A stretch of DNA of 64,000 bases, taken from the NCBI RefSeq assembly GCF_000702665.1, contig NZ_JNJA01000001.1:1-64000 (forward strand), read 5' to 3'. Below the pieces are notes generated by a model, which was given only the letters and a program-made list of their open reading frames with translations, was not told where the DNA came from and did not search any database. Origin of the DNA: Solidesulfovibrio alcoholivorans DSM 5433. GTDB taxonomy: Bacteria; Desulfobacterota; Desulfovibrionia; Desulfovibrionales; Desulfovibrionaceae. Made by a program: the position numbers and the translations under genes. Shown one piece after another: positions 1-64,000 of this stretch. Each line of letters opens with the position of its first letter. Position 1 is the first letter of the stretch.

Positions 1-53
1 GACGCGACCGCCGCAAAGCCGTCGGACGCGTCGCCGCGTTTCCAACCCCGCCA

Positions 54-110
54 CCGAGGGGGTCCGGGGGGCATCATGCCCCCCGGGGGGTTCGGGGCAG
101 CGCCCCGATT
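54..110 (-). repeat. Two-hairpin 3'-end element, copy 1
   Basis: Two inverted repeats lie just beyond the stop of the EF-G-like gene. Positions 64-86 have perfect 11-base arms CCGGGGGGCAT around one C; positions 93-107 have arms CGGGGC/GCCCCG around a 3-base loop. Positions 54-86 are identical over 33 bases to 61212-61244, and the whole two-hairpin layout recurs at 27581-27640 in the same orientation relative to the upstream gene. There is no T-run, so it is not a textbook terminator, but its placement suggests a role in 3'-end formation or mRNA stability. Confidence 0.8.
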
Positions 111-115
111 CCTTC

Positions 116-2185
116 CTACTCTTCCTTCTTCCTGCTCTCCGCGATCACCTTTTCGGCGATCGGCGGCGGGCATTCCTCGTAGTGGTCGAAGGCCATGGTG
201 AACGCGCCCTGGCCGCCGGTCATGGAACTGAGCGTCTTGGCGTATTCCTGCATCTCGGCCATGGGCACGTGGGCCTGGATTTCGGTGATGCCGCCCGTGG
301 AATCCGAGCCCAGCACCTTGCCGCGCCGGCTGGAGAGGTCGCCGATGATGTCGCCCATGTATTCGTCCGGGCAGCTCACGGACACGAGCACGATGGGTTC
401 GAGCAGCGATATCTTGAGCTTTTCGCAGGCCGCCTTGAAGGCGATGGAACCGGCGATCTTGAACGCCATTTCCGACGAGTCCACGGTGTGGAAGGAGCCG
501 TCGTAGAGCGTCACCTTGAAGTCCACCATGGGATAGCCGGCGACGTAGCCGCGCGCGGCGGATTCCACGACGCCCTTGTCCACGGCCGGGATGTACTGGC
601 GCGGAATCGCGCCGCCGACGATGGCGTCCACGAACTCGTAGCCCGCGCCGCGCGCCTGGCCTTCCATGCGGATCCAGCAGTCGCCGAACTGGCCGCGGCC
701 GCCGGTCTGCTTCTTGTGCCGGCCCTGCACCTCGACCTTGCCTTTGACGGATTCGCGGTAGGGAATCTTGGGAGCCTTGAGGACCGGGCTGACCTTGAAG
801 CGGCGCTTGGCCTTTTCCACGGCCGTTTCCAGGTGCGTCTGGCCCATGCCGGAAAGCAGGATGTCGCCGGTCTCCTCGTCGCGGGTGATGGAGAGCGTGA
901 TGTCCTCGTCAAGGAGCTTTGTCATGGCCGCGAACACCTTGTCCTCGTCGCCCTTTTCGGCAGGGGCCAGGGCGTAGGAAATCATGGGCGGCGGCAGGAC
1001 CGGCGCGGGCACGATCACGGGCTTTTTCGGGTCGCACAGGGTGTTCCCGGTGGCCGTGTCCTTGAGCTTGGCCAGGGCGACGATGGAGCCGGGGCCGGCC
1101 GGCTCCTTGGAGATGACGGTCTCCTTGCCGAGCGGCAAAAGGATCTGGCCGGCGCGCTCCAGGGTGTCGGTGACGGGATTTTGCAGGTCCTGGTTCGTAT
1201 TGAGCGTGCCCGTGAGCACACGGGTCATGGACAGCTGGCCCGCGAAGGGATCGAAAAGCGTCTTGAAGACGAAGGCCACCACCGGGCCGGATTCGGAAAC
1301 GGGGATGTCGCCGCTTTCCGTGGTGACGATTTTCGGGCCGTCAGCCCCTTCCAGGGGGCCGGGCAGGAAATTCTGCACGGCGGCCAAAAGGCGCGCGCCG
1401 CCCATGTTTTTGAGCGCCGAACCGCAGCATACCGGGCACAGTTGGCCGGAAAGCGTGGCCTTGTGCACCGTGGCGAGCAGTTCCTCGGTGGAAATCTCCT
1501 CGCCTTCGAGGTAGCGCTCCATGAGCTGTTCGTCGGCAACGGCGATTTCCTCGACCATGGTCTCGCGCAGGGTCTCGACCTCGTCGGCCATGTCGTCGGG
1601 AATGGGGCCTTCGGTCACGCCGCCCTTGTCGTCGAAGAGATAGGCCTTGCCCTCCAGGACGTTGACCACGCCCGTAAACGCTTCCTTGGCGCCGATGGGC
1701 AGGTTCTGGACGTAGGTCTTGACCCCGAGCTTCTCGCGGATGCCGGAAAGCGCCATGTCGAAATCGGCGCGGTCGCGGTCCATTTTATTGATGAAAAAGA
1801 CGGCGGGCAGGCCGAGCTTGACGACCTCGCCCCAGAGTTTCTTGGTCAGCGGCTTGACGCCGTCCACGGCATCGACGACGAACACGACGCCGTCCACGGC
1901 GCGCAGCAGAAAGGGCAGGTCGCCGTTGAAGCTGCCGTCGCCCGGGACGTCCAGGAGAAAATGGCGGTTTTTATTGAACTGGTAGGTGGCCAGGCCCGGC
2001 TGCGTGCTGCCCCGGCGTTTGATTTCCTCGGGCTCGTAGTCGAGCGCCGTGGTTCCCTCCTCGATCTTGCCAAGGCGCCCCACGGCTCCGGTGGTAAAAA
2101 GGAGCATTTCGGCCACCGAGGTTTTGCCGCATCCGCCGTGGCCGATCAGGGCATAGGTGCGTTGGCTGGCAAGGTTGTCCGACAT
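116..2185 (-). CDS. Elongation factor G-like translational GTPase (paralogue)
   Basis: A 689-aa protein with full EF-G architecture: GTP-binding domain, then EF-G domains II to V. Visible G motifs are the P-loop GHGGCGKT (about residues 15-22) and NKMD (133-136). The switch-II motif, normally DTPGH, reads DVPGD at 79-83, so the histidine that positions the attacking water in EF-G is replaced by Asp; the switch-I region (KRRGSTQPG) is also unusual. Start ATG at 2185 follows AAGGGAGAAGGGA; the reading frame stays open for 68 more codons upstream, but these are ribosome-site and intergenic sequence. It probably acts on ribosomes but is unlikely to be the main EF-G, which in such bacteria sits in the str operon with rpsL, rpsG and tuf. 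The precise role (recycling, stress or ribosome rescue) is not known. Confidence 0.9.
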   Translation of the reverse strand: MSDNLASQRTYALIGHGGCGKTSVAEMLLFTTGAVGRLGKIEEGTTALDYEPEEIKRRGSTQPGLATYQFNKNRHFLLDVPGDGSFNGDLPFLLRAVDGVVFVVDAVDGVKPLTKKLWGEVVKLGLPAVFFINKMDRDRADFDMALSGIREKLGVKTYVQNLPIGAKEAFTGVVNVLEGKAYLFDDKGGVTEGPIPDDMADEVETLRETMVEEIAVADEQLMERYLEGEEISTEELLATVHKATLSGQLCPVCCGSALKNMGGARLLAAVQNFLPGPLEGADGPKIVTTESGDIPVSESGPVVAFVFKTLFDPFAGQLSMTRVLTGTLNTNQDLQNPVTDTLERAGQILLPLGKETVISKEPAGPGSIVALAKLKDTATGNTLCDPKKPVIVPAPVLPPPMISYALAPAEKGDEDKVFAAMTKLLDEDITLSITRDEETGDILLSGMGQTHLETAVEKAKRRFKVSPVLKAPKIPYRESVKGKVEVQGRHKKQTGGRGQFGDCWIRMEGQARGAGYEFVDAIVGGAIPRQYIPAVDKGVVESAARGYVAGYPMVDFKVTLYDGSFHTVDSSEMAFKIAGSIAFKAACEKLKISLLEPIVLVSVSCPDEYMGDIIGDLSSRRGKVLGSDSTGGITEIQAHVPMAEMQEYAKTLSSMTGGQGAFTMAFDHYEECPPPIAEKVIAESRKKEE

Positions 2186-2545
2186 TCCCTTCTCCCTTGT
2201 TGTCGCGTTCGGTAACTGCAAAGCATGCCGACATGAGTGCAACCCAAAGACGCAAATGGCGCATCCGCGCAGGAAACGCGGTTTCGTGCGAGGGCGACGC
2301 AGGGGGCATCGCGGGGCGGGGCCGCGCGGGAGCGGGCCGCAAGCGCCGTATGGCCAACCGCCGGGGAAGGCGGCGTGGAGTCTTTGCAAACCAAGAGAAA
2401 GAACGGAGCGCGCGTTTCCGGGCCGCTTGCGGCCCTTGGCTTTTGCACGAGTTTAGGCATAGTGAGGCAGGCGTCACCCCCTTGTCAAGACGCCAACTCC
2501 TTGAAATCACAAAATCTACGGAAAAACCGTAATAAAAACGACACC
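2186..2545. promoter_or_regulatory. Divergent intergenic region, EF-G-like / ParB-like
   Basis: About 360 bases between divergent genes. The half near the EF-G-like gene is GC-rich; the last 80 bases before the ParB-like gene are AT-rich and probably hold its promoter. Positions 2517-2531 form a small inverted repeat, TACGG, AAAAA, CCGTA, ending 14 bases before the GTG start. I find no convincing -35/-10 pair and no gene. Confidence 0.4.
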
Positions 2546-3535
2546 GTGCAGCCACTCTTTTTACACCCGCGTGATCTGGACCTCGACGCGCCGCACCTGT
2601 TCTGGGCGACACCGCCGGACGACGCCCTGACCGCGTCGTTGGCCTCAATCGGCCAGACGACCCCGGCCCTGGTATTCACTGGCGAAGGCCGGCCCGTGCT
2701 GGCCGCGGGCGCGCGCAGGGCCGCCGTGCTGCGCACGCTGCGCGGCCGCACGCTTTGCGCCGTGGCAGTGGAACCCCAGGACATGGAACCGGAACTGGCC
2801 GCCCTGCCCGAGCCCCTGCGCCTGGGTGCGGTCTACCTGGCCTCCAACCTCGGCCGCGCCGTGACCGACGCCATGGCCGTGGCCGCCGCGCGCTATTTCG
2901 TCGCGGCAGGCGGCCCGGAGGCCTACGAAACCCTGGCCGCGCCACGACTGTTCCCGGACGGCGACCGGCGCGGGGCGCTCGTTTCCCGCTGGCTGGCGTT
3001 GCCGCCGGCCCTCGACGCCCTGCTCGAAGCGGGCCATGTGCCGCTCGGCGCGGCCGGCGCGCTCGCGGCGCTCAGTGCGGCCACGCTCGATGCCCTTTGG
3101 CCGCTGCTGACCGCCGTGCGCTGGTCCCGGGCCAACCTCGGCAATGCCCTCACCTGGCTGAGCGAAGCCGCGCGGCTGGCCGGGGAAGCGCCCGAGGCGA
3201 CCCTTGGCCGCAGCGGCGCGCTGGATTTGCCCGGCCGGGGGCTTTCCCCCAATGATTTGGCCGCAGGCGTGCTCGCGGCGCTGCGCCGGGCGCGCTATCC
3301 GGCCACGACCACGCTCGAGGCGCGTTTCGCGGCCCTCAGCCGCACCGTGACGCCCAAGGGCAGCAAGGCGCGCCTGTCGCCAAGCCAGGGCTTCGAGGCC
3401 GACGCCGTTATCGTGACCGCCACGGCAAAAAGCCCGGCCGAACTCGCGCGCATCGCCGCGGACATCGCGGCCATGGCCGCCGCGCCCGACCTGCCGCGCC
3501 TTTTGCGCGTGGCCCATGAGGACGATCCCGCATGA
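2546..3535 (+). CDS. ParB-like N-terminal domain protein
   Basis: A 329-aa protein whose first about 90 residues resemble the ParB/sulfiredoxin-like nucleotide-binding fold (pattern GQTTPALVFTGEGRPVLAAG followed by ARRAAVLRTL). The rest is alanine/leucine-rich and helical, with no recognised HTH of a classical chromosome-partition ParB. GTG at 2546 was chosen because the ParB-like domain begins at once (MQPLFLHPRDL) and upstream in-frame codons lie in intergenic DNA; no good Shine-Dalgarno is visible. Its stop overlaps the ATG of the next gene (ATGA), so it is translationally coupled to the photoproduct-lyase-like radical SAM protein. A DNA-related or regulatory role is inference from that neighbour. 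Confidence 0.7.
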   Translation: MQPLFLHPRDLDLDAPHLFWATPPDDALTASLASIGQTTPALVFTGEGRPVLAAGARRAAVLRTLRGRTLCAVAVEPQDMEPELAALPEPLRLGAVYLASNLGRAVTDAMAVAAARYFVAAGGPEAYETLAAPRLFPDGDRRGALVSRWLALPPALDALLEAGHVPLGAAGALAALSAATLDALWPLLTAVRWSRANLGNALTWLSEAARLAGEAPEATLGRSGALDLPGRGLSPNDLAAGVLAALRRARYPATTTLEARFAALSRTVTPKGSKARLSPSQGFEADAVIVTATAKSPAELARIAADIAAMAAAPDLPRLLRVAHEDDPA

Positions 3536-4656
3536 GCGGCGCGCCCTGGGACATCACGCTGCTTGCCGTGGACGCTTCCGTCGCGGGCACGGCCATGGCC
3601 GCACGGGCCGCGGCGGCCCTGCCGCAGGCCGCCCATGTGGTCCTTGCGCCCGGCGACGCCCTGCCCAAGGCCCCGGGCGGCGGGCGGGCACTGCACGTCA
3701 AGGCGCACAGGGGGCGGTTTTTGCGCCCCTGCCCGGCAACGCGCCATTACCGCTGCTGCGGCTACCAGATCGTGCACATCGGCGAGAACTGCCCCATGGA
3801 CTGCTCGTACTGCATCCTGCGCGCCTATTTCCGCGACCGCACGCTCACGGCCTTTGCCAATACCGACGCCATGTTCGACGAGCTCGGGGGCATCTTCGGC
3901 CGCGACCGCACGCGCCCTTTCCGCGTGGGCACCGGGCAGTTCGCCGATTCGCTGGCGCTCGAGCCCGTCACCGGGCACACGCGGGAGATACTCGGGTTTC
4001 TCAAGGGCTTCGACAACGTGACGTTGGAGCTCAAGTCCAAGACCGCGGACCTCGGCTGGATGGAAGCCGATCCCAGGCCGGACCGGGTGCTGCCGGCCTG
4101 GTCGTTCAACGCTCCGGCCATCGTGGCCCGGGAGGAGCGGGACACGGCGTCCCTCGAAGCGCGACTCGCCGCCGCGAAAACCTGCGTCGCCGCGGGCTAC
4201 CGCGTCTGCCTGCACTTCGATCCGATCTGCTTTTTCCCCGGCTGGGAGGCTGGCTACGCCGCCGCCGTGGACATGATTTTCGATTTCCTGCGCCCGGAAG
4301 ACATCGCCTACATGAGCCTCGGGTCGTTTCGCTGCCTGCCGGAGCTTCCGGGCAGGCTTGCCGCCGAAGGCCGGGAACTGCCGCTGTACATGCTCGGCGA
4401 ATTCACCCTCGGCGCGGACGGCAAGAAACGGCTGCTGCGGCCCCTTCGCGTGCGACAATTCCGTTTCATGGCAGGCAGACTCGCCCGGCATGGCTTCACC
4501 CGGGGGCTGTATTTCTGTATGGAATCCGACGAGGTCTGGCGTGAGGTTTTCGGGCGCACGCCCCGGGACCTGGGCGGGTTGTCCGCCTATCTGCTCGACG
4601 CGGCCCGCAACCGTGGAGGTGCGCCGTCATGCTCGTGGACTACGCCGACATCCTGA
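3532..4656 (+). CDS. Spore photoproduct lyase-family radical SAM protein
   Basis: A 374-aa radical SAM protein. The cluster-binding motif CPMDCSYC (Cys 87, 91, 94; C-x3-C-x2-C) sits after an N-terminal region rich in Cys and His (RPCPATRHYRCCGYQ), as in the SplB family, followed by a TIM-barrel-like domain. SplB proper repairs the thymine spore photoproduct with a 4Fe-4S cluster and S-adenosylmethionine. Desulfovibrio-type bacteria do not sporulate, so this homologue probably has another DNA-repair or nucleic-acid substrate (inference). It starts in an ATGA overlap with the ParB-like gene, and its last 28 bases overlap the next gene, which has its own GGAGGT ribosome site inside this reading frame. 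Confidence 0.85.
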   Translation: MSGAPWDITLLAVDASVAGTAMAARAAAALPQAAHVVLAPGDALPKAPGGGRALHVKAHRGRFLRPCPATRHYRCCGYQIVHIGENCPMDCSYCILRAYFRDRTLTAFANTDAMFDELGGIFGRDRTRPFRVGTGQFADSLALEPVTGHTREILGFLKGFDNVTLELKSKTADLGWMEADPRPDRVLPAWSFNAPAIVAREERDTASLEARLAAAKTCVAAGYRVCLHFDPICFFPGWEAGYAAAVDMIFDFLRPEDIAYMSLGSFRCLPELPGRLAAEGRELPLYMLGEFTLGADGKKRLLRPLRVRQFRFMAGRLARHGFTRGLYFCMESDEVWREVFGRTPRDLGGLSAYLLDAARNRGGAPSCSWTTPTS

Positions 4657-5114
4657 CCCGGCTCGAACGGGGCCTGGGCCGCAGCTACGCGGAATCCCCA
4701 GCGATCTTGAACGTCCCCGGGGCCTCTGCGGCGCTCAAGCTGGACCCGTATTACTATCTGGCACTGCGCCCGCTTTTTTTCGAACTGCTCGGCAAATGGG
4801 CGGCCGTGCCGCCGACGCGGGTCGAGGAGACGCTCATCCGCACGGGCAACCTCGTGCTCGGCCCGGGAAAGACCCGCTATCCCCGGCCCCTTGCGGTCTT
4901 CGAGGAAAGCACGGGCACGCGCCTGCAACTGACCGCGGATTTCGTGCCCGCGGCCTGCATCGACCGGGCCGTGGTGCTGTACGGCGGCAGCCCGGGACCG
5001 TTGCCCGTGTCCGGCCTGCGCCTCGCCGCGGCGCAGCGCGAGGCCCTGGACGCCTTTTTTGCGGAGACCACGCCCCTGGCCTCCCTGTGCTTCGGAGAGC
5101 CCGCCCGGGCCTGA
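4629..5114 (+). CDS. Hypothetical protein, third gene of ParB-like/SPL-like operon
   Basis: A 161-aa soluble protein I do not recognise. It has no signal peptide or membrane segment. It opens MLVDYADILTRLERGLGR and contains a segment LDPYYYLALRPLFFELLGKW, then basic and beta-rich sequence. The start ATG at 4629 follows GGAGGTGCGCCGTC and lies inside the 3' end of the radical SAM gene, so the two are coupled. Its tight linkage suggests an accessory role to the photoproduct-lyase-like enzyme, but nothing in the sequence proves that. Confidence 0.8.
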   Translation: MLVDYADILTRLERGLGRSYAESPAILNVPGASAALKLDPYYYLALRPLFFELLGKWAAVPPTRVEETLIRTGNLVLGPGKTRYPRPLAVFEESTGTRLQLTADFVPAACIDRAVVLYGGSPGPLPVSGLRLAAAQREALDAFFAETTPLASLCFGEPARA

Positions 5115-5132
5115 CGCGGCCCGGGACTTCCC

Positions 5133-5161
5133 TTGACACAGGCGACGCTTGGGGTCATGTG
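5133..5161 (+). promoter_or_regulatory. Possible sigma70 promoter of the lipoprotein gene
   Basis: A perfect -35 hexamer TTGACA at 5133-5138 is followed 17 bases later by CATGTG at 5156-5161, a poor -10. It lies about 50 bases upstream of the lipoprotein start. The -35 match is good, the -10 weak. Confidence 0.35.
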
Positions 5162-5208
5162 GGCAGACATAAAGAACATAACGGCCTGTGCCGCCCTGGA
5201 GGATGCGC

Positions 5209-5682
5209 GTGAAACGCCTGCTTGCGATATTGCCCGTGTTGTGCCTGCTTCTTGCTTCCTGTTCCTCGACGCTCAATTTCTTCGGCTTCGGGGGCAAGGA
5301 CGAGAAACCGAAGGAACCGACCATCGTGCTGGTGGACTACGGCATCTATGACGCCAGCGGCGCCCTGACGCTCGCCACCACCTCCGTGCCCCGCAAGCTG
5401 GGCACCACCTTCGGCATGCGCTTCCGCACCTTGAAGCCCGAAGGCGGCGCCTCCAAGGTCAAGGTCGTCACCGCCTCGCCCGGCATCATCGACCCGGCGA
5501 AAAACGCCGTGGTCTTCAATACCGAGTCCACGGTCGACGTGGTCACGGGCAAGGAATACAACTGCACGTTCACCTTCGAGAAGGAATGGGAGATGGCCAG
5601 CGGCGACTGGACCCTGACTGCCACCGCCGAAGACGGCTCCCAGATCAAGAAGACCTTCCAGGTCTTCAACCCGCAGCAGTAA
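5209..5682 (+). CDS. Small lipoprotein of unknown function
   Basis: A 157-aa protein with a lipoprotein signal: basic start MKRLL, hydrophobic core, and lipobox LLASC near residue 19, predicting a lipid-anchored periplasmic protein. The mature part is beta-rich (IVLVDYGIYDASGALTLATT...) and might belong to the DUF3859-type family, a tentative impression only. GTG at 5209 is preferred because GGAGG at 5198-5202 is 6 bases from it; the ATG at 5203 directly abuts the ribosome site and would merely add two residues. It stands alone between a possible promoter and a strong hairpin terminator. Confidence 0.8.
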   Translation: MKRLLAILPVLCLLLASCSSTLNFFGFGGKDEKPKEPTIVLVDYGIYDASGALTLATTSVPRKLGTTFGMRFRTLKPEGGASKVKVVTASPGIIDPAKNAVVFNTESTVDVVTGKEYNCTFTFEKEWEMASGDWTLTATAEDGSQIKKTFQVFNPQQ

Positions 5683-5691
5683 AAAACGAAA

Positions 5692-5724
5692 CGCGCCGCG
5701 CCGCCCGGAAGGCGGCGCGGCGCG
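5692..5724 (+). terminator. Hairpin terminator after the lipoprotein gene
   Basis: Perfect 14-bp GC stem (5692-5705 with 5711-5724) around a CGGAA loop, starting 10 bases after the stop. The following run (CATAATTT) is only weakly T-rich, so termination could be partly Rho-assisted. Confidence 0.7.
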
Positions 5725-5754
5725 CATAATTTCCTGCGGCCGATTCCGGCCGGT

Positions 5755-6012
5755 TCAGCCATCCTCGCGCAAGAGTTCCCAGGATATACCCAGGGCGGCG
5801 GCGACCTTTTTGAGCATGGCCGCACGGGGCCTCGCCTTGGCCGCTTCGAACTGGGCCACGGCCGGCGGCGACACGCCAAGGCGCAAGGCCAGCTCTTCCC
5901 GCGACACGCCCAGGTGCTCCCGCCAGGCCCGAATGGCCGAAAATCCGTCCCGTCGCAACCAGGCCACCTCGGCCGGGGTTTCCGGCCGCCCCGGAGTGTC
6001 GTCATGCTGCAT
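5755..6012 (-). CDS. XRE-family HTH transcriptional regulator
   Basis: An 85-aa protein with a lambda-repressor-type helix-turn-helix in its C-terminal half (REELALRLGVSPPAVAQFEA and onward) and a short N-terminal segment containing DGFSAIRAWREHLGVS, typical of small single-domain Xre regulators that accompany a partner gene. It starts 5 bases after the stop of the upstream membrane-anchored protein. A GTG at 6021 overlaps that stop as GTGA and could add three residues; either start implies coupling. It likely regulates its own two-gene unit. Confidence 0.75.
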   Translation of the reverse strand: MQHDDTPGRPETPAEVAWLRRDGFSAIRAWREHLGVSREELALRLGVSPPAVAQFEAAKARPRAAMLKKVAAALGISWELLREDG

Positions 6013-6017
6013 GGCGA

Positions 6018-6884
6018 TCACGGCCTTGGCCAGGACGCGGCCACGAACGGCACGAACGCGTCGCCTTCCTGGCGGTAGAGGTCCATGGCCGCGCCTTCGC
6101 TGCCGGCCACGCGCACGGCGAGTTCCAGGCCGTCGGCGGTGCGGAAGGCGAAAAGGGGCGTGTAGCCCGCGACCGGGAATTCCCCGCCGTCGTCCTCGCG
6201 CCAAGTGCCGCCCGGGTCGGTCGTCGCCGGGTAATCGAGGTACACGAGGCCCTGGCGGTCGGCATAGGCCAGCGTGACCAGCTCGTCGCGGCCCCGCGGC
6301 GCGAACCGGGCCAGGTGCAGCACGCCGCCGCCTTCCACCGCGGCCACGTTGCGGCACCACAGCACGGGCCGCCCCGCCCGGGCGGCAAGGGTGTCGCGCA
6401 GCGCGGCCGGGCATTCCCGCCCGTCGCCTTCGCCGGCAAGAGGCGTGACGCCGAGCACGCGGCGCGCGGCCAGAAATCCGTCCGTGGCCACGAACACGTC
6501 GCCGCCCGCCCCGATCTGGCCCCCGGCCGCGAAAAGCGCGCCGGGCGTCTCGTGAAATTCCGTGATCCCGTCCCGGTCGGCGTCGCCGCCCCGGCGTACC
6601 CCGGCAAAGGTCAGGGGTACGATCCGGCCGGGCGCGGCCACGGCCTGGCGAAAGCCCTTCATGCCCCGGGCCAGTCCCGTTTCCACGGGCACGAGCACCT
6701 GCCTGCCCGCCGGATCGGCATAGCCGAACGCGCCGCCGGAAAAGACCTGGTTGGCCGTGGGATCGTCCTCGTCGTGACTCGACTGGGCCAGGGCCATGAC
6801 CGCAAGGGTCAGTCCCAGGACCGCCAAACCGAACGCGACCCGCCAGGAAAACGAACCCTGGCCGGGCGTCGCCGTCTCGCCCAT
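6018..6884 (-). CDS. Membrane-anchored periplasmic protein, unknown function
   Basis: A 288-aa protein with one N-terminal hydrophobic segment (about residues 14-33, WRVAFGLAVLGLTLAVMALA) acting as anchor or signal, followed by a beta-rich exported domain. A stretch DADRDGITEFHE fits the DxDxDGxxE calcium-loop pattern of EF-hand and dockerin-like sites. Start ATG at 6884 follows GGGAGAAGGAAACGTAT. The gene is coupled to a downstream XRE regulator. I do not recognise the family. Confidence 0.75.
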   Translation of the reverse strand: MGETATPGQGSFSWRVAFGLAVLGLTLAVMALAQSSHDEDDPTANQVFSGGAFGYADPAGRQVLVPVETGLARGMKGFRQAVAAPGRIVPLTFAGVRRGGDADRDGITEFHETPGALFAAGGQIGAGGDVFVATDGFLAARRVLGVTPLAGEGDGRECPAALRDTLAARAGRPVLWCRNVAAVEGGGVLHLARFAPRGRDELVTLAYADRQGLVYLDYPATTDPGGTWREDDGGEFPVAGYTPLFAFRTADGLELAVRVAGSEGAAMDLYRQEGDAFVPFVAASWPRP

Positions 6885-6932
6885 ATACGTTTCCTTCTCC
6901 CGCAATAAAATCCCAATGCGCCTATTCGGCGG

Positions 6933-7832
6933 TCAGCGCCGATGTCCCGGCAGCCCCCAGACCTCGGCCACGGCCGCGGCCACGGCCGCGATGACCCGGT
7001 CCCCGGCCCGGTCCCGGCGATGCACCAGCGACAGCGTCAGCGACAACTCCGCGCACTCCCACAGGCAGACCTCGCCGGCGGCGGCGGCGTCCAGGGCGTC
7101 GTCGCGGCGCAGGAGCGTGAGCCCGATGCCGGCCGCGACCAGGGTGCGCAGCGTGGCGTCGTTGTCCCCGACCATGACCTTGTTGATGGCCAGGGACCGG
7201 CAGGAAAACGACGTCTCGAGCAGGTACTGGAACGGGCAGCGGTCCGAGAACCAGACCCATGGCATGCCCGCCAGAGCCTCCCAGTCCGCCTGGCGCATCC
7301 GCGCGGCGAAGGAGGTGGGGCCGACCACGGCCATGGGCACGTTCTCGAGGTTCAGGGCCGCCACCCCGTCACCCGGCTCGATGATGTTGTCGTAGACGAA
7401 TCCCAGGTCGAGCTTGTCCTGGCGCACGGCGTCCAGGATGCGCGGCGAACTGGAATTGACCAGATGCACTTCCACCCCGGGATGCCGCCGGCCGAGCACG
7501 GCCAACAGTTCCGGCACCCGCATCCGGGCCGCTTCGTTGTTGAGCCCGATGCGGGCCACGCCCGTGACTTCGCGCTTGAGCGCCCCGGCCCGTTTGAGCA
7601 CGGCGTCGAGGCCCGACAGCGCCCGTCTGGCCTCGGCCAAGAGCGCCTTGCCCTCGTCCGTCAGGCGCATGCCTTTCGGCGTGCGCACGAAAAGCGGCAC
7701 GCCGAGCTCGTCCTCCAGCCCGCGCACATGGGCGCTGACGGCCGGCAGGCTGGCATGCAGGCGCTCGGCCGCCCGGGTCAGGTGCTCTTCTTCGGCCACG
7801 GCCACGAAGGTCCGCAGATGGTAGTATTCCAC
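6933..7832 (-). CDS. LysR-family transcriptional regulator
   Basis: A 299-aa protein of normal LysR length. Residues 1-60 form the winged HTH (YYHLRTFVAVAEEEHLTRAA with ERLHASLPAVSAHVRGLEDE), followed by a hinge and a periplasmic-binding-protein-like effector domain (ARIGLNNEAARMRVPELLA onward). The start is GTG at 7832 behind GGGAGGGGCGTT. LysR proteins usually act on a divergent neighbour; here that is the small exported protein at 8009, 176 bases away, so that gap is the likely operator region. The effector cannot be read from sequence. Confidence 0.92.
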   Translation of the reverse strand: MEYYHLRTFVAVAEEEHLTRAAERLHASLPAVSAHVRGLEDELGVPLFVRTPKGMRLTDEGKALLAEARRALSGLDAVLKRAGALKREVTGVARIGLNNEAARMRVPELLAVLGRRHPGVEVHLVNSSSPRILDAVRQDKLDLGFVYDNIIEPGDGVAALNLENVPMAVVGPTSFAARMRQADWEALAGMPWVWFSDRCPFQYLLETSFSCRSLAINKVMVGDNDATLRTLVAAGIGLTLLRRDDALDAAAAGEVCLWECAELSLTLSLVHRRDRAGDRVIAAVAAAVAEVWGLPGHRR

Positions 7833-8008
7833 AACGCCCCTCCCGGCGTCGCGTCGCCCGGCCTTCAGGGAAACGGAAGCACCGCTTCCGTCATTGCGAT
7901 TGGATCGCCTCCCCGCCGGCCTGCTACATCCGATGCTTCCTGGCCTATGGCATACGCCCGTGCCCTCGTAAAGGCCGGGCGCAACCCCTTTTCTCCGGGA
8001 GGCACAGC

Positions 8009-8308
8009 ATGTCCGTTGTCAAGAAAATCCTTGCGGGCGCGGCCCTCGTCGCCTTCGTTTGCCTGGCGCTGGCCTTTACAGAACATCCTGCGGCAAGCCC
8101 GGTTTCACCCGGCCGATCCGTCGCGCAAACCCCGGCCCGGGCCGATCTGGCCGAGGCGGTCTTCGAGATGGTGCTGGAAAACGCTCGGGCCGGCGGCATG
8201 GCTCTTGGCGAGCCGCCGACCCTGTGCCAGGCCTGCGTCGCCGCCCACCTGGGGCTTCCCGAAGCAGTGATGCGGGAGCGCTGCGCCCGGGCCTGCGCCC
8301 TGCGCTGA
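8009..8308 (+). CDS. Small exported protein with paired Cys motifs
   Basis: A 99-aa protein with an N-terminal signal peptide (MSVVKKILAGAALVAFVCLA) and a short mature region. The C-terminus carries CQAC and, 17 residues further, CARAC, a possible metal site or disulfide pair. The ATG follows GGGAGGCACAGC. It is divergent from the LysR gene. No family recognised. Confidence 0.7.
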   Translation: MSVVKKILAGAALVAFVCLALAFTEHPAASPVSPGRSVAQTPARADLAEAVFEMVLENARAGGMALGEPPTLCQACVAAHLGLPEAVMRERCARACALR

Positions 8309-8326
8309 GGCGAACATGGCGGGAAT

Positions 8327-9574
8327 TCAGGCAAAAAGCCGCAGCAGCAGGCCGTCGAGGATGTCGGCCAGTTCGCCGCAGAGCCCGCCGCCGCCGGGCG
8401 ACGCGCCAAAAAGCTCACGGCGCTCGGCGGCGAGGTCCGGAGGCGTGCGCTCCGGTCCGTCCACGAGCGACAGGGTGATGGCCAGGCGCTTGGCCGGGAA
8501 GAAGATGCGCAGCCGCGCGGCAAAGGCCTGCATGCGCGCGGCGAAATCCGGCCCCGCCTGCCGCCAGTAGGCAAGGGCCGCGTCGTTCGGCCGCGCGGCG
8601 GCCGCGCCGGCGAGCATGCCCGACAGGCTCGACAGGGAGAAGCCGGGCATGCCCGGACGCCAGCCGAGCAGCCAGGTGTTTCGTCGAAACAGCAACCGGG
8701 ACGCGAGCCCCGCGTCCACGGCCCCGGCCAGGGCCTCCCTGGCGGCGGCAAGATGCGGGTCGTCGAAGCGCACGGGCTCCGTATCCGGGTCCCAGGCCGG
8801 CACGCCCGTCTCCAGGCGGCCCTCCCGGGTCAGCACCCCCAGGATGCGGGCAAACCAGGCGTTGGCCTCGGGCGAATCCGGCGTCTCCAGGTGGGCGTGC
8901 GACAGGACGTAGCGCCCGCGGCCGCTGCTGCCGGTCAGCACGCAGGCCGCGCCGTCGAGGAAGGCGGGCGGCAGGCGCACGCCGAAACGCTCCCGGCAGG
9001 CGGCGAGCTGCGCCTCGGGCATCGCGCCCAGGGGAATATCGGCGAGCATCAGGTCCGGCCCCGGCCCGTCGTAGGCGGCGGCCACGGCCACGTCGGGGTC
9101 GCTTCCGCCAAGGGGAGGCGCGAACCCGGCCGGCCACCATACCGGCACGCAAAGCCCTACCGGCAGAGACGCCGGGCACAGGGCCGAGTCCGGGTCGAGG
9201 CGCAGGCGCACGTGGCCGCTGACCAGATGGTCGAGCCGGTCCGTGAAGGTGCGCCGCGTCCAGGAGCAAAGCCGCAGCCCGTCGGCATGGGACAGCGCCA
9301 GTCCCGCCCCGCCGCAGATCCCGAAATAGGAGCCGCCCCGGGTGACGTATTCCCGCACGGCGCGCGCGCCGTGCGGCCCAAGAGCCGCGAATTTGCGTTT
9401 GGCGAACCCGCCGGGCACGAGCAAAAGCCGTGGCGTCTCGCGGGAAAGCGCCCCATCGGCCACCTCCCGGCAGGTCACGGGGGCGAAATCCGCGCCCACG
9501 GCGGCGAGCCCCCGGCAGACGAGCAAACCCCACAACTGCGAATGGTCCCACAGGACCCGGATGGACGCGGCCAT
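8327..9574 (-). CDS. BPL_N-domain / class I amidotransferase-like protein
   Basis: A 415-aa soluble protein. The N-terminal about 250 residues match the biotin-protein-ligase N-terminal (BPL_N) glutamine-amidotransferase-like fold: [24 protein letters not shown], and the nucleophile elbow [10 protein letters not shown] with Cys at the expected turn. The rest (about 260-415) is helical and unassigned. There is no biotin ligase catalytic domain, so it is not BirA. Related BPL_N proteins have no established reaction. The gene is convergent with the small exported protein and divergent from valS. Confidence 0.75.
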
Positions 9575-9717
9575 GGGAAAAGCCTATCGGGAGAGCGGAC
9601 GGCCGGCAAGCCGTACGAAGCCGCCATGGGGGCCGGGCCGTGACATCGGCCCCGATCTTTTGTATCCAGGGCGGCCGAAGCGGCGCAACGCGCCGCGTTT
9701 TTTCGAAGGAGCGCACA

Positions 9718-12387
<2,670 letters not shown>

Positions 12388-12409
12388 CCGGCCATCGCGA
12401 TAGCGCACA

Positions 12410-12449
12410 AAAACGCCGGGCGGCTCCGCAAGGGGCCGCCCGGCGTTTT
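12410..12449 (+). terminator. Rho-independent terminator of valS
   Basis: A 15-bp perfect stem (12410-12424 with 12435-12449, AAAACGCCGGGCGGC on the left arm) around a 10-base loop and ending in TTTT, 22 bases after the valS stop. The A-tract on the left arm makes it potentially bidirectional, so it may also serve the GNAT gene on the other strand. Confidence 0.9.
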
Positions 12450-12490
12450 GGCATCGGCTGCATGAACAAAGGGTTGCGGACTTCGCTGGG

Positions 12491-13063
12491 TTAACCGGTG
12501 TCCGCCAAGCTGTTCTTAAACCTGAGCAAGTCACAGTACATGGACCTGCTCTGGTCCGATTTGTCTTCATCGGTGAGGAAGATGAAGTCGTTTTTCATAT
12601 AAAAACTTATCGCTCTTAGATTATTGTAGGCATCAACCGTAACGAAACGGCAGCCCGTCCGGTTGTCCGTTATAAAGAGAACCTTGATGGCCCACAGAAG
12701 GCGCGAGCCGATGCTTTTGCCCTGGTACTCGCTACGTGTCCCCAGGCGTCCAATCTTCACGGTGGGATACGACTTGTAGCGCTTGCCTTCAGGGAATGTC
12801 CGGCTTTTTTTCCTGTTGGACAGCTTAACCGAGTCGTTTGACATGCTGCAAAAGGCCACGGCATCGGACACGGACTTCTCGCCCTTGAGATGAAACGAGT
12901 AGATCTTCGCCAGAAGCTGGTCGTCGTGCGGTTTTGCTTCGTTATTAAAAAAATCGTCAAGGTCCGCATCGCCACATGAAAAGCCCGCGAACAACGCAAA
13001 GTCATTCACGGGCTTCAAGATGCAGTCGGAATCTTCGTAGCTATTTCGCGGGCTGCTTGTCAC
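12491..13063 (-). CDS. GNAT acetyltransferase, toxin-like
   Basis: A 190-aa protein of the GNAT fold. The acetyl-CoA pyrophosphate-binding signature is RSEYQGKSIGSRLL, followed by a VDAYNNLRAISFYMKNDF strand-helix typical of GNATs. The N-terminal FSCGDADLDDFF resembles the start of GNAT toxins (TacT/AtaT type), which acetylate aminoacyl-tRNA. Start GTG at 13063 lies inside the end of the upstream 55-aa gene (23-base overlap), so translation is coupled; no separate Shine-Dalgarno is visible. Base composition is clearly more AT-rich than the surrounding genes, suggesting acquisition. It could also be a non-toxic acetyltransferase. Confidence 0.8.
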   Translation of the reverse strand: MTSSPRNSYEDSDCILKPVNDFALFAGFSCGDADLDDFFNNEAKPHDDQLLAKIYSFHLKGEKSVSDAVAFCSMSNDSVKLSNRKKSRTFPEGKRYKSYPTVKIGRLGTRSEYQGKSIGSRLLWAIKVLFITDNRTGCRFVTVDAYNNLRAISFYMKNDFIFLTDEDKSDQSRSMYCDLLRFKNSLADTG

Positions 13064-13208
13064 GACCAAAGACCAGGGACTTGGCTTTGTCGAGGCTTGG
13101 GGCGCACGTCACCTTCATCGGAGAACCAACGTCCTCCGCGATCTTCCGCTCAAAATTTTGCGCCTCCCGGTCGTAGAGGACAGGGGTGGGCTTGATCGGC
13201 ATGGCCAT
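13041..13208 (-). CDS. 55-aa partner of the GNAT gene (antitoxin-like)
   Basis: A 55-residue protein beginning MAMPIKPTPVLYDREAQNF, with one probable helix (about residues 12-26) and a basic C-terminus. ATG at 13208 follows GAGGTAACCACA. It overlaps the GNAT start by 23 bases. Short proteins with a start like (S/T/A)xPIKPTPxL next to GNAT acetyltransferases are, to my knowledge, recurrent in bacteria, and this order (small gene first, coupled, dyad-rich promoter) is that of type II toxin-antitoxin operons. It lacks an obvious ribbon-helix-helix, so antitoxin function is inference. Confidence 0.6.
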   Translation of the reverse strand: MAMPIKPTPVLYDREAQNFERKIAEDVGSPMKVTCAPSLDKAKSLVFGRDKQPAK

Positions 13209-13236
13209 TGTGGTTACCTCATGCGCAGGGGAGCAA

Positions 13237-13269
13237 TGCATACAGTGCATACCATATGCACAAGGCATA
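13237..13269 (-). promoter_or_regulatory. Dyad-rich promoter/operator of the GNAT pair
   Basis: Located 29-61 bases upstream of the 55-aa gene. A perfect dyad TGCATA, CCA, TATGCA spans 13246-13260, and another TGCATA stands 9 bases away at 13237-13242. On the minus strand the region also offers a weak -35-like TTGTGC and -10-like TATGCA. Stacked half-sites one helical turn apart suit an autoregulatory operator. Confidence 0.45.
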
Positions 13270-13416
13270 TATGTAATCCCCCTCCGCACGCCGCGCAAGG
13301 CCCGCATCCCCCTCCCGAGCGCATCCGTTCCCTGAACGCCGGGATGCGCCCGCCAACATGGCGTGCGTTCTGGCGTGGTTGCGACGGCGATCGCGCACGC
13401 CGCCCGGCCTTCTCTC

Positions 13417-13456
13417 AAAAAAAACGGGGGGCGCGGGCCCTCGCCGCGCCCCCGTG
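13417..13456 (-). terminator. Rho-independent terminator of the chemoreceptor gene
   Basis: On the minus strand a 10-bp GC stem (CCGCG and CCCCC arm at 13444-13453 pairing with 13427-13436) is followed by eight Ts (A-run 13417-13424 on the plus strand). It begins about 36 bases past the chemoreceptor stop at 13492. Confidence 0.85.
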
Positions 13457-13491
13457 AAAAAGCGGAAACGATCCTGCGGCGGCGCGGCCGC

Positions 13492-15671
13492 CTATCCCCT
13501 GGGCAGCGCGCGGGCCTTTTTGGCGTGCGCGGGCGCGGCCGGGGCCTCCCCGCCGCGCATCTCGGCGATCAGGCGCGTGAGCACGCTCGACTGCTCGGCC
13601 ATCTCGCCCACGGCCTGCGCCGATTGCCGCATGCCCTCCGAAGCCTCCAGGGAAATGCGGTTGATGGACTCGATGCTGCGGTTGATCTCCTCGCTCGTGG
13701 CCGACTGCTGCTCCGAAGCCGTGGCGATGGACTGAATCTGGTTCGCCACCATGTCGGCCAGGGTCACGATCTCATTGAGGGCCTCGCCGGACTGGTTGGC
13801 CAGGCTCGTGGTGTGCGCGATGGTCTCCACGGTCTTCTTCACCTTCGCCACATTGCCGGCCGTGCCCTGCTGGATGCCGGTCACGGCCTCGCCGACCTCC
13901 TTGGTCGCGCTCATGGTCTTCTCGGCGAGCTTTCGCACCTCGTCGGCGACCACGGCGAACCCCCGGCCGGCCTCGCCGGCGCGGGCGGCCTCGATGGCGG
14001 CGTTGAGCGCAAGCAGGTTCGTCTGGTCCGCGATGTCGGAAATCACGTTCATGATCGCGCCGATACCCTTGGCCCGTTCGCCGAGCGCCTCCATGTCCTG
14101 TTGCAACTCCTGGGCGTGGTTTTGCACTTCGGCGATGCCGTGTACGACTTCACCCACGACCGCCTTGCCGCGCGTGGCCTTTTCCTTGGCCTGCTCGGCC
14201 GTGCCCGCGGCGCTGGAGGCGTTTTTGGCCACCTCGAGTACGGTGGAATTCATCTCTTCCATGGCCGTGGCGGTCTCGCCGGCGCTCTGGGACTGCTGCT
14301 GCGCCCCGTTGCTCGCCTGCTCGATCTGTGCCGAAAGCTCTTCCGAGGCCGCGGCCGTAGCCTGCGCCACTTCCTGCAAGGTGGCGGCGGCGGCGAGCAT
14401 GCGTCGCGCTTGGCCATGGCGTCGCGCTCGGCCGCCTCGGCCTGCGCCATCGCCTCACGGGCCTTGCGCGCCTCCTCGGCGGCCTCGGCCGAGCGGACGT
14501 CCGCCTCGCGGATGCGCTCCTTGAGCCGCTCGACCATGGCCCGCAGGCTGTCCGCGAGCTTGCCCACCTCGTCGCCCTGGCGCACGTCGAGGACCCCGTC
14601 GAGGTCGCCGCCTGCCACCCGGTCGGCAAAGGCCACGGACATAAGGATGGGCCGGGTGATGGCCCGGGTCAGGTACATGGCGATGCCCACGCACACGACC
14701 AGGGCGACGGCCAGGCCCGACACCAGGATCGTGCTGGCCATGGAGAGTTCGGACACGGCCGCGTCGGCCAGACGCTGGGTATTGGTCATGCCTGCCTGGG
14801 CCATTTCCTTGGCCAATTCCTCGATCCGCGAAGCCGCCTGGTTGCGCTTGGCACCGAGTTCGTCCAGAGCGGCCATATCGGCGTCGAACGTCGTCATCGA
14901 CTTTTTGTACAGCCCCAGGGACTGTTCCACATCGGCGGCTTCCTTCTTGTTTTCCGCAGTGCGCATGGCACCGGCCAACTTGCCGACCATGGCCTCGACC
15001 TTGGGAAACAGTTGTAACGCCTGCTGGCGGATTGTCCGGTCGTTCATGGCCTGGGCCTTGAAATTGCGCACCCGGATGTCGAAGCCGATTTCGGTGATCG
15101 CGGCGACGTCGGCCAGCTTCTCCAGGCGATCCTGGAGGTTCGCCGTCCCGGCGTCGTTCCGGATCTCCTGGGCGAACAGCTTTCTTTGGCTTTCCGACAA
15201 CAAGTCCACGCTTTTGACGAAATCAGTTGCCGCCGCATCCATGGCCTTTCGCGAATCGGCCAGGGACTTGATGCGTGTTTCCGTTTCCGCGGCCAGGGCG
15301 AAATAGGATTCGGCCGCGGCCTCGGCTTTGGGAATGTCGGCCTTGAGGCGCACGAGCGAGGGATACTTGGCCGAAAGCTCCCTGGCCTGGGCCAGTGCCT
15401 TGCGTACGGCCTCGGTTTCGGTCTTGGCCTGATCCCTGTATTTCTGGTCCAGGCTCAGGGCGTAGCTGCGCATGGCGTGCATGGTCAACATGGACGTGCG
15501 CTCGATTTCGTTGGCGATACCCGTTTCCGGGATATACTGCTGCGAGAGCGACGCAGAAGTCGTTTCCACGCTGCGCATGTTGAACACCCCAAGCAGGCCG
15601 AGGGCGCAGGCGATGAGAATGAGGCCGCCGAAACCCATGCCGATCTTGAAGCCAAGTTTCAAATTTTTCAT
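13492..15671 (-). pseudogene. Methyl-accepting chemotaxis protein, frameshifted
   Basis: A chemoreceptor split by a one-base deletion at the junction 14400/14401. The upstream part (ATG 15671, after AAGGAAATAGAT) encodes TM1 (about residues 11-31), a roughly 260-residue helical periplasmic sensor domain, TM2 near residue 320, HAMP and a linker ending AMAKRDA. The rest is in another frame, beginning [20 protein letters not shown], and carries the cytoplasmic signalling domain with the hairpin tip [20 protein letters not shown]. Restoring one base gives a continuous receptor of about 726 residues. The second frame starts with an ATG at the junction but has no ribosome site. No C-terminal CheR/CheB pentapeptide is visible. 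A sequencing error next to the GCC repeat cannot be excluded. Confidence 0.85.
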
Positions 15672-15733
15672 ATCTATTTCCTTATACAAACCTGCCAGAG
15701 GCCTCATGCCGACGCCATCCATAACCATATAAA

Positions 15734-15759
15734 CAAGATATTATTACTCCGATATCTTG
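15734..15759. promoter_or_regulatory. Inverted repeat upstream of the chemoreceptor gene
   Basis: Perfect 8-base arms CAAGATAT and ATATCTTG separated by 10 bases, centred about 75 bases upstream of the chemoreceptor ATG, in an AT-rich stretch of an otherwise GC-rich window. The size and position suit a dimeric regulator site in its promoter. Confidence 0.4.
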
Positions 15760-15854
15760 AATATTTTACCTTCGCGTCTTGTCGACTGCAACAGTCTTAT
15801 GGCGTCACCGCAAAAGCAGCCTTCAGCCCTTCAGGCCCACACAGGGGAAACAAC

Positions 15855-15872
15855 GTGGCGGCAGGCCGCCAC
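15855..15872 (-). terminator. Hairpin after the GGDEF/EAL gene
   Basis: Perfect 8-base arms GTGGCGGC and GCCGCCAC with a 2-base centre, about 70 bases past the stop at 15944. On the minus strand it is followed by GTTGTTTCCC, a weak T-stretch. Possibly a weak terminator. Confidence 0.35.
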
Positions 15873-15943
15873 GGGAGCATGCGCCCGCGCCCGATGCGTT
15901 TGGAAAAACTGCGCCCCTGACGGGGCCGCTGTGGGAAGCGCGT

Positions 15944-18373
15944 TCAGGAAACGGACGTTTCCCCGGGGCATGCGGCCGCGCCGAGCATCCGCTCGACTTC
16001 GTCGCCGCAGACGGGACGGGAGAACAGGAACCCCTGCCCGGCCTCGCAGGCGAAGCCCGTGAGCACGTCGGACTGCGTCTCGAGCTCCACGCCCTCGGCC
16101 ACCACGTCGAGCCCCAGGCTGTGCGCCAGGGCCACCACCGCGCCCACGATCTTGCGGTTCTCGCGGGCCTCGATGTCGCTGACGAAAGCCCGGTCCACCT
16201 TGAGCGTATCGATGGGAAAACGTTGCAGGTAGGAAAGCGAGGAATAGCCCGTGCCGAAATCGTCCACGGACAGACGCACCCCGAGTTCCTTGAGGCGTTT
16301 GAGGCGGAGGATCGACACCTCGGGGTTGTCCATGATGACCGTCTCGGTGATCTCGAGCTTGAGCGCGTGGGGATCGAGGCCGGTCTCGCGCAGGATGCGC
16401 GTCACCTCTTCCACGAGCATGGGCTGGGCCAGCTGCTTGGCCGACAGGTTCACGCTCATGGACATGGCCCGCGCCTCGGGAAAGCGCCGCTGCCAGGCGG
16501 CCATGGTCCGGCAGGCCTCGGTCAGCACCCAGGCCCCGAGCGGCACGATGAGCCCGGTGTCCTCGGCCACCGGGATGAACTCCATGGGCGAGGCCACGCC
16601 CTTGCCCGGCCGCCGCCAGCGCACGAGGGCCTCGAAGCCCGTCAGTCGTCGGTCGCGCAGCGCCAGGATCGGCTGGTAGTCCAGGAAAAATTCCCCGCGC
16701 TTCAGCGCCAGGCGCAGGTCGTTTTCCAGGTCCATGAGCCGGATGGCGTCTTCCAGCATGCGCGTGTTGAAGACCTTGAAGCGGTTGCGGCCCTCGCCCT
16801 TGGCCCGGTGCAGGGCGATGTTGGCGTTGCGCAGGAGCTCCTCGGGTTTTTCGTAGAGGCAGGGGCTTATGACGATGCCCATGGAGCAGGTGACGTGGAC
16901 GTCGTGCTCGCACAGCGTGAACACCTCGCCGATGGCGACGCGGATGCGTTTGACGATGCGGATGATCTCCCGGTACGAGCCCGTCTCCTCGAGCAGCACC
17001 ACGAACTCGTCCCCGCCCAGGCGCGCCACGGTGTCGAGGCCGCGCACGCATTCGCGCAGCCGCTTGGCCACCCCCTCCAGCAGCCGGTCGCCCATGTGGT
17101 GGCCCAGGCTGTCGTTGATGACCTTGAAGCGGTCGAGGTCCAGGAAGATGACCGCGTACTGGTAATTGTCGCGCCGTTTGGAGCGTTCGATGGCCTGGCG
17201 GATGCGGTCCAGGCACAGGCTGCGGTTGGGCAGGCCCGTCAGGGGGTCGTGGAAGGCCATGTGCGCCAGCTGGCTTTCCAGGAGCTTGCGGTCGGTGATG
17301 TCCGTGACCAGCCCGGCGGCCATGCGCGAACCCTCGTCGTGGCCCATGGGGAACAGGCACACGAGCAGGGTCTTGTCCGCGCCGTCGATGGTGACGGTCA
17401 TCTCTTTTTTGACCGGCTCGTTCCAGGCGACGACCCGGGCCGCGTCGCGCGAAAGCGTGGCCGCGAGTTCCTCGGGCAGGGCCTCGCAAAGGGGCGTGCC
17501 CGCGGGCGGCGCGCTGCAAAGGCCGAAGACGTGGCCCGCGGCGGCGTTGGCCAGGCGCAGCCGGTCCTTGGCGTCGACGACGAAGAACCCTTCGGGCGAA
17601 GCGGCCAGGTCGATGTCCGGCAGATCGGGCCGGACGCCGGACTGGCGGGCAGGGCGGGCCTCGAGCAGCAACCGGGCGTCCTCGCCGCTGACGCGGGGCA
17701 CCAGGGTCAGAGCCACGGGAAAGACCGAGCCGTCCTGGCGCAGGCCCCGGCCCACGACGCGTCCCGTCTCGCCGCCCCGGGCCGCGTCGAGCAGTTCCGC
17801 GGCCAGCTCCCGCTCCCCGGGGGCGAGCAGGCCGGCCAGGGACGCGCCGCCAAGCCCTTCCCGGCCGCAGCCGAAAAGTTCCAGTGCGGCCGCGTTGGCG
17901 TCGCACACGACACCGTCGCCGGTCAAAAGCAGCAATGCGGTGGGCGTGGCCGCGAAAAGCGCGCGGCATTGGCTTTCGAGCTGTTGCCGGGCGCGTTCGA
18001 GGCGGCTGCGGGCCAGGGCCTTTTCTATGGCCGCGACCAGACGCACGCCGTCCGGCGGATTGGGCAGGAAGCAGGACACGGCGGCTTTTTGCGCCGCTTC
18101 CAGACGGTTTGCATCGCCGTTTCGGGAAAGCAGGATGACGGGGATGGCGTGGCCTTCATGCAGCAGCGCGGCAGCGTCGGCACCGTCGCAGGCGCCCTCC
18201 AGGCGGAGTTCCATGACGGCCAGATCGGGCCGCAGGGCCTCGACGGCTTCCAGAGCCTCGCGGCAGGACGCGACCGGGCCGAGCGTATCGTAACCGTGCG
18301 CGACGAGCGTCTCCGCCAGCGCGGCGGCCGCGGCGCGGTCCTTTTCGACGACGAGGATGCGGGGCGGCGTCAT
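15944..18373 (-). CDS. Receiver-PAS-GGDEF-EAL cyclic di-GMP protein
   Basis: An 809-aa cytoplasmic protein. Domains in order: response-regulator receiver (1-120), PAS regions (about 135-370), GGDEF with intact RLGGDEFVVLLEE (near 455), EAL with intact TGFEALVRW (near 580) and DDFGTGYSSLSYL. Both catalytic signatures are complete, so it may synthesise and degrade cyclic di-GMP. The receiver is degenerate: the phospho-acceptor Asp is Glu55 (LAVMELRLEG) and the acidic pocket reads VVEKD, so it probably cannot be phosphorylated normally and may sit in an active-like state. The ATG follows AGGGGGTTTTC. Confidence 0.92.
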   Translation of the reverse strand: MTPPRILVVEKDRAAAAALAETLVAHGYDTLGPVASCREALEAVEALRPDLAVMELRLEGACDGADAAALLHEGHAIPVILLSRNGDANRLEAAQKAAVSCFLPNPPDGVRLVAAIEKALARSRLERARQQLESQCRALFAATPTALLLLTGDGVVCDANAAALELFGCGREGLGGASLAGLLAPGERELAAELLDAARGGETGRVVGRGLRQDGSVFPVALTLVPRVSGEDARLLLEARPARQSGVRPDLPDIDLAASPEGFFVVDAKDRLRLANAAAGHVFGLCSAPPAGTPLCEALPEELAATLSRDAARVVAWNEPVKKEMTVTIDGADKTLLVCLFPMGHDEGSRMAAGLVTDITDRKLLESQLAHMAFHDPLTGLPNRSLCLDRIRQAIERSKRRDNYQYAVIFLDLDRFKVINDSLGHHMGDRLLEGVAKRLRECVRGLDTVARLGGDEFVVLLEETGSYREIIRIVKRIRVAIGEVFTLCEHDVHVTCSMGIVISPCLYEKPEELLRNANIALHRAKGEGRNRFKVFNTRMLEDAIRLMDLENDLRLALKRGEFFLDYQPILALRDRRLTGFEALVRWRRPGKGVASPMEFIPVAEDTGLIVPLGAWVLTEACRTMAAWQRRFPEARAMSMSVNLSAKQLAQPMLVEEVTRILRETGLDPHALKLEITETVIMDNPEVSILRLKRLKELGVRLSVDDFGTGYSSLSYLQRFPIDTLKVDRAFVSDIEARENRKIVGAVVALAHSLGLDVVAEGVELETQSDVLTGFACEAGQGFLFSRPVCGDEVERMLGAAACPGETSVS

Positions 18374-18509
18374 GAAAACCCCCTGCCGCTGGGATCACCC
18401 GTGCATGCCCGGGGCGAAACGCGGCCGAACCTTGCCGCGTATCCCAACGAAAGCCACCTGTAACCAGGACGCTTTCAAAAGGCAATGAAATTGGCCCGTT
18501 CGTGCGCCG

Positions 18510-19013
18510 TCAGTTCGTGGGATACCAGAGCTTGATGGCCGACCCCTTGTCGCCCTTGGCTTCCGGCAGGCGGAACTCGTAGCGGGCCGTGCCCTCGGGA
18601 AGGCGGAACAGCGCCGTGCCGACGTTGCCCTTGACCATGCTCTCGAAGCGCAGTCCCTGGCATTCCTCTTCGATCTGCGCGCCCGCCGCATCGTAGCGCG
18701 CCATGCAGACCTTGAGCAGGGGCTGGCCCTCGCCGCCGCCGAACATGGCGTCCATGCTCGCCGGGGGCTTTTGCCGCAGTTCCCCGGTCACGACGACTTC
18801 CTTGTAGGGCACTTTTTGCAGCGTCACCTTGCCCCCGGAAGGCACATACTTCTCCTCGAAGCGCTCCCGCTCCTGGATGTCCGTCACTTTCATGTAGGGG
18901 TTGCGCAGGTCCTTGTAGCGCGAAAGCTCGAGGTTCGCGGCCGGGGACGCGAACGGGGCGGCGAACAGCAAGGCGCATGCGAGCAGAAACGAAAAAACGC
19001 CAGGCCGGGTCAT
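18510..19013 (-). CDS. Exported protein, unknown function
   Basis: A 167-aa protein with a clear signal peptide (MTRPGVFSFLLACALLFAAP, cleavage near ASPAA-NLEL). The mature domain begins LELSRYKDLRNPYMKVTDIQ and contains two close Cys (KVCMARY and EEECQGL). ATG at 19013 follows GGAGGGAGCCGCCCC. It lies 44 bases downstream of the CBS-domain gene on the same strand and is probably co-transcribed. Family not recognised. Confidence 0.8.
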   Translation of the reverse strand: MTRPGVFSFLLACALLFAAPFASPAANLELSRYKDLRNPYMKVTDIQERERFEEKYVPSGGKVTLQKVPYKEVVVTGELRQKPPASMDAMFGGGEGQPLLKVCMARYDAAGAQIEEECQGLRFESMVKGNVGTALFRLPEGTARYEFRLPEAKGDKGSAIKLWYPTN

Positions 19014-19057
19014 GGGGCGGCTCCCTCCGTTTCGAGTGGCGATGCGCCCCGGCGCGG

Positions 19058-19447
19058 TCAGTCGCCGCGCCGGGGGGCGATGGGGAAAATAGCCAGCTTG
19101 AGAAAATCGGTTTCGGTGATGATACCCACCAGTTCGCTGTCGCTGACCACGGGCAAGCAGCCGTACTTGTTGTATATCATGGTTTCGGCTGCGGTGCGCA
19201 GCGGCGTGTCCGGCGTCACCGTGACCACGTCCGTGCGCATCACGTCGCGCAGCTGCGTGACCGGATCCTTTTTGTGCTCCAGGGAAAGCAGGTCGCGCTG
19301 GGTGACGATGCCCACGAGCCCGCCCCCTTCGTCCACGACAGGGATGTGGCGGATGAAAAGCTCCTGCATGGCGGCCATGGCGTCGGCGAGGCTGTCCGTT
19401 TCGCGCAGGCAGCGCAACTGGCTGGTCATGAGATCGGCGACGCGCAT
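19058..19447 (-). CDS. Two-CBS-domain protein
   Basis: A 129-aa protein made of two CBS motifs in tandem: MRVADLMTSQLRCLRETDSL with HIPVVDEGGGLVGIVTQRDL, then DVMRTDVVTVTPDTPLRTAA with CLPVVSDSELVGIITETDFL. CBS pairs bind adenine nucleotides such as AMP, ATP or SAM and act as energy sensors; stand-alone versions have no fixed partner. ATG at 19447 follows GGAGAACCCCC. Confidence 0.92.
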   Translation of the reverse strand: MRVADLMTSQLRCLRETDSLADAMAAMQELFIRHIPVVDEGGGLVGIVTQRDLLSLEHKKDPVTQLRDVMRTDVVTVTPDTPLRTAAETMIYNKYGCLPVVSDSELVGIITETDFLKLAIFPIAPRRGD

Positions 19448-19558
19448 GGGGGTTCTCCGAACGAGGCGTTGCGGCGGCAATATGCGCCATTCCCCGCATC
19501 CTTGCCGATGCCCGGCCCCAAGTCAAGCCAGCGCTCCGCGCGCCCGGCCCGAAACGAC

Positions 19559-19585
19559 GAAAGGCCGGGAAAACCCCGGCCTTTC
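19559..19585 (-). terminator. Terminator after the Lys-rich exported protein gene
   Basis: An 11-bp stem GAAAGGCCGGG with a short A-rich loop (19559-19569 with 19575-19585), about 28 bases past the stop at 19613. The arm itself ends in TTTC on both strands, so it may work in both directions. Confidence 0.65.
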
Positions 19586-19612
19586 GCGACGGATACTGAT
19601 GTGCGAACGATG

Positions 19613-19780
19613 CTATTGGGCGGGAGCGGCCTTTTTGGCCTTCTTCTTGGCCTTGAGGATCTCGACGACCGAGTAGCTGTCGGCCTTGGTGGTCTTTTTC
19701 TTTTTCTTCTTGGTGCCGGCGAAAGCCATGGAGGTGGCGAGCAGGCAGGAAATAACGGTGAAGACGACGATCTTTTTCAT
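19613..19780 (-). CDS. Small lysine-rich exported protein
   Basis: A 55-aa protein with a signal peptide (MKKIVVFTVISCLLATSMAFA) and a very basic 33-residue mature part containing GTKKKKKKTTKADSYSVVEI and a C-terminal Lys/Ala repeat (LKAKKKAKKAAPAQ). ATG at 19780 follows AAGGAGCTCATATC, a near-ideal ribosome site. Such short polycationic periplasmic proteins could bind envelope polyanions or act as a charge buffer; this is inference. It stands alone with its own terminator. Confidence 0.75.
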   Translation of the reverse strand: MKKIVVFTVISCLLATSMAFAGTKKKKKKTTKADSYSVVEILKAKKKAKKAAPAQ

Positions 19781-20140
19781 GATATGAGCTCCTTGAGCGG
19801 TAATTTGGTCCTGGCCAGTTTCCGGCCGACAGGGCCCGTTCCCCACGGACCGTTCCCCGGTCGCCGACCGGATGCTTTCCCCCGGGCCGACGTAAACCGT
19901 TTATTCCCGTCCTCCTTTCCGGCCTCTTACCCTCACATTACAGACTTGAAACACGAAAGATTCGCGATTCCAAGCTGTTACAACAACCTTGCCAGTCCAT
20001 GACAGATATGAAAAACAAGGAAAATCCGTAGCGCCACGGCCCTTCTGGCCTTTATGAGGCGTTGCATGTACATCGCGCACCCAAAGCCCGAATCGTCCGG
20101 CCGCCGCCCCGATGGCGACCGGCGAAAGGAAACACGGCCC
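19781..20140. promoter_or_regulatory. Divergent intergenic region, Lys-rich protein / two-component operon
   Basis: About 360 bases. The 19900-20030 stretch is relatively AT-rich and likely carries the promoter of the two-component operon. In-frame codons run upstream of the response regulator start but have no similarity to that family. No gene, tRNA or convincing promoter hexamers seen. Confidence 0.4.
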
Positions 20141-20812
20141 ATGCGGATTCTGCTCGTCGAGGATGACGAGAAAATCGCCTCTTTCATCATCGGCGGTCTG
20201 CGGCAAAGCGGCTTCGCCGTGGATCACGCCGCCAACGGCGTGGATGGCCTGCACCTGGCCTCCACGGAGCCCTACGCCGTGGCGGTCATCGACGTCATGC
20301 TGCCCGGGCTCGACGGGCTCAAGGTCATCGAGGAACTGCGCCGGCGCGGCATCAACACCCCCATCATCATCCTCTCGGCCAAGCGGTCTGTGGAAGACAG
20401 GGTGCGCGGCCTCGAGACCGGCAGCGACGACTACCTGTCCAAGCCCTTCTCCTTTTCGGAACTGCTGGCCCGGGTCCAGGCGCTCATCCGCCGTTCGTCG
20501 AGCGTGTCCGAACCCACGCGCCTGACCGTGGGCGAGCTGTCCATGAACCTGCTCACCCGCGAGGTCCGCCGGGGCGAGACCGCGGTGCAGCTCCAGCCAC
20601 GGGAATTCGCGCTGCTCGAGTACTTCATGCGCAACCCCGGCAAGGTGCTCTCCAAGACCATGATCATGGAGCACGTCTGGGACTACCACTTCGATCCCCA
20701 GACCAACCTGGTGGACGTGCTGGTGTGCCGGTTGCGCAACAAGATCGACCGGGACTGGGAGAAAAAGATGCTGCATACCCTGCGCGGGGTCGGGTATGTC
20801 CTTAAAGAGTAG
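20141..20812 (+). CDS. OmpR-family response regulator
   Basis: A 223-aa response regulator. Receiver domain residues 1-115 ([16 protein letters not shown], phospho-acceptor in [11 protein letters not shown], Lys in SKPFSF), then a winged-helix OmpR/PhoB domain (about 125-223; [45 protein letters not shown]). ATG at 20141 follows GAAAGGAAACACGGCCC. Its 3' end overlaps the downstream kinase gene by 17 bases, so regulator and kinase form an operon. It resembles the CusR/QseB-like subgroup, suggesting envelope or metal stress, but the signal is not known. Confidence 0.95.
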
Positions 20813-22202
20813 GGCCTTTTTCCGCTCGACCATCTTCCGGCTGACCGCGCAGTATTCCCTCATCTTCATCTCGAGCGCCCTGATCCTGTTCCTTCTGGCC
20901 TATTCGTTGCTCTCCGACGCCGTGCGCGAAGGCGACCGCCTGGCCATGGCGCAGAAGGTGCGCGAATACGCCTCCATCGCGCTCAAGCGCGGATTGCCGG
21001 CCCTGGTCGAGTTCATGCGCATGGAGCGCGAGGACTTCGAATCCGACGAGTACTACCTGCGCCTGGACTCCCCGGACGGACAGGCCCTGACCCAGATCGC
21101 CCCCACCGACGCCGCGCCCCTGCCGGACGACCTGCCCCGCGACCTGGGGCCGGGCATCCAGTGGACGTTTCTGCCCAAACCGGAAGGCAAGGGCCTCATC
21201 GAACTGGCCTGCCGCAGCCTGCCCGGCGGCGGCACGGTGTACATGGGCAAGGACGCAAGCGACCGCGAACGTCTGCTGCGCCAGTTCCGGATCATTTTCG
21301 CCGGCATCATGGCCCTGGTCGCCCTGGTCGGGCTGACCGCGGGCTTCCTGCTCGCCCGGCGCACGCTCAAGCCCATCCAGGGACTCATCGACACGGTGCG
21401 GGCCATCGACACCGGCCGCATGGACGCCCGCGTGCCGGACGAAGGGGCCGACGACGAACTCAACGAGCTGGCGCGGCTGTTCAACGCCATGCTCGACAAG
21501 ATCAAGAGCCTTATCAGCGGCATGCGCGAGGCCCTCGACAACGTGGCACACGACCTGCGCACCCCGGCCACCCGCACCCTGGCCGCCGTGGAAATGGCCG
21601 CGTCCACGAAAAGCGACCCCGAGGCCCTGCGCGAAGCCCTGCTCGACTGCGCCGAGGAAACGCGGCGCATGGTGTCCATGCTCGGCATCCTCATGGACAT
21701 CTCCGAAGCCGAAACCGGGGCCATGCGCCTGCATCTGGGCCGGACGGACATGGCGGCGCTCATTGCCGAGATGGTGGAAATCTACCAGTATGTGGCCGAG
21801 GAAAAGGGCGTGCTGCTCGCCGTGGCCCCCATGGACCGGCTACCGGTGACGGCCGACGCCGACCGGATGCGCCAAGTGCTCGGCAATCTGCTCGACAACG
21901 CCGTCAAGTACACGCCGGCCGGCGGCCGTGTGGACGTTTCGGCCTGGCGCGCGGGCGAGGCCGTGGCGGTGCGCGTGGCCGACACCGGCGAGGGGATCGG
22001 CGCCGACGACATCCCGCGCATCTTCGACCGCCTCTACCGGGCCGACAAGAGCCGGTCCCAGCGTGGCCTGGGCCTGGGGCTCTCCCTGGTGCGCGCGGTG
22101 CTCCACGCCCACGGCGGCGCCATCGACGTGCAAAGCGCCCCCGGCAAGGGCAGTCTTTTCACCTTCACCCTGCCCGCGGCCGCCGACGCCGCGTCCCTGT
22201 AG
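20796..22202 (+). CDS. Sensor histidine kinase
   Basis: A 468-aa membrane kinase paired with the overlapping response regulator. TM1 at about 18-40, a periplasmic sensor of about 125 residues, TM2 at about 167-187, HAMP ([20 protein letters not shown] onward), HisKA with the phosphorylated His252 in [13 protein letters not shown], and an HATPase domain with N-box [11 protein letters not shown] and G-boxes VADTGEGIG and GLGLGLSLV. All catalytic boxes are intact. Confidence 0.95.
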
Positions 22203-22337
22203 CGACCGGCCGCGCGGCGAAGACCTGGCGGGCGACGGCCGAAAAGCATTGTCATCCCGGGCTAGCTGGGGCATGTTGGGGACAAACCCGTCATGCCCTG
22301 CGTCTTTTCCCTCCAACCGCCAACCCGGGAATGCGCC

Positions 22338-23624
22338 ATGAGCGAACAGGACGCGGCCAGCGCCACCCCTTTTTTCTTCACCAAACAGGCCCTTTTCGAC
22401 GTCAAGCGCAAGCTGTGGGGCTATGAAATCCAGGGCGGCAACGACGCCTGCGCCGCCCTGACCTGCTTTGCCGACCGCGAGCACGTGGCCGACTCGCTGG
22501 CGTCGTCGTCCTACATGGGCGTGCAGCATGCCGTGGAGCGCGGCAAGAAGGTCGTGGCCCCCTTCGACGAGGCGGGGCTGCTCGCCAAGGCGCCGTACGC
22601 CCTGCCGCCCCAGCACGGGGTGGTCAAGGCCGTGGGCGCGGTGCGTTCGCCCGAGGCGGTGGTGGCCGCGGCGCGCCAGTTGCGCGCCGACGGCTACATC
22701 CTGGCCCTGGAGGACGGCCCGGGCATGGCCGCCGTGCCGGAGCTGGCGCACATGGCCGACGTGCTGTGCTTCAACGCCGGGAACGGGGCCGACCCGCGGG
22801 ATTTCCTGGACCGGGCCAAGGGCCGCAAGGTCATGCTGCTGGCCTCCCGCGTGCAGGGCCTCGAACAGTTCGAGGCGCTCAAAAACGCCGGCTTCACGCT
22901 GTTCCAGGGACGTTTTTTCAAGGAGCCCGAGGTTCTTGCCGAACGCAAGTTCACGTCCCACCAGATGAGCCGGTTCCAGCTCATGCGCCTGATCGAGACG
23001 GAAGACCCGGACGTGGACGCCCTGGCCGAGGCCATTTCGTCGGACGTGTCCGTGAGCTTCCGGCTGCTTTCCTACCTCAATTCCGCCGCCTTCGGCTTTC
23101 CCCAAAAAATCCAGTCCATCCGCCAGGCCATCATGATCCTCGGGTCGGTGAAGATGCGCAACTGGCTGCGGGCCGTGCTTCTCGCCGACATGGCGCAGCA
23201 CGGCGACATGCCCCGGGAGTTGGCCGAGCTCTCGCTCCAGCGGGCGCGGTTCCTGGAGCAGGTGGCCACGCGCTACGATTATTGGGATTTCAATCCGGGC
23301 TCACTGTTTCTGCTCGGGCTTTTTTCGCTCCTCGACGCCATCCTCGGCATGCCCATGGCCAAGGTGACGGAGCTTTTGCCCCTGGAGGAAAAGCTCAAGG
23401 CGGCGCTGCGGCGCGACACGCAAAGCGAATACGAGCCGCTGCTCGAACTCGTGGGCTGCATCGAGGACGCGGACTGGACGCGCCTGGAGGAGCTTACGCA
23501 AAACCTGGGCTTCGATCTGGAGACGGTCAAGACCTGCGCGAGCGAGGCCATGGCCTGGAGCGGGGCGTTTTTCGCCACCCAGCACGCCGCGCCCGAGCCG
23601 GCGACGCCGCCGCGGCGACGTTGA
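22338..23624 (+). CDS. EAL-HDOD signalling protein (YuxH type)
   Basis: A 428-aa protein with an N-terminal degenerate EAL-like domain (FTKQALFDVKRKLWGYEIQG; the EAL triad is absent, so no cyclic di-GMP hydrolysis is expected) and a C-terminal HDOD domain (from about 220; SFRLLSYLNSAAFGFPQKIQ, AIMILGSVKMRNWLRAVLLA). This architecture is known from YuxH-like regulators of motility and stress. ATG at 22338 begins MSEQDAASATPFFFTKQ; an in-frame ATG at 22293 exists but adds non-conserved residues. Both ribosome sites are weak. It follows the two-component operon by 135 bases. Confidence 0.88.
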   Translation: MSEQDAASATPFFFTKQALFDVKRKLWGYEIQGGNDACAALTCFADREHVADSLASSSYMGVQHAVERGKKVVAPFDEAGLLAKAPYALPPQHGVVKAVGAVRSPEAVVAAARQLRADGYILALEDGPGMAAVPELAHMADVLCFNAGNGADPRDFLDRAKGRKVMLLASRVQGLEQFEALKNAGFTLFQGRFFKEPEVLAERKFTSHQMSRFQLMRLIETEDPDVDALAEAISSDVSVSFRLLSYLNSAAFGFPQKIQSIRQAIMILGSVKMRNWLRAVLLADMAQHGDMPRELAELSLQRARFLEQVATRYDYWDFNPGSLFLLGLFSLLDAILGMPMAKVTELLPLEEKLKAALRRDTQSEYEPLLELVGCIEDADWTRLEELTQNLGFDLETVKTCASEAMAWSGAFFATQHAAPEPATPPRRR

Positions 23625-23708
23625 GGGAAACATGCCGTCCGGCGCATGCGCAAACGCCGGCCGCACCATGCACCAGCCCTGTGGCAAGCGCGCGCGGGCG
23701 CGGGGGAG

Positions 23709-24119
23709 TCAGTGCGGCAGGACAGGCGCGTCGATGAGGCCGAGCTTGGCCAGTTCCGAGAGCAGCACCTCGCGGCGCAGGGGTTTGGGCAGGTAGGCGT
23801 CGGCACGGCCGTGAAAGAAGGATTCGCTGACGTTTTTGGTGTCCGTGAGCACGGAGATCATGATGAGCTTGAAGCGCTGCCGGGGATTGGCGGCGTCTTC
23901 CATGCGGCGCAGGGCCTGGACGACCTCGTTGCCGTCCATGCCCGGCATGAGGATATCCATGAAGACGGCGGTGAAGGGCTTTTCTTCTTCGAGCGCGGCT
24001 TCGAACGCTGCCATGGCTTCCAGGCCGTCGCCCGCAGTGAGGCATTCGGCATAGGCGGAAAGAAACGTGCGCAAAAAGAGGATGATGCTTTCATCGTCAT
24101 CCACGATGAGAAAGCGCAT
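23709..24119 (-). CDS. Single-domain CheY-like response regulator
   Basis: A 136-aa receiver domain: MRFLIVDDDESIILFLRTFL, phospho-acceptor in FMDILMPGMDGNEV, signalling Ser/Thr in IMISVLT, and conserved Lys in YLPKPLRRE. No output domain. ATG at 24119 follows GGGGAGTACTGTC. Convergent with the EAL-HDOD gene. Its kinase and target are not evident locally. Confidence 0.93.
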   Translation of the reverse strand: MRFLIVDDDESIILFLRTFLSAYAECLTAGDGLEAMAAFEAALEEEKPFTAVFMDILMPGMDGNEVVQALRRMEDAANPRQRFKLIMISVLTDTKNVSESFFHGRADAYLPKPLRREVLLSELAKLGLIDAPVLPH

Positions 24120-24301
24120 GACAGTACTCCCCTGAAGGCAACGGCATGGGGCGGGACCGCGCGAAAAAATCACGCCCCTGCGAAAGGGGTATTGTTTTTT
24201 GGGGAGCCCCGCAACCACCGTTTCGGCGCGGCGTGCCATGCGGGCAGGGACGACCCGGCCGGCTTGACGGAAGCGGCCGGGAGTCAGTAGTGGGTCACTG
24301 C

Positions 24302-24378
24302 GCGCCCGTAGCTCAGCCGGATAGAGCATCGGACTTCGAATCCGACGGTCGGGCGTTCGAATCGCTCCGGGCGCGCCA
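24302..24378 (+). tRNA. tRNA-Arg (anticodon TCG)
   Basis: A complete cloverleaf of 77 nt. Acceptor 24302-24308 (GCGCCCG) pairs with 24368-24374 (CGGGCGC); D-stem GCTC/GAGC; anticodon stem TCGGA/TCCGA with loop CTTCGAA giving anticodon TCG, reading CGA; T-stem GGGCG/CGCTC with loop TTCGAAT; discriminator G at 24375 and an encoded CCA at 24376-24378. Confidence 0.97.
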
Positions 24379-24386
24379 GGTATTTC

Positions 24387-24421
24387 AGGCGGTTCCCGCT
24401 TCTTGCCAGGACCGCCTTTTT
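24387..24421 (+). terminator. Terminator of the tRNA-Arg gene
   Basis: A 7-bp stem AGGCGGT/ACCGCCT (24387-24393 with 24411-24417) leads into TTTTT, 9 bases past the tRNA. It touches the 3' end of the convergent acyltransferase gene. Confidence 0.7.
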
Positions 24422-25014
24422 CATTGTCCACACAAGACGATCGCCGCGCTGCACACCATGCCCTCGTGGGGCGCCTCACCGGCCCAGTCCCCCTGGGAAC
24501 AGCGCAAGCCCATCGGCGCGGGCAGCAGCCGGCCGCCGCAACGGCAGACCAGCCCCGCCGCCCGGGCCGGATTGCCCAGCACCAGCGTAAACGGCGCGAC
24601 GTCGCGCGTGACCACCGCGCCGGCACCGACGAGCGCATACGCCCCCACCGTCACCCCGGGCACGACCACCGCGCCGGCACCGATGGAACAGCCCTTTTCC
24701 AGCACCGTGCGCACCGACGGCACGTGTCGTCCGCTGCGGGGATAGCGGTCGTTGGCGAACGCCGCGGACGGGCCGATGAACACATCGTCGCCGACGGCCA
24801 CCCCATCCCACAAGGCGACGTGGCACTTGACCGTGACCCGGTCGCCGAGCGTTACCCCGCCCTCGATGAAAACATGGTCGCAGATATTGGCGTCGCGGCC
24901 GATGACCGCGCCCGGCAGCACGTGGGCAAACGCCCAGATGCGCGTTCCCGGCCCCACGGATGCCGATTCGCAAATTCCCGCCGCATGCACGAAGACGTCC
25001 CTTGGCGCGTTCAC
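24421..25014 (-). CDS. Left-handed beta-helix sugar N-acyltransferase
   Basis: A 197-aa hexapeptide-repeat acyltransferase. Repeats run from about residue 15 to 150 (VGPGTRIWAFAHVLPGAVIG, ANICDHVFIEGGVTLGDRVT), with the catalytic-type HVALWDGVAVGDDVFIGP region as in WbpD/QdtC/FdtC enzymes that acylate the amino group of UDP- or dTDP-linked aminosugars. A C-terminal extension carries CRCGG and further Cys residues. GTG at 25014 follows AAGGAGCAGGGCAG. It probably feeds lipopolysaccharide or capsule sugar synthesis; sugar specificity cannot be read. Confidence 0.85.
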   Translation of the reverse strand: MNAPRDVFVHAAGICESASVGPGTRIWAFAHVLPGAVIGRDANICDHVFIEGGVTLGDRVTVKCHVALWDGVAVGDDVFIGPSAAFANDRYPRSGRHVPSVRTVLEKGCSIGAGAVVVPGVTVGAYALVGAGAVVTRDVAPFTLVLGNPARAAGLVCRCGGRLLPAPMGLRCSQGDWAGEAPHEGMVCSAAIVLCGQ

Positions 25015-25151
25015 CTGCCCTGCTCCTTGCGTTTGCGACGCATGATAGCGGGGAAGCGTCCGGCACGCCAGCCGACCGATTGCCCGCCCGCGCCGGACAT
25101 GCTAGGTTTTCCCATGCTCACGCTCCCTTTCCCCCGGAATATCCGGCCGTC

Positions 25152-26498
25152 ATGAGCGCCGCCATGGACAAGCACGTCATCGTCGGCGGCGGCGTGGCCG
25201 GATTGACCTGCGCCGTGCGCCTTGCCGAAGCAGGCCTGCCGGTCGTCGTCCTCGAACGCGAACCCGAGGTGGGGGGGCTCTTGCGCTCCTTCACCCTGGA
25301 CGACGTCGTGTTCGACCTCGGTCCCCACGTGCTTTTTCTGGAGCACGACGGCCCGGGCGAGGCCTTCCTGCGCGAGACCCTGGCCGGGCAGCCCGTCATC
25401 CGCCATCCCTTCGCCTTCGCCATCGCGGCGGACGGACGGTACTGGAAATTTCCCAACCATTTCGATTTCCTGCGCTACCCCCTGCGCTACAAGATCGAGG
25501 CGCTGCGCGCGGCGACCAAACGCCGGGGCGCGCCGCCGCCGGAACCCATCCCGGCGTCGCTCGAGCTTGCGGAAAAAAGCGGGCCGGGGCTCTACGCCCT
25601 GCTCTTTCGCGACCTGTTCGCCAAAAAGGCGCTCATGCCGCCGCAGGAGCTGCACCACCACTGGCTGGCCCGCGTGGACCGCACCATCGACAACGAAAAG
25701 GAGCCCTTCGTGCGGCGCGGCAAGGCCGCGGCCGTGCTCGGCGCGCTTTTCCGCCTGCGCCAACGCTACACCTACCCGGCCGGGGGCCTCGGCGACGTGC
25801 CGGCCCTGCTGGCCACGCGCATCCGGCGGGCCGGGGGCGAAATCGTCACCGGTGTGGGAGCAATCTCCCTGACCCGCGACGGGGAGCGCGTCGCGGCGGT
25901 CGTCGCCGACGGCCGCGAGATCGCCGCGCGCCATCTGGTCTGGACCGCACCGCTTAATGCGCTCAATGCCGCGCTCGGCGCACAGGCGCCGACCCTGCCC
26001 ACGGTGAACATGCGTCTGGTCATGCTCACCTACGCAAGCCCCGCGCCGCCTTTTCGGCCCTTCGTCTACACCTACCATCCCGACCCGGAGCTCACGGCCA
26101 ACCGCGTCTACTACCCCGGCTCCATTTTCCGCGAGCGCAGCCCGGCAGGCCGCGAGGGGCTGTGCCTGGAAATCAACGTGGCAACCGGCGACGCCGCGCC
26201 GCCAAGCGAGGAAGAGACCATCGCGGCGGCCATCGCCGACGTGGCGCGCCTGGGGCTGTACCCGGCCTCGGCCCTGCGCCAGGCCAAAGCCGTGACCCTG
26301 CCGGCGGCCATGCCCGTCTATCCCCTGGACTACGAAGCGCGCCTTGCCGCGGCGGCCGCGCCCGTGCGCGGCCTGGCCAACGCCCATGCCGTGGGCCGCC
26401 AGGGCGGCTTCTACTTCTGCCTGACCCCGGCCGCCGTGACGCAGGGGCTCAAGATGGCGGCGCACCTTCTCGACGAAACCGCAACACACGGAGCATAG
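25152..26498 (+). CDS. FAD-dependent oxidoreductase/mutase-like protein
   Basis: A 448-aa flavoprotein with an N-terminal Rossmann motif (IVGGGVAGLTCAVRLAEAGL) and the following VVVLEREPEVGGLLRSF, typical of the amine oxidase / protoporphyrinogen oxidase-like / UDP-galactopyranose mutase superfamily. It is not typical HemY or Glf by overall sequence. ATG at 25152 begins MSAAMDKHVIVGGG; a second ATG at 25164 is possible. Its stop is 5 bases before the radical SAM gene, so the two form an operon, perhaps for a cell-surface or lipid-linked sugar. Confidence 0.82.
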   Translation: MSAAMDKHVIVGGGVAGLTCAVRLAEAGLPVVVLEREPEVGGLLRSFTLDDVVFDLGPHVLFLEHDGPGEAFLRETLAGQPVIRHPFAFAIAADGRYWKFPNHFDFLRYPLRYKIEALRAATKRRGAPPPEPIPASLELAEKSGPGLYALLFRDLFAKKALMPPQELHHHWLARVDRTIDNEKEPFVRRGKAAAVLGALFRLRQRYTYPAGGLGDVPALLATRIRRAGGEIVTGVGAISLTRDGERVAAVVADGREIAARHLVWTAPLNALNAALGAQAPTLPTVNMRLVMLTYASPAPPFRPFVYTYHPDPELTANRVYYPGSIFRERSPAGREGLCLEINVATGDAAPPSEEETIAAAIADVARLGLYPASALRQAKAVTLPAAMPVYPLDYEARLAAAAAPVRGLANAHAVGRQGGFYFCLTPAAVTQGLKMAAHLLDETATHGA

Positions 26499-26503
26499 CG
26501 CCC

Positions 26504-27562
26504 ATGGGACTGCTCGATTCCGCCCTGGCCACCAAAGGCGCGGGCACGGCCGAACGCCTGAAAATCCTCAAGCGCCACGCCCAGGCGTTCCTGCGCCACG
26601 CCACGCCACGGCGGCTGCTCAATTTCGCGCGCGCCGAACGCAACCGCCTGCAAAAGCGCACGGTCCTCGACTCGATGCCCTACATCCTCAAAATCGAGAG
26701 CACCAATATCTGCAATCTGCGCTGCGCCTACTGCTACGACGACCGCCGCCCGCCCCGCGACGACGAACGGCTCTTCGGCCGCATGACCCTGGAACAGTTC
26801 CGCAAGATCCTCGACGACGTGGGCGCGTACCTGTTCAAGATCAACCTCTACGGCTTCGGCGAGCCGTTCCTGTTCCCCGAGACCCTGGACATGATCCGCC
26901 TGGCGGCCTCGCGCAACATCGGCGTGGGCGTCTCCTCCAACCTCACCCACCGCGACCCGGAACTTGCCCGGCGCATCGTGGCTTCGGGGCTCGAGGTGCT
27001 CATCTTCTCCTGCCACGGCGTGTCCCAGGAGACGAGCGGGCGCTTCATGCGCGGCGGCAACCCCGACGTGGCCCTGGCCGCGCTTCGCGCCGTCATCGAG
27101 GAACGCCGCAAGGCCGGCAGCGCCACGCCTTTTATCGACTGGCAGTACTGCGTCACAGGGTTCAACGAACACGAAATTCCCGCGGCCCGCGAAAAGGCCC
27201 GGGAACTCGGCGTGGACCAGGTGCGCTTCATCAAGCCCTTTTTCCCGGCCGACGCCCCGGACGACTGGTTCTCCACGCGATTTCCGCGCCAGACCCTGCG
27301 CCCCGACGCGCAGGCACCCTCGCCCGGCTGCTCGTGGCTCTACCGCTCGGCCTACGTCAACTGGGACGGCGGGCTCATTCCCTGCTGCCGCGACCCCCGC
27401 GACCCGTCCGTGGATTTCGGCAACGTGCTCTCCACGCCGTTTCGCGAGGTCTGGAACAACGCCAAATACCAGGCCGCCCGGGCGCTTTTGGCCGATCCCC
27501 GGCAAAACGCGCTGCGCGCCGGCATCGTCTGCGGCCGCTGCCCTGTGACGAAGGTACGGTAG
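26504..27562 (+). CDS. Radical SAM/SPASM domain protein
   Basis: A 352-aa radical SAM protein with core motif CNLRCAYC (C-x3-C-x2-C) near residue 70 and a C-terminal SPASM-like Cys set (CSWLYRSAYVNWDGGLIPCC and CGRC) for auxiliary Fe-S clusters. N-terminal about 55 residues are basic and helical. SPASM proteins modify peptides or small molecules; the substrate is unclear. The gene follows the FAD protein by 5 bases. A two-hairpin element lies just past its stop. Confidence 0.88.
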   Translation: MGLLDSALATKGAGTAERLKILKRHAQAFLRHATPRRLLNFARAERNRLQKRTVLDSMPYILKIESTNICNLRCAYCYDDRRPPRDDERLFGRMTLEQFRKILDDVGAYLFKINLYGFGEPFLFPETLDMIRLAASRNIGVGVSSNLTHRDPELARRIVASGLEVLIFSCHGVSQETSGRFMRGGNPDVALAALRAVIEERRKAGSATPFIDWQYCVTGFNEHEIPAAREKARELGVDQVRFIKPFFPADAPDDWFSTRFPRQTLRPDAQAPSPGCSWLYRSAYVNWDGGLIPCCRDPRDPSVDFGNVLSTPFREVWNNAKYQAARALLADPRQNALRAGIVCGRCPVTKVR

Positions 27563-27580
27563 GGGAGAGGGGAAGAGAAG

Positions 27581-27640
27581 ATCGGGGCGCTGTCCCGAGC
27601 CCCGCCGGGGGGCATGAAGCCCCCCGGTCCCTCTCGCAAG
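27581..27640 (+). repeat. Two-hairpin 3'-end element, copy 2
   Basis: Starts 18 bases after the radical SAM stop. Small hairpin 27583-27597 (CGGGGC, GCT, GTCCCG) then a large one at 27605-27627 with 9-base arms CCGGGGGGC/GCCCCCCGG and loop ATGAA. Read in the direction of its gene it is the same element as copy 1 (1-110 region) and copy 4 (61212-61274). It separates two convergent genes. Confidence 0.8.
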
Positions 27641-27662
27641 GGGGAAAGGAGTCCCGGCGAGG

Positions 27663-27959
27663 CTAATACGGGGTGTCGTTGCTTTCCACGGCACTCCAGA
27701 CGTTGAGCGGCATGTCGTTGTCGAGCACGCGGTCCACGAAGCCGTTGTTCTTCCGGTCGATCTTCTTCCAGGCCGTCTCGGCCTTCTGCTTGTCCTTCCA
27801 CTGCGCCACGAACTCTTCCTTGGTGATCTTGCCGTCCTTGTTCACGTCGTACTTGGCGTAGACTTCATCCAGCGACGTATAGCTTTTTTTCTTGGCGCAG
27901 CCGCCCACCGCAACAAGAAGGGTCACCGCCACCGCCAGAGTCCAGAAAATCCGCATCAT
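27663..27959 (-). CDS. EF-hand lipoprotein
   Basis: A 98-aa protein with a lipoprotein signal (MMRIFWTLAVAVTLLVAVGG then Cys21). The mature part has one canonical EF-hand loop, DVNKDGKITKEE (about 38-49), and a second degenerate loop (DRKNNGFVDRVL). It should bind calcium at the periplasmic face of a membrane. ATG at 27959 follows AAAGGAGCACGGC. It is 23 bases downstream of the possible Cys-rich secreted peptide gene and could be co-transcribed with it. Confidence 0.85.
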   Translation of the reverse strand: MMRIFWTLAVAVTLLVAVGGCAKKKSYTSLDEVYAKYDVNKDGKITKEEFVAQWKDKQKAETAWKKIDRKNNGFVDRVLDNDMPLNVWSAVESNDTPY

Positions 27960-27982
27960 GCCGTGCTCCTTTTCCCGTCGTA

Positions 27983-28246
27983 TCAGGTTTCGCGCGCCAA
28001 GCGCGCCGTATCGCCAGGGCCGTCGCCGCATTTGGAAGGGCTGTCCCGCATCCCGGCCGGGCAGAAAAAAACCAACCAGTCCACGACGTCGCAACAACGT
28101 AGCATCGCGAGGCAAGCGGGACAGATCACGGGAACCGGGCTTGCAAGACACATGGATTCGGCCCGGGCGGGCTCCGCGCCCAAGACCAGCCACACTGCCG
28201 CTGCAACAAGCATGCATCGCAGAGCCGTCGCCGTCTCCCGCATCAT
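27983..28246 (-). CDS. Possible Cys-rich exported peptide
   Basis: An 87-aa reading frame with a convincing Sec signal peptide (MMRETATALRCMLVAAAVWL, cleavage after EPARA) and a 58-residue mature segment with seven Cys (CPAC, RCC, FFCPAG, SKCGDG). Start ATG at 28246 has only a weak ribosome site. The spacing to the EF-hand gene (23 bases) and the signal peptide argue that it is real; lack of a recognised family argues for caution. It is divergent from the radical SAM-methyltransferase gene. Confidence 0.45.
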   Translation of the reverse strand: MMRETATALRCMLVAAAVWLVLGAEPARAESMCLASPVPVICPACLAMLRCCDVVDWLVFFCPAGMRDSPSKCGDGPGDTARLARET

Positions 28247-28474
28247 GCCCGACCGGCCTGCTTCCACCAAAAGTCCTACAGGAATCCGCGCCCGCGGCGC
28301 AAGGGGTGGCGACCGGCAAGACGCTCCCGGAAAGGCCTTTTTGTCGCCGCCGGGTCCGGGACAGCCGCCCTTGTCACCGCCCCGCGCCATGGGCTATTTC
28401 ATGGGCTTCCTGCGGTCGCGCCACGGCGCGTCTTTTCCTGCAACATCGCCAACCCGAGGACCAAGGATCGCGCC

Positions 28475-30865
28475 ATGCCGTTTTCTCCCGACGCCTGGAT
28501 CCGCGTGCGCCACGAGGATACCTCCATCTATTTATGCCCCGAAGCGCCGGACTGGTTCGTGCCCAACGCCGCCGGCGACGCCGCCATCGCCGCGACCGCG
28601 CGCGGACAGGCCCCAAACTGCCGGGAGCGGCTCTTCCTCGCCCGCCTGCCCGAGGCCGAGCCCGCGCCCTACGCCGGCCGCCTCTGCGCCCTGCCCCTGG
28701 CACGGCTTGCGGAACTGTGGCTGCACGTCACGGACCGCTGCAACCTCGCCTGCCGCCATTGCCTGTTCTGTTCGGGGCCGGCCGCCGCTCGCGAACTGCC
28801 AACCGACGTCGCGCTTTCGCGCATGGCCGAAGCGCGCGCACTGGGCTGCCGCGTGTTCGCCCTGACCGGCGGCGAACCGTTCCTGCATCCGGGCTTTCCC
28901 GCGCTGCTCGACTTCGCCCTGGCCGACCCCGCCGCCCACGCGGTGGTGCTCACCAACGGCACGGGCTTTTCCCCCCTGCGCGAGGACCTGGCCCGCAGGC
29001 CCCGGGAGCGGCTGCATTTCCAGGTGAGCTGCGACGGCCTGGCCGCGCGCCACGACGCCCTGCGCGGCGAAGGCGCGTTTTCGCGTCTGGCCGCCGACGT
29101 ACGCCTCGCCCGGGACCTCGGTTTTCCGGTGACGCTGTCCTTTTGCCCCACGCGCGACAACCTGGCCGACCTGCCCGATGTCGCCTCCTTCGCCGCGGCC
29201 TGCGGCGCGTCGGGCCTGCACCTCATGTGGCATTTCGCCGTGGGGCGCGGCCGGGAGGAAGACACGCCGGACACGGACGCGCTGTACGCCGCCGTGGCCG
29301 CGGCCTGGGACAGGGCGGACGCGCTGGGGCTTGCCATCGACAACATCGAGGCCCTGCGCGCCCAGGTGTTCGCGCCTGTGGGCACGCGCCACGACGGCAC
29401 CACCGCCGGCTACGAATCCGTGGCCGTGGGCCCGGACGACAGGCTCTACCCGAGCCCGGCGCTGATCGGCGTGGAGGCCCTCGCCACCCCCCTTCCCGCA
29501 GCCGGCGGCCTGGAAGCGGCCTGGAAGGAAAGCCCCGCGCTCGACGCCCTGCGCCGGGCCAGCAGCGCATCGAGCGCATCGCCCTGGAAATACGTCCTCG
29601 GCGGCGGCGACCCGGACCATTCCTTTCGCCACGCCGGCACGTTCACGGGGCGCGACCCCTACCAGCCGCTGCTCGAGCGTCTTGCCGCACGCCTGATTGT
29701 CCGCGAGGCCAAAGCCGTGCCGCCCGCCCTGCCCGACGCCCAGCCGGCGCTGCTTCTTAAAATGGGCGAAACCCACGTGAGCTGCCACGCCCATGGCGAG
29801 GTGGCCCTGGCCCACACCAACTGCCTGCTCTCGCTCGCCGGCGAAGGGAGCCTCGCGCAGATCAAGGCTTTTTACACCGAGGCGGCGGCCGTGGAGAAAG
29901 GCGACATCGTCAATCCCGTGCATTACCCGGCGGAGATGGTGGAGCACATTCCCGAACGCTTTCGCGTGCGCGGCTACGGCTGCGGCTCGCCCATCGCCGA
30001 CGCGGACCTGCGCCCGGGCGAAACCATGGTGGACCTCGGCTGCGGCGCGGGCGTCGAGTGCCTGATCGCGGCCAGGCGCGTGGGGCCGGCGGGCCGGGTG
30101 ATCGGCCTCGACATGCTGCCGCCCATGCTTTCCCGGGCGCGCGCCGCGGCCAGGGCCACGGCCGAAGTGCTCGGCTACGCCAACACGGCTTTTTTCCAGG
30201 GCTACCTGGAGGCCATGCCGCTGCGTGACGCCACGGCCGACTGCGTGACGTCCAACTGCGTGCTCAACCTCTCCACGCGAAAGCGCCGGCTCTACGCCGA
30301 GATATTCCGCATCTTGAAACCCGGCGGGCGCATCGTCTTTTCCGACGTGGCTACGGAAACGCCGGCGTCGGCGACCATCTGCAACGACCCGAGCCTGCGC
30401 GGGGAATGCATTTCCGGCACGCTCACGCAAAAAGACCTTGTCGCGATCCTGGAAGAGGCCGGGTTTACGGACATCCGTTTCCTGCGCCGCTTCCCCTACC
30501 GACTGGTGCGGGGACACCGGTTCTATTCGGTGACCATGGAGGCGCGCCGTCCGCCGGTTGCCCCGCGGCGGTGCAAGGTGTTCTACCGGGGACCGTTGCG
30601 CGCCGTGGTCACGGCCTCGGGCGAGGTGCTGCGCGCCGGCGAAGTGAAGGAAATCGACGTATGGGAAGCGGACCTTGCGGGCGAGAACCTCTTCGTCCTG
30701 GACGCGGGCGGCGATATCGCCAACCCGGCCTTCGACGCCGGCGCAGGCTCCTGCTGCTGCGGCGCGCCGGCCAGGCCCGACGCCGGAGTCGCGGCGCTTC
30801 TTGAGAAGCAGGCGGCGCACGAGGGGCTCACGCCCTTTAACCTCGCGCCGCCGCCGGAAAGGTAA
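28475..30865 (+). CDS. Radical SAM - ArsM-like methyltransferase fusion
   Basis: A 796-aa two-enzyme protein. Residues 1-75 may be a small PqqD-like region. Radical SAM motif CNLACRHC (Cys 89, 93, 96, plus Cys99). A connector follows to about 420. The C-terminal half is an ArsM-type SAM methyltransferase: GYGCGSP (near 502), [20 protein letters not shown] (near 520), SNCVLNLS (near 592) and RGECISGTL (near 643); the last two contain the Cys that bind arsenite in ArsM enzymes. A CCCG cluster follows near 757. This predicts coupled radical and methyl-transfer chemistry on a thiophilic element such as arsenic, or on a Cys-bound substrate. ATG follows AAGGATCGCGCC. Confidence 0.85.
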
Positions 30866-30871
30866 GCCGCC

Positions 30872-32320
<1,449 letters not shown>

Positions 32321-32407
32321 TACGGGCCCCTTTTTGCCTCGAGTTCGTCACATTTTTCCCAAACTCGCCCGAACGCACCTGTGCAATACCGCAACTCGTG
32401 GCAGAGA

Positions 32408-32432
32408 TGCAACATGTTGCAAATTTGCCAAC
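32408..32432. promoter_or_regulatory. Upstream activator site 1 (dyads)
   Basis: Perfect 14-base palindrome TGCAACATGTTGCA at 32408-32421, overlapping a second dyad GCAAATTTGC at 32419-32428. Proposed enhancer site for the divergent Fis-type activator. Confidence 0.55.
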
Positions 32433-32486
32433 ACGCTGATTTTATTCATTTCCATCCTCAAAGGGTGGGGAAACCCTGTGCGAATT

Positions 32487-32498
32487 TGCAACATGGCA
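32487..32498. promoter_or_regulatory. Upstream activator site 2 (degenerate dyad)
   Basis: TGCAACATGGCA, one base short of the 14-base palindrome at 32408 and preceded by the same AATT context (CGAATT). About 67 bases separate it from the -24 element. Confidence 0.45.
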
Positions 32499-32564
32499 TG
32501 CTTCTTTTGCGGCTTTCATCAGACCATTTTATTTTTATCCTGAAATTTCAGTATATTAAAAACA

Positions 32565-32579
32565 TGGCACGCACGTTGC
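32565..32579 (+). promoter_or_regulatory. Sigma54 (-24/-12) promoter
   Basis: TGGCAC at 32565-32570, five bases, then TTGC at 32576-32579, followed by T. This matches the sigma54 consensus TGGCAC-N5-TTGCW in every invariant base with exact GG-to-GC spacing. The expected start of transcription is near 32591, about 55 bases before the IscU-like ATG. Confidence 0.85.
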
Positions 32580-32645
32580 TACTAGAGAGACAAAGCGAAT
32601 GGCCAAACCCGAAATCCACTGCCTTTTACATACAAGGAGACCACC

Positions 32646-33008
32646 ATGGACGCCACCCCGAACACCCCCAAGGTCCGCCCGGTTGTAACGCCCCTGGATC
32701 ACTACACCATCGAAGGCGTGAGCGAATGCTCCGCATGCGGCCGGGCCGTCAAGATCCAGCTGCTTATCGAAAACGACATCATCGTCAATGCCGGCGGCAC
32801 GGTCGAAAGCTGTAGCTACAGCCGCGAATGCATGGCCGCGCTCATCGCCACGGTCGTGGGCATGAACGCCTATGACGCCCAGGCCGTGTCCAGCGAAGAT
32901 TTCCAGCCTCGCATGACCCGCGTCATCGAGAAGCTCGGTTGCGACAACTGGTGCGTGGCCGCCCTGCGCATCGCCCTGCGCAACTACCGTCTCCGGGCGG
33001 CGGCATAG
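32646..33008 (+). CDS. IscU/NifU_N-like Fe-S scaffold homologue
   Basis: A 120-aa protein that aligns by eye with IscU. Cys31 (SACGRAVKIQL), Cys56 (VESCSYS) and Cys99 (LGCDN) have the spacing of the three IscU cluster ligands (25 and 43 residues; 26 and 43 in E. coli IscU), and the C-terminal helix ALRIALRNYRLRAAA matches the IscU end. Differences: the Asp two residues after the first ligand is Arg33, and the His before the third Cys is Gly98; extra Cys at 28, 62 and 103. It may hold a cluster differently or serve another thiol role. ATG follows AAGGAGACCACC; sigma54 promoter upstream, strong terminator downstream, so monocistronic. Confidence 0.8.
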   Translation: MDATPNTPKVRPVVTPLDHYTIEGVSECSACGRAVKIQLLIENDIIVNAGGTVESCSYSRECMAALIATVVGMNAYDAQAVSSEDFQPRMTRVIEKLGCDNWCVAALRIALRNYRLRAAA

Positions 33009-33064
33009 GCACACCGCCGTCCGATTCCCGGCCACCCGTTCGACCCACACGGACGGTCGGGGGC

Positions 33065-33106
33065 AAGCCAGGGGGCGTCCGCCGCTAACGCCCCCTGGCT
33101 TTTTTT
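33065..33106 (+). terminator. Rho-independent terminator of the IscU-like gene
   Basis: A 14-bp perfect stem (33065-33078 with 33088-33101; arm AAGCCAGGGGGCGT) followed by a run of seven Ts, 57 bases after the stop. Confidence 0.93.
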
Positions 33107-33303
33107 GCGCCCGCAAAGCGGCGGCCCCGCCCTCCCCCGGGCCGCTTTGACAACGCCCGCCCCATTCCGTAGACACTGTAAAGCGCCGGAAATGGCTGCC
33201 GGGCAAGGCTTCCCGCGCCCTGGCGCACCAATGCACGAGCCACGGGAAAAAGCGGGAAGAGACGCGTCCGCAGGACCGCCTTCCCCGTCCCCAGGGAGCC
33301 GCC

Positions 33304-35760
33304 ATGGGCAAGGGAAGCGTCACGGACTACCACGACCTCGCATCGCTTGGCGAAGACATCCGCCGCCACATCCTCTCCAACCTCGGCAACGACCTCTACC
33401 CGCCCGACCCCTTCCGCTACTTCAGCGGCCTGGCCTACGCCGTGCGCGACCGGCTCATCCGCATGTGGCTGACCACGCAAACCGCCTATTACGACTCCAT
33501 GAGCAAGCGCGTGTACTACCTGTCCATGGAGTTCCTGCCCGGCCGCTTCCTCATGAACGCCATCATCAACATGGGCATGGAGCAGGGATGCCGGGAGACG
33601 GTGGCCGATCTGGGCTTTTCCCTGGACGACCTGGCCGAGGAGGAGCGCGACGCCGGGCTCGGCAACGGGGGCCTCGGGCGGCTGGCCTCGTGCTACATGG
33701 ACTCCATCGCCACCTGCGGCATTCCCGGCTGCGGCTACGGCATCCTCTACGACTACGGCCTGTTCCACCAGACCATCGTGAACGGCTGGCAGGAGGAACA
33801 GGCCGACAACTGGCGGCGTCACGGCAGCCCCTGGGTCATCGACCGCATGGAGCACCTCTACGAGGTGCGCTTCCACGGCAGAAGCGAGGCCTACACCGAC
33901 GACAAGGGCAACCTGCGCTACCGCTGGGTGGACGCGGACACGGTCATGGCCATGCCCTGCGACATCCTCCTGCCCGGCCACGGCGGCGGCCACGTCACCA
34001 ACATGCGGTTGTGGGCCGCGGCCTCGTCCCAGGAATTTTCGCTGCGCGACTTCAACCAGGGCGACTTCGTCGGGGCCATGCAGGCGAAAATCCTCTCGGA
34101 AAACATCTCCAAGGTCCTCTACCCCAACGACGAACCCGTGGCCGGCAAGGAACTGCGCCTCAAGCAGCAGTATTTCCTGGTCGCGGCCACGCTGCGCGAC
34201 ATCGTGCGCCGCCACCGCAGACCCGGTCCGGCCGCCTTCGAGGGATTCGCCGACCAGGTCGCCATCCAGCTCAACGACACCCACCCGACCATCGCCGTGG
34301 CCGAGCTCATGCGCATCCTCGTGGACGAGGAATTCCTGCCCTGGGACGAGGCCTGGGCCATCTGCCGGGAGACCTTCGCCTACACCAACCACACGGTCCT
34401 GCCCGAGGCGCTCGAGACCTGGCCCATGGACCTGCTCGGGCGCGTGCTGCCGCGCCACCTGGAGATCATCGTCGAGATCGACCGCCGCTTCCAGGCCGAG
34501 GTGGCCGCGCGTCATCCCGGCGACGGCGGCAAGCTCGCGCGCATGGCCATCATCGACCGGGGCAGCTCCCGGGTGCGCATGGCCCATCTGGCCATTGTCG
34601 GCAGCCATGCCGTCAACGGCGTGGCCAGACTCCATTCCGACATCCTGCGCGAGCACGTGTTTCCGGATTTCGACGCCTTCTATCCCGGCAAGTTCACCAA
34701 CGTGACCAACGGCGTCACGCCCCGGCGCTGGCTGCTCCAGGCCAATCCCATCCTGTCGGCGCTCATCACCGAGGCCATCGGCCCGGACTGGGTCCGGGAT
34801 CTGACGGAGCTGCGCAGGCTCGCGCCCCTGGCCGAGGACGCGGCCTTCCGCCAGTCCTGGCGCACGGCCAAACGCGACAACAAAAAGCGCCTGGCCCGCT
34901 ACGTGCTGCGCAAGGCCGGGCTCGGCATCAACCCGGACACGCTCTTCGACGTCCAGGTCAAGCGCATGCACGAGTACAAGCGCCAGCTTCTGAATGTCCT
35001 GCACGTCGTGACCCTCTACAACCGCCTGCGCCGCGACCCGGGGCTCGCCGTGCCGCCGCGCACGGTGCTGATCGGCGGCAAGGCCGCGCCGGGCTATTTC
35101 ATGGCCAAGCGCATCATCCGGCTGATCACGGCCGTGGCCGAGAAAGTAAACACCGACCCGGCCATGCGCGGCCGCCTGCGCATGCTCTTCCTGCCCAACT
35201 ACTGCGTGTCCCAGGCCGAAAAGGTGATCCCCGCCGCAGACCTCTCGCAGCAGATTTCCACCGCCGGCATGGAGGCCTCGGGCACGGGCAACATGAAGTT
35301 CGCCTTAAACGGCGCGCTGACCATCGGCACCCTGGACGGGGCCAACATCGAGATCATGCAGGAAGTGGGGGAAGACAACATCTTCATCTTCGGCCTGACC
35401 GCCGACGAAGTGGCCGCCGCCCGGACCCGGGGCGTGGACCCGCGCAGCCGCGTGCGCGACGACCCCGAACTGGCCGAGGCGCTGGACATGATCGGGCGCG
35501 GCTTTTTCGCCCCGGACGACCCCGGGCTGTTCACGCCCGTCATCGAAAGCCTGCTCGACCGCGGCGACTACTACTGCGTCACGGCCGACTACCGCGCCTG
35601 CATCGAAGCCCAGGACCGGGTCAACGCCCTCTACCTCGACCCCGACGCCTGGAGCCGCAAGTCCATCCTTAACACCGCGAACATGGGATTTTTCTCGAGC
35701 GACCGCGCCGTGATGGAATACGCCCGCAACATCTGGCACATCGAGCCGCTCAAGGAGTAG
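33304..35760 (+). CDS. glgP: Glycogen/starch/alpha-glucan phosphorylase
   Basis: An 818-aa phosphorylase releasing glucose-1-phosphate from alpha-1,4-glucan with pyridoxal phosphate. Visible: YYLSMEFLPGRFLMNAIINM, GLGNGGLGRLASCYMDS, LNDTHPTIAVAELMR, and the PLP site EASGTGNMKFALNGALTIGT with the cofactor Lys near residue 665. Length is normal for the family. The ATG follows CCAGGGAGCCGCC. Its last 11 bases overlap the end of the convergent sensor kinase gene. A glucokinase gene 6 kb away would phosphorylate any free glucose. Confidence 0.97.
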   Translation: MGKGSVTDYHDLASLGEDIRRHILSNLGNDLYPPDPFRYFSGLAYAVRDRLIRMWLTTQTAYYDSMSKRVYYLSMEFLPGRFLMNAIINMGMEQGCRETVADLGFSLDDLAEEERDAGLGNGGLGRLASCYMDSIATCGIPGCGYGILYDYGLFHQTIVNGWQEEQADNWRRHGSPWVIDRMEHLYEVRFHGRSEAYTDDKGNLRYRWVDADTVMAMPCDILLPGHGGGHVTNMRLWAAASSQEFSLRDFNQGDFVGAMQAKILSENISKVLYPNDEPVAGKELRLKQQYFLVAATLRDIVRRHRRPGPAAFEGFADQVAIQLNDTHPTIAVAELMRILVDEEFLPWDEAWAICRETFAYTNHTVLPEALETWPMDLLGRVLPRHLEIIVEIDRRFQAEVAARHPGDGGKLARMAIIDRGSSRVRMAHLAIVGSHAVNGVARLHSDILREHVFPDFDAFYPGKFTNVTNGVTPRRWLLQANPILSALITEAIGPDWVRDLTELRRLAPLAEDAAFRQSWRTAKRDNKKRLARYVLRKAGLGINPDTLFDVQVKRMHEYKRQLLNVLHVVTLYNRLRRDPGLAVPPRTVLIGGKAAPGYFMAKRIIRLITAVAEKVNTDPAMRGRLRMLFLPNYCVSQAEKVIPAADLSQQISTAGMEASGTGNMKFALNGALTIGTLDGANIEIMQEVGEDNIFIFGLTADEVAAARTRGVDPRSRVRDDPELAEALDMIGRGFFAPDDPGLFTPVIESLLDRGDYYCVTADYRACIEAQDRVNALYLDPDAWSRKSILNTANMGFFSSDRAVMEYARNIWHIEPLKE

Positions 35761-37906
35761 CGAGGACCACCTCTTCCGCGTCCTGCGGCGGCTCCACGGG
35801 AAAGGTCGCCTCGAAGCGCACCCCTCCGCCTGGCGGCGTGGTAAACGATGCCTCGCCCTCGAGCTGGCGGGTGAGTTCCGTGACGAGCGTCATGCCCATG
35901 CCGGCGGCCCCTGTGGCATCGAAGCCCGGCGGCAGCCCCTGACCGTCGTCCTCCACCCAGATGCGGGCGACCCCGCCTTCCTGACGGCAGCCCACGCGCA
36001 GGTGGCCTGTCCGCTCGCCGGGAAAGGCGTGCTTGCAGGCGTTGGTGAGCAGTTCGCTGCAAAGCAGGCCGCAGGGCACGGCCTTGTCCAGCGGCAGGCG
36101 CACGGACTCGGTTTCCAGGCGCAGGCGCACCCGGGTCGCGACGTCCGCGTAGACGTTGCACACGCCCTCGGTCAGGACCCGCAGGTATTCGGCCAGGTCT
36201 ATGGCGGCGAAGTCGCCGTGACTGTAGAGTTGCTGGTGGACCAGGGCCATGGAGCGGATGCGGATCTCCAGGCGGCGCAGCCGGTCGCGCTCGGCCGGGT
36301 TTTCGGCGTCGTCGGCCTGCAGGCCGATGAAGCTCAGGATGATTTGCAGGTTGTTCTTGACCCGGTGGTGGATCTCCTTGAGCAGGACGGTCTTTTCCTC
36401 CAGGGCGCGCTCGCGGTCCGTGACGTCGTCGAAGCGGATGACCACGCCGTCAGCGCCGTTGGCGATGAGCGGATAAAGCAGCATATCCAGGAAATGCATG
36501 TCCCCCGCCTGGGGCAGGGAAAGCTTTTCCACGACCAGGGCCCGGCGTTCATGCAGGGCCCGTTCCACGGCATGCATGTAGTCGCCCAAAAGCGGCAGGG
36601 AGGCGACCACGTCGCGTCCCATGGCCGTTTCCCTGTTCAGACCGAACAGGCGGCTGGCCGTGTCGTTGACGTGGGTGACGTGCCCCGTGCCGTCCAGGCC
36701 GATGATCGCCGAGGGCATGGATTCCAGGATGTTGTGCAGCATGGAGCGCATCTTGGCCAGCGCGGTCACGGCCTGCTCCAGTTCCCGGTCGCGTTGTTGC
36801 AGGGCCCCGGCCATGGCGTCGAAGCTCGCGCCCAGGCGGCGGACCTCCAGGCTTCCGCCGTCCGCGCCGGCCCGGGCCTCCAGGTCGCCTGTGGCCAACC
36901 GGGCGGCGGCGGCGGAAAGGCGGGCGAGGCCCTGGCCGATGGCGTATCTGCCCGCGGCCCAGGCGATGACAAGGGCCAGGACAAGAGCCAGGAAGGCCTG
37001 GACCAGTCCCCGGAGCAACTGCGCGTCGGCCTGGGCGTAGGCTTCGCCGCGGGTGCTGGACACAATGATGGTCATATAGGGCGGCTGGTCCGGCTGCAGG
37101 CGCAGGCGCGCGAAACTGAACAGCCCCTCCTCGCCGCTGCGCCGCGTGCCGACGAAGAATCCGACGTCTTCCGCCGCCTCGTTGCAGCGTTCCCAGATGT
37201 GGGGCGTGGCCGTTTCGCCCAGGGGGAAACGGGAATCCGTCGGATAGGCGACCATGCGCCGGCCATCGGTGTCCAGGAGCGTGACCCGCGCGTGGGGCGG
37301 CAGCTCGAGGCCTCTGAGAAACCGTTCGTAGCCCTCGAGATAATAGGACAGCCCGATGACGCCGGCGAAGGCGCCCTCGGCGTCCGTGCGGGCCAGGGCA
37401 AAGGCCACGATGGGTTTGTGCGTGGCCCGGCCGAGGATGAACCGGCTGACGCCCAGGCCGCGGCTGCCCTGAGCGGCCTTGAAGTAATCTCGATCCGAAA
37501 GGTCCACGCCGAGAAAGGCCGGCAGCCCCGACGCCACCACCCTGCCGGCGGCATCGGTCAGAAAAATGTTGGACATTTCCGGGTGGTCGTCGAGCAGGGA
37601 GGCGAACATGCGGTTGAGCGCCGGCAGGTTGTGGCCGCGCATTTCCCCGGTATGGGCCAGGGCGACGAGCAGCGCCTGGGACAGGTTCCCGACGCCGTCC
37701 TGGATGGCGACGAGCCCCTGGGTCAGGTTGCGCATGTCCTCCCGGACCAGGAGTTCCCCGGCGCGCCTGTTTTCGAAGCTCATGCCCAGGATGATGGCGA
37801 TGGCGGGCAACCCGGCCATAAGCACGATGCCGGTCAAGAGCGTGGCGAGAGAGCGGCCGAAGACCCAACGCCGCAATCCGGCGAGCAGTTTCCCCATTGC
37901 CGTCAT
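35750..37906 (-). CDS. Cache-HAMP-PAS sensor histidine kinase (HisKA_2)
   Basis: A 718-aa membrane kinase. TM1 at about 18-42; a periplasmic dCache-type sensor (about 43-305; LGVDLSDRDYFKAAQGSRGL, AGVIGLSYYLEGYERFL); TM2 at about 305-325; HAMP; PAS (SMLHNILESMPSAIIGLDGT); then HisKA_2 with KEIHHRVKNNLQIILSFIGL and a C-terminal HATPase (CSELLTNACKHAFPG, GAAGMGMTLV). No receiver or adjacent response regulator. ATG at 37906 has a poor ribosome site; ATG at 37897 is an alternative. It starts 51 bases past the TusA-like gene and may belong to that transcript. Confidence 0.92.
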   Translation of the reverse strand: MTAMGKLLAGLRRWVFGRSLATLLTGIVLMAGLPAIAIILGMSFENRRAGELLVREDMRNLTQGLVAIQDGVGNLSQALLVALAHTGEMRGHNLPALNRMFASLLDDHPEMSNIFLTDAAGRVVASGLPAFLGVDLSDRDYFKAAQGSRGLGVSRFILGRATHKPIVAFALARTDAEGAFAGVIGLSYYLEGYERFLRGLELPPHARVTLLDTDGRRMVAYPTDSRFPLGETATPHIWERCNEAAEDVGFFVGTRRSGEEGLFSFARLRLQPDQPPYMTIIVSSTRGEAYAQADAQLLRGLVQAFLALVLALVIAWAAGRYAIGQGLARLSAAAARLATGDLEARAGADGGSLEVRRLGASFDAMAGALQQRDRELEQAVTALAKMRSMLHNILESMPSAIIGLDGTGHVTHVNDTASRLFGLNRETAMGRDVVASLPLLGDYMHAVERALHERRALVVEKLSLPQAGDMHFLDMLLYPLIANGADGVVIRFDDVTDRERALEEKTVLLKEIHHRVKNNLQIILSFIGLQADDAENPAERDRLRRLEIRIRSMALVHQQLYSHGDFAAIDLAEYLRVLTEGVCNVYADVATRVRLRLETESVRLPLDKAVPCGLLCSELLTNACKHAFPGERTGHLRVGCRQEGGVARIWVEDDGQGLPPGFDATGAAGMGMTLVTELTRQLEGEASFTTPPGGGVRFEATFPVEPPQDAEEVVLATP

Positions 37907-37957
37907 AGACAGGATTCCGGGGCAAAAGTCCAGGCGAAAGAAACCTGCCGCGCGGTT

Positions 37958-38200
37958 CTACCCGGCTGCGCCGCCGGGCCGCAGGCGGCTGTAGCGCGCC
38001 CGCAGGAACCCCTCCTCCGCGGCGACCTCAAGCCGCCAGCCCGAGACCGTGGCCAGCTGGTCCTCGAGCACGCCCCGCGCGCTCGGCGCAACCAGGAATT
38101 CCAGTTCCCGGGCGCGGGATAAACGGAGATACCACCCTATCTCCAGGCCCAGGCCTCAGCACTTGTCGCGCAGATCGAGGGTCAGGCGCTTGTCGTCCAT
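37958..38200 (-). CDS. TusA/SirA-like selenoprotein with in-frame TGA (Sec15)
   Basis: An 80-residue protein read through a TGA at 38158-38156, to a TAG at 37960-37958. It begins LTLDLRDKCUGLGLE (U is the TGA), matching the TusA start LDLRGLKCPxP with Sec at the position of Pro after the active Cys14. After the TGA the frame continues LEFLVAPSARGVLEDQLATV and SGWRLEVAAEEGFLRARYSR, the normal TusA beta-alpha-beta remainder. ATG at 38200 follows AGGGGACTGCC, 9 bases past the stop of the UPF0016 gene. A SECIS-like hairpin follows the TGA. TusA proteins relay sulfur (or selenium). Alternative: a nonsense-mutated pseudogene, but homology on both sides and the hairpin argue against it. Confidence 0.85.
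38125..38158 (-). promoter_or_regulatory. Predicted bacterial SECIS element
   Basis: On the minus strand, the TGA (38158-38156) is followed by 11 bases, then a perfect 7-bp stem GGAGATA (38144-38138) and TATCTCC (38131-38125) closing the 6-base loop GGGTGG. E. coli fdhF has the same 11-base distance to its upper stem and a 6-base loop with unpaired G needed for SelB binding; here the loop begins with three Gs. Confidence 0.8.
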
Positions 38201-38209
38201 GGCAGTCCC

Positions 38210-38482
38210 CTAGAGTTTGTCGAAATAGATGAGCGCGCCCATGACCACGAAGGCCACGGCAGCGACCTTCTTGATGATGTCGGGCGAGACGAAGTTGCAG
38301 ATGAATTCCGCGAAAATGACCCCGAGCAGGCTCGTGGCCACGAGCGCCAGCGAGGAGCCGGCGAAGACGATCCAGGGCTTGCGCGAATCCGCCGCCGTCA
38401 GCACGCAGGCCAGCTGCGTCTTGTCGCCGAGTTCGGCCACGAAAATGGTGGCGAAAGTGGTGAAAAGCAGTTTCCAGTCCAT
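38210..38482 (-). CDS. UPF0016/GDT1-family membrane protein (half-size)
   Basis: A 90-aa protein with three hydrophobic segments and one copy of the family signature VAELGDKTQLA (residues 15-25). UPF0016 (TMEM165/Gdt1/MneA) proteins carry two such motifs and export Mn2+ or Ca2+; single-motif halves are thought to work as dimers. ATG at 38482 follows AAGAGGGATGC. It lies 33 bases after the MoeA-PBP gene and 9 bases before the TusA-like gene, in one operon. Confidence 0.9.
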   Translation of the reverse strand: MDWKLLFTTFATIFVAELGDKTQLACVLTAADSRKPWIVFAGSSLALVATSLLGVIFAEFICNFVSPDIIKKVAAVAFVVMGALIYFDKL

Positions 38483-38515
38483 GCATCCCTCTTGGCAGCC
38501 GCGACCGGCTGCCGC

Positions 38516-40449
38516 TTACGCGCCGGGCAGGCCCATTCCCGGCTCCATGACGCGGCCCGTCCAATCGGTTTCGTAGCCGCCCAGGGCCTCCACGCTGTCC
38601 CGGAAGGCCGTTGCGCCCACCACCTCGCGCACGGCCGCGATCTTGTCGTCCGCGGCAAAGGCCTGCGGGATGACGAGGTCGTAGCGCTCCCGGGCCAGGG
38701 GCACGAAATCGAGCCCGAGCGCCCGCGCCGCCGCGAAAACGCCCAGGCCGCAGTCGGCCGCGCCGGTCTTCACGTTGACGGCCACGGCCATGTGGGTGTG
38801 CTCCTCGCGGCCGTAGCCCTGGATCTGCTCGGGCGAAAGACCGGCCTTGCCCAGGTGGTAGTCGAGGAGGATGCGCGTGCCCGCGCCGCGCTGGCGGTTG
38901 ATGAAGCGCACGTCGTCGCGCGCGAGGTCGGCCGTGGCGCGGATGGCCTTGGGGTTGCCCGGGGCCACGATGAACCCCTGCTGGCGGATGGCCAGGTTGA
39001 TGACCGTCACGGCAAGCCCCGGCAGGTACTTGGCCAGGAAGGGGAAGTTGTAGTCGTCGGTGGCCGGGTCGAACAGATGGGAGCCGGCCAGCATGGCCGC
39101 GCCGTTTTTGAGCGCGATGAGTCCGCCCATGCTGCCCACATGGCTCGAGGCCAGGCGCACGGACGGGTCGCGGCGCATGAGCATGTCGGCCAGGAGGTCC
39201 AGGGTGTTGTCGTGGCTGCCCACGCACACGAGCGTGCGCGAAAGCTCCCCGGCGTCGACGAGCAGTTCCGCCGTGATCCTGGCCCCGGATTCCAGGCCCT
39301 CGGCCTCGGGCGCGAGCTGGGTCACGGCTTGCGCCTTGGTCAGGCTCGAAATGCTGCCCGCGCCCCGGGACAGGGGCAGGGCCACGTAGGCGCTGCCGAC
39401 CTGGCCCACGGCCAGGCGCACGAAATCCACCATGCCGATGCGCGAGGGCACGCTGCGCGCCAGGGTGGCCTGGACTCTCTGGCGCGACTGCGGCTCGGAC
39501 CGGCTGAGCCAACAGGCCAGCGGGTAGAGCAGCCGCTCGAAGCAGACCACGGAACTGACCGGATAGCCCGGCGCGCCCACGACGAGCTTGCCCCGGGCAT
39601 GGCCGAGAAGCGACGGCTTGCCCGGCATGGCCGCGACGCCGTGGACCAGCACCTCGCCCACGCGCTCGATGGTGGCCCGGGTGAAATCCTTGCTGCCGGC
39701 GGACGAGCCGGCCACGATCACCACCACGTGGGCGTCGGAGGCGAGCCCCTCCTCCAGGGCGGCGGCCAGGGCCTCGGGATCGTCGCGCACCGGGGCGACG
39801 CGCGTGCACTCCATGCCCCAGCTTTCGGCCAGGGCGCGCAACAACATGGAGTTGCTCTCCACCACCTGCCCGGGACCGGGCTCGGGATGCGCCGTGAAGT
39901 CCATGACCTCGTCGCCGGTGGGGATGACCCGCAGGCGGACCCTCTCGTAGACGGGAATCTCGTATGCCCCGCACGAGAGCAGCGCACCCACGTCGTAGGG
40001 CGTCACCCGCCTGTGGCGCGGCAGGATCATCTCCGTGGCCACGATGTCCTCGCCGATGCGCCGCACATGGGCGAACGGGGCCACCGGGGACTCGATGGTC
40101 GCGACCTCGCCGTCCATGACCACATTCTCGATCATGACCACGGCGTCGAAGGCCAGGGGCAGCGGGTGGCCGGTGTTGACGAACACGAAGCCCTCGCCCG
40201 GGGCCAGGCGCACGGGCGCGCCCTCGCGGGCGAGAAAGGTATCCGCGGCGCGCACGGCGATGCCGTCCATGGCCGCGCTGTGGAAGGTGGGCGAGGAATA
40301 GCGGGCGATGACCGGCTCGGCCGTGATGCGGCCGGCGGCATGCTCGGCGCCGATGCGCTCGACGCCGACAAGGGCCTTGCGGTCGAGCACGGCCTTGACC
40401 TTGGCCAGGGCGTCCTCGATGGGAATGGTGCGCAGGTAGATATTGCGTT

Positions 40450-40453
<4 letters not shown>
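38516..40453 (-). CDS. MoeA with C-terminal PBP-like domain
   Basis: A 645-aa fusion. Residues 1 to about 400 are MoeA, the molybdopterin molybdenumtransferase (FHSAAMDGIAVRAADT, VRLRVIPTGDEVMDF, VVVIVAGSSAGSKDFTRATI, LVVGAPGYPVSSVVCFE). The remainder is a periplasmic-binding-protein-like domain (TLVCVGSHDNTLDLLADMLM to DCGLGVFAAARALGLDFVPL), probably an intracellular oxyanion or ligand sensor. GTG at 40453 overlaps the upstream stop (GTGA) after GGGAGG. A second, PBP-less moeA is nearby at 43193, so the two may differ in metal (Mo versus W) or enzyme target; that is inference. Confidence 0.92.
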
Positions 40454-41358
<905 letters not shown>

Positions 41359-41440
41359 GGGGACTCCTTCGAAGCGGTATGCGTTGCGACCGGTGCAGTT
41401 TAGCATGATACGGGGCTTCCGGGCAAAGAACAATGCGGCA

Positions 41441-42073
41441 TTATGCGCCACGAAGAAGGGAGACGCCCTGCATGACGAACGTCGCGGCGAAATAGAGCAG
41501 CGAGACCCCGAGCGCGCCCATAAGCAGCCTGTACGCCCGCCCCGACAGGAACCGGCCGCACCGTCCCGTGACCACGGCGGCCGCGACCTTGGCCCCGACG
41601 ATGGCGACGTAGAAAAGGGCCAGGAAGACGCACACGCCGGCAAGGCCCGACGCGGCCCGCGCCTCCAGGAGCAGGGGCACGCCCACGGCGGTCCAGAACA
41701 GATACGGATGGGGATTGGTGAAGTTGGCGGCCACGCCGCGCCAGAGCGACCGGGGCGCTTCCCGCGTCGCCTCCGCCGCGGGCGGCGCGGTCGTGAAGCA
41801 GGCGATGCCGTAGCGCACAAGCAACGCCGCCCCGGCCAGGGACACCAGCCCGAGCACCGTGGGCGCGCCGGAAAATTCCGACAGCGCGAGCCAGCAGGCG
41901 AGAATGATGGGCGCATCGGTGACGACCGGGGCAAGGGCCACCTTGACGCCCTCGGCCGTGCCGTGGCGCAGGGTCTGCGACAGCACCAGGGAAAAAAGCG
42001 GTCCCGGCGAAAACCCGGCGGAAAGCCCGAGCGCGGCGGCGGCCAGGGCCAGGGAGGGAAGGGATTGGGCCAT
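41441..42073 (-). CDS. LysE/RhtB-family exporter
   Basis: A 210-aa membrane protein with about six hydrophobic segments and the family start GLSAGFSPGPLFSLVLSQTL. LysE/RhtB proteins export amino acids or related small molecules. An N-terminal hydrophobic helix and the NFTNPHPYLFW segment also fit. ATG at 42073 follows GGAAACGCAAGCA. It is 82 bases upstream of the amidase gene, so the operon lysE-type, amidase, moeA, UPF0016, TusA-like may start here. Substrate unknown. Confidence 0.9.
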   Translation of the reverse strand: MAQSLPSLALAAAALGLSAGFSPGPLFSLVLSQTLRHGTAEGVKVALAPVVTDAPIILACWLALSEFSGAPTVLGLVSLAGAALLVRYGIACFTTAPPAAEATREAPRSLWRGVAANFTNPHPYLFWTAVGVPLLLEARAASGLAGVCVFLALFYVAIVGAKVAAAVVTGRCGRFLSGRAYRLLMGALGVSLLYFAATFVMQGVSLLRGA

Positions 42074-42163
42074 TGCTTGCGTTTCCGGTCCGGCCCCGGC
42101 TACACTGCCGGCGGCGCGTGAGGCAACGTGCCGCAAACCCCGCCGCATTTCAAGGAGCGTTGC

Positions 42164-43177
42164 ATGCCCCGTCCCGGCGACCGCACCGCACGGCCCATTC
42201 GCCATGCCCGCCACGACCGACATGACCGACATATCCTGGCCGCCGACATCGGCGGCACGAGCAGCCGCTTCGGCCATTTCCTCGCCGCGCCGGACGGCTC
42301 GATCACCCTTGCGGCCGTGGCCCGGCTGGAAACCGCTGCGGCGGAATCGTTCGTGGACCTGCTTGGCCGCCTGCCCCAGGCGGGTTTCGACCTGCGCCCG
42401 GACGCCGCCGACGCCGCGGTGTTCGCCGTGCCGGGGGCCGTGGTCGGCCGCAGCGTCACCTTCGCCAACATCGACTGGGCGCTCGACCTCGACGTCCTGG
42501 CCGCCGCCTTCGGCCTGACCGCAAGCGCCTGCGTCAACGATTTCCTGGCCCAGGCCCACGGCTGCCTGCTCCTTGGCGACACGGCCGAAACGGTCCTGCC
42601 CGGGGGCATGAACCCGCAGCTCGTCCGGGCCGTCATCGGCGCGGGCACGGGCCTGGGGCACGCCGCCCTGGTCCCCGTCGAAGGGGGGCGCGTCCTGGCC
42701 CTGGCGTCCGAGGCCGGCCAGGCGGCGTTTCCATTTGCCGACGGACAGGAGCGCGAATTCGGCCGCTTCCTGTGCGCGGCAACCGGCGAATCCTACGCCC
42801 GGGGCGATTCCGTGGTGTCCGGGCCGGGGCTGGCCTGCCTGCACCGCTTCCTCACGGGCGAGGACCTCTCCCCCGCGGCAATCAGCGCGCGCCTCACGCC
42901 CGGGCACCCGACCACGGCGCTCTTCGCCCGCTTCTACGGCCGGGCGGCGCGGCAATACGTGCTTGGCCTCGTGGCCGCGGGCGGTCTCTACGTCAGCGGC
43001 GGCGTGGCGGCCAAAACCCCCCTGCTGGTCACGCACCCGGAATTCTCCCGGGAATTTCACGATTCCCCCACCTATGGCGGACTCTTGCGGAAAACGCCGG
43101 TACGCCTGGTCCGGCACGAACATGTCGGGCTTTTCGGCGCGGCCCGGATCGCCCTGGATCTCTTACCGTCAGCCTGA
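42164..43177 (+). CDS. glk: Glucokinase
   Basis: A 337-aa hexokinase-fold protein of the bacterial Glk family. Visible: ATP-phosphate motif ILAADIGGTSSRFGHF (about 24-39), NIDWALDLDVLAAAFG, the catalytic ACVNDFLAQAHG with Asp, VIGAGTGLGHAAL, and a C-terminal adenosine-binding GLYVSGGVAAK. It phosphorylates glucose to glucose-6-phosphate. ATG at 42164 follows AAGGAGCGTTGC; upstream in-frame ATG at 42128 has no ribosome site. It precedes moeA by 15 bases. Confidence 0.93.
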   Translation: MPRPGDRTARPIRHARHDRHDRHILAADIGGTSSRFGHFLAAPDGSITLAAVARLETAAAESFVDLLGRLPQAGFDLRPDAADAAVFAVPGAVVGRSVTFANIDWALDLDVLAAAFGLTASACVNDFLAQAHGCLLLGDTAETVLPGGMNPQLVRAVIGAGTGLGHAALVPVEGGRVLALASEAGQAAFPFADGQEREFGRFLCAATGESYARGDSVVSGPGLACLHRFLTGEDLSPAAISARLTPGHPTTALFARFYGRAARQYVLGLVAAGGLYVSGGVAAKTPLLVTHPEFSREFHDSPTYGGLLRKTPVRLVRHEHVGLFGAARIALDLLPSA

Positions 43178-43192
43178 ACAAGGAACATCGCC

Positions 43193-44428
43193 ATGCGCGA
43201 AGGCTTTTTCCGGGCCGTGTCCACGGCCCAGTTCACCGACCTGCTGCGCGCCTTCGCGCCGCTTGCCCCGGAAACCGTCGACCTCCTCGCCGCGCGCGGC
43301 CGTTTCCTCGCCGCGGACGTCACGGCCACCGAAAACCTGCCAGCCAATCCCCGCGCCGCCATGGACGGCTACGCCGTGCGCGCCGCCGACCTCTTCGGGG
43401 CCACGGATTCGAACCCCGGCTACCTCGACCTCGCCATGGACATCCCCATCGGCATGGTCCCGGACGCGCCGCTGCCCCCCGGGCGCTGCGCGCGCATCGT
43501 TACCGGGGCCGTGCTGCCGCAAGGGGCCGACGCCGTGGTCATGGTGGAATACACCGAGGACATGGGGGCCGGAGCCGTGGAAATCCGCCGCTCCGTGGCG
43601 CCTGGCGACAACATGCTCTTTGCCGGCGAGGACGCGGCGCCCGGGCAGTGCGTGCTGCCCGCCGGCACGCGGCTGCGGCCGCAGGAGATCGGCATGCTCG
43701 CGGCCCTTGGCCACGAGCGCGCCGGCGTCGGCGGGCGGCCCCGCGTGGGCGTGCTCTCCACGGGCGACGAGCTCGTGCCCGTGGCCGCGACGCCAAGGCC
43801 CGGACAGATCCGCGACGTCAACAGCCACACCCTTTCGGCCATGGTCGCCGCGGCCGGGGCCGCGCCCAGAACCTACGCCCTCGTGCCCGACGACCTCGCC
43901 GGAATCACCGCCGCCCTGGCCGCGGCCACGGCGGAAAACGACCTGACGCTCCTTTCCGGCGGCAGCTCGGTCGGCGCGCGCGACTTCACCCTGGACGCCC
44001 TGCGCGCGCTCGGCGCGGACATCCTGGCCCACGGCGTGGCCATAAGCCCCGGCAAGCCGACGATCCTGGCGAGCCTCGGCGGCAGGCCGGTCATCGGCCT
44101 GCCCGGACAGGTCACCTCGGCGCAAATGGTCATGCTCGCCTTCGGCGTGCCGCTGCTCGCCCACCTCGCCGGCGATCCCGCCGCCTTCGACCGCCCGCCG
44201 CGGACCTTCCCGGCCGAGCTGTCGCGAAACGTGGCCTCCAAACAGGGCCGCGAAGACCACGTGCGCGTGCGCCTGGAAGCGCGACCCGGCCAGCTGCCGC
44301 TGGCCCACCCCGTGCTCGGCAAATCCGGGCTGCTCAAGACACTGCTGCTCGCCGACGGCTGCATCGTCATCCCGGCCGACCGCGAAGGCTTCCCCGGCGG
44401 CATGGAAGTCGCGGTCAGGCTCCTGTAA
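43193..44428 (+). CDS. moeA: Molybdopterin molybdenumtransferase MoeA
   Basis: A 411-aa MoeA without fusion domain. It inserts metal into adenylated molybdopterin. Motifs: NPRAAMDGYAVRAADL, RIVTGAVLPQGADAVVMVE, RVGVLSTGDELVPVA with GQIRDVNSHTLSAMV, LLSGGSSVGARDFT and VIGLPGQVTSAQMVM. Length and motif order are typical. ATG follows CAAGGAACATCGCC. It is coupled downstream of glucokinase; the pairing has no obvious metabolic logic. Confidence 0.95.
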   Translation: MREGFFRAVSTAQFTDLLRAFAPLAPETVDLLAARGRFLAADVTATENLPANPRAAMDGYAVRAADLFGATDSNPGYLDLAMDIPIGMVPDAPLPPGRCARIVTGAVLPQGADAVVMVEYTEDMGAGAVEIRRSVAPGDNMLFAGEDAAPGQCVLPAGTRLRPQEIGMLAALGHERAGVGGRPRVGVLSTGDELVPVAATPRPGQIRDVNSHTLSAMVAAAGAAPRTYALVPDDLAGITAALAAATAENDLTLLSGGSSVGARDFTLDALRALGADILAHGVAISPGKPTILASLGGRPVIGLPGQVTSAQMVMLAFGVPLLAHLAGDPAAFDRPPRTFPAELSRNVASKQGREDHVRVRLEARPGQLPLAHPVLGKSGLLKTLLLADGCIVIPADREGFPGGMEVAVRLL

Positions 44429-44462
44429 GGGGGAATGGGGAGAGAAGAAAGAGGATGAAGAT

Positions 44463-44520
44463 GCCTCCGACGGCCAGGAGGGGATGATCCCCTCCTGGAC
44501 CTCCCCGAAGGGGGGTGCCG
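44463..44520. repeat. Hairpin element between convergent genes (variant copy 3)
   Basis: Inverted repeat 44474-44498 with 11-base arms CCAGGAGGGGA/TCCCCTCCTGG around TGA, followed by a second G/C-block hairpin around 44501-44523 (CTCCCC, then GGGGGG). It shares layout and place (35-95 bases after moeA, before the convergent acyltransferase) with the other 3'-end elements but differs in sequence. Confidence 0.6.
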
Positions 44521-44569
44521 GGGAAATGGCGGTATCCGGCCGCTTGGCGGGGGAGCGCGAGGGGCTTTC

Positions 44570-46453
44570 TTAGGCGCAGCGCTCGTCTGTGCCGCGGGGG
44601 GCCTCGGCCGCGTCCTCGGTTTCGACCTGGGCGCGGGCCTTGTGGTAGGCATTGAAGACCGCGAGTCCGCCCTTGCCCATGTAGCGTTCGAGCTGGCGGC
44701 GGTCGGCCTGGAGCAGGTCCACGACGATCAGGCCGTCGAGGCAGTCGGCGAAATCCTTGTCCACATTGAAGGCGAGCACCTTGCCGCCGAGCTTCAGGTA
44801 CTGGCGCAACAGCACCGGAATGCCCTTGCGGTCGGCCTCGATGTCGTCGATCAGCGCCAGCAGGTCGTCGAGGTCGCCGACCAGGGTCTGGGACGCCCGG
44901 GCCAGCCAGCCCTGGCCGCGCAGGGGCGTTTTGGGCCGCACGTGGCGGGCGAGGTTGGGATTGTTGACGTTGCCTTCGAAATAGCTGGCGATGAGCCGCC
45001 GCGAGGCGTGCTTGTATTCGTTGGTGATGCTGACCGGCCCGAACAGCACGCGGTAGCGCGGTTCGCGCACGACCATCTGCGCAAGCCCCTTCCACAACAG
45101 CAGCAGCGGCGAATAGCTCTTCTGGTATTCGGGGCGCACGAAGGAACGCCCCATCTCCAGCGCCGGGCTGATGCGGGAAAAGAACTCGGCCTTGAGCACG
45201 AACAGCGTGCTGGTGTAAAGGCCCTGCGCGCCCTTTTGCGCCAGCAGCTCGTCGGTGCGGCCGATGCGGTACGCGCCGGCGATCTCCTTTTTCTCGGCGT
45301 TCCAGAGGAACAGGTGGCGGTAGAAGGGATCGTAGGCGTCGAGGTCGCAGGCCTTGCCCGTGCCCTCGCCCACGCGGCGGAAGGTCAGTTCGCGCAGGCG
45401 GCCGATTTCGCGAAGGGCCAGGGGAATCGCCTCGGCCTTGGCCTCGATGACGACGAACTCGCCGCTTTGGTGCAGCACGGCGTCGGCCGGCAGGCGGGCG
45501 ATTTCGTCGGCGAGCAGTTCCGGCGCGATGGGGGCGATGAGCGCTTCCTGGCGCGCGGCGCTCTTGTGCGGGAAAAGCGGCGGCCGGCGGCGGGGCCGGT
45601 TGGGACGGTCGCGCAACAGGTCGGTGCGCAGGCGCAGGTAGCGCGTGACGCAGGCGTCGGCCTCGGCTTCGCACGAGGCGACCCGGGCCAGACGGGCGGG
45701 GGTGATGGGGCTGCCGACGCGGGCGACGATGGTGCGCCCGGATTTGTTGATGAATTCCCGGGGCAGCATGGCCGTGCGCAACAACGGATGCACGAGGCCG
45801 AGCGCCTGGAACAGGCGGCTGTTGCGGCCATCGAAGTGCACGGGCACGACCGTGGCCTCGGTGCGGCGGGCCAGCCGGGCCACGGTGGTGTTCCAGGCCG
45901 GATCGGCCACGGTCAGGCGGCCGTTTTGCAGGCACGGATGGGACACGGCCCCGGCCGGAAAAATACCGAGCAGGCCGCCCGCGCGCAGCACGCGCAGGCT
46001 TTCCTTGAGCGGGCGCACGTTGCCTTCCGTGGCCGAAGCGCCGCCGAAGGGATCGACGAAGACGAAGAGCTCCCGCAGCTCCGGGATGCGCGCGAGCAGG
46101 AAATTGGCCATGATCCGGGCGTCCGGGCGCACGGCCTGGAGCATCTTGGCCAGGATCAGGCCTTCCAGGCCCCCGAAGGGATGGTTGGAGACCACGACCA
46201 CGGGTCCGGTCTTGGGGATGCGCGCCAGCTCTTCGGGTGCCAGGCGCACCTGCACGTCCATGGCCGCGAGCACGGCGTCGACGAATGCGCCGCCGGCCAG
46301 ACCCCGGGGGATGGACCGGTACAGGGCTTCGATGGGCTCCAGGGAGAGCAGGCGGGACAGAGCGGGCTCGACCAGGGACAGGGCGCGTCGGGCCAGGGTT
46401 CCGCCAAAGGGCGGCTTGAGCGCGAAAATACGTGAACGGCAGGCGGCATCCAT
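44570..46453 (-). CDS. OlsF-like bifunctional lipid acyltransferase
   Basis: A 627-aa two-domain protein. The N-terminal half is a PlsC-type acyltransferase with VVVVSNHPFGGLEGLI (His91) and GLLGIFPAGAVS. The C-terminal half is a GNAT-like OlsB/hemolysin domain (RVGEGTGKACDLDAYDPFYR onward). This order is that of OlsF, where the C-terminal domain makes lyso-ornithine lipid and the N-terminal one adds the second acyl chain. The protein would give phosphorus-free membrane lipids. OlsF identity is inferred from architecture; a general hemolysin-type acyltransferase is the alternative. Confidence 0.85.
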   Translation of the reverse strand: MDAACRSRIFALKPPFGGTLARRALSLVEPALSRLLSLEPIEALYRSIPRGLAGGAFVDAVLAAMDVQVRLAPEELARIPKTGPVVVVSNHPFGGLEGLILAKMLQAVRPDARIMANFLLARIPELRELFVFVDPFGGASATEGNVRPLKESLRVLRAGGLLGIFPAGAVSHPCLQNGRLTVADPAWNTTVARLARRTEATVVPVHFDGRNSRLFQALGLVHPLLRTAMLPREFINKSGRTIVARVGSPITPARLARVASCEAEADACVTRYLRLRTDLLRDRPNRPRRRPPLFPHKSAARQEALIAPIAPELLADEIARLPADAVLHQSGEFVVIEAKAEAIPLALREIGRLRELTFRRVGEGTGKACDLDAYDPFYRHLFLWNAEKKEIAGAYRIGRTDELLAQKGAQGLYTSTLFVLKAEFFSRISPALEMGRSFVRPEYQKSYSPLLLLWKGLAQMVVREPRYRVLFGPVSITNEYKHASRRLIASYFEGNVNNPNLARHVRPKTPLRGQGWLARASQTLVGDLDDLLALIDDIEADRKGIPVLLRQYLKLGGKVLAFNVDKDFADCLDGLIVVDLLQADRRQLERYMGKGGLAVFNAYHKARAQVETEDAAEAPRGTDERCA

Positions 46454-46829
46454 GGCATCACCTCATGGGACGGTGTCGTGGCGACGGGGAAACTTCCTTC
46501 AAGTAAACCTTCCGTCTTCTAGCCGGTCCCGGTTACGAGCCCATGGAGATTGCGCGGCGATCGCGGACGACAACACGCGCATCCGTGACACATGCGGCGG
46601 ATTTGTTACATCTGCCCCCATACCCCTTCCGCGCGCGCCAGGCAACAGGCAACCTGCTTGACACCGCCGCCGGCCGTCCCCAAAGTTGCGCGGGGCAAAG
46701 GGCACGGAATCCTGTTCGCCGACAACAGGCCCGACAGCTTCTTTTTTTCCAGAAAGGGACACAGGCCACGCGCACGGGGCGCGGCCTGTGTCCGCCGCCC
46801 GCCCAGTCTGCACCAGGGGGAAACGCTGC
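46454..46829. promoter_or_regulatory. Divergent intergenic region with merR leader hairpin
   Basis: About 375 bases. An 11-base perfect inverted repeat GGACACAGGCC/GGCCTGTGTCC (46757-46767 with 46783-46793) encloses a further short GCGC pairing and sits 36 bases upstream of the MerR GTG. There is a T-run before it and none after it on either strand, so it is not a terminator; a structured leader or operator is more likely. No gene seen. Confidence 0.45.
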
Positions 46830-47426
46830 GTGGCCGAGACTCGCCTGTATTCGATCGCCGCCATCGCCAAGGCGCTGGATGTGCCGGAATCCACCCTGCA
46901 TTATTGGAAGAACCGTTTCGACGACGTGTTGCCGAGCGTGGGTCGCGGCCGGGGCAAGCGGTTCCGGGCCGAAGCCCTGGACATTTTTCGGGCCATCGGC
47001 CGCATGCTCGCCCAGGGCATGTCCTCGGCGGACGTGCGCGCCACCCTGGCGCGCACCTATCCCGTCAACGTCGCCGTGGAGCCCGGGGCGGCGCCAGAGG
47101 CCGTTTCCGAGCCCGCGGCCATGGCCACGCCGCCCGCGAGGGACGCCGCCCTGGCCATGGCCGCGCATATCGGGGCGGAAATCGCGCGCTCGCTGGCGGT
47201 ACATTTGAAGGACTTGGCCGCGCCCGTCCATCCGGGCCTTTCCGGCGCGCAAGCGGCGGCCCTGGAGTCGGAACTGGCGGCCGTGCGCGCGGAAAACGCG
47301 TCGCTTTCGGAGAAGATGCGCCTGCTCGAAACGGAGTTGGTGCGCCTGCGCAAGGATCGCCGCGAGCTCGAGAACTACCTCGTGGACAAGATCAACGCCC
47401 TGCGCCGCGACGAATCCCCGTCCTGA
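46830..47426 (+). CDS. MerR-family transcriptional regulator
   Basis: A 198-aa protein with an N-terminal MerR winged HTH (LYSIAAIAKALDVPESTLHY with WKNRFDDVLP) and a C-terminal coiled coil (about 135-198; AALESELAAVRAENASLSEK, VRLRKDRRELENYLVDKINA), with a Pro/Ala-rich linker between. No Cys metal site is visible. GTG at 46830 follows AGGGGGAAACGCTGC; codons further upstream are leader sequence. Target unknown. Confidence 0.85.
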   Translation: MAETRLYSIAAIAKALDVPESTLHYWKNRFDDVLPSVGRGRGKRFRAEALDIFRAIGRMLAQGMSSADVRATLARTYPVNVAVEPGAAPEAVSEPAAMATPPARDAALAMAAHIGAEIARSLAVHLKDLAAPVHPGLSGAQAAALESELAAVRAENASLSEKMRLLETELVRLRKDRRELENYLVDKINALRRDESPS

Positions 47427-47454
47427 ATCCCCCTCCGCGAACCGCACGCAGGAC

Positions 47455-47655
47455 CAAATAAAGGGGAGGCCGGCTCCCCGGTCTGCCAACCGGGGTTCCA
47501 GCCTCCCACTCCTCGAGGGCTCTCGCTTGGCCCGGCAACCGCCCCGACGCCGCGGAAACGTCGGCCCGCCTTCCGGTGGCGGTGGCGGCTTGGGCTAAAG
47601 CGTCTGAAACGGACCCTGACGGCCGAGGTGCCGGCCGGGCCATCGTTCGGAGGCG
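47455..47655 (-). other. Structured convergent intergenic region; terminator or unidentified RNA
   Basis: About 200 GC-rich bases between the convergent MerR and FIST-like genes. On the minus strand, a nested structure with outer arms GGGAGGC/GCCTCCC (47464-47470, 47501-47507) and inner arms CCCCGGT/ACCGGGG (47476-47482, 47489-47495) is followed by CTTTATTT, so transcription from the FIST-like operon probably ends here, about 150 bases past its stop. The part between (47508-47645) also has strong self-complementarity. I do not recognise it as 6S, SRP, RNase P or a riboswitch. Confidence 0.5.
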
Positions 47656-48657
47656 CTAGACGTCCATGATCTCCAGATAGACCAGGGTCTGGTTGAGCAG
47701 CTGGTAAGCGATCTCACCGTAGGTCACGGGCCCGGTGAAGGGATCGGTCTTTTTGCCTTCCAGTTCGGAATAGAGGTAGTTCAGGATGCAGTTGCAGGAG
47801 AAGGCCACCCGGCTGGATTCGATGGAGCATTCCTTGCTCAGGCGGTCGTTGAAGCCCTTGACGTAGTCGGCCACGGGCCGGGCATGCTTGTAGCGGATGC
47901 CCGAAAAGACCGGGGCGTAGAACTTCACCTGGCCTTCCACCTCGTCCACGTCCTGGAAGCTGATGTTGACCATGGCCCCGTAGTAGTCGGCCACGAGCGG
48001 CAGCTTGGTGTCGAGCTTGTTCTTGACGATGTAGGCGGCGAAGTTGCGCTTTTCGCCGTTGACCATCACTTCCTTGGCGGCGAATCCGTCGGCGTTGAAG
48101 GTGAGGATGTCGCCGTCGCCCTGCTCGAAGAGATTGATGATGCCGATCTCGGCCACTTTGCCTTCGGGCAGCTGGGCCTGAAGCACCAGGGCGCCTTCTT
48201 CCAGCATCTCGCCGGTCTGGCCGTTGACGACCTTGGGCGTCTTCTTGCCGAGGTCGCTCAGATGCACGCCCGCGATCCAACCGATGAGGGGACGCACGCC
48301 GAAATCCTTGTAGTTGGGGCCGTTGAGCGCAAAGGCCAAATGGGTCTTGCTGGCGGCGGGAATGATGATGAAGCTGAAGCCGTGCTTGGGTCCTTCGGCA
48401 TAGACCCGGGCCAGACTGTTTTCGTCGTAGGCGACGATGTCGATGGAGGCCACGATATCGGTGATATCGGTGGCGCAGATCATGTCACGACTGACCATGC
48501 CGCCCTTCTCGGCGGAGATGAAATAGGGGATGGTTCCGGCAATCCAATCGCCCTTGGGGAGCTGCTGCAACGCGTCCTCGTCGCCGGCCAGAAGGAGCTT
48601 GCGTCCCGACTCGATCATCTGCTTGACGTCTGCTACGCTGGAAATGGTCTGTCGCAT
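47656..48657 (-). CDS. FIST-like sensory domain protein
   Basis: A 333-aa soluble protein. The C-terminal TYGEIAYQLLNQTLVYLEIM with preceding FSCNCILNYLY matches the end of FIST_C domains (pattern GEI...N.T..L.L), which are thought to sense small ligands such as amino acids. Here the domain stands alone with no output domain. A small upstream gene is 9 bases away, so they form one transcript. This resembles an uncharacterised family (DUF6976-like) from deltaproteobacteria; that attribution is tentative. Confidence 0.65.
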   Translation of the reverse strand: MRQTISSVADVKQMIESGRKLLLAGDEDALQQLPKGDWIAGTIPYFISAEKGGMVSRDMICATDITDIVASIDIVAYDENSLARVYAEGPKHGFSFIIIPAASKTHLAFALNGPNYKDFGVRPLIGWIAGVHLSDLGKKTPKVVNGQTGEMLEEGALVLQAQLPEGKVAEIGIINLFEQGDGDILTFNADGFAAKEVMVNGEKRNFAAYIVKNKLDTKLPLVADYYGAMVNISFQDVDEVEGQVKFYAPVFSGIRYKHARPVADYVKGFNDRLSKECSIESSRVAFSCNCILNYLYSELEGKKTDPFTGPVTYGEIAYQLLNQTLVYLEIMDV

Positions 48658-48666
48658 ATCGCCCTC

Positions 48667-48900
48667 CTAGCCGAAAATAGTTTTCAGATCGTCCTGAACG
48701 CTCGGCATGTTCACGTTGTTGGCAAAAATCGCGTACAGTTGATCGACGCTGGCGTTGATATTGTCAGGCGAGGGATCTTCCTTGACCGCTCTGGTCAGCC
48801 TGCCAAGCAGTATCTTCGCAGCCAGAAATTTGAGCTGATACGTCTTTTTCCCAGTGATGATGTCTTTCCAGGCCTGATTGCTCTTGCTGGGTACATCCAT
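48667..48900 (-). CDS. Small protein paired with FIST-like gene
   Basis: A 77-aa soluble, helical protein (MDVPSKSNQAWKDIITGKKT, YQLKFLAAKILLGRLTRAVK) with no recognised domain. ATG at 48900 follows AAGGAGGCGAAT, a near-perfect ribosome site. The gene directly precedes the FIST-like gene, suggesting a partner or regulator. Confidence 0.75.
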   Translation of the reverse strand: MDVPSKSNQAWKDIITGKKTYQLKFLAAKILLGRLTRAVKEDPSPDNINASVDQLYAIFANNVNMPSVQDDLKTIFG

Positions 48901-49401
48901 ATTCGCCTCCTTCATTATGCGGCAGCGCGATCTTCCTTCTACGTGAAATCCCGTTCCGTTGCGACCCAACCCGCGACGGCCGAACCTGGCCTGGACCCGC
49001 TGAGGAGTCCCGGAGCAACGTTTTCGTGTGAATGCCTCAGACAGCAAGCAAGGATCGCACCACGAAAAAAATTGCACAAAACCTGATGGTTATTGTAATC
49101 TTAGAAGAATATGGCAGAAAATTCAAGCCAAAATCGCACGATCAGGGACTTCAGGAAGGCACACGCATGCGGGGAAAACAAATAATAGTTAATTATTACA
49201 ACAAAATATCAGATATGGGGAGAATTGGGGCAGAAGGAGTCCTCTGCGGGTCAAAAAGAAACAGCCCGCTCCAGGAAAAGACACCGAACCGGAACACGAA
49301 CGCCAGCTTCGTATTTCGCACCCGGCCGGCGAGCTTCGGGCCCGCACGCGACGCTGAGACGCAAGATGTTTGCATGGTCTACAGGGAATCCAAGGCAAGC
49401 C
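48901..49401. other. AT-rich intergenic region
   Basis: About 500 bases between the FIST-like operon promoter and the end of aroC. Positions about 49060-49220 are strikingly AT-rich (for example AATAAT, AGTTA, ATTATT at 49181-49197, an inverted repeat), unlike the rest of the window. The segment CGCACGCGACGCT occurs twice, at about 49345 and 49406. No convincing gene or RNA; the promoter of the FIST-like operon is presumably here. Confidence 0.45.
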
Positions 49402-50457
49402 TCAGGCGCGCACGCGACGCTGGAGAAGCACCATGTCCGCCAGCGTCAGCAGCACCATGGCCCGCAGCACCGGAACCACGCGCGGAACGGCGCTGCGGTC
49501 GTGGCGGCCGCCGACGACAATCTCGGCCGGATTGCCGGCCACGTCCGAGGTGCGCTGGGGCACGGCGATGGAGGGGATGGGCTTTATCGCCGCGCGCGCG
49601 ATCACGGGCTGGCCATTGGAGATGCCGCCCAGGATGCCGCCGGCGTTGTTGGACTCGGGCGGCGTGACGATGGGATCGTTGTTGGTCGAGCCGGTCAGGC
49701 GCGCCGCGGCGAAGCCGTTGCCGATCTCCACGCCCTTGACCGCGCCCACGCCCATGAGCGCGTAGGCGAGCCGCGCGTCGAGTTTGTCGAAGACCGGTTC
49801 GCCAAGCCCGGCGGGCACGCCCGTGGCCCGTACCTCGACGATGCCACCCAGGCTGTCGCCCGAGGCCATGGCTTCCCTGGCCCGCGCCTCCCAGGCCGGA
49901 ACCACGGCCGGATCGGCCGCGCAAAAGGCTCGCCCGGCCGCGCCGTCGGCATCCGCCACGGCGCAGGGGATGCCGCCGAATTCCACCGTGTAGGCCACGA
50001 CCGTCACGCCGCACGCGGCCAGCATGGCCCCGGCCACGGCCCCGCCCGCGACCCGGGCCGCGGTCTCCCGGGCCGAGGCCCGGCCGCCGCCACGGTAGTC
50101 GCGCCGGCCGTACTTGGCCAGGTAGGTGCCGTCGGCATGGCCCGGGCGCAGCAGGTTTTTCGCCGCCTCGTAATCCCCGGAGCGCTGGTTGGTGTTTTCG
50201 ATGACGAAACCGATGGGCGTGCCCGTGGTCTCGCCCTCGAACACGCCGGAAAGCAGGCGCACGGCGTCGGGCTCCTTGCGCGCCGTGCCCGTGAGCCCGC
50301 CCGCACCGGGGCGGCGGCGGTCGAGGTCGCGCTGGATCACGGCCTCGTCGAGCGGCACGCCGGGGGGGCAGCCGTCGATAACGCCGCCAAGGGCGGGGCC
50401 GTGGGACTCGCCATAGGTGGTGAGGCGGAAAAGGTCGCCGAACGTGCTGCCGTGCAT
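49402..50457 (-). CDS. aroC: Chorismate synthase
   Basis: A 351-aa enzyme that makes chorismate from EPSP with reduced FMN, last step of the shikimate pathway. Motifs: LTTYGESHGPALGGVIDG at the start, LLRPGHADGTY, DYRGGGRASARETAARVAGG, TNNDPIVTPPESNNAGG, and SAVPRVVPVLRAM at the C-terminus. Length is normal. ATG at 50457. It is 18 bases past the aminotransferase stop, as last gene of the polysaccharide operon, an unusual place for aroC. Confidence 0.98.
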   Translation of the reverse strand: MHGSTFGDLFRLTTYGESHGPALGGVIDGCPPGVPLDEAVIQRDLDRRRPGAGGLTGTARKEPDAVRLLSGVFEGETTGTPIGFVIENTNQRSGDYEAAKNLLRPGHADGTYLAKYGRRDYRGGGRASARETAARVAGGAVAGAMLAACGVTVVAYTVEFGGIPCAVADADGAAGRAFCAADPAVVPAWEARAREAMASGDSLGGIVEVRATGVPAGLGEPVFDKLDARLAYALMGVGAVKGVEIGNGFAAARLTGSTNNDPIVTPPESNNAGGILGGISNGQPVIARAAIKPIPSIAVPQRTSDVAGNPAEIVVGGRHDRSAVPRVVPVLRAMVLLTLADMVLLQRRVRA

Positions 50458-50475
50458 GGTGCCTCCGGGAACGCG

Positions 50476-51594
50476 CTATTTGGCCACGTCGCGCACGGTT
50501 TCAACAACGTAGTCGATCTGCTCGTCCGTGAGCTTGGGGTACAGGGGCAGGGTGATGGTCGAGCGCCCGATGCGGTCGGCCTCGGGGAAGTCCCCGGGCG
50601 CGTGACCCAGGGCGTCGCGCAGAAACGAAAGCGTGTGGATGGCGCGGTAGTTGACGGCCACGGCCACACCCCGGCCCTTGAGCTCGTGCAGGATGGCGTC
50701 ACGGCGCTCGGGATCAACCCACAAGGTGTAGAGGTGGTGGGCGGAAACGCCGGGCGCGCGCGGCCGCACGATGCCCGGCGCGCCGGCGAAACCGGCGTCG
50801 TAGCGCGCCACGATCTCCTGGCGGCGGGCATGCAGGCCGTCCAGACGGTCGAGCTGGTCCACGAGCAGCGCCGCGCGGATGTCGTCGAGGTTGTACTTCC
50901 AGCCCTCGGCCACCATGTCCCAGTGCTCGTACTTGCCGTGGTAGCGGCCCGAGGCGTTTTTGCTCATGCCGTGGTTGGCCAGCTGCCGCGACAGCGCGGC
51001 CTTGTCCGCGTCGTGCCAGGCGATGGCCCCGCCCTCGCCGCAGGTGAGGTTTTTCGTGGCGTAGAAGCTGTAGCAGGCCGCGGCGGAGAGCTCGCCCGGG
51101 CGCACGCCGTCGCGCGAGCACTCGATGGCGTGGGCGCAGTCCTCCACGATGAAAAGTCCGTGCTCCTCGGCGACGGCGGCCAGGGCGCGCATGTCGCACA
51201 TGGCCCCGTAGAGGTGCACGGGCAGGATGCCCCGGGTGCGCGGGGTGACGGCCGCGGCGACCTTCGCGGCGTCGAGGAGCCCCGTGTCCGGCTCCACGTC
51301 CACGTACACGGGCTTCGCTCCGCAGTGCATGATGACCGTGGAGGTGGCGATGAAGGTCATGGGCGTGGTGATGACCTCGTCCCCGGGCCTGAGGCCGAGG
51401 GCGAGCAGCGCCAGGTGCATGGCCCCGGAGCACGAGGACAGCGCCACCACGTGGGGCAGTCCGGTATAGGCGGCGAACTTGGCTTCGAACTTCGCCCCCA
51501 CGGGGCCGGAGGTCAGGAAGACGGAACGCAGCACGGACAGGACGTTGTCCACGTCCTTGTCGTCGAGGCTGTGGCGGTAGAACTCAACCTGCAT
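50476..51594 (-). CDS. DegT/DnrJ/EryC1/StrS aminotransferase
   Basis: A 372-aa PLP-dependent sugar aminotransferase. The start FYRHSLDDKDVDNVLSVLRS with FLTSGPVGAKFEAKFAAYTG is standard; the PLP-binding Lys is in SFYATKNLTCGEGGAI and the sugar-family LPLYPKLTDEQIDYV tail is present. It adds an amino group to a nucleotide-linked keto sugar for surface glycans. ATG at 51594 lies inside the flippase gene (11-base overlap). Confidence 0.95.
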   Translation of the reverse strand: MQVEFYRHSLDDKDVDNVLSVLRSVFLTSGPVGAKFEAKFAAYTGLPHVVALSSCSGAMHLALLALGLRPGDEVITTPMTFIATSTVIMHCGAKPVYVDVEPDTGLLDAAKVAAAVTPRTRGILPVHLYGAMCDMRALAAVAEEHGLFIVEDCAHAIECSRDGVRPGELSAAACYSFYATKNLTCGEGGAIAWHDADKAALSRQLANHGMSKNASGRYHGKYEHWDMVAEGWKYNLDDIRAALLVDQLDRLDGLHARRQEIVARYDAGFAGAPGIVRPRAPGVSAHHLYTLWVDPERRDAILHELKGRGVAVAVNYRAIHTLSFLRDALGHAPGDFPEADRIGRSTITLPLYPKLTDEQIDYVVETVRDVAK

Positions 51595-52846
51595 GGGAGA
51601 CTTCCTTGGTTTTATTGCGGGCGCGCACGCGCAGCAGCAGCCAGCCGAGCGAGCCCAGGAGCATGACGGCGATGCCGGAAAAAAGCAGCCAGGCCACGGT
51701 CATGGGGGTGTCGTGGTAGACCGCGACGAGCCCCAGGAAAAGTCCCACCCCGGCCACCTGGAACCAGACGAAGCCGAATTCGGAGCGGGCCTGGAAATAG
51801 ACGAAGAGGATATTGGCCACGGCGAGCAGGGCCATGGCCGCGCTGATGACGGTCAGCAGCGGCCCGGCCGCGGTGTAGCTCGCGCCGAAGAGAATCTTGA
51901 CCACAAACGAGGACGCGACAAGGCAGAAGAGCGCGAAGCCGCCGCCCAGAAGCGCCGTGAGGCCCATGGACATCCACAGCGACGACAGGTCGTTGCGTCC
52001 GGACTCCTTGGCCGTGGCCGCCTCGGTGAAAAGCACGCTCATGAGCACCGAGGGCAGGTAGAAGGCGATGCGCCCGAGGATCGCGGCCGTGGCGTAGAGC
52101 CCCGCCCCCTCGGCGTCGCAGTAGTGGCGCACGAGCACGAGGTCGAGGTTGCCGAGGATCATGACGATGACCGAGGAGACGAGCATGCCCACGGAATACG
52201 TGCCCACTTCCTTGAGCAGCCCCTTGGGCAGAGGCGAGCCGCGCAGGGGGAAGACGTCGCGCAAGAAAACGCAGTTGACCGCGATGGCCGCGACAATGCC
52301 GGCAAGGCTCGAAAGCAGCGCGCCGTTGATGCCCCACGACAAAGCCATGACGAAAAGGAGCGCGCCCAGGAGGCGAAAGAGCGCGTTGGACGCGCCGGCG
52401 ATGCCGTAGCCCGTGAAGCGCTGCAAGCCCTGCAACATGCCCCAGGGCACGGGCAGCACGAACGAGCCGGCCATGACCCCGAGCATGAGCAGCACGGGCG
52501 TGGCCGAGTCGATGTGCAGAAACGCCTGGAGCAGCGGCAGGCAGGCCGCGCCGATGCCGTAGGCCACCATGGCGAGCAGCGTGGCGCAAAGCCCGGCCCG
52601 GGACAACAGCGAACGCACGAGCCCCATGTCGGCGATGGCGAAGCGCGCCGTGAAGCGGGCCATGACCAGGGGCACGATGGCCAGCGGCGCGGCGAAGATG
52701 ACCATGGTGGAATTGAGCGCGTTGAAGCCGCCGAAATCGGCCGGGCTCATGTTGCGGCCCACCACCAGCTGAAACAGGTAATTGAACAGGTTGCCGGAGT
52801 TGAGCAGGAAGAGGATGACGATGTTCTGCCGAAGAAAGCGTTTCAC
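51584..52846 (-). CDS. Oligosaccharide flippase (Wzx/MATE-like)
   Basis: A 420-aa membrane protein with about 12 hydrophobic segments and the polysaccharide-transport fold (MNSGN-like start NSGNLFNYLFQLVVGRNMSP, ADFGGFNALNSTMVIF). It likely flips lipid-linked sugar units across the inner membrane. GTG at 52846 is the first start in frame. Downstream gene overlap and the upstream gap of 12 bases place it in one operon. Confidence 0.88.
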   Translation of the reverse strand: MKRFLRQNIVILFLLNSGNLFNYLFQLVVGRNMSPADFGGFNALNSTMVIFAAPLAIVPLVMARFTARFAIADMGLVRSLLSRAGLCATLLAMVAYGIGAACLPLLQAFLHIDSATPVLLMLGVMAGSFVLPVPWGMLQGLQRFTGYGIAGASNALFRLLGALLFVMALSWGINGALLSSLAGIVAAIAVNCVFLRDVFPLRGSPLPKGLLKEVGTYSVGMLVSSVIVMILGNLDLVLVRHYCDAEGAGLYATAAILGRIAFYLPSVLMSVLFTEAATAKESGRNDLSSLWMSMGLTALLGGGFALFCLVASSFVVKILFGASYTAAGPLLTVISAAMALLAVANILFVYFQARSEFGFVWFQVAGVGLFLGLVAVYHDTPMTVAWLLFSGIAVMLLGSLGWLLLRVRARNKTKEVSHAG

Positions 52847-52858
52847 GCGTGCACGTCC

Positions 52859-55732
52859 TTACGGGCGGGTATCGGCGCGGGAGGCCGCCTGGGATGCGTC
52901 CCGGCCTGGGACGGCTTGGAGATAAAGGCCGGCCAGGAAACAGTAGAGCCCTGCCTGGACCAGAAATTCCGAGGCCCGGGCCAGCATCGCCTCGCGCAGC
53001 ACGGCGGCCAGGATCAGGGACAGGGCGAAGCCGCCGAAATAGAGCCGGCCCGGTTCGCCGCAAAACCAGCCGCCGAGAGCGGGCAACTTTCCGGCCACGC
53101 GCGCGGCGGCGAGCGGCGCGACAACCCGCCATACCGGAACCAGGCAGGCCGCCGCAAGCCCCAGCACCACCCTGCCCGGCACGGCCCCGAGGAGCAGGCC
53201 GGCGGCGGCCAGGCACAGGCATGCGCCAAGGCCCCAGGCAAACTGCCGCCTCGCCCGCGGGCCCTTGCCCGGAAACGCGGCCAGCCAGACCGCCGGCCGG
53301 CGCGCCAGGGCCGTAAGGCGCTCTCGCCCGGCAAGCCGCAGGCCAAGGCCAAGGGCGAGCAGCGCGACCAGGGCGACGACCGCGCGCGACAACGTGCCCG
53401 GTCCACCGCCCGATCCGCTGCGCGGCGCGGCCGCGAAACGGGCAAGGTCCACGGGCCGGTCCGTCTCGAAGCACAGCGCGGACACGCCGTACCAGGGATG
53501 GGCGAAAAAGCGCGCCGAAGCGGCCTTGGGCGCAAGGGATGCCTGACCAAGGGAGAACCAGTCGTCGGCCTCGTGCAGGCGGCGGGCTTCCTCCCCGGAG
53601 ACCGGCCCCGGCCGGTACGGCCTGCCATCGAGCGCCGCCAGGGGCGCGGCCGCGAAAAAGTCCTTCCACCCCGCCGCGGCCTGCCCGGAAAAGCCCGGAT
53701 CGGCCAGTTCCAGCATGCTCGCGGCCCGGCCGCCCAGGCCCGAGACGGCAAGGGTCGCCGCGCCGTCCCCGTCCGGGAGCCGGCCGGCGACGATGCCCGA
53801 ACGCGTGTCGGGTACGGCCGGCGCGCCGCCGTCCACGGAAATGGCCACGGGATTGCCGATCAGGCCGTAGGCAGCGGTCAGCCAGGAAAAACGGCCGAAC
53901 GGCGTCAGCGGCGTGGCCGCGTAGCGCCCCTCCCCCGTCTGCTCGAGGATGCCTGCCGTGGCCACGGGCCAGGGGAGCTTGGCTTCGTAAAGCCCCTCGT
54001 GGGGCGCGACCGCGGGCACGGCGGCGAGCACGGCCCGGCTCAGCGGCAGGGAAAATTCCCGGCCTGTGAAGGTGAAACGCAGTTCGGCCCGGGCCACCCG
54101 CGCCGGAAGATCGGGCAGGGGCGTGGGCGCGCCCGGGCGCAGGGCGTAGGTTTGGGGCGCGCCGGAGCCCGGCGCGAACACGTCGAGGTTCACACCGGCC
54201 AGACCCGGACAGGCACCGATGTCCAGGCGAAAAAAGTATGCGGCGTCATGGGCCGGCGCAAAGGCCGCGTCCACGGGGATGGCCAGTTCCCTGGCCCGGC
54301 CCTCGATCACGAGCCCGCGCGGCTCGCGGTAAAGGCGCACCCCTCCCTGGGCCTTGAACAGCCCCTCGCCGCCGGAAAGAAAAACCGGCGTGGCGTCGCG
54401 GACCTGCCCGACGCGGGAGCGGCCGGAAACCGCCTCGAAGGGCGAGGCGAGGCTCCACAGCGCCTGGACGGTCACGCCGCCGTCGGCGCGGTCGATGTCC
54501 GGGGCCGCGCCGAGCCCGGTAGCCAGCTCGTCGGCGGCGGCCAGGAACGCCGGGGTGTCGCGGCGCGGGGAAACCAGGACCAGGGCCGCGCTTTCGAGCG
54601 CGCCGCCGCCGGAGAGGCCCGGGGCCATGGGCGTCAGGCGCAGCGCGGTCGTGGCCGTCGCGTCCGGGGCACTGCCCAGGGCGGCGGCCGCCGGGGCGAT
54701 GTTGACGAAGACGCGGCGCAGTCCGGGAAACGGCTCGCGCACGCGCGTCGGCAAGCGCCCGGGCAGGCCGTGTGCCGCGATCCAGGCCGGGTCGAGGCCC
54801 GTGGGGACGAAGACCAGACGCTCCACCACCCGGTCGCGCCGGACCTCCGCCTCGCCCTGGCGGAAGAACATCAGGCTTATTTCCTTGAGTTTGGCGGCCT
54901 TGAGCCCGGGATAGCGGGCGCGCAGATAGCGGCCGACGTAGACGCGCAGCACCGTGCGGCCGTCGGGCAGCTCGAAGCTGCGCTTGGCCAGGGCGTACCA
55001 GTCGAGCACGGTGCGCTGGCGGGGTTGCGCCGGGTCCAGCGCGGCCACGAGATTGACCTGCACCGGGGCCGGCCGGCGCAGGATGAGGTCCACCGCGCCG
55101 ATGTCGAGGAGGTCGCGGTCGAAGCGGCGCTGCAAGAAGGTGGAGGGGCCGTCCTCGGCCGTGCGCCAGACGGCGTCGTGGGGCAGGTCGAGCAGGCGGC
55201 GCAGGAGGTACAGCGGCGTCTTGTCGGCCCACTCGGCCCGGGCCACGGGTACGGAAGCGTCCTTGCCTGCGACGCTTTCCAGGTAGGCCGCGCCGAGGCG
55301 GTCCACGCATTCCAGGGGATCGCTGGCGAACGTCCGGCCGTCCGGGGCGCGCACGGTGAGCGCGGCCAGGGTGGGATTGCCGGGGTTTGCGTCGCGCACG
55401 TCGAGCGCCACCTCGTTGAAGTGCCCGAAGGCGATGGCCTCCCTGCCCTGGGCCGTGCTCAGGGCCAGCGAGCCGTCCGGGGAGGTTTTTTGCGCCCAGG
55501 CCAGCGGCGCGGTCTCCAGCACGCGGGAGTATTTGACCTTCTTGGTGAAGAGCTTGACGCGAAGGAGTCCTTCCACGTCGCCCTGCGCGGCGAAAAGCCC
55601 GTCCGGCAGACGCACCGGGGCGCGCTCGGGTTTGGGATCGAGATGCATGGCCGCAGCCGGCGCGGCTCCCAAAAGGAGCAGACCCGCCGCAAGCCAGGAA
55701 AGCAGCGGCAGAGGGCTACGGCGCAGGCGCAC
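52859..55732 (-). CDS. Large exported/membrane protein of the polysaccharide operon
   Basis: A 957-aa protein with an N-terminal signal (SPLPLLSWLAAGLLLLGAAP, cleavage near AAA-MHLDPK), a roughly 770-residue beta-rich periplasmic region with several similar segments, and four or five C-terminal hydrophobic helices (about 800-940). GTG at 55732 has an ideal ribosome site, AAGGAGGCGAGC; it lies inside the upstream DUF2079-like gene (17-base overlap). I do not recognise a catalytic motif; topology suggests a membrane-anchored periplasmic factor for glycan assembly. Confidence 0.8.
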   Translation of the reverse strand: MRLRRSPLPLLSWLAAGLLLLGAAPAAAMHLDPKPERAPVRLPDGLFAAQGDVEGLLRVKLFTKKVKYSRVLETAPLAWAQKTSPDGSLALSTAQGREAIAFGHFNEVALDVRDANPGNPTLAALTVRAPDGRTFASDPLECVDRLGAAYLESVAGKDASVPVARAEWADKTPLYLLRRLLDLPHDAVWRTAEDGPSTFLQRRFDRDLLDIGAVDLILRRPAPVQVNLVAALDPAQPRQRTVLDWYALAKRSFELPDGRTVLRVYVGRYLRARYPGLKAAKLKEISLMFFRQGEAEVRRDRVVERLVFVPTGLDPAWIAAHGLPGRLPTRVREPFPGLRRVFVNIAPAAAALGSAPDATATTALRLTPMAPGLSGGGALESAALVLVSPRRDTPAFLAAADELATGLGAAPDIDRADGGVTVQALWSLASPFEAVSGRSRVGQVRDATPVFLSGGEGLFKAQGGVRLYREPRGLVIEGRARELAIPVDAAFAPAHDAAYFFRLDIGACPGLAGVNLDVFAPGSGAPQTYALRPGAPTPLPDLPARVARAELRFTFTGREFSLPLSRAVLAAVPAVAPHEGLYEAKLPWPVATAGILEQTGEGRYAATPLTPFGRFSWLTAAYGLIGNPVAISVDGGAPAVPDTRSGIVAGRLPDGDGAATLAVSGLGGRAASMLELADPGFSGQAAAGWKDFFAAAPLAALDGRPYRPGPVSGEEARRLHEADDWFSLGQASLAPKAASARFFAHPWYGVSALCFETDRPVDLARFAAAPRSGSGGGPGTLSRAVVALVALLALGLGLRLAGRERLTALARRPAVWLAAFPGKGPRARRQFAWGLGACLCLAAAGLLLGAVPGRVVLGLAAACLVPVWRVVAPLAAARVAGKLPALGGWFCGEPGRLYFGGFALSLILAAVLREAMLARASEFLVQAGLYCFLAGLYLQAVPGRDASQAASRADTRP

Positions 55733-58241
55733 GCTCGCCTCCTTCGCCCGGGGCCGGCGACGGGGCCGGGACCTCGACCGGGGCTTTGCGCCGCCGCACG
55801 CGGCGCTCGGGCTTGGGCGCGTCCGTGGCGTCGCCCGCCGGGGCGACCGTCTGCCCCTCGCCCGGGCCCTGAGTGACCGGGGTGTCCGCTCCGGCCGGAA
55901 CCTCGGTGGGAGCTGCCTTATGCCGACTGCGCCGCTCCCTGCGGGGCGGCGTTTCGGCCGCCGGCGTCTCGCCGGCCGGCGCGCCCGTGACCTGTCCGGC
56001 ATCGGTGGGCGCGGCTTCGACCGGCGCGGCCTCTGCCGGCGCTTTCTGCCGCCGCAAGCGACGCTCCCTTTTCGGCGCGGCGTCGGGCGTAGCGTCAGGC
56101 GCGACGGTTTCGCCCTGGCTCCCGGTCGTCGGCGCAAGGCCGGCACCCGGCGCGGCCGGCGCGCCTGCCGCCGGCGCATCCGTGGCCGGCACGCCCGAGG
56201 CCGGGACTTCATGGCGGCGGGAACGGCGCTCCTTTTTCGGCACGCCTTGTGCCTCGGGCGCGGCGGCGTCGGGCGACGCGACGCCCGAAGTGGCCGGAGC
56301 GGCCGGAGCGGGCTGCGCGCCCGAGGCCGGGGCCTGCCCCGGAGCCGGCTGGCCCTCATGGGTCATGGGCGCGGCGGTCCGGCCCTTTTTGCCGGGATAA
56401 TTGCTCGGAAAGCGGTCGAGCACCTCGACCTCGACATCACCCGCATCCGGGGCCGGCGAGGAAGACACGGCCGGCGGCGCGCCGGGTGTCGCCGGAGAGG
56501 GCGGCTGCTGTGGCTGGCCGGACTGCGGGGCCTGTCCCGCAACACCGGGAACCACGGCCGGCGCAACGGGCGCTGTCGGCTGGGGCGCGCCTTCAGGGGC
56601 GGTCCCGGCCGCCGGAGCCGGCTGCTCGGCCGGCGTGGCGGAGGCCGGCGCGGGCGTGGCGGGTTGCGGCCGGCGCAAGATGAGCAGCCCCCCTTCGTCA
56701 TGCACGATTTCCAGCTCCTGACGGGCGCGGATGACCAGGGAATTGAATTCCCGGGCCACTTCCTCGTCGCGGCAGGCACCGTTTTGATATTCGCAGCCCT
56801 GGTCCAGGACGAACCAGGGGCGTTTGAGGTCGAGGATCACGTACTGCGCCTGCCAGGAACGCACGGGCAGGTTCGGGGTCTGGCCCGTGCGCACGAAATG
56901 CCAGAAATCGGCAAGCGTCGCTTTGGAGAGGTCACGCACGGGGTGGGGTGTGAAAACCCCCAGCGGAAAGCTGTTGTAGTCCTGACGCTCGGCCAGGGCG
57001 CCCCAGTTGAGACTATTTTGCGACACCACGGCAAGGGACGGGTCGCGAGGCACGTTTTGCAGCATCTCCGCCAGGATGGCCGCGTCGCGGGCCGTGGGTT
57101 CGTAGGCGTCGATGGAAAAGGCGAAACTGTCGGAAAGCCAGAACAGCCGCCCCAGCGGCGACGGGGCCAGAGCCACGTGCACAAGGCCCAGCGCGGCGAA
57201 AAGCGCAAACCCGAAACGGCGGACACCGATGCCGGACTGCCTGGCCAGGATGCGCACCGGGCCGAGCACCTCGCAGTAGGCGAAAAAAAGCGCCCCGGCC
57301 GCGCCAGCGCTGTAGTGGTTGGCCCAGCCGTAGTAGTTGGGGTGGGTGGAAAGCAGCGACAAGGCCAGGGCGGGCAGGGCCGGCAGCAGGAGCTTGGGCC
57401 GAAAAAGCGGGAAAAGGAGCAGCGCGCCGAACAGAAAGCCCATGTATTTCCACTTGCCCGGCACACCGAAGACCTCGGCCAGCACGGTGAAGGGATGGGC
57501 GAACATGGTGACAAGGGCCGCGCCCGGGCCGCCACCGAGCCAGGCATAGGCCCCGCTTTGCGCGCCGAGATTGCCGTCCGCGGTGCAGAACGGCACGAGC
57601 CAGGCGGTCGCGACGTAGAAATAGAGCCCCCCGCACAGCACAAGGCCCCAGCCTGCCGCCTTGCGCCCCTGGAAAAGCAGCAGATACGCGCCGCAGCAGA
57701 CCGTGGTCAGGGCATAGGGCTCCTTGACGACGGCGGGCAGCAGCCCGAGGACGAAGGCCAGCCATATCCGGCCGGAAGTGGCCGCGGCCAGGAAGGCGAA
57801 GAGAATCGGGATGAGCAGGTGGTCGAGGTGGAAGTCGAACAGCGCGTTGGTCCAGACCGGGTAGAAAAGCGCGTAGCTGGCCGCCGCGAGCAGGCCGTAG
57901 CGCCGCCCGGCCCAGAGCGCGGGCAGGGCCAGGGCGAAGGCCTGGGCCGTCAGGAGCAGCAACGGCGCGGCCTGGTCTGGCACCAGCCGGTAGACCTGGG
58001 CGTAGACGGGCAGAAGCGGCTGGGCATGGCCCAGAAACGCCCGCCACCACTGGCCGTAGGCATGCAGGGAATAGAGGTTGGAGAGAAAGACGCCGAGGTC
58101 GAAGACCGTCGAGTGCAGGGCCAGGTATTTGAGGCAGGCCATGACCGCCAACACCGCGAAGAGCCCGAAGAAGACCGCGCCGCCGAATCCCCGGTTGGCG
58201 GTCCCCACGGGCAGGGTGGCGGGGGCGTGGATGTCAGGCAT
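55716..58241 (-). CDS. DUF2079 membrane protein with repetitive Arg-rich tail
   Basis: An 841-aa protein. Residues about 15 to 480 are a multi-pass DUF2079-like membrane domain (STVFDLGVFLSNLYSLHAYG; FDFHLDHLLIPILFAFLAAA), a family thought to be GT-C-type transferases. The last about 300 residues are Pro/Ala-rich low complexity with four spaced copies of a basic motif: KKERRSRRHEVP, KRERRLRRQKAP, RRERRSRHKAAP and KPERRVRRRKAP. ATG at 58241 follows GGGAGAAACCCC and overlaps the upstream stop by 8 bases. The tail is probably cytosolic or periplasmic linker that binds a polyanion; this is inference. Confidence 0.85.
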   Translation of the reverse strand: MPDIHAPATLPVGTANRGFGGAVFFGLFAVLAVMACLKYLALHSTVFDLGVFLSNLYSLHAYGQWWRAFLGHAQPLLPVYAQVYRLVPDQAAPLLLLTAQAFALALPALWAGRRYGLLAAASYALFYPVWTNALFDFHLDHLLIPILFAFLAAATSGRIWLAFVLGLLPAVVKEPYALTTVCCGAYLLLFQGRKAAGWGLVLCGGLYFYVATAWLVPFCTADGNLGAQSGAYAWLGGGPGAALVTMFAHPFTVLAEVFGVPGKWKYMGFLFGALLLFPLFRPKLLLPALPALALSLLSTHPNYYGWANHYSAGAAGALFFAYCEVLGPVRILARQSGIGVRRFGFALFAALGLVHVALAPSPLGRLFWLSDSFAFSIDAYEPTARDAAILAEMLQNVPRDPSLAVVSQNSLNWGALAERQDYNSFPLGVFTPHPVRDLSKATLADFWHFVRTGQTPNLPVRSWQAQYVILDLKRPWFVLDQGCEYQNGACRDEEVAREFNSLVIRARQELEIVHDEGGLLILRRPQPATPAPASATPAEQPAPAAGTAPEGAPQPTAPVAPAVVPGVAGQAPQSGQPQQPPSPATPGAPPAVSSSPAPDAGDVEVEVLDRFPSNYPGKKGRTAAPMTHEGQPAPGQAPASGAQPAPAAPATSGVASPDAAAPEAQGVPKKERRSRRHEVPASGVPATDAPAAGAPAAPGAGLAPTTGSQGETVAPDATPDAAPKRERRLRRQKAPAEAAPVEAAPTDAGQVTGAPAGETPAAETPPRRERRSRHKAAPTEVPAGADTPVTQGPGEGQTVAPAGDATDAPKPERRVRRRKAPVEVPAPSPAPGEGGERAPAP

Positions 58242-61125
58242 GGGGTTTCTCCCGGCGTTTTGCCGCAAAAAAAGGTCCGGCGACGAGGACCGCAAGGCAG
58301 ACGACGTAGGCGGCGGCGCTGCCGGCAAGGCCCATGAGGTACGAAGTTTGCGGGGCGAAGGAAAGCAGCACCTCGAAGTCGAGGCCGCCGTCGGCGCGGC
58401 GCGTGAAATAGCCCGGCGTCTCCGGGCCGGCCTCGGGCAGCAGGCGCAGGATGGCCGGGTCGAACCACCAGGCGTTGGCGAAGCCGTAGGCCTCGAGATG
58501 CAGGGCGTCGGGCCAGGTCACGGGCTTGCCCTGCCCGACCCCGGTCACGGCCCAGCCGGCCGGGTCCAGGGGATGCGACAGGGTTTCGGCGTCCTTCGGC
58601 GCGTACGCCCCGGGGAAAAACGCTTCGGTCAGGCGGAATCCGGGCAGGTTGTCGTTTTGCATGGACCCGGCGATGGGCCGCGAGACGTAGCCCACGGTGG
58701 TGGTGGCGCGCGTTTCGCCGCTGACCGCCCCACCCTGCCCGTAGACGAAGCCCTTGCGGACCTTCGGACTGCCGTCGCCCAGGGTCGAGACCGCACCCGA
58801 GGCGATGGCCTCGCCGAGCTCCCTGGCCGAGGCCGCGTCCGTGCCCGCTGCGGGCGGCGGCACATAGGCGGCGAGCAGCCGCGCGGCGTCGCCCGCGCCC
58901 GTGAGTTCCCCGGCCTTGCGCGGCACGAGCAGCGCCTTCCAGCCGGCGTGGAACGTCTCCTGGTAGATCAGCGGAAAGGCTTCCGTGGCCCCGTGGACGC
59001 GCAGGCGCACGGCGGTCGGGCCGAGGCGGCGAAATTCCACGCGCGGCGCGGCGATGGGCGTCTGCCGGCGCTCGACCACGAGCCTTTCGTCGCTCGCGCG
59101 GCCGACGAGGAGCCGGCTTTTCTTCGGCCCGTCGCCCATGATCTTTTCCAGAAATTCCAGGAACACGGGATCGCGGCCGGCGCGCAGGTAGACCGTGCCC
59201 GGGTCGTAGTCCGGCAGGGCCACCTCCTCGGCCAGGGCGGCGACCACGGGATTGGCCGGCCGCGTTCCGCCCACGGGCTCGACAGCCGCGATCCGGTCGC
59301 CGGGGCGCACCAGCGGCAGGAACGCCTCGTTTTCGTAGACGTCCACGCTCCCGAAAAGCGGCAGCTTGCGCAGTCCGCGCTGCAGGGCCAGGTTTGCGTC
59401 GAAAACGGGCTTGTAGTCCTTGTAGCCGTCCACCACGTCCGGGGCGGCGTAGGCCGGCTGGAAATCGTCGTAGGTGTAGGCGTGGGCGTAGTGCGGGTAG
59501 ACGAAGAAGCGGCAGGACCCCAGCGCCGCCAGCCGGGCAAGCGTCGTGGTCGGATGTTCGGCGTAGAGCCCCCTAAAGACCGGCTCGGCCAGGGGGTGCG
59601 TCTTGAACGCCAGGAAAAAGGGCTTGGGCGAATAGGCCGAAGTCCACTCGAACGTGGACTGCGTCTCCCCGGGCCAGGTGATGCCGATGGGCGGCAGGTA
59701 GGCCACGCGGAAGGCGTCGGGCCGGTCGCGCAAAAACGTATAGACCGCGGCGTCATCCGGGCCGATGGGCGTCTGCTTGAGGGTCAGCGGCTGGATGTCG
59801 CGCTCCGGGTCGAACGGGCGCGTAAGCCCCCCGGCCAGAAACGGCGAAACGAAGACCAGCGTCGCGAGCGCGGCCGCGCCGCCGACCAGCTTTGGCCGGC
59901 CCGCGGCGGCGAGGTCGGCCGCGGCCCGGGCAAAAAGGATCGCATAGGGCAGCACCACGAGCGGCAGCCAGCGCGTGGTGTTGGAAAAGGCCGCGAACAG
60001 GATGGGCAGGGTCTTCTTGAGGCCCAGCTGGTAAAAAAGCATCCCCGGCAGGGTGCGCGAGCCGGAAACGAGCAGCACGCCGACCACGGCCGTGACGAAA
60101 AGCGCCGAGAGCTCGGGGGTTTTACGCGCGCGGAAGGCGTAGGCGAAGACGCAAAGCGCCACGGCCACGGCGGCGAGGTGCCAGGGCACGCCGAGGCCGT
60201 GCGGAATGGGGTAGACGTATTCCGTGTCCATGCCCGGGCGCAGGCGCAGCAGCGCCGAAGCATCCACGGGCTGGCTCGTGGATTCGTGGTAGGCTTCGCG
60301 CCGGGGCAGCTCCGTATCCACGGTCACGTCGCCCTCGGCCGAGACGGAAAGGCCCCAGCCGTGGCGGATCGCCCCCTTGCCGAAATAGTCGCCGACAAAG
60401 GGGGCCATGAAATGGATGTTCATGGCCACGGCCACGAGCCCCAGGCCCACGAACACGGCACAGAGCGTGAGCCGCCGCTTGCCGCCGCACAGCACGCGCC
60501 AGGCGAACGCGATGGTCAGCATGGCCGCGGCGGACATGCCCACGCCCGGATGCAGGGAAGTGAGGCCGAGGAGAAAGCCCGTCAGCACGGTGTCATAGAC
60601 CACGCCGGGCTTCGCGTCCTCCACGCGCGCCATGAGCGCCTGCGCGGCGAGGATCACCAGCGGCAGGAGCGCGTAGCCGGCGAGCATGGGCATGTGCCCG
60701 GCCACAATGCGCGACAGGGCGTAGGGCGAGAAGGCGTAGAAGACGGCGGCGACCCCGGCGTAAAGCGGCGACAGGCCCTGGCGGCGCGCCAGGGGCCACA
60801 TGGCCGCGCCCGCGCAAAAGGTGAGCACAAGCGGCAGCCATTTGGATACGGCCTCGCCGCCGGCCACGGAAAACGGCCAGAGAATCCACCAATAGAGCAG
60901 TTCGAGCTTGAAATAGTGGTAGCGGCCGGTCTCGAAATAGTCGTCCCAGGTGGACAGGTGCCGCCAGGCCATGTCGCGGAACTGCTCGGCAAAGGCCGGC
61001 ACGCCCCAGTCCCAGGTATGGCCGACCATGCCCGGCCGCGACAGCACGCCGGAAAACGCGAGCAGGACCAGGATCGCGAGCGCGATCATGGCCCCGAGCA
61101 CGACTGCCGTCTTCCGTCCCATCAT
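58234..61125 (-). CDS. Large multi-pass membrane protein, GT-C-like
   Basis: A 963-aa protein. The first about 450 residues contain roughly ten hydrophobic segments with short loops (MVGHTWDWGVPAFAEQFRDM between TM1 and TM2; ARIVAGHMPMLAG-type loops), then a long extracytoplasmic domain (about 460-930) and a final TM near the C-terminus. The fold type resembles YfhO/GT-C glycosyltransferases that use polyprenyl-linked sugars. ATG at 61125 has a weak ribosome site; an adjacent ATG at 61122 is equivalent. It is the second gene of the surface-glycan operon. Confidence 0.8.
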   Translation of the reverse strand: MMGRKTAVVLGAMIALAILVLLAFSGVLSRPGMVGHTWDWGVPAFAEQFRDMAWRHLSTWDDYFETGRYHYFKLELLYWWILWPFSVAGGEAVSKWLPLVLTFCAGAAMWPLARRQGLSPLYAGVAAVFYAFSPYALSRIVAGHMPMLAGYALLPLVILAAQALMARVEDAKPGVVYDTVLTGFLLGLTSLHPGVGMSAAAMLTIAFAWRVLCGGKRRLTLCAVFVGLGLVAVAMNIHFMAPFVGDYFGKGAIRHGWGLSVSAEGDVTVDTELPRREAYHESTSQPVDASALLRLRPGMDTEYVYPIPHGLGVPWHLAAVAVALCVFAYAFRARKTPELSALFVTAVVGVLLVSGSRTLPGMLFYQLGLKKTLPILFAAFSNTTRWLPLVVLPYAILFARAAADLAAAGRPKLVGGAAALATLVFVSPFLAGGLTRPFDPERDIQPLTLKQTPIGPDDAAVYTFLRDRPDAFRVAYLPPIGITWPGETQSTFEWTSAYSPKPFFLAFKTHPLAEPVFRGLYAEHPTTTLARLAALGSCRFFVYPHYAHAYTYDDFQPAYAAPDVVDGYKDYKPVFDANLALQRGLRKLPLFGSVDVYENEAFLPLVRPGDRIAAVEPVGGTRPANPVVAALAEEVALPDYDPGTVYLRAGRDPVFLEFLEKIMGDGPKKSRLLVGRASDERLVVERRQTPIAAPRVEFRRLGPTAVRLRVHGATEAFPLIYQETFHAGWKALLVPRKAGELTGAGDAARLLAAYVPPPAAGTDAASARELGEAIASGAVSTLGDGSPKVRKGFVYGQGGAVSGETRATTTVGYVSRPIAGSMQNDNLPGFRLTEAFFPGAYAPKDAETLSHPLDPAGWAVTGVGQGKPVTWPDALHLEAYGFANAWWFDPAILRLLPEAGPETPGYFTRRADGGLDFEVLLSFAPQTSYLMGLAGSAAAYVVCLAVLVAGPFFAAKRREKPHA

Positions 61126-61211
61126 TGTTCTCTTGCGCCCCGCTGTCCCAACATCCGGCAAACTCGCCATACCGCCGCACCTGGAGGCATGCGCCTCCCC
61201 TCTACCCCCCG

Positions 61212-61274
61212 CCGAGGGGGTCCGGGGGGCATCATGCCCCCCGGCGGGGAAGTCCAGAAGGGGCGGAGCCCCTT
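61212..61274 (-). repeat. Two-hairpin 3'-end element, copy 4
   Basis: Core 61222-61244 (11-base arms CCGGGGGGCAT around C) is identical to copy 1; 33 bases, 61212-61244, match 54-86 exactly. A second hairpin at 61258-61274 has arms AAGGGGC/GCCCCTT with loop GGA. The glycosyltransferase TGA (61234-61232) lies inside the core palindrome, so this copy contributes coding sequence. Confidence 0.8.
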
Positions 61275-62452
61275 TTGGTCGGTCCGGGAGAGGCGGCGCC
61301 TCTCCTGGCGGCTTCGAAGGACGCGTCGAAGATGGCCGACCAGCGGTAGCGCTCCATGTAGGCCACGGCGGCGCGGCCCATGGCGCGCCAGGAGTCGGGG
61401 TCGCCGACCATGGCGGCCACGGCCTCTTCCACGGCCTGCGCCGTGTAGGCGGCCACGATGCCCGCGCCTTCGCGCGCCACGTCCCTGGCGATCTCCGGCA
61501 CGTCGGTGATGATCACGGGCAGGCCGCAGGCCAGGTAGTCCTTGACGCGGCTGGGGTCGGCCCAGCGCGAGAGGTTGTTGTCCGTGGGCCGGTACAGGGC
61601 CAGGCTCACGTCGCATTGCGGCAGGGTTTCGAGCACCTTGTCGTGGTTCATGACCCCGTGCAGGACCACCGAATCGCCAAGCGCGCGCAGGCGCGGCTCG
61701 AAGGGCGCGTAGACCACCCCGTCCTCCACGGCGTTGTTGGGGGTCTTGCCGATGACGTGCAGGCGCAGTTCCGGAAAGCGCGCAAGCAGGCGCGGCCAGG
61801 CCTCGATGACCAGGTCCACGCCCTTGGACGGGCTGAGCGCCCCCAGGAGCACGAGGTCGCGGGGCGTGCGCCCCGCCTTGTCCGCGAGCGTGATCTTTTC
61901 CAGGTCCACGCCCACGGGCACGAGCACGTTGCGCGCGTCGGGCAGGCCCTGTTCACGCCGCACATCGACGATGCGCGGCGAGATGTTCCAGGCCGCGTCG
62001 CAGTGGCGCACGCAGAAGCGGTCCAGGGCGTGGTAGATCCTGTTGAGCACGGGATTGGCGAAGCGCCCGGGCATCCAGTCGATGGTGTAGAAGACCACCC
62101 GGTCGATCAGGCCGCATTTCTTGAGCGCAATGGCCACCACGGCATTGAGCGGATCGCAGGCCACGCAGTCGTTGTAGCGCCCGCCGAGCAGGAAGAAAAA
62201 GACCAGCGAGCACAGCGCGTCCTTGACGTAGGTCAGCAGGTTGGGCAGGGCCCAGCCGATGCGGCGCTTGTCCATGGCCAGCTTTCCGCCCACGTACTTG
62301 CGCGCCAGGGAGCGGCGGTCGGAGCAGTAGTGGAACGGGTGGTAGATGACGCCCAGCACGTCGCTGCGGTGGCGCAGGTAGTTTTCCAGGGCTTCCGAGG
62401 GGCCGGCCAGATCGGTGATGTGGCTTATAAGGAGTGCTTTGGCAAAGCGCAT
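61232..62452 (-). CDS. Group 1 (GT4-like) glycosyltransferase
   Basis: A 406-aa retaining glycosyltransferase. The C-terminal donor-binding half shows VLLGALSPSKGVDLVIEAWP, VVLHGVMNHDKVLETLPQCD and the E/D-rich DPSRVKDYLACGLPVIITDV block typical of family GT4. It transfers a sugar to a lipid or glycan acceptor. ATG at 62452. The last 20 or so residues (RRGAASPGPTKRGSAPSGLP) are low complexity and encoded by a two-hairpin repeat, so the natural end of the domain is near residue 385. Confidence 0.9.
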   Translation of the reverse strand: MRFAKALLISHITDLAGPSEALENYLRHRSDVLGVIYHPFHYCSDRRSLARKYVGGKLAMDKRRIGWALPNLLTYVKDALCSLVFFFLLGGRYNDCVACDPLNAVVAIALKKCGLIDRVVFYTIDWMPGRFANPVLNRIYHALDRFCVRHCDAAWNISPRIVDVRREQGLPDARNVLVPVGVDLEKITLADKAGRTPRDLVLLGALSPSKGVDLVIEAWPRLLARFPELRLHVIGKTPNNAVEDGVVYAPFEPRLRALGDSVVLHGVMNHDKVLETLPQCDVSLALYRPTDNNLSRWADPSRVKDYLACGLPVIITDVPEIARDVAREGAGIVAAYTAQAVEEAVAAMVGDPDSWRAMGRAAVAYMERYRWSAIFDASFEAARRGAASPGPTKRGSAPSGLPRRGA

Positions 62453-62625
62453 GGCGATCCTGTGCGGTCTTTTACGAGGATGGGCCGGCGACGGAGCCGG
62501 TCGGGGCTTGAGGTAGCCGTATCGCCCGGGGAAATCAAGGCGGGCCTCGGCGCGCGGCCATGCGGCGTTGCCAAGGGTCGCGGCCTGGGCTAGCCTCGGT
62601 AAACTCCGGGAGAAGGAAGCACCGC

Positions 62626-63846
62626 ATGGAACACCCTCGGGCCAGACACGACCTTGAATTCATTCCCTTCGACCACGAGGGCCGGCAGATGATCCTCGTG
62701 CGCGACCGGCTGGGGCTCGTGCCCTACGGCACGGGCATACCGCCCGGGCTGTTGCCGATCCTCGCGCTCATGGACGGCCTGCGTTCCTTAGGCGACCTGG
62801 CCCGGGAGATCACGGCGCTTCAGGGCGGACGCAGCGTCTCGCGCGAGGACATCCTCGCCGTCCTGGCCGAGCTGGACCAGGCGGGGCTGCTCGACACCGA
62901 ACGCTACCGCGCCGCCAAGGCGCAGGCCGCGGCGGATTTCGCCGCCAAGCCCGTGCGCGAGGCCGTGTTCGCCGGCCAGGCCTATCCCGACACCCGGGCG
63001 CTGCTCGCCCCCTACCTCGACGCCATCCTGGCCCTCGCGCCGCAGGCCCCTCCCGCCCTGCCCGCGGGCGCGCGCCTGCTCGGCATCATCGCCCCGCACA
63101 TCGACCCCGAAGCGGGCAAGACCGCCTACGGCGCGGCCTACGCCCCCCTGCGCGGGCTTGCGCCGAAGCGCGTGGTGGTGCTCGGCGTCGGGCATCAAAT
63201 CATACGGGGCCTCTACTGTCTGACGGACAAATCGTACGCCACGCCGCTCGGCGACGTGCCCGCCGACGCGACGGCCGTGGCCCGGCTCAAGGCGGCGGGC
63301 GGCGCGGCCGTCGATCCCGGCGACCTCCAGCACCGCGACGAGCACTCCGTGGAGTTCCAGGCCGTGTTCTTGCGCCATCTGTTTGGGGAAACAGACTTTT
63401 CGCTGGTGCCGGTGCTGTGCGGCTCGCCGCTCGGGGCGCTCTCCGGCAACGCTTCCCGCGCGGCGTTCCTGGAACTGGCCGGCCCGTTCCTGGAAACGCT
63501 CAAGGAACTCGCGGCCGCGCCGGACACCCTGGTCGTGGCCGGGGTGGATTTCTGCCACATCGGCCCGAAATTCGGCCATGACAAGCCGGCGCAGTTGCTC
63601 GAGGACGCGGCCACGGCCCACGACGCGGCCCTGCTCGACGCCCTGGGCAAAGGCGACGCCGAAGCCTTCTGGGCCGAATCGGCGCGGGTAAAGGACCGCT
63701 TCAACGTCTGCGGCCTCACCGCGTTGGCCACCCTGGCCGAAATCCTGCCGCCGTCGGACATGACGGTCCTTTGCCGCGACATCATGCGCGAAAAAGAAAC
63801 CGCCTCGGCCGTGACCTTCGCCGCGGCCGCCGTGACCGCCCGATGA
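62626..63846 (+). CDS. amrB: Memo-family protein (AmmeMemoRadiSam system protein B)
   Basis: A 406-aa protein with an N-terminal PqqD-like helical region (about 1-110) and a C-terminal Memo domain (GIIAPHIDPEAGKTAYGAAY; VVLGVGHQIIRGLYCLTDKS; HRDEHSVEFQAVFLRHLFGE; VVAGVDFCHIGPKFGH). The conserved His/Asp/Cys metal-site residues of Memo are present. AmmeMemoRadiSam systems pair this with an AMMECR1 protein and a radical SAM enzyme; the partners are not in the window. ATG at 62626 follows GAAGGAAGCACCGC. Confidence 0.88.
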   Translation: MEHPRARHDLEFIPFDHEGRQMILVRDRLGLVPYGTGIPPGLLPILALMDGLRSLGDLAREITALQGGRSVSREDILAVLAELDQAGLLDTERYRAAKAQAAADFAAKPVREAVFAGQAYPDTRALLAPYLDAILALAPQAPPALPAGARLLGIIAPHIDPEAGKTAYGAAYAPLRGLAPKRVVVLGVGHQIIRGLYCLTDKSYATPLGDVPADATAVARLKAAGGAAVDPGDLQHRDEHSVEFQAVFLRHLFGETDFSLVPVLCGSPLGALSGNASRAAFLELAGPFLETLKELAAAPDTLVVAGVDFCHIGPKFGHDKPAQLLEDAATAHDAALLDALGKGDAEAFWAESARVKDRFNVCGLTALATLAEILPPSDMTVLCRDIMREKETASAVTFAAAAVTAR

Positions 63847-64000
63847 CCCGTACGCCGCTTATCCTCGACCGCCTCCACGTCGAGGCCTCCTCGCGCAGCC
63901 GGGCCGAAACCGGCTTCACCATCCACGCCGGCCACAAGAAACACTGGCTCGACCACGACCTGCCGCTCATGCTTTTCAAGAAAGCGCTGGCCGCCATCGA
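63843..64000 (+). CDS. Partial gene cut by window edge
   Basis: Begins with an ATG overlapping the Memo gene stop (ATGA) and stays open to the edge for 52 codons: MTRTPLILDRLHVEASSRSR, then FTIHAGHKKHWLDHDLPLML. Translational coupling implies function linked to the Memo protein. Not recognised from this fragment. Confidence 0.65.
   Translation, partial: MTRTPLILDRLHVEASSRSRAETGFTIHAGHKKHWLDHDLPLMLFKKALAAI

What the first reader, a model, noticed from the sequence alone, without database searches (positions are those of the whole stretch)
37958..38200. Hidden TusA-like selenoprotein with in-frame TGA and SECIS hairpin
The sequence shows a reading frame with TusA features on both sides of a TGA, a preceding Cys codon (Cys-Sec), a good ribosome site 9 bases after the UPF0016 stop, and, 11 bases past the TGA, a perfect 7-bp stem with loop GGGTGG. 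Distance and loop size equal those of E. coli fdhF. SirA/TusA-like selenoproteins are known in principle, but this gene would be missed by normal gene finding. Homology on both sides of the stop is unlikely for a random open frame.
Basis: partly seen in the sequence, partly recalled or inferred. Interest (0 to 1): 0.95.

Follow-up and report, generated by a model that had tools for sequence, protein, structure and literature searches.

The report
Hidden TusA-like selenoprotein of sulfate reducers
A small gene of sulfate-reducing bacteria, whose relatives stand in public databases as shorter proteins that begin after an in-frame TGA codon, keeps that codon in 149 of 150 related genes read and is predicted to encode a missed selenocysteine protein shaped like the sulfur carrier TusA, likely active in sulfur or redox chemistry.

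The parts
37958..38200 (-). predicted selenoprotein gene: 80 codons plus TAG stop, Sec at codon 15, Cys-Sec (KCUG) motif
   Evidence: 149 of 150 relatives read keep TGA; Cys homologues
38156..38158 (-). in-frame TGA, predicted Sec codon
38159..38161 (-). Cys codon (TGC) directly before the TGA
   Evidence: 149 of 149 TGA relatives read have Cys here
38125..38144 (-). predicted bacterial SECIS hairpin, 7-bp stem GGAGATA/TATCTCC, loop GGGTGG, 11 nt after the TGA
38201..38212 (-). junction with the upstream gene: its stop TAG (38212-38210), Shine-Dalgarno-like GGGGA, 9 nt to the ATG
   Evidence: SD-like motif upstream of the chosen start in 128 of 149 relatives against 21% at random places
38210..38482 (-). 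upstream gene in the same direction, GDT1/UPF0016 half-size cation antiporter (90 aa); neighbour in 16 of 149 loci (genera g1 and g17)
   Evidence: PF01169 E 1.1e-22
35750..37906 (-). downstream gene, sensor histidine kinase (HisKA_2, PAS, HAMP); not the usual neighbour in the family

Best explanation
The gene at 38200-37958 (minus) carries an in-frame TGA that stays at the same codon in 149 of 150 relatives read, and it is predicted to encode a small selenoprotein whose selenocysteine likely sits where the sulfur carrier TusA has its catalytic cysteine. A covarying hairpin that starts 11 nt after the TGA is the predicted SECIS element to which SelB with Sec-tRNA would bind. The product is a one-domain protein modelled with the beta-alpha-beta-alpha-beta-beta arrangement of TusA, with a vicinal Cys-Sec pair just before helix 1. 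Working hypothesis for its role (inferred, about 0.4): the selenol takes up sulfane sulfur or attacks a disulfide or persulfide, the neighbouring Cys resolves it as a selenenylsulfide, and an NAD(P)H-dependent FMN reductase returns it to the selenol; such a reductase is encoded next door in most species, and in this genome a 40%-identical homologue lies at a separate locus beside MBL and ComF-like genes. The confidence given here is for the selenoprotein and its TusA-like shape, not for this role.
Confidence: 0.85

Rival explanations
1. The TGA is an ordinary stop. The real protein is the shorter one that databases annotate, starting after the TGA, and the upstream codons are a leader or a chance frame.
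For: Public databases hold the relatives this way: in the first homologue search no listed hit covers more than 80% of the 80-aa query, and the 20 sequences read lack the part before the TGA.
Against: 43 of 149 loci have no ATG, GTG or TTG within nine codons after the TGA, and the first in the window is 29 codons on. The upstream frame is selected (pN/pS 0.32), with Asp and Cys kept. Full-length Cys homologues run through the site.
Confidence: 0.03
2. The TGA is read through as tryptophan or another amino acid, or passed by a frameshift, rather than read as Sec.
For: None specific.
Against: Homologues have Cys, not Trp, at this position. A covarying hairpin starts 11 nt downstream, and selA, selB, selC and selD are present. 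The neighbouring genes in 34000-42000 are open under table 11 without recoding.
Confidence: 0.02
3. It is a selenoprotein, but the vicinal Cys-Sec pair binds a soft metal or metalloid (as suggested for SaoB, SaoC and UXX-star selenoproteins) rather than carrying sulfur or electrons.
For: The 2026 review lists other CU-motif selenoproteins (SaoL, SaoC, HgcA, KCU-star) and says that Sec in SaoB, SaoC and UXX-star proteins may bind metals. In 16 loci the gene follows a GDT1 cation antiporter gene.
Against: In 123 of 149 loci the neighbour downstream is an FMN reductase, with an MBL hydrolase upstream in 114 of the 149. The modelled fold is that of TusA. The Cys before the active residue is T, V, Y or S in 19 of the 71 Cys homologues.
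Confidence: 0.2
4. It is a selenoprotein that delivers selenium to SelD or to selenium trafficking, in the way YedF/SirA-like proteins have been linked to selD.
For: SirA-like/YedF genes cluster with selD in other bacteria (PMC2432076, PMC5322559; passages read).
Against: In this genome selA, selB, selC and selD lie on other contigs, C23 and C4. 131 genomes of the order have selB but no match to this protein. A Sec-dependent supplier of Sec synthesis would be circular, though SelD itself is so.
Confidence: 0.12

Closest known systems
TusA/SirA sulfur carriers (PF01206; E. coli TusA 3lvj, SirA-like 3hz7)
   Different: No Pfam match to PF01206; Sec in place of Cys; Gly (135 of 150) or His (11) in place of the Pro after it; an extra Cys before it; FMN reductase gene next door in most loci.
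YedF (SirA-like plus DsrE-like domain), linked to selenium metabolism (PMC2432076, PMC5322559)
   Same: SirA/TusA-type domain and a selenium connection.
   Different: YedF is not in the table of selenoproteins that I read and clusters with selD; the present protein is one domain, carries the predicted Sec, and in this genome lies apart from sel genes.
CU-motif selenoproteins: KCU-star (NF033934), MerB-like SaoL (NF040728), SaoC, HgcA, CopZ form 2 (Table 1 of PMC13188914)
   Same: Vicinal Cys-Sec.
   Different: NCBIfam release 20 gives no match of these models to 32 members at E <= 1. CopZ form 2 is listed by a cd model and was not tested.
YeeE(TsuA)-YeeD(TsuB) thiosulfate uptake complex (8k1r)
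   Different: The conserved neighbours that I found are MBL, FMN reductase, ComF-like and GDT1 genes, none a transporter of that type; different motif.

Membership tests
bacterial selenoproteins (Sec by UGA recoding) | in-frame TGA conserved at one codon across diverged homologues | tested here: met
   149 of 150 places read
bacterial selenoproteins (Sec by UGA recoding) | Cys-containing homologues aligned at the Sec position | tested here: met
   P0031, L152, L201 and 71 proteins
bacterial selenoproteins (Sec by UGA recoding) | selA, selB, selC, selD in the genome | tested here: met
   tRNA-Sec with anticodon TCA
bacterial selenoproteins (Sec by UGA recoding) | Sec found in the protein | not testable with these tools
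   needs 75Se labelling or mass spectrometry
bacterial SECIS element | stem-loop shortly after the UGA, at fixed distance, under selection, with G/GU in the loop | tested here: met
   stem starts 11 nt after the TGA; six or seven pairs kept in 135 of 149; loops GGUUGG 81, GGGUGG 32, AGUUGG 20 of 149; covariation. Not met in this register in 14 of 149. Equal distance in E. coli fdhF is recalled, not tested
bacterial SECIS element | bound by SelB | not testable with these tools
   needs a binding or read-through assay
TusA/SirA family PF01206 | profile score over the Pfam cut-off | tested here: not met
   0 Pfam families for the window protein; no PF01206 among 32 members
TusA/SirA family PF01206 | Cys-Pro-x-Pro motif | tested here: not met
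   motif is Cys-Sec-Gly-(Val/Leu) in most members
TusA/SirA family PF01206 | TusA fold with the active residue at the start of helix 1 | tested here: met
TusA/SirA family PF01206 | carries and transfers a persulfide | not testable with these tools
   needs biochemistry
selenoprotein families already modelled in NCBIfam release 20 | match to one of the selenoprotein models | tested here: not met
   no such match at E <= 1 for 32 members

The most novel reading that the evidence does not exclude
A whole selenoprotein family, present in about half of the sampled species of one bacterial order, has been missed: a TusA-fold carrier whose catalytic cysteine became selenocysteine next to a resolving cysteine, forming with an operon flavoprotein a selenium-based sulfur/electron relay in sulfate reducers.
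Probability: 0.4. Interest if true: 0.82.

Novelty: new variant of a known kind. Interest (0 to 1): 0.75.

Why it matters
It adds a family to the prokaryotic selenoproteome whose members stand in databases as truncated hypothetical proteins, so the selenium need of Desulfovibrionales would be underestimated. It would be the first TusA-fold selenoprotein in the lists I read, and would suggest that sulfur-carrier chemistry can use selenium. It also gives a ready test set (Sec, Cys-Cys and single-Cys homologues) for what Sec adds to sulfane-sulfur or disulfide chemistry.

Tried and rejected

The idea that the GDT1 neighbour shows the function was dropped, because only 16 of 149 loci have it. A selenium-delivery role next to selD was kept only as a rival.

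Literature. Searches (and 103 on GDT1). Full lists were shown (5 papers; 18; 0; 2; 0); lists cut short in 20 (20 of 128), 86 (12 of 1,543), 91 (12 of 2,958), 103 (8 of 47). None of the titles listed is about a TusA- or SirA-type selenoprotein, and the papers opened hold none in what I saw. Subscription journals are mostly not held, so 'not in print' is not claimed. What I saw: PMC13188914 abstract, outline and the whole of section 7 with Table 1; PMC12013277 passages and section 7; passages only of PMC9312934, PMC5029168, PMC2398784, PMC1088965, PMC1914089, PMC10779653, PMC5322559, PMC2432076, PMC8318568, PMC4607533, PMC11097638, PMC1794560, PMC4210487. In deep-Sep (PMC12013277) two genomes have the same lengths as G006 contig 1 and G289 contig 1 (2,783,374 and 3,886,744; Desulfomicrobium orale and Salidesulfovibrio onnuriiensis by the paper). 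The frame is in both (L144, L131; L131 shortened, L144 with a weaker hairpin), and the paper reports 0 new selenoprotein genes there beside 6 and 10 known ones, which are not named in what I read. The identity of the genomes is inferred from length, and the supplementary tables were not read.

Full report
What is in the sequence. On the minus strand, 9 nt after the stop of a GDT1/UPF0016 gene (38482-38210, PF01169 E 1.1e-22), lies ATG 38200, 14 codons ending in Cys, a TGA (38158-38156), 65 further codons and TAG (37960-37958). With TGA as Sec the product is 80 aa. GGAGATA-GGGTGG-TATCTCC, a perfect 7-bp stem with a 6-nt loop, starts 11 nt after the TGA. Of 1,077 TGA triplets on both strands of the window only this one has such a stem at that place. 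Folding energy alone is unremarkable, and a 111-nt stretch folds otherwise.

Homologues. A protein search found 29 relatives (E <= 1, 36 candidates), 48-73 aa long; the 20 I read lack the part before the TGA. A profile search found 141 (E <= 0.01, 120 listed); by query coverage and the 14 sequences read, P0031 is the only full-length one among those listed. A six-frame search of the order gave a match (E <= 0.01) in 167 of 348 genomes. I fetched and read 150 places: 30 loci and 120. They come from 149 genomes, one of which holds both a TGA and a Cys copy; the other 18 matching genomes were not read codon by codon. In 149 of 150 the aligned codon is TGA; the exception is TGC, in a paralogue (L152) of a genome (G228) that also has the TGA form. 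The codon before the TGA is Cys in all 149; Asp stands at -6 and Leu at +10 in 150 of 150. Consensus: (L/I/V)D(L/I)R-x-K-C-U-G-(V/L)-G-x-E-(V/I)-G-W-(Y/H)-L-R. One frame, L131, ends 36 codons after the TGA and may be decayed.

Coding on both sides. Codons -7 to -1 have pN/pS 0.32 across the 149, while the same stretch in the other frames gives 1.0 and 2.0; within the 16 loci of genera g1 and g17 it is 0.35. A Shine-Dalgarno-like motif precedes the chosen start in 128 of 149, against 21% at random places (639 of 2,980). 43 of 149 loci have no ATG, GTG or TTG in the nine codons after the TGA, and the first in the window is 29 codons on, so the annotated short forms cannot be general.

The hairpin. 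Over 149 sequences six of the seven pairs are kept in 91-100% and the loop-closing one in 71%; of the 43 that lack the latter, 40 can pair bases 20 and 26 instead, as RNAfold draws in many with base 27 bulged. 105 sequences keep all seven pairs and 30 keep six. The other 14 keep one to five: 12 of genus g46 (11 of them with His after Sec) and L031 and L039. For these RNAfold draws helices in other registers, so the same element is not shown there. In 68 of the 114 distinct sequences 90.8% of cells pair, with 33 changed on both sides against 4.3 in shuffles (0 of 500), above all slid registers. Codon usage follows the stem: Glu +5 is GAG in 136 of 136 (background 45%, from the longest open frames of the same loci), Ile +6 is ATA in 36 of 43 (20%), Val +6 is GTA in 61 of 94 (14%); in all 43 Ile cases the codon at +9 ends in T, as pairing with A demands. 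Synonymous divergence falls to 0.39 over the hairpin codons against 0.72 upstream and 0.65 downstream.

Sec machinery. The genome has selA (C23, 531.6 bits), selB (C23, 340.3 bits, cut-off 242), selC (C4, 81.5 bits, gathering 47) and selD (C4, 335.1 bits), the last with its own in-frame TGA. The tRNA-Sec family is not specific at its cut-off: three places here and 5 of 14 control genomes pass it. ARAGORN calls the best place tRNA-Sec with anticodon TCA and the second tRNA-Ser. In the order selB is found in 284 of 348 genomes: 153 of 167 with a match and 131 of 181 without (Fisher p 3e-6). The 14 exceptions, rechecked, are all drafts; G019 has selB split over two contigs, and the others stay unresolved.

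Cys homologues. P0031 is a full-length Cys-Cys form, 83% identical to the TGA form L030. L152 and L201 are Cys paralogues in genomes G228 and G216, which also have the TGA form. L201 matches the window protein with BLASTP E 4e-8, 34% over 73 aa, and finds 71 proteins of 76-125 aa. All 71 have Cys at the Sec position; the residue before is Cys in 52, Thr in 12, Val in 3, Tyr in 3, Ser in 1 (51 by script plus the truncated P0178 by eye). This is the Sec/Cys pairing expected of selenoproteins, and it marks the Sec position as the essential one.

Neighbours. Of 149 loci, 108 have MBL hydrolase - selenoprotein - FMN reductase - ComF-like phosphoribosyltransferase in one direction, 9 lack only a detected MBL, 6 only a detected ComF; 16 (genera g1 and g17) have GDT1 upstream instead, and 10 have none of these, one of them for want of downstream sequence. 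The name ComF is recalled; the L202 copy matches PF00156. In 122 of 123 the FMN reductase frame starts before, at or within 103 nt of the selenoprotein stop (starts are those of the longest frame); -4 is the commonest spacing (30 of 123). It matches PF03358. This genome keeps an MBL - FMN reductase - ComF-like cluster without the selenoprotein on C18, which suggests that the gene moved.

How it likely works (inferred). SelB with Sec-tRNA would read the TGA as Sec. The Sec just before helix 1 would act as the TusA cysteine does, or as a redox selenol, with the adjacent Cys as resolving partner and the operon flavoprotein as reductant. Metal binding by the Cys-Sec pair and selenium delivery are the main rivals.

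Known or new. NCBIfam release 20 and Pfam have no model that matches it significantly. Table 1 of the 2026 review (PMC13188914, 119 families, read) lists no TusA/SirA selenoprotein. My literature searches (some with cut lists) showed none, within an open-access library only. I therefore call it a new variant of a known kind: a new selenoprotein family, distantly TusA-like.

Noticed in passing
L201:1456-1752 (+), L152:1468-1719 (-), proteins P0125-P0195: An uncharacterised Cys-containing paralogue family (motif xCGLVP, often ending LDTLDY), named hypothetical where named; L152 has no Pfam or NCBIfam match.
   Followed up: partly
L131 (G289): In one genome the frame meets TAA 36 codons after the TGA although the hairpin and operon are there: a possible decayed copy.
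   Followed up: no
L031, L039 and 12 loci of genus g46 (L094, L144, L146, L147, L150, L155-L157, L160, L161, L165, L167): The 7-bp stem is not kept in its usual register; RNAfold draws other helices (seven pairs with a 4-nt loop in L031 and L039): a possible SECIS register change.
   Followed up: partly
L206 (G000 contig C4:371849-372772): selD of the same genome has its own in-frame TGA near the start, so SelD is likely a selenoprotein too.
   Followed up: partly
G000:C3:206191-206379 and C3:462942-463130: Two PF01206 domains with identical scores in this genome, a possible duplication.
   Followed up: no
window 38516-41206 (-): Frame holding a MoeA-type molybdopterin protein with a PBP-like domain, upstream of the GDT1 gene.
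   Followed up: partly
window 36603-37131 (+): ARAGORN reports a tmRNA inside the histidine kinase gene; Rfam does not, so it is probably a false hit.
   Followed up: partly
L049, L030, L039, L055, L078, L085, L098, L102, L158, L166: Ten loci with the TGA frame have neither the FMN reductase nor GDT1 next door (L049 has only 151 nt of downstream sequence).
   Followed up: partly
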